Of a stretch of DNA of 34,083 bases, positions 1-34,083 are shown piece after piece. A program made the position numbers and the translations under genes. The DNA is from Cyanobacteria bacterium QS_8_64_29 (GTDB taxonomy: Bacteria; Cyanobacteriota; Cyanobacteriia; Cyanobacteriales; Rubidibacteraceae). The stretch covers positions 13,912-47,994 of the forward strand of contig PXQH01000005.1 in assembly GCA_003022125.1 (NCBI GenBank), given 5' to 3'. The notes under the pieces were generated by a model. That model did no database searches. It was not told the DNA's origin and saw only the letters and a list, made by a program, of their open reading frames with translations. The stretch's first letter is position 1. The number at the start of each line of letters is the position of its first letter.

Positions 1-395
1 GCGGCATGCAAGCCAACGGCAGCTTGATGCTGCTGCTGGCTTACCTGCTGCGCACCGACATTGACTGGCGCTACGCCACAATCTATCTCAAGCTCGTCGT
101 CGGCAGCGATGCTGCCGCCCAGGCAGCCCAGACCAACCTGGAGCGCCTGATCGCCAAGCTGCGCGTTAGCGCCGTGTCTCAGGTGTTGGTTGCCAACGAA
201 CGGCCGTTTGAGGCCATCCTGACCGAATCCTCGAGCAGCGCCGATTTGGTGTTTTTGGGCATGGCAGCGCCCGATGGCCATTTCGCGCAATACTACGAAC
301 AGCTGCAGGCCAAAACGGCCGGGTTGCCAATGACGTTGTTCGTCCTGGCAGCCCCCGGATTTGCCTTCTCGCAAGTGCTGGCCGACGAGCGCTAG
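1..395 (+). CDS. SLC12-type Na-K-Cl cotransporter/amino acid permease-like protein, C-terminal part (5' end outside window)
   Basis: The reading frame is already open at the left edge, so only the last ~131 residues are visible. The fragment has a cytosolic alpha/beta look, with a stretch reading KLVVGSDAAAQAAQTNLERL, then VLVANERPFEAILTES and ADLVFLGMA. From memory this matches the soluble C-terminal regulatory domain of cyanobacterial SLC12/cation-chloride cotransporter homologues, which carry ~12 membrane helices upstream. None of those helices is in view, so the transport assignment rests on the tail alone. The ATG at 6 is most likely an internal methionine. The stop is followed after 19 bases by ppsA on the same strand, so the two may be cotranscribed. 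Confidence 0.6.
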   Translation, partial: GMQANGSLMLLLAYLLRTDIDWRYATIYLKLVVGSDAAAQAAQTNLERLIAKLRVSAVSQVLVANERPFEAILTESSSSADLVFLGMAAPDGHFAQYYEQLQAKTAGLPMTLFVLAAPGFAFSQVLADER

Positions 396-414
396 CCGCG
401 TTTTGGAGCCCACC

Positions 415-2811
415 ATGCCCGAGCAGTCCCCCTTTATCCTGTGGCTGGCCCAGCTCGGCAAGCCGGACCTCGCCCGCGTGGGGGGCAAAAACGCCTCGCT
501 GGGCGAGCTGCTGCAGCAGCTTGGGGCCAGCGGCGTGCGCGTCCCCGAAGGGTTTGCTACCACGGCTGAGGCCTACCGGCACTGGATGGCCCAGGCCGGA
601 TTGGCGCAGCCGCTGCGCCGGTTGCTGGCCGATCTGGATGCCAACGATGTCGACGAGCTGCGCGCGCGCGGGCGCCAGGCGAGAGCGCTGATTCTGGACT
701 CGCCGCTACTGCCCGAGCTGCGGCGCGTGATCGCGGCGGCTTACCGGCAGCTTTGCGAGCGCTACGGCGAGGATACCGATGTGGCCGTGCGCTCCAGTGC
801 CACTGCCGAAGACTTGCCCGAAGCCAGCTTTGCCGGCCAGCAGGAGACGTTTCTCAACGTGCGGGGCGAGCGAGCGGTGCTGGAAGCCTGCCACAAGTGC
901 TTTGCCTCGCTGTTTAGCGATCGCGCCATTTCCTACCGCCAGCAGGGCGGCTTCGACCAGCTCGATGTGGCGCTGTCGGTGGGCGTGCAGAAAATGGTGC
1001 GCGCCGATGGGGCCAGCTCGGGGGTGATGTTCTCCATCGACACCGAGACCGGTTTTCCCGACGCTGTGCTGATTACGGCTGCCTATGGGTTGGGCGAGAC
1101 CGTGGTGCAAGGGGCCGTCAATCCCGACGAGTACCTGGTTTTTAAGCCCACCCTGGAGCGGGGCTACCAACCCATTCTGGACAAGCGCCTGGGCCAAAAA
1201 GCGCTCAAGCTAGTCTACGACGCGGGCGGCTCCCAAACCACGCGCCAAGTGCGCGTTCCCGATGCCGAGCGCGAGCGCTTTTGCTTGGGCGATGGCGAAA
1301 TCTTGCAGTTGGCCCGCTGGGCGGTTGCCATCGAGCGCCACTACGGCACGCCCATGGATATCGAATGGGCCCAAGATGCCCGGACGGGAGAGCTGTTCGT
1401 CGTTCAGGCCCGCCCCGAGACCGTGCAGTCGCAGCGCGATCCCAATGCCCTCACTGCTTACCGGTTGCAGGCTGATGGGGAGGTCCTGGCCAGCGGCCGC
1501 AGCATCGGCTCGGCCATCGGCCAGGGTCGCGCCCGCGTGATGCGCGATCCGGGCAAGATTCACCTGTTCCAGCCGGGCGAGGTGCTGGTTGCCGAAGGCA
1601 CCGACCCGGATTGGGAGCCCATCATGAAGCAGGCCAGCGCCATCGTCACTGATCGCGGCGGGCGAACTTGCCATGCCGCCATCGTGGCCCGGGAACGCGG
1701 CATTCCGGCCATTGTGGGCACTGGCAATGGCACCCAGGCCATTGCCAGCGAGCGCGAGGTGACGGTCTCCTGCGCCGAGGGCGAAGCGGGCAAAGTCTAT
1801 GCCGGGCGCATCCCCTACGAGGTGGAGCGCATGCCGCTGGACGAGCTGCCGCAGCTGCGCACCGAGCTCATGATGAACGTGGCCAATCCGGACCGGGCCT
1901 TTTCGCTGGCAGCGCTGCCTTGCGATGGCATTGGCCTGGCGCGCCTGGAGTTCATCATTGCCAACCACATCCAGGCGCATCCGCTGGCGCTGCTGCATTT
2001 TGACGCGCTGACCGACCGCGACGCCAAGGCCGAGATCGCGCGGCTCACCCAGCACTACGACGACAAGCCCCAGTTTTTTGTCGATGGGCTGGCGCGCGGC
2101 ATTGCCACCATTGCCGCGTCAGTTTATCCCCAACCGGCCATCGTGCGGCTCTCGGATTTCAAAACCAACGAGTACGCCCACCTGCTGGGCGGCTCCCAAT
2201 TCGAGCCCCACGAGGCCAACCCCATGCTGGGCTGGCGCGGGGCCGCACGCTACTGCGATCCGCAATACCGGGAAGCCTTTGCCCTGGAGTGCCGTGCCCT
2301 CAAGCAGGTCCGCGAGGAAATGGGCCTGACTAACGTCATTCCCATGGTGCCGTTTTGCCGCACCCCCGAAGAAGGCGAGCGCGTTCTGGCCGAGATGGCC
2401 GCCAACGGCCTGCAGCAAGGGGAGAACGGCCTGCAAGTCTATGTCATGGTGGAGCTGCCCAATAACGTCCTCATGGCCGCCGAGTTCGGCCGGATCTTTG
2501 ACGGTTTCTCCATCGGTTCCAACGACCTAACCCAGCTCGTGCTGGGCCTCGATCGCGACTCGGCCCTGGTGGCCTCGCTGTTTGACGAGCGCAGCGAAGG
2601 GGTCAAGCACCTGGTGCGCATGGCCATCGAGGGGGCCAAAGCCCGGGGCTGCAAGATCGGGCTCTGCGGCCAGGCCCCCAGCGACTACCCCGAGTTCGCC
2701 CGCTTTTTGGTCGAGGCCGGGATCGATTCCATTAGCCTCAACCCGGATTCGCTGCCGCAAGCGCGCCTGACGGTTGCCGAGGCGGAGCGCGAGGCGCAGG
2801 TGATCGGCTAG
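415..2811 (+). CDS. ppsA: Phosphoenolpyruvate synthase (pyruvate, water dikinase)
   Basis: This enzyme makes phosphoenolpyruvate, AMP and phosphate from pyruvate, ATP and water in the cytosol, the gluconeogenic direction. The 798-residue protein has the usual order. An N-terminal ATP-grasp domain begins with VGGKNASLGEL and contains DVAVRSSATAEDLPEASFAGQQ. A swivelling phosphohistidine domain carries GGRTCHAAIVARE with the catalytic His420. A C-terminal PEP-utilising TIM barrel ends in GLCGQAPSDYPE with the catalytic Cys751. Length matches the family (about 790-820). I chose the ATG at 415 rather than the in-frame ATG at 361: it has GGAG at 405-408 with a 6-base spacer, and the 361 start would overlap the upstream gene. 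Its stop codon interlocks with that of the convergent pseudouridine synthase gene. Confidence 0.96.
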   Translation: MPEQSPFILWLAQLGKPDLARVGGKNASLGELLQQLGASGVRVPEGFATTAEAYRHWMAQAGLAQPLRRLLADLDANDVDELRARGRQARALILDSPLLPELRRVIAAAYRQLCERYGEDTDVAVRSSATAEDLPEASFAGQQETFLNVRGERAVLEACHKCFASLFSDRAISYRQQGGFDQLDVALSVGVQKMVRADGASSGVMFSIDTETGFPDAVLITAAYGLGETVVQGAVNPDEYLVFKPTLERGYQPILDKRLGQKALKLVYDAGGSQTTRQVRVPDAERERFCLGDGEILQLARWAVAIERHYGTPMDIEWAQDARTGELFVVQARPETVQSQRDPNALTAYRLQADGEVLASGRSIGSAIGQGRARVMRDPGKIHLFQPGEVLVAEGTDPDWEPIMKQASAIVTDRGGRTCHAAIVARERGIPAIVGTGNGTQAIASEREVTVSCAEGEAGKVYAGRIPYEVERMPLDELPQLRTELMMNVANPDRAFSLAALPCDGIGLARLEFIIANHIQAHPLALLHFDALTDRDAKAEIARLTQHYDDKPQFFVDGLARGIATIAASVYPQPAIVRLSDFKTNEYAHLLGGSQFEPHEANPMLGWRGAARYCDPQYREAFALECRALKQVREEMGLTNVIPMVPFCRTPEEGERVLAEMAANGLQQGENGLQVYVMVELPNNVLMAAEFGRIFDGFSIGSNDLTQLVLGLDRDSALVASLFDERSEGVKHLVRMAIEGAKARGCKIGLCGQAPSDYPEFARFLVEAGIDSISLNPDSLPQARLTVAEAEREAQVIG

Positions 2812-3758
2812 CGCGCCCGGGCAGTGTCTTCCGCTCGCAGTGGCGCGAGCCAGCGCTCGAAGGGTTCGGGGGGCGGCGCGGTCACGGTCTGCCAGGCATC
2901 GCGATCGCGCTGGGGCCAGGCGATCTGGCGCGCGTGGAACATCAGCTGCGGGGCGGCTACGGCCGGGTCGCCGTATTTGCGATCGCCGATGACTGGGGTC
3001 CCCGCGTGCGCCAAGTGAACCCGCAACTGATGGGTGCGGCCGGTGGTGGGCTGAAGCTCTACCCAAGCGCGCCCCTGGGGCGTAGCGCTCAACACGCGGT
3101 AGTGCGTCACCGCTGCATCGCCGTCTCGCGGCGCGACCTGCATTTTGCCCGCCGGGCCTTTGGCCAGCGGTGCTCGAATGGTCCCGCGGCGCGGCTCGGG
3201 CGTGGGATAGACCAGCGCCCAATAGGTCTTGGCCACGCGACGCTGTTGGAAAGCACGGATCAACCAATCCGCCATGCCGGCAGTGCGGGCGAGCAGCAAT
3301 ACCCCCGAGGTGGCTTTGTCCAAGCGGTGGACCAACCGCGGCGGCTTGGGATCGCTGCCTTGCAAGGCCGGTAGTTGGGCTGCTAGATGGCGATCAAGGG
3401 TCTTGCCGCCTTGAACGGCCAAGCCGGCCGGCTTGTTGAGCGCTAGCAGCTCGACCTCGCGGTGGAGGATGGCCGCGTGCAGGGCTTGGGGGTCGCCGCT
3501 TTGCTGCGCTTGCTCGGCCGGCCAGTACTGCTCTTGCAGCAGCGCTGGAACGGCGACCGTATCGCCGGCTGCCACGCGGGTTTGCGGGGAGGCGCGGCGC
3601 TCGCCAACCCGAATTTGGCCCTTGCGCAATAGCTTGAGCAGGCGGCTGCGCGGAACGGCCGGAAAGTGCTGGCACAGCCACCGGTCGAGGCGCTGTCGCT
3701 TGCCAGTAACGGCAATGCGGTGCTGGGACGTTGGGGTCTCGCTTTCGCTTGGGGACAT
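2808..3758 (-). CDS. RluA-family 23S rRNA pseudouridine synthase
   Basis: This enzyme converts specific uridines of 23S rRNA (or tRNA) to pseudouridine. The 316-residue protein has an N-terminal S4 RNA-binding domain (about residues 22-70, with RLDRWLCQHFPAVPRSRLLKLL) and the RluA catalytic domain. The signature HRLDKATSG holds the catalytic Asp147, and RTHQLRVHLAHAGTPVIGD follows near the C terminus. An S4 domain plus RluA fold fits the RluC/RluD subgroup, but I cannot fix the target uridine. The gene starts 9 bases after the TIGR02588-like gene and is probably the third gene of that operon. Its TAG stop overlaps the ppsA stop at 2808-2811. Confidence 0.92.
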   Translation of the reverse strand: MSPSESETPTSQHRIAVTGKRQRLDRWLCQHFPAVPRSRLLKLLRKGQIRVGERRASPQTRVAAGDTVAVPALLQEQYWPAEQAQQSGDPQALHAAILHREVELLALNKPAGLAVQGGKTLDRHLAAQLPALQGSDPKPPRLVHRLDKATSGVLLLARTAGMADWLIRAFQQRRVAKTYWALVYPTPEPRRGTIRAPLAKGPAGKMQVAPRDGDAAVTHYRVLSATPQGRAWVELQPTTGRTHQLRVHLAHAGTPVIGDRKYGDPAVAAPQLMFHARQIAWPQRDRDAWQTVTAPPPEPFERWLAPLRAEDTARAR

Positions 3759-3767
3759 GCGCCTTCC

Positions 3768-4214
3768 CTACTCGCGGCGATCCGCCCCCTCAAACTGCCG
3801 GGCGGCATTGCTGTAGGGCAGCTTGTAGCCTGCCACGCGCAAGGTCAGATTGCCCTGCTCGGGGTCGCGATTGAAGATGAATACGCCCTGCTTGCGCTCG
3901 CCCCCGGCCAAAAAATCGACTTCCTGCTCGCCTTGCTCGCTGGCTTCGCCGGGCAGCTGCAGCTCGGCAACCACTTGGACGGCAGTGGCAACGCTCCCGC
4001 CCAGGTTGGCAACCGTAAAGGGCTGGTAGTAAACCTCCCGCACGGGCACGCTGGCGTGGGGAGTCGCTTGCAGGATGGGTGGTTGCCGCTCCGCAACGAC
4101 CCAGTCGTAGATCACCAGCGCAATTAACCCTGCCACAAGCAGGCTCGATACAGCCAGGGTCACCCACTCGGCGGCCGTCCGCCGGTCCGTTTGCTGGGGC
4201 TCGGTCGGGGTCAT
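3768..4214 (-). CDS. TIGR02588-like single-pass membrane protein of unknown function
   Basis: This 148-residue protein has one N-terminal membrane helix (about residues 17-39, WVTLAVSSLLVAGLIALVIY) followed by a beta-rich extracytoplasmic domain. Sequences such as REVYYQPFTVANLGGSVATA and GVFIFNRDP resemble the uncharacterised family TIGR02588, as I remember it. No catalytic motif is visible. I chose the ATG at 4214 because it overlaps the upstream TGA as ATGA (4211-4214), a usual sign of translational coupling to the TIGR02587 gene. A longer in-frame start at 4292 would lie wholly inside that gene. The coupling suggests the two membrane proteins work together; the function is unknown. Confidence 0.8.
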   Translation of the reverse strand: MTPTEPQQTDRRTAAEWVTLAVSSLLVAGLIALVIYDWVVAERQPPILQATPHASVPVREVYYQPFTVANLGGSVATAVQVVAELQLPGEASEQGEQEVDFLAGGERKQGVFIFNRDPEQGNLTLRVAGYKLPYSNAARQFEGADRRE

Positions 4215-5098
4215 ATGGCCAGACGACCGGCAGCCCCGCCAACGGCCGCCGGCAACCCTAACAGTAGCGTTTCGCTCAGCCACTCCTGCCACGGATCGGC
4301 CCAGCTCAGCTGCTGGAAAAAGCCCAACATCAGGGCCGAGACGAGCAGGCAGGCCACGTAGCCCACCAGCGTCTCGCTAGCCGCCTGGCGCCAGCCGCCG
4401 TCGCGATCGCCCCAGCCCGAGGCAAACACGATGCCGTAGGACACCAGCAGCGAGGCCGCCACGACCGCCAGCAGCTGCAGCGGCGGCAAGGAGGTGGCCA
4501 GCAGCGGCACCTCCTCGGTGGGAGCAATGTTGAAGCCCACGATTAGGGCGCCGATCAGGGTGGCATCGAGCCGGGCCAGCACCGTGCCCCAGCTGGGGCG
4601 TGCCGTCCGGTTCGCTCGGGTTTGGCGCCGGGGCATGCGATCGCGTCGCCCCAGAAACGTCGAGCGCGCCAGGGCAACCCCAATGGCAAACGGGATGACT
4701 TCAAAGATGAGCTTGCCCAGGGCTTCGGTCAGCGGCGTTGCCAGCGTGATGCGCCCCAGCAACCCCAGCGCCAGCCCCGAGCACGCCATGCCGATAGCCA
4801 GGGCCTCGATGCTCTCCAGCAGGGCATCCAGCGAGCGGATGTCGCTGCGGCCGCGAAAGCCTTCACTCTGGTTGAGCAAAAAGATAACGGCCAACGCAAC
4901 TGCCAGCGCAGCCAGCATCCAGCTCGGTCGGACCGCCGAGCCGATCCACCACACCTCAACGGTATACAGCAGCGGGATGCCGAACAAAAAAACGCCTGAG
5001 ATGCCTTGCAAGAGGTTGCCAAGCTCGCGCCCCCAACCGCGATCGGCTTGCGTGCTGCTGGGGGAATTGGCTTGCGTTTGCGCGTTGCGCACGGCCAA
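4211..5098 (-). CDS. TIGR02587-like polytopic integral membrane protein of unknown function
   Basis: This is a polytopic membrane protein of about 295 residues. I see six to eight hydrophobic segments, including LQGISGVFLFGIPLLYTVEV, WMLAALAVALAVIFLL and LLAVVAASLLVSYGIVFASG. It resembles the uncharacterised family TIGR02587, which is commonly paired with TIGR02588, and here the two overlap by 4 bases. A basic, low-complexity loop (about residues 150-165) separates the N- and C-terminal helix groups. The first codon is TTG at 5098; GTG at 5092 is a close alternative, and neither has a good Shine-Dalgarno sequence. It is the first gene of a likely three-gene operon ending with the pseudouridine synthase. 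Function unknown. Confidence 0.78.
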   Translation of the reverse strand: MAVRNAQTQANSPSSTQADRGWGRELGNLLQGISGVFLFGIPLLYTVEVWWIGSAVRPSWMLAALAVALAVIFLLNQSEGFRGRSDIRSLDALLESIEALAIGMACSGLALGLLGRITLATPLTEALGKLIFEVIPFAIGVALARSTFLGRRDRMPRRQTRANRTARPSWGTVLARLDATLIGALIVGFNIAPTEEVPLLATSLPPLQLLAVVAASLLVSYGIVFASGWGDRDGGWRQAASETLVGYVACLLVSALMLGFFQQLSWADPWQEWLSETLLLGLPAAVGGAAGRLAI

Positions 5099-5183
5099 AT
5101 CGGAGGACTAGACTGGATTCATTTTAAGGGGGCAGTCGGGAGCTGCCGGTGGGCTCGCTCGAGGTGGCTTTCCGCTCGCTTGG

Positions 5184-5189
5184 TAAGAT
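5184..5189 (+). promoter_or_regulatory. Possible -10 element for accC
   Basis: TAAGAT lies in the 156-base gap between the divergent TIGR02587 gene and accC, about 65 bases before the accC ATG. No convincing -35 hexamer is seen at 16-18 bases. The same hexamer precedes the tRNA-Thr gene and the M48 protease gene. Confidence 0.3.
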
Positions 5190-5254
5190 AAGGGGTCGCA
5201 AATGCCATCCCCGCCTCAATCCGCGCCTAAGAGGGCGAGCCGCACCTGCCCGCA

Positions 5255-6601
5255 ATGCCGTTTTCCAAAGTTCTCATTGCCAACCGGGGCGAAATCGCGC
5301 TGCGCATCCTGCACAGTTGCGAAGAGATGGGGCTAGAGACCGTTGCCGCGCACTCCAGCGCTGATCGGAACGCTCTGCCCGTCCAACTGGCCGATGAAAG
5401 CGTCTGCATTGGTCCGCCGCCCAGCGACAAAAGCTATTTGAATGCCCCCAGTTTGATGGCGGCGGCTCTCACTCACAATGCCACAGCCGTGCATCCTGGC
5501 TACGGTTTTCTATCGGAGAACGCCCGTTTTGCCGAAATTTGCGCCGACCACCGCATCACCTTTATTGGTCCCTCGCCGGAAGCCATCCAGGCCATGGGGG
5601 ATAAATCCACAGCCAAAGACACGATGGTGCGGGCCGGCGTTCCCACCGTTCCGGGTAGCGAAGGGCTGCTGGCCGACGAGGCCCAGGCGCGGTCCCTAGC
5701 CAGCGAAATCGGCTATCCGGTCGTGCTCAAAGCAACGGCCGGCGGAGGCGGCCGCGGCATGCGTGTCGTGCGCCAGGAATCTGAGCTCGCCGCGGCGTTC
5801 CAATCGGCGCAGGGCGAATCGGAAGCGGCTTTTGGCAACGCTGGCCTCTATCTGGAGAAGTTGCTCGAGCGGCCCCGCCACATCGAAATTCAGATCGTGG
5901 CCGATCGGCATGGCAACGCCATCCACCTAGGCGAGCGGGATTGCTCCATCCAGCGGCGGCACCAAAAACTGCTCGAGGAGGCCCCCAGTCCGTTTGTGAC
6001 CCATGCGCTGCGCGAACAAATGGGGACGGCTGCCGTACGCGCCGCCCAGTCCATTGCGTACGTGGGGGCTGGGACAGTCGAGTTTCTAGTGGATGGGGAT
6101 GGCAACTTTTACTTTATCGAGATGAATACCCGCATCCAGGTGGAACATCCGGTCACCGAGGCCATTGCCGGCATCGATCTGGTGGCCGAGCAAATCCGCT
6201 TGGCCCAGGGCGAGAAGCTGCAGCTCAGCCAGGACCAAGTGGTCCTGCAAGGACACGCCATTGAATGCCGCCTCAATGCCGAGGATCCCGAACGGGATTT
6301 TCGGCCGCACCCCGGTCATATCAGCGGTTACCTCCCCCCAGGCGGGCCGGGAGTGCGCATGGACTCGCACATTTATACGGGCTACGACATCCCGCCCTAC
6401 TACGACTCGCTGCTGGGCAAGCTGATCGTTTGGGGCCCTAACCGGGAAGCCGCCATCCGCCGCATGCAGCGCGCGCTCAGGCAGTGCGCCATTACCGGCG
6501 TCCCCACCACCATCGGCGTTCACCAACAGATTCTAGAGACGCCCACGTTTGCCCATGGTGAAGCGTGCACCGATTTCATCGAGCGGCACTTGGGTGGCTA
6601 G
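5255..6601 (+). CDS. accC: Acetyl-CoA carboxylase, biotin carboxylase subunit
   Basis: AccC carboxylates the biotin of the carrier protein AccB using ATP and bicarbonate, the first half of the acetyl-CoA carboxylase reaction that commits carbon to fatty acids. The 448-residue protein is full length. The N-terminal fold starts [16 protein letters not shown]. The ATP-grasp glycine-rich loop [10 protein letters not shown] is at about residues 163-172, [11 protein letters not shown] contains Lys238, and [14 protein letters not shown] carries the metal ligand Glu289 and the catalytic Arg293. There is no biotinyl domain, so it is the separate-subunit type usual in cyanobacteria. The ATG at 5255 gives the family N terminus, although no strong Shine-Dalgarno precedes it. 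birA, which attaches the biotin cofactor, is at 17.2 kb in this window. The TAG stop interlocks with that of the convergent YggT gene. Confidence 0.97.
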
Positions 6602-6891
6602 CCGCTAGCGAGCAACAGGCGAAGCACCCCCTGCTGGCCCAGCAGCAGCTCCCGCAGCAACGTAATAGCTCCCACCCAGATAATGGGAGTAATATCGACG
6701 CCACCCAGCGGCGGAACGAGCCGGCGCGTGGGGGCTAAAAAAGGCTCGGTAGGCCAAGCGACCAGGTTGTAAGGAAAGCGGTTGAGATCGAGCTGCGGGT
6801 ACCACGTCAAAACGATCCGCACGACGAATAAAAACGCTGCTCCCCCCAAAGCGAGGTTGAGTAACAGGACGGCGAGGGCTGCCAGATCCAT
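6598..6891 (-). CDS. YggT family (Ycf19-like) membrane protein
   Basis: This 97-residue protein has two hydrophobic stretches (about residues 6-28 and 68-95) flanking a central segment. The centre contains the family signatures [22 protein letters not shown] and [24 protein letters not shown]. YggT/Ycf19 proteins are small membrane proteins of bacteria and plastids; plastid and cyanobacterial members have been linked to thylakoid and nucleoid organisation and to assembly of photosynthetic complexes. The role here is inferred from family only. The gene is convergent with accC, sharing CTAG at 6598-6601, and divergent from psbX. Confidence 0.88.
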
Positions 6892-6980
6892 ACTGAGGGG
6901 TTGCGATGAACCAATTGCTTGTCGTGCTATGGCTGCATTCTAGCGGCAGCAGCCAGGCTGGTGCGCCCGATTGGGTGCGT

Positions 6981-7011
6981 TTGGCCTAGGCTGGCGGCAA
7001 GCTTTTAGAAT
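6981..7011 (+). promoter_or_regulatory. Possible psbX promoter
   Basis: TAGAAT at 7006-7011 is a good -10 candidate 31 bases upstream of the psbX ATG. TTGGCC at 6981-6986 could be the -35, but the 19-base spacer is longer than ideal. Inferred from sequence only. Confidence 0.35.
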
Positions 7012-7042
7012 TAGAAGGGTAGCGAGTTTAAGGGCAAGCGCC

Positions 7043-7162
7043 ATGACACCGTCTCTGATGAACTTTTTCTATAGCTTGATTGCCGGTGTGGTCGTTGTCG
7101 TCGTTCCCATTACAGTCGCGCTGATCTGGATCAGCCAGAAAGACAAGATCGAGCGCTCCTAA
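7043..7162 (+). CDS. psbX: Photosystem II reaction centre protein PsbX
   Basis: PsbX is a single-helix subunit of photosystem II that sits near cytochrome b559 and influences QB-site function. The 39-residue product is exactly the family size. It begins [12 protein letters not shown], has a hydrophobic helix with a run of valines (about residues 11-30), and ends with the diagnostic [10 protein letters not shown]. An upstream in-frame ATG at 6971 would add 24 basic residues not found in PsbX, so I reject it. It lies divergent from the YggT gene, and ycf66 follows on the same strand, an order seen in other cyanobacteria. Confidence 0.95.
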
Positions 7163-7171
7163 GTTGAGACC

Positions 7172-7312
7172 ATGGGTTGGCTGCACGCTTGGGCAAGCGA
7201 GCGGCCCAATGTCAGTACGCAGTCGCTCAACGGCATTCGCCCGGTTGGCACCGGGGAACTATACTGGAACTGCTTGGCCGAATGGGGTTGGCAGCCACCA
7301 CCGGCACGCTAA
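7172..7312 (+). CDS. Possible 46-residue small protein between psbX and ycf66
   Basis: An ATG-initiated frame of 46 codons starts 9 bases after the psbX stop and ends 27 bases before ycf66. The product is tryptophan-rich (five Trp) with one Cys, beginning MGWLHAWASERPN and ending EWGWQPPPAR. I do not recognise a family. There is no clear Shine-Dalgarno before the ATG. It could be chance: a frame of this length is not rare in GC-rich DNA. Its position fills nearly the whole gap, which makes it worth a conservation test. Confidence 0.25.
   Translation: MGWLHAWASERPNVSTQSLNGIRPVGTGELYWNCLAEWGWQPPPAR
7260..7265 (+). promoter_or_regulatory. Possible -10 element for ycf66
   Basis: TATACT lies 74 bases upstream of the ycf66 ATG. 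No good -35 at standard spacing is visible. It also lies inside the possible small frame at 7172-7312, so at most one of the two readings need be true. Confidence 0.25.
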
Positions 7313-7339
7313 CGGAGCGGGAGGAGCTGAGAAAGCGCA

Positions 7340-8239
7340 ATGGTCGATCTGGGGCTAAATTCAGCCGTTTTTCTAGGGCAAGTTAACACTGCCATCAACT
7401 CAGCCGGCATCTTGGGTATTGGGTTGGTGGTTGCCGGAGCGGGCCTCTACTTTTTGCGCTCGGTCCGCCCGACGCTATCGCGCGATCAAGACATTGTCTT
7501 TGCGGCCATCAGCCTGCTCTGCGGTCTCATTTTGATCTTTCAAGGCTGGCGGCTCGATCCCATCCTGCAATTCGGGCAGTTTTTGCTAACGGGGGTTGCG
7601 GTCGCCTTTGGCGTTGAGACCATCCGCCTGCGCAGCGCTACGACCGAGCAAGCCCGGCGCAATACCCCAATTGTGGATGACGACCGGCCGACCAGCCGCG
7701 TCTATCGCGCTGAGCTGGATGACGAGGAAGAGGAACTCGAGCCCCCAGAAGCTGACGACCCCGAGCCAATCGACCGCCGCTTGCGCGGCACGCGGGAGCC
7801 CCGCGAGCCCCGTTCCTCGGCGGCGCGACGCCAGCACGAGGCGCCCGAGTCCCGCTCGCCCCGTCCGCGGCGCGAGGCCAATCGCCGCCCAACGTCCTCC
7901 GAGCGCTCCCCCAAAGCATCCTCGCGCGCCAGTAGTCCGGCTGGTGGCAAGCGTGATAGGGAAGCCTTCGAGCGCGAACCGCGGACGGCAGCCCCCGACG
8001 AACGCGAACGCCCGCGGCGCAGCGAGCGCCTGTCCCGCTCGCAATCGCCAGCCGCTCGCCCCACGCCCCGCCCAACCGGCCGCGGAACTGCCTCCACCAG
8101 TAGCAAGCGAGCGGCTAGACCGGCGTCGCCCAGCCGCCGCTCGGCTCGGGAAGATTACGTCGACTACCGCCCAGTTGACAGTTCCGATGGGGACGATAGC
8201 CGCGATAGCGGCCTGGATTTAGGACCATCGGAATACTGA
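7340..8239 (+). CDS. ycf66: Ycf66 family membrane protein with long disordered tail
   Basis: The first ~110 residues form the conserved Ycf66 region. It has three hydrophobic segments (about residues 20-42, 52-70 and 76-92), with YFLRSVRPTLSRDQDIVFAA between the first two. Ycf66 is found in cyanobacteria and some plastids and has no settled function. From about residue 125 onward the protein turns into a low-complexity tail: first acidic (a DDEEEEL stretch), then ~150 residues rich in Arg, Ser, Pro and Ala, ending with an acidic SSDGDDSRD stretch. A GGAGGAG at 7320-7326 is the nearest Shine-Dalgarno-like sequence, rather far from the ATG. The stop lies 27 bases from that of the convergent Hlip gene. 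Confidence 0.85.
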   Translation: MVDLGLNSAVFLGQVNTAINSAGILGIGLVVAGAGLYFLRSVRPTLSRDQDIVFAAISLLCGLILIFQGWRLDPILQFGQFLLTGVAVAFGVETIRLRSATTEQARRNTPIVDDDRPTSRVYRAELDDEEEELEPPEADDPEPIDRRLRGTREPREPRSSAARRQHEAPESRSPRPRREANRRPTSSERSPKASSRASSPAGGKRDREAFEREPRTAAPDERERPRRSERLSRSQSPAARPTPRPTGRGTASTSSKRAARPASPSRRSAREDYVDYRPVDSSDGDDSRDSGLDLGPSEY

Positions 8240-8266
8240 GTAGAGCGAGCTGGCAAGTGGGGTGCG

Positions 8267-8497
8267 CTAGCGCAGCTCGAGCCACGCCAGCAAGCCTTGG
8301 CCGGTTGCGAGTTCGATGGCCAGCAGGGCAACAAACCCCAGCATGGCAAAGCGCCCGTTGATCCGCTCGGCATAGCGGGTCCATCCCCAGGCTGGCTCTT
8401 CTAGGTGGGGAATCAGCTCCCTAGCATCATCGGCTGACTGTTGTTGGGCTGCCCCTTCGGTGGCTTCCGTCTCGGCTTGGTTATCGGATGGTGTCAT
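8267..8497 (-). CDS. High light-inducible chlorophyll a/b-binding-like protein (Hlip/Scp)
   Basis: Hlips are single-helix members of the light-harvesting superfamily. They bind chlorophyll and carotenoid, quench excess energy and protect chlorophyll during photosystem II assembly. The 76-residue protein has a polar N-terminal half and then the signature [20 protein letters not shown] (about residues 44-63), with the chlorophyll-ligating Glu, Asn and Arg of the ExxNGRxAM motif. It ends with [11 protein letters not shown]. It is longer at the N terminus than the smallest HliA/B proteins, closer to HliC/ScpE-type or fused forms; I do not assign a number. Upstream lies a 348-base gap shared with the cyAbrB gene. 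Confidence 0.92.
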
Positions 8498-8546
8498 AAC
8501 GGATGGGAACGGGGGTGTCCGAGCTTTCCCAAGCTAGCATCGAGTG

Positions 8547-8650
8547 ATACCAATTTGAGCAGCGGATGCACGCTTGCTAAAGCGCATGATTCCCATATTG
8601 AGGGAATTTCGGAGATCGCAATCTAGTGCACAAGCCACGAGAATTGGTAT
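8547..8650. mobile_element. MITE-like inverted-repeat element (about 104 bp)
   Basis: Perfect 9-base terminal inverted repeats, ATACCAATT at 8547-8555 and AATTGGTAT at 8642-8650, enclose the element. On each side, 11 bases inside the repeat, the sequence TGCAC occurs in the same inward orientation (8567-8571, and its complement at 8626-8630). A central hairpin ATTCCC/GGGAAT with a 7-base loop (8589-8607) sits almost exactly at the midpoint. There is no coding capacity. If TA is the target duplication, the element proper runs from CCAATT to AATTGG. A non-autonomous transposon relic is the likeliest reading, not proven. Confidence 0.55.
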
Positions 8651-8756
8651 GAGCCTATCGCGATGGCGCTTGGCAACCCAGCGGTCGGGTGATGTGGCGC
8701 AAACCCGGTAAGTAGCGTTGCTTTTAAAGGGAGAGATAGTAGTTGTCGGACGGTTA

Positions 8757-8796
8757 TTGTTAAATGGGTCGCATCAAACGATATATTTTTTATAGA
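8757..8796 (+). promoter_or_regulatory. Possible cyAbrB promoter region
   Basis: TTGTTA at 8757-8762 is followed by an AT-rich run with overlapping -10-like hexamers (GATATA at 8780, TATATT at 8782, TATAGA at 8791). This is the most AT-rich tract in the region and lies 50-90 bases before the ATG, implying a leader of about 45 bases. Inferred from sequence only. Confidence 0.4.
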
Positions 8797-8845
8797 ACGA
8801 TGGTTCCCATAAGGGGCAACGACAGCGTTATTAGGACGAACCAAC

Positions 8846-9250
8846 ATGAGCCCAACCGATACAACACCCTTGACTGGAAAACAACTACTGCAGAGAGTCC
8901 AAGAACTCTCCCATCTGCCGCGGCGGGAAACGGCCAAAGCCTGCGGCTATTACAAGGTGGAGCGAGACGGCAGCGAGCGCGCCAATCTGACCGAGTTTTA
9001 TAATGCGCTGCTAGCTGCAAAAGGCGTTCCGGTGAGCCCGGAGGGTAGCGGCGACGGGCGCGGCCGGGAACCCACGTATCGCGTCAGCGTTCACAAAAAC
9101 GGCCAAATCGTCATTGGATCCACCTATACCGAGGCCATGGGCCTCCAGCCTGGCGACGAATTTGAAGTCAAGCTGGGGTCGAAAAACATTCGGCTCAGGC
9201 GCCTCGGTCAAGACAATGAAGACGGTGCCGACGACTCGGTCGAGGCTTAA
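8846..9250 (+). CDS. Cyanobacterial AbrB-like transcriptional regulator (cyAbrB)
   Basis: cyAbrB proteins are abundant DNA-binding regulators of cyanobacteria that act on carbon and nitrogen metabolism, hydrogenase and other genes. The 134-residue product has the typical order. The conserved N-terminal part includes LTGKQLLQRVQELSHLPRRE and CGYY. Then comes NLTEFYNALLAAKGVPVSPEG. The AbrB-type DNA-binding segment near the C terminus includes GREPTYRVSVHKNGQIVIG and GLQPGDEFEVKLG. Unlike Bacillus AbrB, the DNA-binding domain is C-terminal, the known cyAbrB arrangement. Cyanobacteria usually carry two paralogues and I cannot tell which this is. It ends 14 bases from the convergent cbiET gene. 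Confidence 0.93.
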   Translation: MSPTDTTPLTGKQLLQRVQELSHLPRRETAKACGYYKVERDGSERANLTEFYNALLAAKGVPVSPEGSGDGRGREPTYRVSVHKNGQIVIGSTYTEAMGLQPGDEFEVKLGSKNIRLRRLGQDNEDGADDSVEA

Positions 9251-9264
9251 AAGTTGGCTGGCCG

Positions 9265-10545
9265 CTAAAGCACTGCCGGGCAATGGCGGCTGGCAACGAC
9301 CATGGTGACAGGATTGAGTGGCGAGAGGCGGTTGCCGCGGCCGATGGGAACCGAGCGAGCGAGTTGCGCTTGCAGCAGTCGGTAGGACCAGCCCGCCTGC
9401 GCCAACCAATCGAGGCTGGCGTGCAGGTGCTCCAAGGTGGCAAACGCGCCCACCACGATCCCATCGGCAGTAAGGCGGGCACTGCAAGCCTCAAGAATGC
9501 CGGCAATGTTGCCACCGCTGCCGCCCACAAATACCCGGTCGGGGGCTGGTAGGGACGCCAAGGCATCTGGGGCCGTGCCCCAAACGGGCATGACGCGATC
9601 GGCTTGCAAGCGCTGGCAGTTTTGCTCGATCAGGGATTGGCCTGCTGCACTGCGCTCGATCGCGTAGACTTGGCAGCCGGGGAAGGCCCGGGCGATTTCG
9701 ATCGCCACAGCCCCCGTTCCGGCCCCGATATCCCAAACCGTTTGCCCGGGGTGCAAGGCCAGCTCGCCTAGGGCCAGGATGCGGACCTCGCGCTTGGTCA
9801 TCAGGCCCGGGCGGTCGGCAAAGCTAGCAAACGCCCGGTCGGGGAGGCCCAGTTGCGGCAGCTTGGCGAGGTCGTCGCCGCCGGTCGCTGGTTCCTGGCG
9901 CAGCAGCACGACGACGTTGAGCGGATCGAAGGCCTGGGCTTGCAGCGCCTCCGGCGAGAAGGCGGCGACGCGCTCTTGCGAACCGCCCAGGTTTTCGCAG
10001 ACCCAGAAGCGGTACGTATGCGGCAGATCCAGCGCCCGATAAAGGCGCGCGATCGCTGCCGGGGAATGGTTGGGATCGGTCAAAACGGCAATTTTGGCCT
10101 CACCGCGCTGCAGGGCGTGCTGCAGCTCAGTCGCAGTGCGGCCGTGGGCGCTGACCGTGCAGGCGTCGTGCCAGGGCACCTTGAGCCGATTGAAAGCCAA
10201 CTGCACGGCTGACAGGTGCGGGTGAAAGCTCAGGCAATCCGGCGGAAATTGGGCCAATAGCACCCGGCCCAAGCCAAAAAAAAGCGGATCCCCCGAGGTC
10301 AAGACAGCTACGCGCTCGCCCGCCGCAAGCGCGGCGCGCAACTCGGGGAGCGCGCGCGTGGGATCGCTAAAGACCAAGCGGCGAGCCGGGTGTTGGGGCA
10401 AACAGCGCAAGTGACGCTCGGGGCCCAGCAATACGGTGGCAGCCTCGAGATGGCGCCGCGCCTCAACGCTCAGCCCTGCAACGCCATCCAATCCCATGCC
10501 GATAGTGTCGATGCCCGCGCCTGGGGGACAGTGCAACTCAGCCAT
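9265..10545 (-). CDS. cbiET: Bifunctional cobalt-precorrin-7 C5-methyltransferase / cobalt-precorrin-6B C15-methyltransferase (CbiET, CobL-like)
   Basis: This fused enzyme methylates C5 and C15 of the corrin precursor and decarboxylates at C12, in (pseudo)cobalamin synthesis. The 426-residue product has two domains. The N-terminal CbiE-type tetrapyrrole methylase (about residues 10-215) contains AVLTSGDPLFFGLG and ends in DPLNVVVLLR. The C-terminal CbiT-type Rossmann methyltransferase contains MTKREVRILALGELAL followed by the SAM-binding VWDIGAGTGAVAIEIA (about residues 270-285). The ATG at 10545 (MAELHCPPGAGIDTIGMG) fits the family; the frame is open further to 10602 but those residues look non-homologous. 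It overlaps the end of cobH by 8 bases, so the two are probably translated together. Confidence 0.93.
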   Translation of the reverse strand: MAELHCPPGAGIDTIGMGLDGVAGLSVEARRHLEAATVLLGPERHLRCLPQHPARRLVFSDPTRALPELRAALAAGERVAVLTSGDPLFFGLGRVLLAQFPPDCLSFHPHLSAVQLAFNRLKVPWHDACTVSAHGRTATELQHALQRGEAKIAVLTDPNHSPAAIARLYRALDLPHTYRFWVCENLGGSQERVAAFSPEALQAQAFDPLNVVVLLRQEPATGGDDLAKLPQLGLPDRAFASFADRPGLMTKREVRILALGELALHPGQTVWDIGAGTGAVAIEIARAFPGCQVYAIERSAAGQSLIEQNCQRLQADRVMPVWGTAPDALASLPAPDRVFVGGSGGNIAGILEACSARLTADGIVVGAFATLEHLHASLDWLAQAGWSYRLLQAQLARSVPIGRGNRLSPLNPVTMVVASRHCPAVL

Positions 10546-11179
10546 GCCCGCTCGCTGGGGTCTCCGCTCGTTGTTGCTCCCAAGCCAGGCCCAGCAGCGC
10601 ATTCAGGATCGCCGCCGCGACGGGCGAGCCGCCCTTACGCCCCTCGACCCGAATTTGGGGAACCCTCGCTTGCGCCAGCGCATGCTTGGCCTCGACGACC
10701 GAGACAAAGCCCACGGGGACGCCGACAACCAGTGCCGGGTGCGCCTCACTGGCCGAAATTCGCTCGCACAGTTCCATTAAGGCCGTCGGTGCGCTGCCAA
10801 TGGCATAAATTCCGCTCGGATGTTGAGCGAGGCAGCGCTCCATCCCCGCTGCTGCCCGCGTTCGGCCGGATTCAGTGTCGGGGGCCTGCTCCAGGGCATT
10901 GGCAAGCGGGTTTTGAAACGTTTGGCGAACGGTGGGCGCAATCGCGCGCTCGAGCATGCTCGCGTCGGTAATGATGGGGGCACCCCAGCGCAAAGCGGCT
11001 AGGCCGGCCGCAATCGCGCCGTCGCCAAAGCGCAGCAACTGCAGGAACTCAAAATCGGCTGTCGCGTGGATCGCGCGGCGGGCGATGGCGTACTGAGCCC
11101 AATCGAGCTCGGTCGCGTCCACCTCGCGATCGATAATGGCAAAACTTTGTTTGAGAATGGGATGGTCCAGTTCGCTCAC
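10538..11179 (-). CDS. cobH/cbiC: Precorrin-8X / cobalt-precorrin-8 methylmutase
   Basis: This enzyme moves the methyl group from C11 to C12, giving (cobalt-)hydrogenobyrinate. The 213-residue protein has the expected length. It contains HPILKQSFAIIDREV at the N terminus, RRAIHATADFEF with the conserved active-site His38, WGAPIITDASM, and the C-terminal VVGVPVGFVSVVEAKHAL. I chose the GTG at 11179 because it places the protein start where homologues begin and has GGATGG just upstream. An in-frame ATG at 11257 would add 26 unrelated residues and start inside the holA start codon. The gene overlaps cbiET downstream by 8 bases and diverges from holA across 76 bases. Confidence 0.93.
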   Translation of the reverse strand: MSELDHPILKQSFAIIDREVDATELDWAQYAIARRAIHATADFEFLQLLRFGDGAIAAGLAALRWGAPIITDASMLERAIAPTVRQTFQNPLANALEQAPDTESGRTRAAAGMERCLAQHPSGIYAIGSAPTALMELCERISASEAHPALVVGVPVGFVSVVEAKHALAQARVPQIRVEGRKGGSPVAAAILNALLGLAWEQQRAETPASGHG

Positions 11180-11255
11180 GGCCCCATCCGGGCGATATCG
11201 CGGGCTCGCATAGCCTAACGTAGAATGAGAACCGGCTCCGCCTGCGACCCTTGCC

Positions 11256-12251
11256 ATGCCGGTGTACTGGTTCTGGGGGGATGACGAGTTCGCGCGCGAT
11301 CGCGCCGCCGAGCAGCTGCGCGATTCGGTGCTCGATCCGGGATGGGCCGCGTTTAACAACCACCGCCTGGCTGGAGACGCCATCATCGAGGGCCTCAACC
11401 AGGCGTTGACTCCAGCGTTTGGCACCGGCGCTCGCGTTGTCTGGATTGCCAATGCCCAACTCGGCCGGCAATGCTCGCAAGCTGTCCTTACCGAGCTGGA
11501 GCACGCGCTTCCGCAGATTCCCGAGAGCACGCACCTGGTACTGACTGCCACCGACAAACCCGACCGGCGCCTGCGAACCACCAAGCTGCTGGAGCAGTAC
11601 GCCCAGCTCCGCCAGTTCGTTGCCATCCCACCTTGGAAAACCGAGGCGATCGCGCAGCGAGCGCAGCAGTTTGCCCGGCAAATGGGGATGACCTTGAGTG
11701 CCAATGCTGCCGATTGCCTGGCCCAGTCCGTTGGTAACCAAACCCGACAGCTCTGGAGTGAGCTCCACAAATTGCAGCTTTATGGCGAGACGCTCGAGCG
11801 CCCGCTAGAAGCAGCTGATGTGACAGCCCTGGTGGCACCAACGACCCAAAACAGCTTGCAGCTAGCGACTGCCTTGCGCCAAGGCGACGCAGCTCAAGCA
11901 CTGGCGCTCATCGAGGCGTTGCTCGCGCGCGAGGAACCCGCGCTCAGGATTGCGGCAACCCTAACCGGTCAGTTTCGCCGTTGGCTCCAGGTCAAGCTCC
12001 TCCTGGAGCAAGGTGAGCGCGACGATCGCGCCATTGCAACAGCTGCTGAGGTGGGCAACCCCAAACGGGCTTACTTTTTGCGCCAGGAGGTGCAAGCACT
12101 CTCATCGCAGCAGCTGTCAGCCAGCCTACCGCTGCTGCTGGCGCTAGAAACCGAGCTCAAGCGCGGCGCCGATCCGCAAACCGTCCTGCCGGCCAAGGCC
12201 GTCGAGGTTTGCCGCACGTGCGGGGCCGAGGCACCTGCTGCTAGGACCTAG
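11256..12251 (+). CDS. holA: DNA polymerase III subunit delta
   Basis: HolA is the clamp-loader subunit that opens the beta sliding clamp during DNA replication. The 331-residue product begins with VYWFWGDDEFARDRAAEQLR, the degenerate nucleotide-fold start of delta. It continues through LVLTATDKPDRRLRTTKLL, a middle helical part, and the C-terminal collar domain containing LRIAATLTGQFRRWLQVKLLLEQG and NPKRAYFLRQEVQAL. The family has no functional Walker A, and none is seen. Its ATG shares the palindrome CATG with a possible but unlikely ATG on the opposite strand for cobH. The 76-base divergent gap must contain both promoters, but I see no strong pair. Confidence 0.93.
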   Translation: MPVYWFWGDDEFARDRAAEQLRDSVLDPGWAAFNNHRLAGDAIIEGLNQALTPAFGTGARVVWIANAQLGRQCSQAVLTELEHALPQIPESTHLVLTATDKPDRRLRTTKLLEQYAQLRQFVAIPPWKTEAIAQRAQQFARQMGMTLSANAADCLAQSVGNQTRQLWSELHKLQLYGETLERPLEAADVTALVAPTTQNSLQLATALRQGDAAQALALIEALLAREEPALRIAATLTGQFRRWLQVKLLLEQGERDDRAIATAAEVGNPKRAYFLRQEVQALSSQQLSASLPLLLALETELKRGADPQTVLPAKAVEVCRTCGAEAPAART

Positions 12252-12336
12252 GAACTTTCCCAAATTGCTAGGCTTCAATACTACCGGAAGCGTCCCATGA
12301 GGCGTTTCTTGGTAACCTCTGTATCGTTAGGCGCTC

Positions 12337-12813
12337 ATGTCGGTCAAACACGCTCGCTTACTACCCTTGCCGCGCACGCTCGCTAGCGTACCTGTTGCCC
12401 TGGGGCTGGCTGCCGCCGGGGTCCTTACTGGCATCGTTCCCGAGTGGGACAACCGTCCTACGCTAGACCTGCGCGCCCAAGCGCAGTCGGATGTCTCGCA
12501 GGGCAAAGTGCGGCAGTACGCGCAAGCCATGCTCAAAATCGAGCGGCTCCGGCAGCGGACCTATCAGAAAGTCGAGCAGCGTATGGGGGCAGGTGCCGTT
12601 CCCAACATTGCCTGCCACCGCTCGGAGAGCTTGAGCCAGCTGTCGCCCGAGGTGCGCAAGACTGCCCGCTCCTACTGCAAGCGATCGCGCCAAATCGTGC
12701 GCCAGCACGATTTGACCGTATCGGAAGTCAACCGGCTGAACCGCAAGTACGAATCCGATCCGGCCTTTAAGGAGCGCGTTGGCGCTATCATGCGGCAGCT
12801 CCAGAGCAACTGA
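12337..12813 (+). CDS. Secreted DUF4168-like protein
   Basis: This 158-residue protein starts with a basic segment and a hydrophobic stretch (about residues 14-32) ending in GIVPEW, which looks like a signal peptide or membrane anchor. The mature part is helical and strongly basic. It has VSQGKVRQYAQAMLKIERLRQR, a pattern seen in DUF4168 proteins, and then SEVNRLNRKYESDPAFKERV. Two cysteines (Cys93 and Cys114) could form a disulfide outside the cytoplasm. Function is unknown. It begins 85 bases after holA, and the AhpD-like gene follows after 31 bases, so it may share a transcript with the latter. Confidence 0.65.
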   Translation: MSVKHARLLPLPRTLASVPVALGLAAAGVLTGIVPEWDNRPTLDLRAQAQSDVSQGKVRQYAQAMLKIERLRQRTYQKVEQRMGAGAVPNIACHRSESLSQLSPEVRKTARSYCKRSRQIVRQHDLTVSEVNRLNRKYESDPAFKERVGAIMRQLQSN

Positions 12814-12844
12814 GACCGTCTATTGGCCAAGTTGGAGGTCGCCG

Positions 12845-13378
12845 ATGGCCTACCTGCAACCGCTACCGCGCGATCGCGTCTCGCCCGAGCTGCAAGCCGT
12901 CTACGACGAGATCCAGCAGGCGTATGGGATGGTACCCAACCTCTTCAAAACGGCCGCCCACCACCCACCGTTGCTCAAGGCCAATTGGGAAAAGGTCAAG
13001 GGCATCATGACGGGCGGCCAGCTGCCGCGCCCGCTCAAAGAAAGCATTGCGCTGCTGGTCTCCAAGGACAACGGCTGCCAATACTGCATCCGCGCTCATA
13101 CCCAAGCCCTCAAAGCCCTACGTGTCTCAGAGGCTGAGATTGAAGCGCTTTACCAGGAGCGCTTTGAAGCGACAGGGTACGGCGACAAGGCTGTTACCCT
13201 CATTCGCTTGGCCCGATGGGCCAACAGTGCGCCCAACGACATGCCGGGCGACGCGTTCCGCAAGGCTCAGGATGCGGGTGCTACTGAAGCCGAGATCGTC
13301 GAGGCCTTAGGCGTCATGGAGGTTTTCGCTGCCTTCAACAAATTTTTGGATGCCGTAGCCGTCGAGATCGATTTTTAG
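12845..13378 (+). CDS. Carboxymuconolactone decarboxylase / AhpD-like protein
   Basis: The 177-residue protein belongs to the AhpD-like fold. It has the redox motif CQYCIRAH with Cys78, Cys81 and His85, preceded by the conserved Glu67 in LKESIALLVSKDNG. This CxxCxxxH arrangement marks peroxidase-related members, which act in oxidant defence; the carboxymuconolactone decarboxylase name refers only to the fold. The N-terminal YDEIQQAYGMVPNLFKTAAHHP is also family-typical. I placed the start at 12845 because GGAGGT at 12834-12839 precedes it by 5 bases. The longer frame from 12779 would begin inside the upstream gene. Its TAG stop overlaps the TAA stop of the convergent protease gene. Confidence 0.88.
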   Translation: MAYLQPLPRDRVSPELQAVYDEIQQAYGMVPNLFKTAAHHPPLLKANWEKVKGIMTGGQLPRPLKESIALLVSKDNGCQYCIRAHTQALKALRVSEAEIEALYQERFEATGYGDKAVTLIRLARWANSAPNDMPGDAFRKAQDAGATEAEIVEALGVMEVFAAFNKFLDAVAVEIDF

Positions 13379-14616
13379 CGGCGCCGCCGCTGCTGCTGGC
13401 GCTTTAGCGACTTGACCGGCAGCTTCTCGAGCTGGACCGAAATTGTCTCACTCTGGCCGTTGCGCTGCACTCTCATTGAGAGCTGGCTGCCAATTTCGCG
13501 GGACTCGACAATTTTTTGCACTTGGCTCGACTCGGTGACCGTTTGGCTGCCAACGCTTTGGATAATGTCGCCGGGCTGGAGGCCCGCTTGGGCCGCAGGC
13601 GAGCCCTGCATGACCTCTACAACTAAAACGCCTTCCTCAGCCTGGATGTTGAGATCGCGCCGCGGATCTTGGTTCAAGCGCTGCTTGACCTCAGGGGTCA
13701 GGGTCACCATGCGAATGCCCACATAGGGGTATTGCACCTCGCCGGTTTCGATGATTTCCTGGGCGACTTGTTGGGCGGCATTAATAGGAACGGCAAACCC
13801 TAAGCCCTGCCCCTTGCCCAGGATGGCCGTGTTGATGCCTACTACCTCGCCGCGCGCGTTGAGCAACGGTCCCCCCGAGTTGCCGGGGTTGATGGGGGCA
13901 TCGGTCTGCAGGAAGTTGACGCGCTTGTCGGGCACGCCAATTTCGGAGCTCGAGCGACCGGTAGCGCTAATCACGCCTAGCGTTACACTCTCTTCCAGGC
14001 CGAAGGGATTGCCGATAGCGATCGCCCATTGCCCCGGTTGCACGCTTTGGGAATCGCCCATCTCCAGGGTAGGCAAGTCATTGGCATTCACCTTGACAAC
14101 AGCCACATCGGTGAGCGGATCGGCACCCAACACCTGACCGTCTAGGGTGCGACCGTCTTTGAAGGTCACCATCACCTTATCGGCATTGCTAACAACGTGG
14201 GCGTTGGTCAGGATCCGCCCGTTGGAATCGAGCACGAACCCCGAGCCCATCCCACGCTTAACCTTTTCCCGCGGGACGGGTACCTCATCACCAAAAAATC
14301 GCCGGAAAAAGGGGTTCTCGAATACCTCAGGGACTTCGGTTTTGACCGTCTTGGCCGTGTTGATCTGCACGACAGCCGGGGAGGCTTGGTTGGCAACCTC
14401 GGTGACAAAATTCGAACGGACCTCGGCGGGGGAAGGAGGCTGCTGGTTGCCTTGAGCCTGCTGTTGCTGTTGCGAAGGGGAGGACAGCCCTAGTGGCGCC
14501 GAGCACCCGCCCAGCAGCGCCAGTCCGCCTCCTAGAACCGGAAGCGCGCCGTAGAGCAATCGCAGGCGGCGGGGAAAGCTGCTGGCAGAGAACCTTCGCT
14601 TGGGGGTGGCTGGCAT
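13375..14616 (-). CDS. HtrA/Deg-family serine protease (HhoA/HhoB/HtrA group)
   Basis: This is a periplasmic or thylakoid-lumen quality-control protease. The 413-residue product has an N-terminal signal with the lipobox-like LLGGC (Cys38), then a Gln/Ser/Pro-rich linker. The trypsin-like domain carries the full catalytic triad: His140 in LTNAHVV, Asp170 in DPLTDVAVV and Ser247 in NPGNSGGPL. One PDZ domain (about residues 298-400) begins YVGIRMVTLTPEVK and includes GSPAAQAGLQPGDIIQSV. A single PDZ domain is typical of the three cyanobacterial Deg proteases; I cannot say which one. The lipobox suggests a lipid-anchored form. It diverges from recA across 138 bases and ends interlocked with the AhpD-like gene. 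Confidence 0.94.
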   Translation of the reverse strand: MPATPKRRFSASSFPRRLRLLYGALPVLGGGLALLGGCSAPLGLSSPSQQQQQAQGNQQPPSPAEVRSNFVTEVANQASPAVVQINTAKTVKTEVPEVFENPFFRRFFGDEVPVPREKVKRGMGSGFVLDSNGRILTNAHVVSNADKVMVTFKDGRTLDGQVLGADPLTDVAVVKVNANDLPTLEMGDSQSVQPGQWAIAIGNPFGLEESVTLGVISATGRSSSEIGVPDKRVNFLQTDAPINPGNSGGPLLNARGEVVGINTAILGKGQGLGFAVPINAAQQVAQEIIETGEVQYPYVGIRMVTLTPEVKQRLNQDPRRDLNIQAEEGVLVVEVMQGSPAAQAGLQPGDIIQSVGSQTVTESSQVQKIVESREIGSQLSMRVQRNGQSETISVQLEKLPVKSLKRQQQRRRR

Positions 14617-14754
14617 GGTGCTTGGCGAGTAAAAGTGTCTTTTGATTCTGCCATAGCGGCGGTGACCGAGGGATGCGAGCGCCTCCCGCTCGGGCTGTCG
14701 TTGGGACCGTTAGGATGGACGGGCAAGCTGCTAGCCGTTTAATTCGAGACCGCG

Positions 14755-15870
14755 ATGGCGCCCGCTGCAAACCGCTCCCACAACGCCGATAGCCACAACA
14801 CGGATAAAGATAAAGCTCTCAACTTAGTGCTCGATCAGATTGAGCGCAACTTTGGCAAGGGCTCGATCATGCGCTTGGGCGATGCCGCTCGCATCAAGGC
14901 CGAGACCATTCCCAGCGGCGCGCTGACGCTCGATCTGGCGTTGGGCGGTGGCATTCCCAAAGGGCGCATCATCGAGATCTACGGTCCCGAGAGCTCGGGC
15001 AAGACAACGCTGGCGCTCCATGCCGTCGGCGAAGTGCAAAAAAGCGGTGGCGTTGCCGCTTTTGTCGATGCCGAGCATGCCCTCGATCCTACCTACGCTG
15101 GCGATCTGGATGTGGATGTCGAGAATCTGCTGGTCTCGCAGCCCGATACGGGCGAGTCAGCCCTCGAGATCGTCGATCAGCTCGTTCGTTCCTCGGCGGT
15201 CGATATTGTGGTTGTCGATTCGGTGGCGGCTTTGGTTCCGCGCGCCGAGATCGAGGGCGAGATGGGCGATACGCAGGTGGGATTGCAAGCCCGGTTGATG
15301 AGCAAAGCCCTACGCAAAATTGCTGGCAACATCGGCCGCTCGGGCTGCACGGTAATCTTTTTGAACCAACTGCGCCAAAAAATTGGCGTCACCTACGGCA
15401 ATCCCGAAACCACAACCGGTGGCAACGCGCTCAAGTTCTACACCTCAGTGCGGCTGGACATCCGCCGCATCCAAACGCTCAAAAAAGGTAGCGGCGGCGA
15501 GTACGGCATTCGCGCCAAAGTCAAAGTAGCCAAAAACAAGGTGGCGCCCCCATTCCGCATTGCCGAGTTCGACATCATCTTCAGCAGCGGTATTTCGCAA
15601 ACCGGATGCCTGCTCGATTTGGCCGAGCACACCAACACCATCGTGCGCAAAGGGGCATGGTACAGCTACAACGGCGAGAACATCGCCCAGGGACGGGACA
15701 ACGCCGTCAAGTACCTAGACGACAACCCCGAACTGGCGCACCAGATTGAGGCGACCGTGCGGGAGCAGCTCGATATGGGAACCATGCTGCCCACCCGCTC
15801 TGGTGATGGCGAACCGGCCGAAGGCGAAGCGATCGAAGCAGAGGTCGAGGGCGAGCCGGCGGCAGGCTAG
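14755..15870 (+). CDS. recA: Recombinase RecA
   Basis: RecA forms filaments on single-stranded DNA and drives homologous recombination and repair. The 371-residue protein has [11 protein letters not shown], the Walker A loop [12 protein letters not shown] (about residues 77-88), [21 protein letters not shown] (Walker B and L1 region), and [29 protein letters not shown] (L2 region). The C-terminal tail is acidic, as expected. The first ~20 residues are an Asn/His/Asp-rich extension relative to the E. coli protein. In the 138-base upstream gap, shared with the divergent protease gene, I do not see a clear LexA box. The stop interlocks with the DUF3493 gene. Confidence 0.98.
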
Positions 15871-16139
15871 CGCTTGCGCTCGAGCCGCCGCTCGAGCTGG
15901 AAAAGCCCCACTGCTGCCCCGATCGCTCCCAGCTGGAGCGCCAGATCGGCCAGGATCGAATCGCTACCGCGCCCAGCTAGTAGCTGCGTTAGGAAGATGG
16001 CGGCGCCAATGCTGCCCGAGGCCCCCACGACCCCATAAATAACCTTGCGCAGCCCCCGATAGGGCGCTTTAGCTTCGGCTTTGAGGCGCTCGCGCTGGGT
16101 CGGATCGAGCGCATTGCGATGGCGCTGGGACTCAGGCAT
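15867..16139 (-). CDS. DUF3493-like small membrane protein
   Basis: This 90-residue protein has a charged N terminus, then the segment [28 protein letters not shown] that I associate with DUF3493. Two hydrophobic stretches follow (about residues 33-55 and 64-80), and the C terminus is basic (LERRLERKR). DUF3493 proteins occur in cyanobacteria and plants; the plant relative is discussed in connection with photosystem II accumulation. The function here is unknown. It runs convergent to recA with a CTAG stop overlap and diverges from the tRNA-Thr gene. Confidence 0.75.
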
Positions 16140-16182
16140 GGTGGCTGACGAGGCGAAATCCCCGCGAGGAAACTGTCTGCGT

Positions 16183-16188
16183 TAAGAT
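16183..16188 (+). promoter_or_regulatory. Possible -10 element for tRNA-Thr
   Basis: TAAGAT lies 14 bases before the first base of the mature tRNA, the spacing expected for a short 5' leader. No clear -35 hexamer is seen. Inferred from sequence and position. Confidence 0.4.
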
Positions 16189-16202
16189 GCCTGGGCGGTT
16201 AA

Positions 16203-16274
16203 GCCGGTGTAGCTCAGCGGTAGAGCGTCCGATTCGTAATCGGTTGGTCAGCGGTTCGAATCCGCTCATCGGCT
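16203..16274 (+). tRNA. tRNA-Thr (anticodon CGT)
   Basis: The cloverleaf folds by eye. Acceptor GCCGGTG (16203-16209) pairs with CATCGGC (16267-16273) with one G-T pair. The D arm is GCTC/GAGC. The anticodon arm TCCGA/TCGGT encloses the loop TTCGTAA with anticodon CGT and has a T-T mismatch at its outermost position. The T arm AGCGG/CCGCT encloses TTCGAAT. The discriminator base is T and CCA is not encoded. The anticodon reads ACG, so the tRNA is threonine-specific. The minus-strand pgeF frame runs antisense through most of it. Confidence 0.93.
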
Positions 16275-17107
16275 CTAACGGCACTGACAATGCCAGACCA
16301 CTGCACTTTCTTGGCCCGGCAGCGGCGGTAGGAGAAAAAGTACGCCGGCTGCTGGTAGGTGCAGTAGGGCGTGATCGCGATCTGGGTCGGGCTCAGGCCC
16401 ATGGCCTCGAGCTGCAAGCGATTGGCCCGCGCGACATCGAGGCGAGCTCGCCCTGGTTGCGCATCCGGCAGAAGCGGCGAGTCAGGTAGCGACTGCAGCG
16501 CTGACAGGATGGCATCAGGATCGTCGCTGGGCTGCGACGGGAGCAGGCTGGCACCCACCCGCGCAGCAACCGGGCTCGAGACCTGATAGAACTCGCCGGC
16601 AATGGCGGGACCCAACGCCACGCGCAGATCGCTTAGCTGGCTGCCCGTTGCCGTCAGGCGCGCGATCGCTTCAGGCAAGATTCGCTGTGCTGTGCCGCGC
16701 CAACCGGCATGGACGGCAGCAGCTCGCCCGGTGGCGGCATCTGCAATCAGGGCGGGCGTGCAATCGGCAGTGGCCACCCAGACCGCTTGCTGCGGTTGCG
16801 TGGCGAGCGTGCCGTCGGCTTCCAGCGGCTCCCCATCGGCCTCGCTGCCAGGCGCTCCGGCAGCGTCGAGCTCGGCAGCCGTCATGACTCGGTTGCCGTG
16901 GACTTGCCGGGTGCGATAGGCGCGCGCTTGCGGCGCCAGCACGGCCGACAAATCGGTGGGGGATTGCGGATGGAAAGATCGGGTAAAAAAGCCGTGGGCG
17001 AAGGGGTGCAGCAGCTCGCACTGTAAGTAGGGACGGCCATCGACCCAATGCCACTGCCAGCCGGCATCCAGTGCCGGTTGCTGTGGCGTCGGTGAAGTCG
17101 AAACCAC
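16214..17107 (-). CDS. pgeF: Peptidoglycan editing factor PgeF (multicopper-oxidase-like, YfiH/DUF152)
   Basis: PgeF removes wrongly incorporated L-serine-containing peptidoglycan precursors. The family was earlier called polyphenol oxidase or laccase-like, and some members act on purine nucleosides. Conserved features are HGFFTRSF, RQVHGNRV (His70), ATADCTPAL (Cys116) and VHAGWRGTAQRIL (His133), then YCTYQQPAYFFSYRR and KKVQWSGIVS near the normal C terminus (about residue 275). Here the frame does not stop there. It continues 22 codons and reads antisense through tRNA-Thr to a TGA at 16214-16216. I chose GTG at 17107, preceded by AGGTAAGG, over TTG at 17152. It diverges from birA. Confidence 0.9.
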   Translation of the reverse strand: MVSTSPTPQQPALDAGWQWHWVDGRPYLQCELLHPFAHGFFTRSFHPQSPTDLSAVLAPQARAYRTRQVHGNRVMTAAELDAAGAPGSEADGEPLEADGTLATQPQQAVWVATADCTPALIADAATGRAAAVHAGWRGTAQRILPEAIARLTATGSQLSDLRVALGPAIAGEFYQVSSPVAARVGASLLPSQPSDDPDAILSALQSLPDSPLLPDAQPGRARLDVARANRLQLEAMGLSPTQIAITPYCTYQQPAYFFSYRRCRAKKVQWSGIVSAVRADERIRTADQPITNRTLYR

Positions 17108-17200
17108 GATCCTTACCTCGCTGCCATCACGACCGAGCCGGCCAAGCCCCAAGCTGCCTCATGCTAGCTTAGGGCGCATCCCTATTGACGGCTGTCCGCC

Positions 17201-18004
17201 TTGGATGTTGCTGAGTTCCATCGCGCTTACGCCGCTCTCAACCCGCAGGCCAGCACCGGGCTCACCGTACGTGCCTACGGCACGCTGCCCTCGACCAACT
17301 GCACCCTTTGGCAGCTGCTCGATTGGGGAGAAGCGCCGCCAGTTGCCATTGTAGCGCGCCGCCAAACGGCTGGCCGGGGCCAATGGGGGCGGCGCTGGCA
17401 CTCGCCGCCCGGCGGCCTTTACCTATCGATCACGCTGACCCCGCAAATCCCAGCAGATTGCAGCTTGCAACTGACGCTCTGCAGTGCTTGGGGGATCGCC
17501 CGGGCGCTGCACGACTGCAACGTGCCCGTCCAGCTCAAGTGGCCCAACGACTTGGCCATCCGCGATCGCAAGCTAGGCGGCATTAAAACCGAGACCCGCG
17601 TGCGGGGGCATCAGATCGTGCAGGCCGTCGTTGGCGTGGGCATCAACTGGATCAACCCCGTCCCGCCAACCGGAATTAACTTGCAATCGGTCTTGCAAGC
17701 GCAAGCAGCCCCGGCCATCCGCAACCGGGAGCAGCTGGCTGCCACTGTTGCCAGTGGCGTCCTCTCGGGATGGGCAACGTACCGGGCCCAGGGCATGGCC
17801 TCCCTATTGCAGGGCTACCATCGCTTCCTCAGCCATCAGGGACGCTCGGTCGCGATTGGCGAGACGCCGGGAACCATTGTCGGCGTAACCCTTGATGGGC
17901 GCTTGCGCGTCCGCCTTGCTAACCCGGATGCGCCCAGTGAGGTTTGGTACAGGCCGGGCGAAATTTCGCTAGGCTACGCCCGCTCGGAGCCGTTCGCTGG
18001 CTGA
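17201..18004 (+). CDS. birA: Biotin--[acetyl-CoA-carboxylase] ligase
   Basis: BirA activates biotin with ATP and attaches it to the lysine of the biotin carboxyl carrier protein, partner of AccC encoded earlier in the window. The 267-residue protein has the biotinyl-AMP-binding loop RRQTAGRGQWGRRW (about residues 53-66), SPPGGLYLSI, LKWPNDL (112-118), KLGGIKTE and VVGVGINW (143-150). There is no N-terminal helix-turn-helix, so it is the ligase-only type and not a transcriptional repressor. The frame starts with TTG at 17201; the nearby ATG at 17205 is out of frame. It ends 14 bases from the convergent coiled-coil gene. Confidence 0.93.
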   Translation: MDVAEFHRAYAALNPQASTGLTVRAYGTLPSTNCTLWQLLDWGEAPPVAIVARRQTAGRGQWGRRWHSPPGGLYLSITLTPQIPADCSLQLTLCSAWGIARALHDCNVPVQLKWPNDLAIRDRKLGGIKTETRVRGHQIVQAVVGVGINWINPVPPTGINLQSVLQAQAAPAIRNREQLAATVASGVLSGWATYRAQGMASLLQGYHRFLSHQGRSVAIGETPGTIVGVTLDGRLRVRLANPDAPSEVWYRPGEISLGYARSEPFAG

Positions 18005-18018
18005 GGGCGCCACCAAGC

Positions 18019-18639
18019 CTACGCCGTCGGCCCTGATTCGGAGCGGTTGCCGCGCTCGTCGCTTGCACCGCTGCTATCGGAGCTACCCAACTCCTCCAGT
18101 CCCAACTGCTGCCAGTCGCGATCGCTGTCGGTTGCCTCTACCTCAGGATCGACCCAGGTTTGCAGGGATTCGCTGTCCCCTGTCCCCATGGCCTCCTCGG
18201 CCAGATCGCTAAATAGCGATTCGAACTCGGCCCAGTCCTGATCGAGCTCGGATGCGTTGGGAGCCGTCGCGGCCGAGAGTTCTTCTGGGGAAGGAAACGG
18301 TGAGGGCTCTTGGGAATCAGCCTCCTCCGAAGCGGAATTCAGCGCCTGGAGCTGGGCATCGCGCTCGGCAATGCGTTCGTCTTTAGCTTGGAGTTGGGCG
18401 TCGTAATCGTGCTTGAGTTGGGCGATTTGCGCCTCGTTTTCGGCCTTGAGGGCTTGCGTTGCTTCGTTGAGATGCGCTTGATGTTGCTGCTGCAACCGCT
18501 CGATTTCGGCCTGGTGCGCTCGCTCGAGCCGTTTTTGCTGTTGTGCCAGCTGCCGCCGGGACAGCCAATAACCGCCGAGCGCACCTGAAGTCCCCCCAAC
18601 GGTTGCAGCCAAAACAATGCTAATGAGCGTGTTGGTGAT
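18019..18639 (-). CDS. Membrane-anchored coiled-coil protein with acidic C-terminal half, unknown function
   Basis: The protein starts with a single hydrophobic helix (TLISIVLAATVGGTSGALGG), followed by a basic SRRQLAQQQKR. A long charged coiled coil follows (about 60 residues, including RAHQAEIERLQQQHQ and repeated AQL/QLQ heptads), then an acidic, Ser/Glu/Asp-rich tail containing DQDWAEFESLFSDLAEE and DWQQLGLEEL. I do not recognise a family. The start is unclear. No ATG or GTG occurs between the upstream in-frame stop and the helix. The only standard option, TTG at 18612, cuts off half the helix. ATC at 18639 has GGAG 7 bases upstream and would give the complete anchor, so I extend the feature to it with caution. 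Confidence 0.6.
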   Translation of the reverse strand: MTNTLISIVLAATVGGTSGALGGYWLSRRQLAQQQKRLERAHQAEIERLQQQHQAHLNEATQALKAENEAQIAQLKHDYDAQLQAKDERIAERDAQLQALNSASEEADSQEPSPFPSPEELSAATAPNASELDQDWAEFESLFSDLAEEAMGTGDSESLQTWVDPEVEATDSDRDWQQLGLEELGSSDSSGASDERGNRSESGPTA

Positions 18640-18701
18640 GGTTGAACTCCGCTGGTGCGTCGCTCCTCCCCGAGTTTACCGCAGCGGGCAAAAGTCGATC
18701 T

Positions 18702-19265
18702 TTAGGCAGCATCTCGTTGCCCCAGCCAGTCCAGGCCCACAAACAGTGCGGCAAGGGTAACGGCGGCGCAGAGCTCGCCCGCTCGGATGCGCTCGCGGAC
18801 GGCCTGCAGCGGCACCACGCCCACCTCGATTTCTTCGGTGATATCGGGCTGGGGGGACTCAACTGGAATGGCGCCCTCGGCCAAAAAAACGTGGATGCAG
18901 TTTGTGTCCTTGCTGGGGTTGTTGTAGAGGGCCGCCAATTTAGTCAGGGTGCGCGCGCGGTAGCCGGTTTCTTCGGCAAGCTCTCGCTCGGCTGCGGCTT
19001 GGCTGCTCTCGGCGGGGGATTGCAGAATGCCAGCCGGTAGCTCCCAAACATTCTCGCCCACCCCATGGCGGTACTGCCGCACCAAGATGACCTCTTGCGC
19101 CAGCGTTAATGGCAGCACTACCGCTATCTCGGGTTTGACGTTAACAAAGTACTCGTCAATGATGTGCCCGTTGGGCAGCTCGACTTTGTCCTGGCGGACG
19201 CGGCACCAGCGCCTATCGAGCGCCCATTGCGAGTCCAGGGTTTTCCACTTGCGCGGCCTTACCAT
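18702..19265 (-). CDS. Nudix hydrolase (ADP-ribose pyrophosphatase-like)
   Basis: Nudix enzymes hydrolyse nucleoside diphosphates linked to another moiety. The 187-residue protein has the Nudix box: a glycine in LPAGILQSPAE, then E-x7-REL-x-EETGY (AAAERELAEETGYRA). One extra residue sits between the Gly and Glu of the usual GX5E. Upstream, EVILVRQYRHGVGENVWELPAG is typical of the ADP-ribose pyrophosphatase subgroup, and YNNPSKDTNCIHVFLAEGA follows. The exact substrate cannot be read from sequence. The start is ATG at 19265; an adjacent in-frame GTG at 19268 is equally possible. It diverges from the dgcA-like gene across only 54 bases. Confidence 0.9.
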   Translation of the reverse strand: MVRPRKWKTLDSQWALDRRWCRVRQDKVELPNGHIIDEYFVNVKPEIAVVLPLTLAQEVILVRQYRHGVGENVWELPAGILQSPAESSQAAAERELAEETGYRARTLTKLAALYNNPSKDTNCIHVFLAEGAIPVESPQPDITEEIEVGVVPLQAVRERIRAGELCAAVTLAALFVGLDWLGQRDAA

Positions 19266-19319
19266 CACCCAATTCGGTGGAGTCGGCGCTCTCCGTTGCC
19301 CATCCTAGACAAACCCAGC

Positions 19320-20372
19320 ATGGAGCTTGCCTGGCAAACGTTTGCCGCACACAAGCGGTTTGCACTCACCATCGCCCGCGGAACCAGCGATCGCACCACC
19401 AACCTCTGGGTGAGCCTGGCGCAAGATGGCCTTGCGGGATGGGGTGAGGCATCGCCGTTTTCCACCGGGCATGGGGAGCCTGGGATCGAGGAGTTGGTGG
19501 CCGAGTGCGAAGCCCTAGCGCCGCGCTTGCAGGCCTACCATCCCGAGCAGCGGCAAGCGATCGCTGCCCTGCTGGCCGAGCGCGAGACCGCAACGGCAGT
19601 CCGCGCCGCGATCGATACGGCCCTTCACGACTGGCTGGGCCAGCGGGTGCAACAGCCGCTATGGCGGCTTGGGGGGCTGGAGCGCGAGCGAATTCCACCT
19701 ACCTCCGTCACGGTGGGCGATCGCGTGATCGCCGGCATCCAGCAGCGCATTGCGGCCTGGCAGCAGCAGCTGACGCTCCGCCGCCTCAAGCTCAAATTGG
19801 GCCATCCGGACGGCATTGTCGCCGATCGCGAGCGCCTGCTGGCTGCGCAACAATCAGCCCCCCAAGCCGAGCTCTACGTGGATGCCAACGGCGGCTGGCA
19901 GCTGTCCGATGCCATTGCCATGTGCGATTGGCTGGCCGAGCGCGGCGTCGAGTACGTGGAACAACCGTTGGCAGTGGGCGACGAAACCGCGCTGGCCGAG
20001 CTGAGCGCTCGCTCGCCACTGCCGCTGTTTGCCGACGAAAGCTGCCGCACCAGCCGCGATGTACCGCTGCTAGCCGATCGCGTTAGCGGCATCAACATCA
20101 AGCTCATGAAGGCAGGGGGGTTAACAGAGGTTGTTCGCATGGTCCACACTGCAAGGGCTTGCGGCCTGCAGGTCATGTACGGCTGCTACGCCGATAGCGT
20201 CCTTGCAAACACGGCCATGGCGCAGCTATCGCCGCTTGCCGATTATCTAGATTTGGACAGCCACTTGAATCTGGTGAATGACCCGTTTGCCGGCGCGGTG
20301 CTGCAGGCGGGCCGCTTGTTGCCCAACGAGCGGGCTGGACTGGGAGTCACCTACCGTGCGCCTGACGGCTGA
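19320..20372 (+). CDS. dgcA: Enolase-superfamily epimerase (dipeptide epimerase / N-acetyl-D-glutamate racemase DgcA-like)
   Basis: The 350-residue protein has the muconate-lactonizing subgroup barrel. The KxK motif is in LRRLKLKLG (Lys157 and Lys159). Metal ligands are Asp188 in YVDANGGW, Glu214 in VEYVEQPL and Asp239 in FADES. The opposing lysine is Lys261 in GINIKLMKAGGL. This pattern fits L-Ala-D/L-Glu epimerases. The following gene is a DUF1611 protein, overlapping by 17 bases. That pair matches the described DgcA/DgcN route, in which D-glutamate is N-acetylated and racemised to the L form. Substrate is inferred from context; a dipeptide from peptidoglycan turnover is the alternative. 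MenC (o-succinylbenzoate synthase) is a less likely relative. The start is ATG at 19320. Confidence 0.82.
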   Translation: MELAWQTFAAHKRFALTIARGTSDRTTNLWVSLAQDGLAGWGEASPFSTGHGEPGIEELVAECEALAPRLQAYHPEQRQAIAALLAERETATAVRAAIDTALHDWLGQRVQQPLWRLGGLERERIPPTSVTVGDRVIAGIQQRIAAWQQQLTLRRLKLKLGHPDGIVADRERLLAAQQSAPQAELYVDANGGWQLSDAIAMCDWLAERGVEYVEQPLAVGDETALAELSARSPLPLFADESCRTSRDVPLLADRVSGINIKLMKAGGLTEVVRMVHTARACGLQVMYGCYADSVLANTAMAQLSPLADYLDLDSHLNLVNDPFAGAVLQAGRLLPNERAGLGVTYRAPDG

Positions 20373-21411
20373 GCATCGGGTCGCGATCTTCCTGCACGGC
20401 GGCATTCGCGGCAATCGCGGCAAAACGGGCTTGACGTTTTTGCGCTACGGCAGCTCGCCGGTTGTTGCGGTTATAGATGCTGACTGCGCGGGCGAATCCC
20501 TCCCGGCGCTAACCGGAATTGCCTGCAACGCGCCCATCGTGGCCTCCTTAGAAGCAGCACTGCCGCACGCGCCCCAGGTCCTGCTGATCGGCATTGCACC
20601 GCCCGGTGGGGCCTTACCCCAGGCATGGTGGCAGGAGCTGGAAGCCGGCGTTGCAGCCGGTCTGTCCGTCGTCAACGGCCTGCACACCCCGCTTGCACCG
20701 CTGGCCGAGCGCCTGCCCGGCGGCACCCTGCAACCCGGGCAGTGGATTTGGGACATCCGTCAAGAACCCGCAGGATTGGGTATTGGCACCGGCCGGGCGC
20801 GAACCCTGCCCTGCCAGCGCATCCTGACGGTGGGAACGGACATGTCGGTGGGCAAAATGTCGGCCAGCCTGGAGCTGCGCCGCTCGGCTCAAGAACGCGG
20901 CATCAACGTCCGCTTTTTGGCAACCGGTCAAGGGGGGCTGGCCATTGCTGGCGATGGCGTACCGCTGGATGCCGTGCGCGTGGACTACGCAGCGGGCGCG
21001 ATCGAGCGCTCGGCCCTGGAGCTCGGTCCCGAGTGTTCCCTACTGCTGATTGAGGGGCAAGGTGCGCTCATTCACCCCGGCTCGACGGCTACGCTGCCGC
21101 TGCTGCGCGGCAGCCAACCCACGGGTTTGGTACTGGTCCATCGGGCCGGCCAGCAGGTACTGCACAATTTGCCCGATGTTGCTATCCCGCCACTGCCAGA
21201 GGTCATTCGCCTGTATGAGGCGGTGGCCAATGCTGCCGGTACCTTCGGCCCGGTGGCTGTGGAGGCGATCGCGCTCAACACGGGCGGGCTGGATGAGCCA
21301 GATGCTCGAGCGGTCATTGCTCGCGTCCGTCAAGAGACTGGACTGCCCTGTACCGATGCCGTGCGCTTTGGCGGCGACGCCCTTTTGGAGGCTGTTGCGG
21401 CGCCTGCCTGA
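20356..21411 (+). CDS. dgcN: DUF1611 P-loop protein (D-glutamate N-acetyltransferase DgcN-like)
   Basis: The 351-residue protein has the DUF1611 layout: an N-terminal Rossmann-like part beginning RVAIFLHGGIRGNRGKTGLTFLRY, then GIAPPGGALP, VVNGLHTPLAP, and a P-loop-like GTDMSVGKMSASLEL (about residues 160-174). Further on are FLATGQGGLAIAGDGVPLDAV and LIEGQGALIHPG. DgcN was recently assigned D-glutamate N-acetyltransferase activity, working with DgcA. The GTG at 20356 follows GGGAG (20342-20346) and begins at the family N terminus; the longer frame from 20278 lies inside the epimerase gene. The 17-base overlap suggests coupled translation. Confidence 0.8.
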   Translation: MRLTAEHRVAIFLHGGIRGNRGKTGLTFLRYGSSPVVAVIDADCAGESLPALTGIACNAPIVASLEAALPHAPQVLLIGIAPPGGALPQAWWQELEAGVAAGLSVVNGLHTPLAPLAERLPGGTLQPGQWIWDIRQEPAGLGIGTGRARTLPCQRILTVGTDMSVGKMSASLELRRSAQERGINVRFLATGQGGLAIAGDGVPLDAVRVDYAAGAIERSALELGPECSLLLIEGQGALIHPGSTATLPLLRGSQPTGLVLVHRAGQQVLHNLPDVAIPPLPEVIRLYEAVANAAGTFGPVAVEAIALNTGGLDEPDARAVIARVRQETGLPCTDAVRFGGDALLEAVAAPA

Positions 21412-21433
21412 GACGCTTCCTGCTTGCGCTCGC

Positions 21434-21439
21434 TAAGAT
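21434..21439 (+). promoter_or_regulatory. Possible -10 element for the M48 protease gene
   Basis: TAAGAT lies about 40 bases before the ATG in the 67-base gap after dgcN. No -35 at usual spacing is seen. Confidence 0.25.
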
Positions 21440-21478
21440 TGCAACAGCCGCTCGCAGGGCACTGTTAGGACAGAGGCC

Positions 21479-23092
21479 ATGGTCCGCTCTCACGACGGCA
21501 TTGGGATAGCACTGAGCTTGCTGCTGCCGGGAGCAGCCGCACTGGCAGTATTGCCAGCCCAGGCGCGATCGCAGGCACCGGTCGTTGCCAGTGCGGATGG
21601 CGCTAACGAGAAGAGCTCTAGCAAAGAGGAAAATAAGAAAAACAGCGACAAATCGGATCGGGCGGACAAAGAGACTACCGAGAGCGAGGCTGAGGCCAGC
21701 GATGGCAAGGCGCTAAGCGAGGCCGAGCGACAGCGGCGGCAGACGCTAATTGAGGCGGACGAGCTCTATCGCGCCGGCAAGCGCGAAGCAGCCCAGCAAC
21801 GCTACCGCCAGGCGAAAGCGCCGTTTGCCTCAGCCCAACCGGCTGAGGCTGCCAAGGCCGACGATCCCTACTCCGATGCGGCCGAGCTGCCGCCGGGCGG
21901 GCAAGTATACTGGCGCAACTACCAGCAAGGACAAAAGCAGCAGCTCGAAAGCAAAGTCCTGGCATCACTGCAGCTGCTTGTCAAAAAACATCCCACCTTC
22001 ATCCCCGGCCACTTGCAATATGCCCAAGTCCTCGCTCAACGCGATCGCCATGATCGCGCCATTCAGGTCCTGGAGCGCGCCCTGGATCGCTACCCGGATC
22101 AACCCAAACTGGTGCGCGCCACCGTCGAGTCCTACGCTCAGGCCGAGCGCTGGTTGCAGGGCTCGATCGTGGCGCGGCGCTTTGCCCTGACCCATCCCGA
22201 CCATCCTCAGGCCGATACCTTCCGCGACCTAGCCGACAAGCAACTCGAGCGCCAACAGGAGTACTTGCGCGCTGAGATGCGCACCAATGCTATTGCCAAT
22301 CTATTTACTGGTGCCCTCAGCTATGGCCTGACTGGCAGCCTGCTCGGCCCACTTTCAGCTGCCGAGAGCGCAGCCCTACTGTTGCGCGGCGAGTCGAGCG
22401 TCGGCGAGCAAATAGCTGAGGGAGCTCGCGAGCAGCTGCCCATGGTTGAGGATGAGGCGGTCGTGAACTACGTGCGCGATCTGGGCAACGAGGTGGCGCG
22501 CTATACCGGCCGCGATGAGTTCGACTACCAATTCTACGTGGTCAAGGACGAGCACCTGAACGCCTTTGCCCTGCCCGGCGGCAAAGTGTTCGTCCATGCC
22601 GGCGCCCTTACCGAGGCTGAGTCCAAAGCCGAGCTAGCCGGGCTACTGGCACACGAGCTAGCCCACGCTGCCCTCTCGCACGGCTTCCAGCGCGTTACCC
22701 AAGGCAACCTCACCGCCAACCTAACCGAGTTTCTACCGCTGGGCGGGACAGCTGCCAACCTGCTGGTGCTCGACTATACCCGCGATACGGAGCGGGAAGC
22801 TGATTTGGTGGGCACGCGCATCTTGGCTGCCAGTCAGTACGCTGCCGATGGGCTGTACGGCTTCATGAAAACGGTCGAGGCCCAAGCGGACGACCGTCCG
22901 CCCGTCTGGCTGGCGAGCCACCCCAAACCAGGCGATCGGGCGCGCAACATCAAGCAGGCCATTGTCAGCCACGGCTACAATCGCTACGCCTACGAGGGGG
23001 TGGCCGAGCACCAAAAGATTCAAACCCAGGTTGAGGCCATTATCGAGCAATGCAAGCAGAGCGGGGAGTGCGGCAAGCAACAGGAGCAATAG
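21479..23092 (+). CDS. Secreted M48-family zinc metalloprotease with tetratricopeptide-like region
   Basis: The 537-residue protein starts with a signal peptide (hydrophobic residues 8-26, ending PAQA). A very charged Lys/Glu/Ser/Asp-rich linker follows (about residues 41-75). A helical region with TPR-like repeats comes next (about 85-260, for example HLQYAQVLAQRDRHDRAIQV). The peptidase domain has the HExxH zinc motif in LLAHELAHAALSHG (His392, Glu393, His396) and a third ligand Glu440 in DTEREADLVGTRIL. The set of features resembles BepA/YfgC-type periplasmic metalloproteases that survey outer-membrane protein assembly, but the TPR part is N-terminal here, whereas BepA has it C-terminal. 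Two cysteines lie in the last 15 residues. It is convergent with the EI24 gene, 3 bases apart. Confidence 0.88.
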   Translation: MVRSHDGIGIALSLLLPGAAALAVLPAQARSQAPVVASADGANEKSSSKEENKKNSDKSDRADKETTESEAEASDGKALSEAERQRRQTLIEADELYRAGKREAAQQRYRQAKAPFASAQPAEAAKADDPYSDAAELPPGGQVYWRNYQQGQKQQLESKVLASLQLLVKKHPTFIPGHLQYAQVLAQRDRHDRAIQVLERALDRYPDQPKLVRATVESYAQAERWLQGSIVARRFALTHPDHPQADTFRDLADKQLERQQEYLRAEMRTNAIANLFTGALSYGLTGSLLGPLSAAESAALLLRGESSVGEQIAEGAREQLPMVEDEAVVNYVRDLGNEVARYTGRDEFDYQFYVVKDEHLNAFALPGGKVFVHAGALTEAESKAELAGLLAHELAHAALSHGFQRVTQGNLTANLTEFLPLGGTAANLLVLDYTRDTEREADLVGTRILAASQYAADGLYGFMKTVEAQADDRPPVWLASHPKPGDRARNIKQAIVSHGYNRYAYEGVAEHQKIQTQVEAIIEQCKQSGECGKQQEQ

Positions 23093-23095
23093 CCG

Positions 23096-23926
23096 CTAGC
23101 CGGCCGTCGAGCGCTCGGGCAGTCGGGGCAGCCCGCGATCGCAAACGAAAAGCGTTCCCGCCGCCATGCACAGCGGCACCGTCAGCAGATTGAGCAGCGG
23201 CACGCTCACTAGCACCAGGCAAACCAGGCTAAAGCTACCGCTAGCCGGCAGGTTGTCATAGACCAGTTTGAGCTTGTCGCGAAAGCGCAAGCGCCGCCGC
23301 TCCAGCGGCCCGTCAAAAAAGTCCAGGCACAGGACCGTTGCCGCGATCGCTACGCTACCGGCGCTGGCAACCAGCGACCCCAGCCCCGGTACGATATTAA
23401 CTAGCAGCAGTACCAAACCGGCGCTAGCTGCAAAGGCCAGTTTCTGCAGCTCGAACAGCAGCGCCCGGCCAATGTCGCGCGCGATGCCGACCGGCACGAT
23501 CCGGGCTTGGCCCAAGCGATAGCGCTCGACCTCCTCCGAGAGCTGCCCGTACCAAGGCGAGCCTAAAACGCTGCCAAACTGCACTAGGGCAAACCCGGTC
23601 AGCAGCAAGATGGCAGCCGCCAGCAGCAGGCGCAGCACCCACCCAAAGGCTCGAACGGCCCCCTCGAGCACGCTCAGCCAGTCGGGAAGCGCTGCAATGG
23701 CCCCATCCACCCAAGCTGATAGGGCTTGGGTGAGCACTGAGATTCCCTGCCAGCCAAAGTACAGCAACCCGGCATAGAGGGCGATGCCAACGGCCCCATT
23801 GACCGCGATCGGAATGAGGAGATAGCGCCACAGGCGGGGCGCACGCTGCAGCAAGCGCAAGGCGCGCAACGGATAAGTGGCGCCGGTTACTAGGCCGAAT
23901 CCGCTAAGGACGTGTTGCATGGGCAT
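23096..23926 (-). CDS. EI24/CysZ-family membrane protein
   Basis: The 276-residue protein has several long hydrophobic segments. These include YLLIPIAVNGAVGIALYAGLLYFG, a long pair in the middle (LRLLLAAAILLLTGFALVQFG), LVLLLVNIVPGLGSLVASAG, and a last one (SLVCLVLVSVPLLNLLTVPLC). The opening GFGLVTGATYPLRALRLLQRAPRLWRYLLIP and the segment GSPWYGQLSEEVERY are typical of the EI24 domain family, which includes the sulfate permease CysZ. Transport of sulfate is not shown. The protein starts MPM, so ATG at 23926 or 23920 are both possible. Confidence 0.85.
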   Translation of the reverse strand: MPMQHVLSGFGLVTGATYPLRALRLLQRAPRLWRYLLIPIAVNGAVGIALYAGLLYFGWQGISVLTQALSAWVDGAIAALPDWLSVLEGAVRAFGWVLRLLLAAAILLLTGFALVQFGSVLGSPWYGQLSEEVERYRLGQARIVPVGIARDIGRALLFELQKLAFAASAGLVLLLVNIVPGLGSLVASAGSVAIAATVLCLDFFDGPLERRRLRFRDKLKLVYDNLPASGSFSLVCLVLVSVPLLNLLTVPLCMAAGTLFVCDRGLPRLPERSTAG

Positions 23927-23999
23927 TCGAGCCGCTCAGCCTACCATGGCCTTGTTAATTGTACCGAGCTGCCGCCCTGGCGGGTATCAACACAAGCGT

Positions 24000-24689
24000 T
24001 CAGCGCCGTCGAAATAGGCCGAATGGGGCGGCCAGCAGCGCGCCAAAGACAAAGCCACCGGCATGCGCCCAATAGGCAACGCCGCCGCTGTTGACCCCAG
24101 TTGAGGCCTGCAGCGCGGCCACCCCCTGCACGGCTTGCTGCAGGAACCAAAAGCCAAGGAACAATACCGCCGGGATGTGAATGGTAAATAAAAAGAAAAA
24201 AAACGGCACCAGCGTTAAGACTTCCGCCCGCGGGAAGCGCAAAATGTAGGCGCCCAAAACGCCAGCAATAGCGCCGCTAGCTCCCAATACCGGAACCGCT
24301 GACTGGCTAAAGAAAAACCACTGAGCCAGCCCGGCCAAGCTGCCGCAGATCAAGTAGAAAATTAAGAATTTAAGGTGCCCGATTTGATCTTCAATGTTGT
24401 TGCCAAATACCCACAAAAACAGCATGTTGCCGCCAACGTGCAAAAAACCTCCGTGCAGAAATTGGGAGGTAATCAAAGTTGACAGTTGGGGAACGACATA
24501 GGCTAGGTTCCCGCTTTGCAAGCTAGCTGTCAGTTGCTCGGGCACGATCGCGTAGGTGTAGAAGAAGCGGTTGAGCCCTTCCTCCGACAAACTGAGCTCG
24601 TGCAAAAACGTAACAACGTTGGCCGCAATCAGGGCCAAGACAACGTAGGGCGTCGTTCGCGTGAGGTTGTTGTCGTGAAGGGGAACCAA
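24000..24689 (-). CDS. Rhomboid-family intramembrane serine protease
   Basis: Rhomboid proteases cut single-pass membrane proteins within the bilayer. The 229-residue protein has six or seven hydrophobic segments. The catalytic dyad is complete: Ser138 in LGASGAIAG and His209 in YWAHAGGFVFG. The helix-2 motif FLHGGFLHVGGNMLFLWVFG (His84, Asn88) is present. The frame starts with TTG at 24689, and the following residues VPLHDNN match the usual beginning (MVPLRD...) of bacterial relatives, so the TTG is very likely the true initiator. It lies 73 bases beyond the EI24 gene start on the same strand. Confidence 0.92.
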   Translation of the reverse strand: MVPLHDNNLTRTTPYVVLALIAANVVTFLHELSLSEEGLNRFFYTYAIVPEQLTASLQSGNLAYVVPQLSTLITSQFLHGGFLHVGGNMLFLWVFGNNIEDQIGHLKFLIFYLICGSLAGLAQWFFFSQSAVPVLGASGAIAGVLGAYILRFPRAEVLTLVPFFFFLFTIHIPAVLFLGFWFLQQAVQGVAALQASTGVNSGGVAYWAHAGGFVFGALLAAPFGLFRRR

Positions 24690-24784
24690 GCCGGCTGCAC
24701 GCGATTGGGGCTGGGGTTAGGGTAGCTCAACGGCCCCGCTTCTGGCTCGTAACCCGAACACCGCTAGCGTTGCAATCCGGGCGC

Positions 24785-26275
24785 TCAGGAGCGATCGGCG
24801 GGTGCGGCTTGCCGGCTGCGATCCTTGAGCAGAAACAGGACAAAGACCAAGACGGGCACGATGACAACTGCCCAACCAATGCCAATAGCCCAAGCCGGAT
24901 AGTCCCCGTAGGGCGCCCCCAAGTCTCTGGAGAGCTGCGCGGCCACCAGCGCTACTAAAGCAATGGGAATGACGTATTTGACGGCTAGGTTCCACCAGCG
25001 ACCGAGCTGCCAGCGGCTGACCTCGTTGATTTGGCGGCGCATCTTCTCGGCCCCGTAAATCCAGCCCACTAGGATGGCCTGACAGGCGCCAACCAGCAGC
25101 AGGTTGTACCCCGTCACAAAGTGATCGACCACATCCAGAAAGTACTGTCCGGCTTGCGTGGTGTAGATGATGCCGGCCAAAAAGCCCAACAGGCAAACCC
25201 AAAAGGAGACGATTGGGGTTCGGGCGCGCCCGTTGGTGGTATCCAGTACGGCCGTGTTGATGGCGGCCACCAACGAAAAGGCGCTGTCGAGACCCAACAA
25301 AAAAAGCGTTAAGAAAAACAGAACGCCAAAGAGCGCCGAGAGCGGCATCAAGTCCAGGGCTTGGGGAAAAACCACAAAGGCCAGGCCCGGGCCGCTCTGT
25401 TGGGCAAGCTCTGCCAGCGGCGTCTCCACCTGCGTTGCCATGTAGCCCAAAATGCCAAAGACCACAAAACCGGCAATCAGGCTGACCGCGCTGTTGAGTA
25501 GGGCCGTGATCCAGGTATCTTGGACCACGTCTTGGCCCTCATCGCGATAGCTGGCGTAGGCCACCATGAGCCCGAAGGCCAGCGTCAGCGTAAAGAAAAT
25601 TTGCGAGAAGGCAGCCCGCCAGACTTCGGGATCGCGCAGTGCTTCCAAATCCGGGTTGAGATAGAGCGCCCAGCCGTCTAAAAAGCCCGGCAGCGTCATG
25701 GCCCGCCCCAACAAAATAAGCAGCAGGAGGGCCGGAAGCGGCACGCTATAGAGTACAATTTGGCCCAAACTTTGCGTGCCGCGCCAAACGGAGAAATACA
25801 CGGCCACCCAAACGGCCACCAGCAGACCAAAGATAGGCCAGTTGATCCCGCCAATCTGAGCGATGCTCTCGCTAGCTTGCAGCGCTTGCTGGTTGAAATA
25901 AGCCTCGGGGTCATCGCCCCAAGACACGCGAAAGGAAGCTAAAACGTAAAACAGCGACCAGGCCATGACGACCGCGTAGTAGGAGACGATCGCAAAGGCC
26001 GAGAGCAAGGCGAACAGGCCCAAGCCCCCAAAACTCGGCGAGAGCCGCCGAAACGAGCCAATAGCGCCGCGCTGCATCCGCTGGCCCACCCCAATTTCGA
26101 GCGCTAGCAGCGGCACGCCGACAACGATCAGCGCAATCAGGTAGGGCAGCAAAAAAGCACCGCCCCCGTACTGGGCCGTCAAGTAGGGAAAGCGCCAAAT
26201 GTTGCCCAAGCCGACGGCCGAGCCGACGGCAGCCAGGATGAAAACCGTTCGAGAAGACCAACGCTGTCGGGTCAT
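24785..26275 (-). CDS. Sodium-dependent neurotransmitter-symporter family (NSS/SNF) transporter
   Basis: This is a secondary transporter that couples sodium import to uptake of an amino acid or similar solute across the plasma membrane. The 496-residue protein has 11-12 hydrophobic segments. It opens with the TM1 signature AAVGSAVGLGNIWRFPYLTAQYGGGAFLLPY, in which the unwound stretch forms the sodium and substrate sites, and contains LDSAFSLVAAINTAVLD in TM8. Length fits bacterial members such as MhsT and LeuT. The substrate is not readable. An AAGGA Shine-Dalgarno at 26281-26285 sits 5 bases before the ATG. Confidence 0.92.
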   Translation of the reverse strand: MTRQRWSSRTVFILAAVGSAVGLGNIWRFPYLTAQYGGGAFLLPYLIALIVVGVPLLALEIGVGQRMQRGAIGSFRRLSPSFGGLGLFALLSAFAIVSYYAVVMAWSLFYVLASFRVSWGDDPEAYFNQQALQASESIAQIGGINWPIFGLLVAVWVAVYFSVWRGTQSLGQIVLYSVPLPALLLLILLGRAMTLPGFLDGWALYLNPDLEALRDPEVWRAAFSQIFFTLTLAFGLMVAYASYRDEGQDVVQDTWITALLNSAVSLIAGFVVFGILGYMATQVETPLAELAQQSGPGLAFVVFPQALDLMPLSALFGVLFFLTLFLLGLDSAFSLVAAINTAVLDTTNGRARTPIVSFWVCLLGFLAGIIYTTQAGQYFLDVVDHFVTGYNLLLVGACQAILVGWIYGAEKMRRQINEVSRWQLGRWWNLAVKYVIPIALVALVAAQLSRDLGAPYGDYPAWAIGIGWAVVIVPVLVFVLFLLKDRSRQAAPADRS

Positions 26276-26357
26276 GGCCGTCCTTACGGGATGGGGTCTC
26301 GCTGCTTCGAACTTAGCTTTTTAGCACGCGCAGCGGTTCCACGCCAATAGTTGGGGA

Positions 26358-27674
26358 CTAGGCCTCCATGGCCGCAATGGATTTGGGGACCTCGGCGCTC
26401 AGAACCTCATGTCCTTCGGCAGTGACGGCAACATCGTCCTCAATGCGCACGCCAATGCCGCGCCAACGCTCGGCAACGGCTGGTTGCCCCTCGGGGAGCG
26501 CCACGTTGGGGCCCATGTAGAGCCCGGGTTCGACGGTGAGCACGTGACCAGGTTGCAGCGTTTGCCAGCGATCGCCATCCTGCTTGTACAGGCCGGCATC
26601 GTGAACGTCCAGCCCAAGCCAATGGCCGGTGCGGTGCATGAATAGGGGCTTGTAGGTCTCCTGCTCGATGAGCTCGTCGGTGCTCCCCTGCAGGATGCCC
26701 AGCTCGCGCAGGCCCTCCACCAAAACGCGGACGGCGGCGTCGTGGAATTCGTTCACTCCGCGACCGGGCTGGATTTGGGCGATCACTTGGGCTTGCGCTT
26801 CCAGCACCAGCTCGTAAATGGCTTTTTGCTCGGGCGAGAACCGCCCGCCCACCGGAAACGTGCGCGTGATGTCGGCGTTGTAGTAGCCGTAAGCGCAACC
26901 GGCATCGATCAGCAGCAAGTCCTGGGCCTGCATTTGCCGCTGGTTTTCGATGTAGTGCAGGATGCAGGCATTGGCGCCCGAGGCCACGATGGTGGGATAA
27001 GCCGGCCCAAAGGCACCGCGACTGCGAAAGGTGCTCTCGATGGCAGCCTGGATTTCGTACTCGTAACGCCCGGGCTGGGTCAGGCTTCGGGCGCGCTCGT
27101 GCGCTTCCGCCGAGATGGCAACGGCTTGGCGTACCATTGCCAGTTCGGTGGCGCTTTTGAGCGAGCGTAGCGCGTGGAAAATGGGCTTGGTATCTTCAAT
27201 GGCAATCGGCCCGGTGCCGCGCCGCGGGTAGCGCGCCACCAGCCGCTGCCAGTGGCCCAGGATCTTGTCGTTGAAGGCGCGATCGCGGCCCAGGTGGTAG
27301 TAGATGCGATCGGCGCTCTCCAGGTACTGCGGCAGCTGTTCGTCCAGCTCGCCAATGGGATAGGCTTCATCGGCCCCAAACCGTTCCTTGGCCCCTTCAA
27401 CGCCGGTCAGGTACCCCGTCCAAGTCTCTTTGTGCGGATCCCGAGGCTGCACGAACATGACAAACTGCTGCTCGCAGTGCGGCGCCAAAATGAGGGCGGC
27501 ATCGGGCTCATCAAAGCCACTCAGATAGAAAAAATCGCTGTCCTGGCGGTAGGGATAGTCGACGTCGTTGTGCATGACGGCAATGGGAGCGCTGCGAATG
27601 ACAGCCACCCCATTGTCCAGGTAAGCCATGAAGCGCTCGCGGCGCTGGCGGTATTCGGCGCTCGGGATGCTCAT
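26358..27674 (-). CDS. pepP: Xaa-Pro aminopeptidase (aminopeptidase P family)
   Basis: This enzyme removes the first residue from peptides with proline in second position. The 438-residue protein has the N-terminal creatinase-like domain (SDFFYLSGFDEPDAALIL) and a pita-bread metallopeptidase domain. The dinuclear metal ligands are all present: Asp257 in LLIDAGCAYG, Asp268 in YNADITRTFP, His351 in RTGHWLGLDVHD, Glu382 in TVEPGLY and Glu412 in RIEDDVAV. The ATG at 27674 (MSIPSAEYRQRRERF) is the family start. The open frame continues to 28037, but that part is antisense-like noise inside the neighbouring gene. It begins 7 bases after the upstream gene stop, so the two are probably cotranscribed. 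Confidence 0.94.
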   Translation of the reverse strand: MSIPSAEYRQRRERFMAYLDNGVAVIRSAPIAVMHNDVDYPYRQDSDFFYLSGFDEPDAALILAPHCEQQFVMFVQPRDPHKETWTGYLTGVEGAKERFGADEAYPIGELDEQLPQYLESADRIYYHLGRDRAFNDKILGHWQRLVARYPRRGTGPIAIEDTKPIFHALRSLKSATELAMVRQAVAISAEAHERARSLTQPGRYEYEIQAAIESTFRSRGAFGPAYPTIVASGANACILHYIENQRQMQAQDLLLIDAGCAYGYYNADITRTFPVGGRFSPEQKAIYELVLEAQAQVIAQIQPGRGVNEFHDAAVRVLVEGLRELGILQGSTDELIEQETYKPLFMHRTGHWLGLDVHDAGLYKQDGDRWQTLQPGHVLTVEPGLYMGPNVALPEGQPAVAERWRGIGVRIEDDVAVTAEGHEVLSAEVPKSIAAMEA

Positions 27675-27681
27675 GCAGCTG

Positions 27682-28458
27682 CTAGGATGGGTAGCGCATG
27701 ACCCAAATCTTGGGGCCCTGGGCAGGCAGCATGCTGGCCGAGACGACTGTGGCGTCGGCCTCTGGGCGGCGCACGTCCATGCCTTCAACCGCTTGCAGGA
27801 ACGACTCGAGCGGGTCCAAATCGCAGTTGCCGTCCTCAGCCGCATCCGTGCGATAGTGCGTGGGAACGGCAATTTTGGGCTTGAGCGTCTTGAGCGCCTG
27901 CTGGGCCTGTTGCGCTCCGTATACATTGGCCGTATTGCCAACGGGGATAAAGGCAATATCGGGACGGCCGATGAGAATGCGTTGCTCGGTCTGGATGGGG
28001 GCAGCAGCGCCGCCCAGGTGGGCGATCTTGACCCCACCTTGCTCCCAGTGCCAAATGACGTTGGTCCCCAGGCGGCGGCCGCCTACCTGATCGTGCGGGA
28101 TGCCAACGCCCTGGATCTGGATGCCTTGAAAGCGGTAGTCGCCGGGCTGGGCAAAGACCTGCGGGTTTCCGGGGACGACATCAGTCGCGCCCTCATCAAG
28201 CAGATGGCTGCTGGCCAAGACCAGATCGGCCTCTACGGCCGGCTTTGAGTACCCCGCCGTGCAGCCGCGCGGCTGGAACGGGTTGACCAGGATGCGCTTG
28301 CCGCTGCCTTCAAACAAAAAGCAGGTATGTCCCAACCAGCGCACGCGCAGCGAGGAGGCCCCCTGTGCGGATGCAAACGGGAGCCGAGCGGCACTGGCCG
28401 CACCAAGCGCCGAGGCCAGGCCTAGGCCGGCATAGCGAAAGAGCTGTCGCCGTTTCAT
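27682..28458 (-). CDS. Tat-exported metallo-beta-lactamase-fold protein with altered metal motif
   Basis: The 258-residue protein starts MKRRQLFRYAGLGLASALG, a twin-arginine signal, so the folded protein is probably exported by Tat. The mature part has the UlaG-like beta-lactamase fold: LRVRWLGHTCFLFEGSGKRILVNPF, then GDYRFQGIQIQGVGIPHD, VKIAHLGG and PKIAVPTHYRTD. The usual HxHxDH metal motif is replaced by SSHLLDEG, so the classical binuclear zinc centre seems incomplete, although His and Asp residues remain at other family positions. Activity is therefore uncertain. It sits between trpG and pepP on the same strand. Confidence 0.8.
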   Translation of the reverse strand: MKRRQLFRYAGLGLASALGAASAARLPFASAQGASSLRVRWLGHTCFLFEGSGKRILVNPFQPRGCTAGYSKPAVEADLVLASSHLLDEGATDVVPGNPQVFAQPGDYRFQGIQIQGVGIPHDQVGGRRLGTNVIWHWEQGGVKIAHLGGAAAPIQTEQRILIGRPDIAFIPVGNTANVYGAQQAQQALKTLKPKIAVPTHYRTDAAEDGNCDLDPLESFLQAVEGMDVRRPEADATVVSASMLPAQGPKIWVMRYPS

Positions 28459-28497
28459 AGTGAGCTAGGGGTCAAGTTGGGGCAGAGCCATTCCCGA

Positions 28498-29109
28498 CTA
28501 GCGTGCTGCTAGAGCATGCTGCTCGAGCGTTGCCAAAAAATTGGCTAGTAGCTGCTTGCCCGCATCGGTCAGGATGCTCTCAGGGTGGAACTGGACGCCT
28601 TGCAAGTGAGGATAGTTCCGGTGTCGGATGCCCATTAGCGTTCCGTCCTCGGCCCAAGCCGTTGTCTCAAGGGCAGCAGGCAAGCTCTCGGGGGCAATGA
28701 CTAAACTATGGTACCGCGTTGCTGCGAACGGACGGGCCAAGCCAGCAAAGATCCCGTCCCCTTGGTGGTGGATCTGGGAGGTTTTGCCGTGCATGAGCTC
28801 GGGGGCAGGTGCAATGGAGGCGCCAAAGGCTTGACTGATGCACTGGTGGCCCAGGCATACGCCCAAAATGGGCAGGTTGGGGCCGAGCGTGCGCACGAGC
28901 TCGAGCGAAATGCCGGCGTCGTCAGGCGTTCCCGGTCCGGGCGAGATAACGATGCCCTCAGGTTGCCGCTGGCGCAGCGCTTCAGGCGTGATGCAGTCGT
29001 TGCGATAGACTTCAATTGACGCTGCAGCTGCGTACTGCTGGCCCAGCTCGCCCAGGTATTGGACCAGGTTGTAGGTAAAACTGTCGTAATTGTCGATAAT
29101 AGCGAGCAC
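28498..29109 (-). CDS. trpG: Anthranilate/para-aminobenzoate synthase glutamine amidotransferase component
   Basis: This subunit releases ammonia from glutamine for anthranilate synthase (tryptophan) and often also for aminodeoxychorismate synthase (folate). The 203-residue class I amidotransferase has IIDNYDSFTYNLVQYL at the N terminus, ISPGPGTPDDAG, the nucleophile Cys85 in LGVCLGHQ, and His175 and Glu177 in VQFHPESIL. I chose the GTG at 29109, which places the protein start as in homologues; the frame extends to 29211 only with unlike residues. It begins 10 bases after dgkA. No synthase component I is in the window, so trpG and pabA cannot be told apart. Confidence 0.93.
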   Translation of the reverse strand: MLAIIDNYDSFTYNLVQYLGELGQQYAAAASIEVYRNDCITPEALRQRQPEGIVISPGPGTPDDAGISLELVRTLGPNLPILGVCLGHQCISQAFGASIAPAPELMHGKTSQIHHQGDGIFAGLARPFAATRYHSLVIAPESLPAALETTAWAEDGTLMGIRHRNYPHLQGVQFHPESILTDAGKQLLANFLATLEQHALAAR

Positions 29110-29119
29110 GAGTGGGCTC

Positions 29120-29632
29120 TCAAGCGGCGATCGCCAGCAGCGGTGGAAGCAGCACCAACCCCGCCACGACAACGGCAGCCACCGAAGACACCAAAACGGC
29201 GCCTGCCGCACAGTCTTTAGCCATTTTAGCCAGTTCGTGATAAGAGCACTCGACCGTTAGGTCGACCACTGATTCAATTGCCGTGTTGAGCAGCTCCAGT
29301 GCCAGGACCAGCGCGACCATAACGCCAATGACGGCCAGCTCGGCTCGCGGCACCTGCAATCCCCAGCCCAACCCTAGGGCTAGCGTGCCGATCGCGGTGT
29401 GGATGCGGAAGTTGCGTTGCGTCCTGAAGGTGTAGCGCAGGCCCAACCAGGCATATTGAAAGCTTCCCCCTAAACTGGTGGCAATCTGCCAGCTCGAGCG
29501 CCGCTCGCGTTCCCATTGGGTGGTTTGGGCGTGGGCCGTCGCCAAGCGAGGAACTGCCGCGGCTGCCCGCTCGGCCGACTGCGTGCGCGCTGCTCGCTGC
29601 GGCACCTGCTCGACGCCCGAGTCCGATCCCAT
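29120..29632 (-). CDS. dgkA: Diacylglycerol kinase family (DgkA-type) membrane protein
   Basis: This small integral membrane kinase phosphorylates diacylglycerol or undecaprenol with ATP. The 170-residue protein has three hydrophobic helices in its C-terminal two thirds. Conserved residues are FRTQRNFRIHTAIG and the active-site segment ELLNTAIESVVDL (Glu113, Asn116, Glu120), followed by HELAKMAKDCAAGAVL. The first ~45 residues are an Ala/Arg-rich extension without homology to the short E. coli enzyme. GGAGGA (29639-29644) sits 6 bases before the ATG at 29632, a strong ribosome-binding site. Gram-positive relatives in similar genomic contexts are undecaprenol kinases, so the substrate is open. 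Confidence 0.92.
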   Translation of the reverse strand: MGSDSGVEQVPQRAARTQSAERAAAAVPRLATAHAQTTQWERERRSSWQIATSLGGSFQYAWLGLRYTFRTQRNFRIHTAIGTLALGLGWGLQVPRAELAVIGVMVALVLALELLNTAIESVVDLTVECSYHELAKMAKDCAAGAVLVSSVAAVVVAGLVLLPPLLAIAA

Positions 29633-29664
29633 GGCAATTCCTCCAGTGGCTTAAGCTCGCACTC

Positions 29665-29670
29665 AGTATA
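29665..29670 (-). promoter_or_regulatory. Possible -10 element for dgkA
   Basis: On the minus strand TATACT lies 32 bases before the dgkA ATG, in the 143-base gap after ybeY. No -35 hexamer is evident. It suggests dgkA-trpG can be transcribed apart from the prfB-ybeY part. Confidence 0.4.
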
Positions 29671-29775
29671 GCCTCGCAAGTCCAGCAGCGGGATCCCGTG
29701 GCAACATACCACCAACAGGCGGCTTGGCAGCGATCTGACAAAAGCTGACAGCCGCTAACGCCGCACCCAGTGCCA

Positions 29776-30285
29776 CTAGCCGGATGCCGGAAGCACAATC
29801 TCGGCCAACAGGCGGCGTTGCTGGGCCAGCATGCGCTCGAGGCTGGCTTCATCGGGGTGATCCCAGCCCAACAGGTGCAGCAGGCCGTGCGCCGCCAGCC
29901 AACTCAGCTCGCGTGCCAGCGCATGCTGCTGCTGCCGGGCTTGTCGGGCTGCCGTTTCAACCGAGATGGCCAAATCGCCCAGATAGAGCGGCTCGGCCTC
30001 AAATGCAGCGCTTGCCGGTTGAGGTAGGCTCAACTCGAGATCGGCAAAGGCTAGTACGTCCGTGGCAGCGTCTTGGCCGCGGTACCCGGCGTTGAGTTGC
30101 CGGATCTCGGCGTCATCGGTCAGGCGTAGGCTGAGCTCGTAAGCAGCCGCTGGGGGCCTCGCTGCCTCTAGCTTTGCCAGCCAGCAGGCGAACCATTGCT
30201 GCCAGCGCGCCTGGTTCATGCCCGGATCGCGGCGCTGCAGCCCCGCCGCATCTTGCAGGTGGAGCGTAACGGAAACCTCTGGCAT
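29776..30285 (-). CDS. ybeY: Endoribonuclease YbeY (rRNA maturation factor)
   Basis: YbeY is a zinc-dependent endoribonuclease needed for 16S rRNA 3'-end maturation and ribosome quality control. The 169-residue protein has LRLTDDAEIRQLNAGYRGQDAATDVLAFA, GDLAISVETA and the metal motif HGLLHLLGWDH (His133, His137, His143). All three zinc ligands are present. It follows the DUF3285 gene by 16 bases. The order ybeY-dgkA-trpG recurs in cyanobacteria, as I recall. Confidence 0.95.
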   Translation of the reverse strand: MPEVSVTLHLQDAAGLQRRDPGMNQARWQQWFACWLAKLEAARPPAAAYELSLRLTDDAEIRQLNAGYRGQDAATDVLAFADLELSLPQPASAAFEAEPLYLGDLAISVETAARQARQQQHALARELSWLAAHGLLHLLGWDHPDEASLERMLAQQRRLLAEIVLPASG

Positions 30286-30301
30286 GGGCAGCTGCCGGCC
30301 G

Positions 30302-30466
30302 CTAGCGGCTCAAATACGACAGCGCAACGAACAGTGCCAGCAGGCCCAGGGTGCTGAGCGCAAAGTGCTTGAGGGACGTGCCGGGCTTGCGCACCATGTT
30401 GCGCATGGCGAGCTTGGTGTAGCTGGGCGCGGTACTGCCCTTGCGTTGGGCGTTGGAGTCGCTCAT
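30302..30466 (-). CDS. DUF3285 small membrane protein
   Basis: A 54-residue protein (MSDSNAQRKG at the start, LSYLSR at the end) lies between prfB and ybeY. It contains PSYTKLAMRNMVRKPGTSLKHFALSTLG in two overlapping parts, a segment I recognise as DUF3285, followed by one hydrophobic helix (about residues 36-52). The family is cyanobacterial and uncharacterised. The ribosome-binding site GGAG (30475-30478) overlaps the prfB stop codon, and the ATG is 11 bases beyond that stop, so translation is probably linked to prfB. Confidence 0.88.
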   Translation of the reverse strand: MSDSNAQRKGSTAPSYTKLAMRNMVRKPGTSLKHFALSTLGLLALFVALSYLSR

Positions 30467-30477
30467 GGGGGTAGCTC

Positions 30478-31606
30478 CTAGCTAGAAGGCTGGCCGGCGA
30501 GGCCTTGCTGCTGGTGCAGGTAGGCATCGATGAAGGAATCGAGCTTGCCATCCAGTACGCCTTCGACGTCGCTTTGCTCGATGTTGGTGCGCACGTCTTT
30601 GACGAGCTGGTAGGGGTGAAAAACGTAGTTGCGCACCTGATTGCCCCAGGCGGCTTCGACCGCCTCACCGCGGATCTGAGCGATTTGTTGCGCCCGCTGC
30701 TCTTCGGCGATCGCGATCAGTTTGGATTTGAGCAGCTCCAGTGCCTTTTGCCGGTTCTGCAGCTGCGAGCGCTCCTGGGTGCAGCGCACGCTCACCCCCG
30801 TTGGCAAGTGCTTCAGCTGCACGGCCGTTTCGAGTTTGTTGACGTTTTGGCCGCCCTTACCGCCAGCGCGCGAGGTTCGCATCTCCAGGTCTTTGGCCGG
30901 GATGTCGATGTCTTCAATGGCGCTGCGATCGAGCATGGGCATGACCTCGACGCCGGCAAAGCTGGTCTGGCGCTTGCCGTTGGCGTTGAATGGCGAGATG
31001 CGAACCAACCGGTGGGTCCCTTTTTCCCCTTTGAGGTACCCGTAAGCATGGCGCCCCGAGATCTCGAGCGTTGCCGATTTGATTCCAGCGTCGTCGGCTT
31101 CCGAGAGTTCGCTCAGCTGGGTTTCGAAGCCGCGCCGCTCCGCCCAGCGCCCGTACATGCGCAGCAGCATGTTGGCCCAATCTTGGGCGTCCGTGCCGCC
31201 GGCACCGGCATTGACGGTCAGCACCGCACCGCGCTCGTCGTAGGGGCCTGCTAGCAGCTGCTCGAGCTCCCAGTGATCGAGATCCTGCGCCAGCTGCTGC
31301 AAGTAGCGCTCGGCCTCAGCGTGCAGACTGCCATCGGGCTCTGCATCCAGCAGCTCCAGGATCGCCCGCACTTCTTCTAAATTCGTTTCCCAGCTGCGGT
31401 AGCGCTCGAGTTGGGCTTTGAGCGTATTGAGTTCCCGAACGATCTGTTGCGCTGCCTCGGGATCGTCCCAGAACTGGGGTTGGGCTGCCTGCTGCTCGCG
31501 GTCTTGAATTTGGGCTTCTAGCGCCGGCAGGTCAAAGATACTCCTGGGCTTTGCCCAGGCGCGCCGACACCGATTCAAACTCTCGCTTGAGATCGCTGGT
31601 TTCCAT
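30478..31606 (-). CDS. prfB: Peptide chain release factor 2 (with programmed +1 frameshift)
   Basis: RF2 recognises UAA and UGA stops and triggers peptide release. The coding sequence is in two frames. The first 24 codons (31606 down to 31535) start [13 protein letters not shown] and end at an in-frame TGA. Skipping one base (31534) continues in the +1 frame from 31533 to 30478 for 351 residues, giving 375 in total. The catalytic GGQ is in [18 protein letters not shown], and [26 protein letters not shown] precedes it. A one-frame reading from 31677 would produce a wrong N terminus. It heads the prfB-DUF3285-ybeY series. Confidence 0.96.
31531..31545 (-). promoter_or_regulatory. prfB autoregulatory +1 frameshift site
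   Basis: Read on the minus strand, the slippery site CTT-TGA-C occupies 31537-31531. An internal Shine-Dalgarno AGGAG (31545-31541) is separated from CTT by exactly three bases, the spacing known to promote +1 slippage in bacterial prfB. When RF2 is scarce, the UGA is read slowly and ribosomes shift to make more RF2. Confidence 0.95.
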
Positions 31607-31687
31607 GGCCTTGCTCGTGCACCTTGCTGTTTGGGAAGCTTAGCATCGAGCACCCCTTCATGGCGGTCCGAGCGCACCGCGCGCTCA

Positions 31688-31696
31688 TGCTAAATT
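31688..31696 (+). promoter_or_regulatory. Possible extended -10 element for the GlcG/HbpS-like gene
   Basis: TGCTAAATT combines an extended -10 TGN with a TAAATT hexamer 44 bases before the ATG at 31741. No -35 is apparent, which is acceptable for extended -10 promoters. Confidence 0.35.
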
Positions 31697-31740
31697 TGGT
31701 TACCTACCCGGATTTCAGTCGCTTTGAGCCGCCTTTTGCC

Positions 31741-32526
31741 ATGCACTCCCGGATTGCCCGCCCGAGCCAGCGGCTTGCCAGCACGCTTTTGACTGTCGGG
31801 CTGGTTGCTTGGCTGACGCTGCTGCCGGCCCTGCCGGCGATTGCCGGCAACTTGCCCGGTCACGGCCAACTCCGCAGTACGCTCCAAGCCGTCGTTGAGG
31901 AAGGCAACGGCGGCTTGGGGAACCCCATGTGGGCGACTGTGGTGGATCGCGACGGTTTCGTGCAAGTGGTGGCGTTTTCGGGCAGGCGCCGCGGGGACCA
32001 ATGGCCGGGCAGTCGCGCCATTGCCGCCCAAAAAGCCAACACCGCCAATGCCTTTAGCCTGCCGGATCGGGCGCTGTCGACAGCCAATCTCTATTCGGCG
32101 GTTCAGCTGGGGAATCCGCTGTACGGCTTGCCCAGCAGCAACCTAGTCGACACCGACGTCATCTATCAGGGGCCCCACCAGGATATCGGAACGGTGCGCG
32201 ACCCCATGGTGGGGCAAAAATCGGGCGGCATTTGCGTCTTTGGCGGCGGCCTGCCTTTGTATGATCGCCGCGGCAATCTCATCGGCGGTTTGGGCGTAAG
32301 CGGCGACAGCGCCTGCGCGGACCACAACATTGCCTGGAAGCTTCGCCACGCCCTGAATTTGGATAACGTCCCCAATGGGGTCAGCCCCAGCGGTGACGAC
32401 AACATTATCTACGACCGCTCGGATGGCAGCAGTGCCAGCGGCTGGGGGCACCCCAACTGCTCGTCCGCCGCAACCGAAATTGCCACCCAACTGCCAGAAA
32501 CGCATCCGGTCGGTCCCGAGCAATAG
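31741..32526 (+). CDS. Secreted GlcG/HbpS-family (heme-binding-like) protein
   Basis: The 261-residue product starts with a signal peptide (basic start, hydrophobic [21 protein letters not shown], about residues 15-35) and is probably periplasmic or extracellular. The mature part has the GlcG/HbpS fold signatures: [30 protein letters not shown], and near the C terminus [32 protein letters not shown]. Family members include heme-binding and heme-degrading proteins; no heme ligand can be assigned here. Four cysteines remain in the mature protein. I chose ATG at 31741 since it starts just before the signal peptide; the frame is open from 31624. It diverges from prfB and precedes murD by 11 bases. 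Confidence 0.82.
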
Positions 32527-32537
32527 CCCGCATTGGT

Positions 32538-33914
32538 ATGGCCCACGCGCACGTTATTGGGCTGGGGCGATCCGGGATTGCTGCAGCTCGGGTGCTAAAC
32601 CACTACGGCTGGCAAGTCAGCCTCAGCGATCACAACGCCAACGCCGCGCTCCAGCGGCAGCAGCAAGCGTTGGCGCAAGAAGGCATTACCGTGCGCTTGG
32701 GCGAAACGCTCTCGCTCCAGCACCAGCCGAGCCCAGATCGGATTGTCGTTAGCCCGGGCGTTCCCTGGGACTCGCCTGTATTGGTGGAGGCGCGGCAGCG
32801 CGGGATCGAAACGGTGGGCGAGATGGAGCTGGCCTGGCGCTACCGCCGCTGCGATCGCTGGGTGGGCATTACCGGCACCAATGGCAAAACCACCACCACA
32901 GCCCTTGCAGCCGCCATCTTTCAGGCAGCTGGCCTGCATGCCCCAGCTTGCGGCAATATCGGCTACGCAGCGTGCGAGCTGGCGCTGCCGCCCGAGCGAC
33001 CGGATTGGGTCGTGGCCGAGATCAGCAGCTACCAGATCGAGTCCTCATGCCAACTGGCGCCCCAAATTGGCATCTGGACGACGTTTAGCGCCGACCACCT
33101 GGAACGGCACGGCACGCTCGAGCGCTACTACGCCATCAAAGCCTCGCTGCTGCGGCGCTGCTCTCACCAAGTGCTCAACGGCGACGACCCGCACCTGCGC
33201 TGGCTGGGTCCCGAGCAATGGCCGCAGGCCTACTGGACGAGCATTGCCGGGCGCCCGCAGCTACCCGGGGATCCCGCACGCGGCGTTTGGGTGGACGGCG
33301 ATTGGGTGGTCGCGTTTGGCGAGCCCGTGGTCTCGCTGGATGCCTTTGCCATGGTGGGGGCGCACAACCGGCAGAACCTGCTGCTGGCGGTGGCCGCTGC
33401 CCGATTGGCTGGTATTGCCAGCACCACCATTGCCGAGGGTGTGGCTCGGTTCCCCGGCGTTCCCCACCGCTTGGAACGGATCGGTCGCTGCAATGGCGTT
33501 GAGTTCATCAACGACAGCAAAGCGACCAACTACGATGCGGCGCAGGTGGGCTTGGCTGCCGTTGCAGCGCCGGCGATCGTCATTGCCGGCGGCGAACCCA
33601 AGTCCGGGGATGATGCGGCCTGGCTGGATGCTATTTGTGCCAAGGCAGCAGCCGTCCTGCTGATTGGGGAGGCAACCCCGCAATTGGCCGGACGCTTGCA
33701 GCAGTGGGGCTATCGGCACGCTGAAATGGCTGAAACGCTGGAGCGGGCGGTGGAGCGGTCCGAGGTCCTAGCCCGCCAAAAGCAGGCCCGTACGGTCCTG
33801 CTGTCGCCAGCCTGCGCCAGCTTCGACCAGTTCCGGGATTTTGAGCAGCGCGGCGATCACTTTCGGACGCTTTGCCAGCAACTGATGGACGCTACTCGGC
33901 ATCCGCAAGCGTGA
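32538..33914 (+). CDS. murD: UDP-N-acetylmuramoyl-L-alanine--D-glutamate ligase
   Basis: MurD adds D-glutamate to UDP-MurNAc-L-alanine in cytosolic peptidoglycan precursor synthesis. The 458-residue protein has the three Mur ligase domains. The N-terminal UDP-binding part begins [16 protein letters not shown], with SPGVPWDSP. The central ATPase contains [11 protein letters not shown] (about residues 111-121), [11 protein letters not shown] and [18 protein letters not shown]. The C-terminal domain contains [23 protein letters not shown] and [22 protein letters not shown]. It is full length. The last 23 bases overlap the remnant alcohol dehydrogenase on the other strand. Confidence 0.97.
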
Positions 33915-33984
33915 GGGCGATTTTGCCGCTGGCATGACCGCTCTCGCTGCGGGCGTGGGCAGCTTGCAGCTCGGACAACGTGTA
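33892..33984 (-). pseudogene. C-terminal remnant of a zinc-type alcohol dehydrogenase / quinone oxidoreductase, cut by a repeat element
   Basis: Reading the minus strand back from a TAG at 33892-33894, 30 residues match the conserved end of medium-chain dehydrogenases: YTLSELQAAHARSESG then [14 protein letters not shown]. The homology stops exactly where ATACCAATT begins (33985), and the residues beyond do not resemble the family. Either an element is inserted in the gene or the rest is deleted. The rest of the gene, if present, lies beyond the window. Confidence 0.65.
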
Positions 33985-34083
33985 ATACCAATTACTAATA
34001 ATATTGCACTGTTTTGGCGGCGCGGACCGCTTGCCGGATGAACTTCCAATTGGTGAGCGAGCGGATGGTCTACTCCGAGAGCT
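33985..34083. mobile_element. Terminus of a repeat/IS-like element (continues past window)
   Basis: The junction with the broken dehydrogenase begins ATACCAATT (33985-33993), and TGCAC follows 11 bases later (34005-34009). This is the same spaced pattern found at both ends of the element at 8547-8650. The first 25 bases are AT-rich, unlike the flanks. Beyond that the DNA is GC-rich. I see no recognisable transposase in the 74 remaining bases, so I cannot tell whether this is an insertion sequence, a longer MITE or the other side of a rearrangement. Confidence 0.5.

Follow-up and report, generated by a model that had tools for sequence, protein, structure and literature searches.

The intergenic region between a gene for a high-light-inducible-type protein (hlip) and a cyAbrB gene in Cyanobacteria bacterium QS_8_64_29 contains a short inverted repeat, which raises the question of what kind of element it is and how it came to be there. 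We studied it in a stretch of 34,083 nucleotides from contig PXQH01000005.1, hereafter the window. A sequence-only reading of the window had described 9-base inverted ends, a mirrored TGCAC 11 bases inside each end, and an ATTCCC/GGGAAT hairpin, and all of these are present at the positions described. On the plus strand, the left end contains block 1, ATACCAATT (8547-8555), an 11-base spacer (8556-8566), and block 2, TGCAC (8567-8571). On the minus strand, the right end contains block 2 at 8626-8630 (GTGCA as read), an 11-base spacer at 8631-8641, and block 1, again ATACCAATT, at 8642-8650 (AATTGGTAT as read). The central palindrome, ATTCCC-N7-GGGAAT, covers positions 8589-8607 (ATTCCC at 8589-8594, GGGAAT at 8602-8607), with its centre at 8598 as compared to an element midpoint of 8598.5. 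The first A of block 1 at either end belongs to a target-site duplication, TGA, that can be read directly at 8545-8547 and 8650-8652. Since the outermost A and T are part of the duplicated target, the element proper, TACCAATT...AATTGGTA, is located at 8548-8649 on the plus strand and is 102 bp long, or 104 bp including the outer A and T. The earlier placement at 8547-8650 was thus right in its location, but one base pair too wide on each side. The open reading frames that overlap this copy only run through it, and it is non-coding with terminal inverted repeats, as in a MITE. The window contains three matches to ATACCAATT-N11-TGCAC with up to two mismatches, as compared to an expectation of 0.10, and none of 100 shuffles reached three; the third match is located at 33985-34009.

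The search for further copies of the end pattern that the sequence-only reading had proposed gave 141 exact matches to ATACCAATT-N11-TGCAC in the genome (81+60, MITE and IS ends pooled) and none in the reversed control. With up to three mismatches, 79 left ends of the family were identified, some of which come from truncated copies, while the reversed control gave none. The assembly comprises 2.22 Mb in 69 contigs, which corresponds to roughly one family copy per 28 kb. A comparison of a 201-bp region against the genome gave at least 48 dispersed matches in both orientations (40 of 93 candidates were scored). Inverted ends, the lack of a gene, dispersed copies, and a target-site duplication identify the sequence at 8547-8650 as a MITE. 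Among 59 relatives, one (G001) has this MITE, in two copies at 74-75%.

Of the 70 MITE matches, 51 were complete copies with both ends and flanks and were used for the counts of the target-site duplication, while 19 partial or atypical matches were left out. The length is 104 bp in 46 of the 51. These 46 copies differ on average by 7.9% from the consensus (5.8% for the copy in the window) and include no identical pair, which suggests that the amplification took some time and was not a very recent burst. The blocks are the most conserved parts (0-3% differing), followed by the spacers (about 5%) and the interior (12.4%). In the order of the element, the deviations are 0.7% and 0% for the left blocks 1 and 2, 1.7% and 3.1% for the right blocks 2 and 1, and 5.1% and 5.3% for the left and right spacers. 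The spaced pattern had previously been read as selected rather than copied, on the grounds that the spacers differ between the two ends. The spacers do differ, but each is conserved among the copies of this MITE family, and they have therefore been copied too; other families have other spacers. Five MITE copies are located within about 850 bp on contig C58 (15707-16559, locus L009), and other clusters are present on contigs C40 (4263-6323) and C47 (2699-2935). One copy on contig C11 (777-912, L069) is 131 bp long, with about 27 bp extra near the hairpin containing GCGATCGC, which we take to resemble HIP1.

The flanks of the MITE have the form T-N-[ATACC...GGTAT]-N-A. There is a T at position -2 in 51/51 copies and an A at position +2 in 50/51, and the next base outward is a C or a G in 43/51 copies on each side. 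The two N positions carry the same base in 44 of the 51 complete copies, as compared to 13.2 expected, which means that the element is TACCAATT...AATTGGTA and that the duplicated target is TNA. The comparison of copies called for by the sequence-only reading thus gives a target-site duplication of 3 bp. The N positions are mismatched in 7/51 MITE copies, and likewise in 7/50 copies of the insertion sequences (ISs) described below.

The proposed alignment to empty sites gave the same answer. At three sites, the flanks joined with a single 3-bp copy align without any indel in the aligned stretch to uninterrupted homologues: a locus in strain HT-58-2 (L126) to Hydrococcus (L148) over 93 bases, a Nostoc locus (L160) to a Gloeocapsa plasmid gene (L195) over 138 bases, 15 of them left of the site, and a MITE copy in the genome under study (L021, contig C28) to a Westiellopsis gene (L159) over 119 bases. 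The identity is 69-78% for these three pairs and 69-90% for the homologues overall, so that they are homologues rather than near-identical loci, and no recent empty/filled pair was found among the homologues compared. The MITE at L021 splits a coding frame towards its C-terminal end; the frame continues after removal of the element in silico. In another Nostoc pair (L176 and L169) the junction agrees, but there is a 1-base gap 16 bases away, and repeats inside the loci L132 and L150 are also consistent with 3-bp empty sites. Two same-strand open reading frames of 585 and 765 amino acids in Nostoc sp. LPT look like one gene interrupted by the full IS copy between them (L178:212-5309); a plasmid search gave no match for the empty site.

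Six contigs of the assembly stop 94-199 bp inside an end of the type ATACCAATT-N11-TGCAC/T, with other spacers and with T-N-A flanks in 6/6. One of these ends is in the window (33985-34083), where the right end of a candidate helper IS is cut by the contig end and the minus strand encodes the C-terminus of an IS630-type transposase. This piece has an in-frame stop, and 99 bp of it recur without change at the end of contig C18. Translation of two contig-end pieces gave both termini of the transposase, the N-terminus beginning with MTTVFNVDIAES and the C-terminus ending with TNWKFIRQAVRAAKTVQYY. Searches with NF033545 and profiles gave no intact helper gene in the assembly and a single remnant, on contig C16. 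Over 35 residues, the N-terminus and the transposase in G001 are 77% identical. What the MITE and the IS of this genome have in common in sequence is limited to the 9+5 end bases, placed 11 bases apart, with unrelated spacers and interiors, so that mobilization by this IS is putative. The MITE is not simply the IS seen here with its interior deleted, as both spacers and interior differ.

The same two-block ends cap ISs of about 1.1 kb in other cyanobacteria, as would be expected for a MITE and its helper, and these are the full-length ISs with matching ends that had been looked for. Exact matches to the end pattern were found in 145/388 genomes of the order, including the source genome, and in 61/149 genera, while the reversed control gave two matches, one each in G085 and G117. 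The exact 11-base gap is thus found elsewhere in the order with spacers of unrelated sequence. When gaps of 6-16 bases were allowed, the gap was 11 in 75 of the 132 matches from other genomes, among the matches listed, many of which are related copies; the reversed control for this search gave at least eight matches, among those listed. Exact end signatures number 87 in G138 and 97 in G264, two other genomes of the order, and independent MITE expansions may be the reason.

An alignment scan of named genomes with the catalytic half of the transposase identified 238 relatives, of which the best 80 were kept. These best 80 of 238 are cyanobacterial by title, except one Gracilibacteria-labelled MAG. 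Both ends were found at full length and with up to two mismatches in 50/80 loci, and the N positions match in 43/50, as compared to 16.1 expected, with the 30 incomplete loci left out. Strain HT-58-2 contributes 13 of the best 80 loci, with matching flanks in 13/13 and all four bases at N. One of its copies has ATT on both sides instead of TNA, showing that three bases are duplicated and not one base within a fixed TA context. The set of 50 includes 12 HT-58-2 loci, and without these the N positions match in 31/38. Together with the 79 left ends and the target-site duplication, the IS630-type ISs with the same ends bear out the suggestion of a mobile element with two blocks bound by a transposase. 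The relatives of the helper are 1126-1165 bp long and usually contain two open reading frames, with a single frame of 352 amino acids in L151 only, consistent with the 1.0-1.4 kb and one to two open reading frames of IS630 elements. In L115-L194, orfA and orfB are usually split near an A-rich stretch (for example TTTAAAAAAAACTG in L111), which may hint at frameshifting or slippage. At L112:187-948 (contig C67 of G118), an element of 762 bp has the same two-block ends, is flanked by TAA, and contains an intact open reading frame of 160 amino acids and a transposase match of only about 24 residues. It looks like a cargo-bearing derivative, and the 160-aa product appears cupin-like by eye.

In L111, the HTH domains are located in orfA and the DDE_3 domain in orfB. 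The unsplit L151 transposase scored 210 bits against the IS630 model NF033545, which has a cut-off of 100. Of the split proteins, one orfB passed with 123 bits and another scored 99.1, while two orfA products scored 68 and 78. ISs of the IS5/IS1031 type also duplicate TNA. An IS5-family transposase was rejected, as IS630 was the best NCBIfam family and IS5 was not among the matches. An AF2 model of L151 was of middling quality (mean pLDDT 76.6, pTM 0.52), and its top Foldseek match was the Mos1 mariner transposase (E 9e-11), with low whole-chain TM-scores (0.34-0.38).

Very probably, the non-coding MITE of about 104 bp has been mobilized in trans by a transposase of the IS630/Tc1-mariner type, from a DD31E, TNA-duplicating lineage, while the measured DD34-37E IS630 groups duplicate TA. 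This reading builds on the copies, the ends, the duplication, the empty sites, and the same ends and duplication on transposase-bearing elements, all demonstrated at the level of sequence. At each end, the HTH domains would bind TGCAC (block 2) and TACCAATT (block 1), with the assignment of domain to block being presumptive, and the enzyme would cut at TACC...GGTA. The 3' ends would then be joined to a TNA target, mostly (C/G)TNA(G/C), with a 3-bp stagger that is the likely biochemical cause of the TNA duplication. For the mobilization in trans in this strain, we also considered that a different, unseen transposase moves the MITE and shares the 14 conserved end bases by chance. The unrelated interiors and spacers, and the lack of an intact helper in the assembly, would fit with this. 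However, the MITE and the IS share the genome, the blocks, the 11-base gap, and the TNA flanks, and in G001 one MITE copy directly adjoins a decayed IS of the same subfamily, which makes such a transposase improbable.

The lineage of the helper differs from what is expected of IS630 elements in two respects: the duplication is a 3-bp TNA rather than a 2-bp TA, and the D-E spacing is 31, as compared to the usual IS630 spacing near 34. Since its transposase fits the IS630 model and its duplication is not TA, we regard it as a variant of IS630 and not a standard member. Given that a TA is present inside each end (TACC...GGTA), and that the IS630 and Tc1-mariner elements covered by PMC2170065 duplicate TA, the duplication could instead be the canonical TA, with the matching outer N due to target preference or chance. 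We delimited eleven other multi-copy IS630 groups of cyanobacteria by copy alignment, eight of which have TA and three TNA (G017a, G045, and G064). The 3-bp flanks are identical in 11/11 distinct copies of the three TNA groups, as compared to 1/23 in the eight TA groups with the same processing, and the single match (copy L241 of G002) is taken as chance. These counts refer to distinct copies from the 34 of 40 fetched copies that could be located (L249, L251-L253, L273, and L274 were missed), and some groups are small, with one copy in G043 and two each in G054 and G017b. The N varies in G045 and is constant in the fetched copies of G017a (TCA, 4/4) and G064 (TAA, 3/3), while a further G017 copy (L212) has TTA on both sides. 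Along with the matching N in MITEs and ISs, the four values of N and the ATT copy in HT-58-2, and the empty sites, which have the three bases just once, this comparison speaks against the canonical TA duplication, which we reject for the helper lineage as very unlikely.

The TNA duplication goes together with the spacing of the catalytic residues. A D-E spacing of 31 was measured for all three TNA groups and for 13/14 rows with TACC ends (the decayed L048 gave no value), as compared to 34-37 for 7/8 TA groups (G017b gave no value), so that the spacing in the DD31E lineage is at least three residues shorter than in the measured TA groups. In an unrooted tree of 44 catalytic domains, a branch with support of 100/99 separates from the rest 25 rows, namely 23 with a measured DD31E and two, L048 and L234, that were assigned to it beforehand. 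The tree omits 8/52 DDE rows, of which L210, L211, L212, and L217 are near-copies and the others are L224, L225, L227, and L233; G017b, L223, and L230 yielded no domain for it. The D-E spacing is 43 in L225 and L227. The ends of single loci and of loci from outside the cyanobacteria were picked by inverted-repeat score rather than by comparison of copies. Among the single loci on the DD31E side, 4/9 have a matching TNA pair (L212, L214, L218, and L220), while L216, L221, L222, L226, and L234 have no matching pair or no clear ends. The 18 other single loci with candidate ends contain one 3-bp match, aag at L232 (DD37E).

From a wider sample of 15 records, fetched from 40 listed of 299, matching TNA pairs were identified at 6/10 DD31E or DD32E loci outside the cyanobacteria: in Thermus thermophilus TF28, T. 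brockianus, Azospirillum (ISAzs14), A. argentinense, ISAli3, and Sinorhizobium sojae. For the latter, the spacing of 31 was counted by hand from DQAGWH, while the automatic count, which took an early D, gave 41. The TNA pair of Euhalothece comes from the second-ranked candidate for the ends. The DD31E/DD32E loci in Caballeronia and Photobacterium have no matching TNA pair, and Skermanella and a cut Salinibacter locus gave no candidate ends. No matching TNA pair was found in ISTth6 (37 by hand count), Methylocystis (DD36E), or Halococcus (DD34E, no candidate ends), and a passage in PMC6352166 gives ISTth6 with a 2-bp repeat. We lean towards the view that the DD31E/TNA elements make up a branch of their own within the IS630-Tc1-mariner group, spread over a number of bacterial phyla and combining a shortened D-E loop with a strand-transfer stagger of 3 bp, and that the cyanobacterial MITEs and cargo derivatives, one apparently with a cupin gene, are its passengers. 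If so, the size of the stagger would be predictable from the catalytic domain.

ISAzs14 and ISAli3 are similar to the helper in that they are annotated as IS630-like, have DD31E and DD32E, respectively, and are flanked by TTA...TTA. They differ in being alphaproteobacterial and in having ends that begin with TACCAG, and they probably belong to the same lineage. Both names follow the ISfinder style, and the 3-bp repeats of the lineage may thus already be on record with the curators. In the CC-licensed PMC literature (ISfinder being outside this scope), we found no report of the rule, that is, of an IS630 element with TNA duplication or DD31E, among the matches listed, and the end motif likewise gave nothing related by title.

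Among known systems, the MITE is closest in style to RUP, the repeat unit of pneumococcus, which is 107 bp long and linked to IS630-Spn1 (PMC2229807, in part). According to the same source, RUP is similar to the MITE in size, copy number, inverted ends in common with an IS630-family element, and proposed mobilization in trans, but it targets TA sites, whereas the MITE duplicates a 3-bp TNA and has a cyanobacterial host. Nezha, which we know from a title cited in PMC10969869 alone, is also a MITE of cyanobacteria. Similar to the helper, ISY100 and IS630, as described in a section of PMC2170065, have an IS630-family transposase with HTH and DDE domains. Ends of about 24 bp and cut-and-paste transposition are reported there for ISY100 and would be expected of the helper. 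However, ISY100 and IS630 duplicate TA and have a single transposase gene, while the helper has TNA, a spacing of 31, and usually orfA and orfB.

The MITE is ordinary by itself and of a known kind, and the DD31E/TNA rule is the interesting part. The lineage matters because a passage in PMC8533490 states that the entire IS630-Tc1-mariner group recognizes and duplicates TA, with Sailor, which has TATA, as a departure. Pogo Fot duplicates TAA (PMC7386202, in part). From these portions of the sources, Sailor (DD82E) and pogo Fot are, like the helper, members of the IS630-Tc1-mariner group whose D-E spacing has changed or whose duplication is not TA. They differ from it in spacing and duplication; Sailor is both prokaryotic and eukaryotic, and pogo is described as a superfamily of eukaryotes. 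The eukaryotic NuwaII (PHIS) has a C|TNA|G target and, most likely according to its authors, a 3-bp TNA duplication (PMC4482050, in part), similar to the MITE and the helper. Its transposase, however, as presented there, belongs to an unrelated superfamily on the PIF/Harbinger side, and we infer that the likeness is due to convergence. A bacterial branch with a TNA duplication and a shorter D-E spacing is a natural experiment on the way in which the stagger of a DDE transposase is set, and it also gives the correct boundaries for the annotation of such ISs and MITEs in the cyanobacterial genomes that contain the end pattern.

The genes on either side of the MITE are hlip (8267-8497, minus strand, domain match to Chloroa_b-bind) and cyAbrB (8846-9250, plus strand, domain match to AbrB-like), in agreement with the location given by the sequence-only reading. 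The element starts 50 bp before the start codon of hlip and ends 196 bp before that of cyAbrB. Five relatives (L200, L202, L203, L204, and L206) have a divergent hlip homologue no more than about 1 kb away from cyAbrB. No MITE was found within 1.5 kb of cyAbrB in any of the 11 relatives examined (12 were searched), and the insertion thus looks lineage-specific. Neither of the two observations that, according to the sequence-only reading, would speak against a mobile element was made, as the genome contains many copies and the 11 relatives examined have none near cyAbrB. A terminator or outward promoter inside the element was rejected, as no terminator-like site was found in it and the only promoter-like match (8763-8736) is located outside, and the region 8200-9000 gave no match to an RNA family in Rfam. 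That the element is a selected regulatory or RNA module rather than a transposon is barely credible: it is a palindrome between divergent promoters, its folding is somewhat more favourable than that of shuffles (z -2.0 to -3.7), and a few central pairs show double changes (44-60 T-A in 4/46 copies and 45-59 C-G in 2/46), but such pairs are often broken (48-56 C-A in 9/46; 44-60 unpaired, as C-A, C-T, or G-G, in 13/46), and the target-site duplications, the dispersed copies in both orientations, the copy within a coding frame, the absence near cyAbrB in 11 relatives, and the lack of an Rfam match or terminator-like site all argue against it. A second cyAbrB paralogue, at 60% identity, is located on a small contig of the same genome (C40:1423-1728), which also contains one of the MITE clusters.
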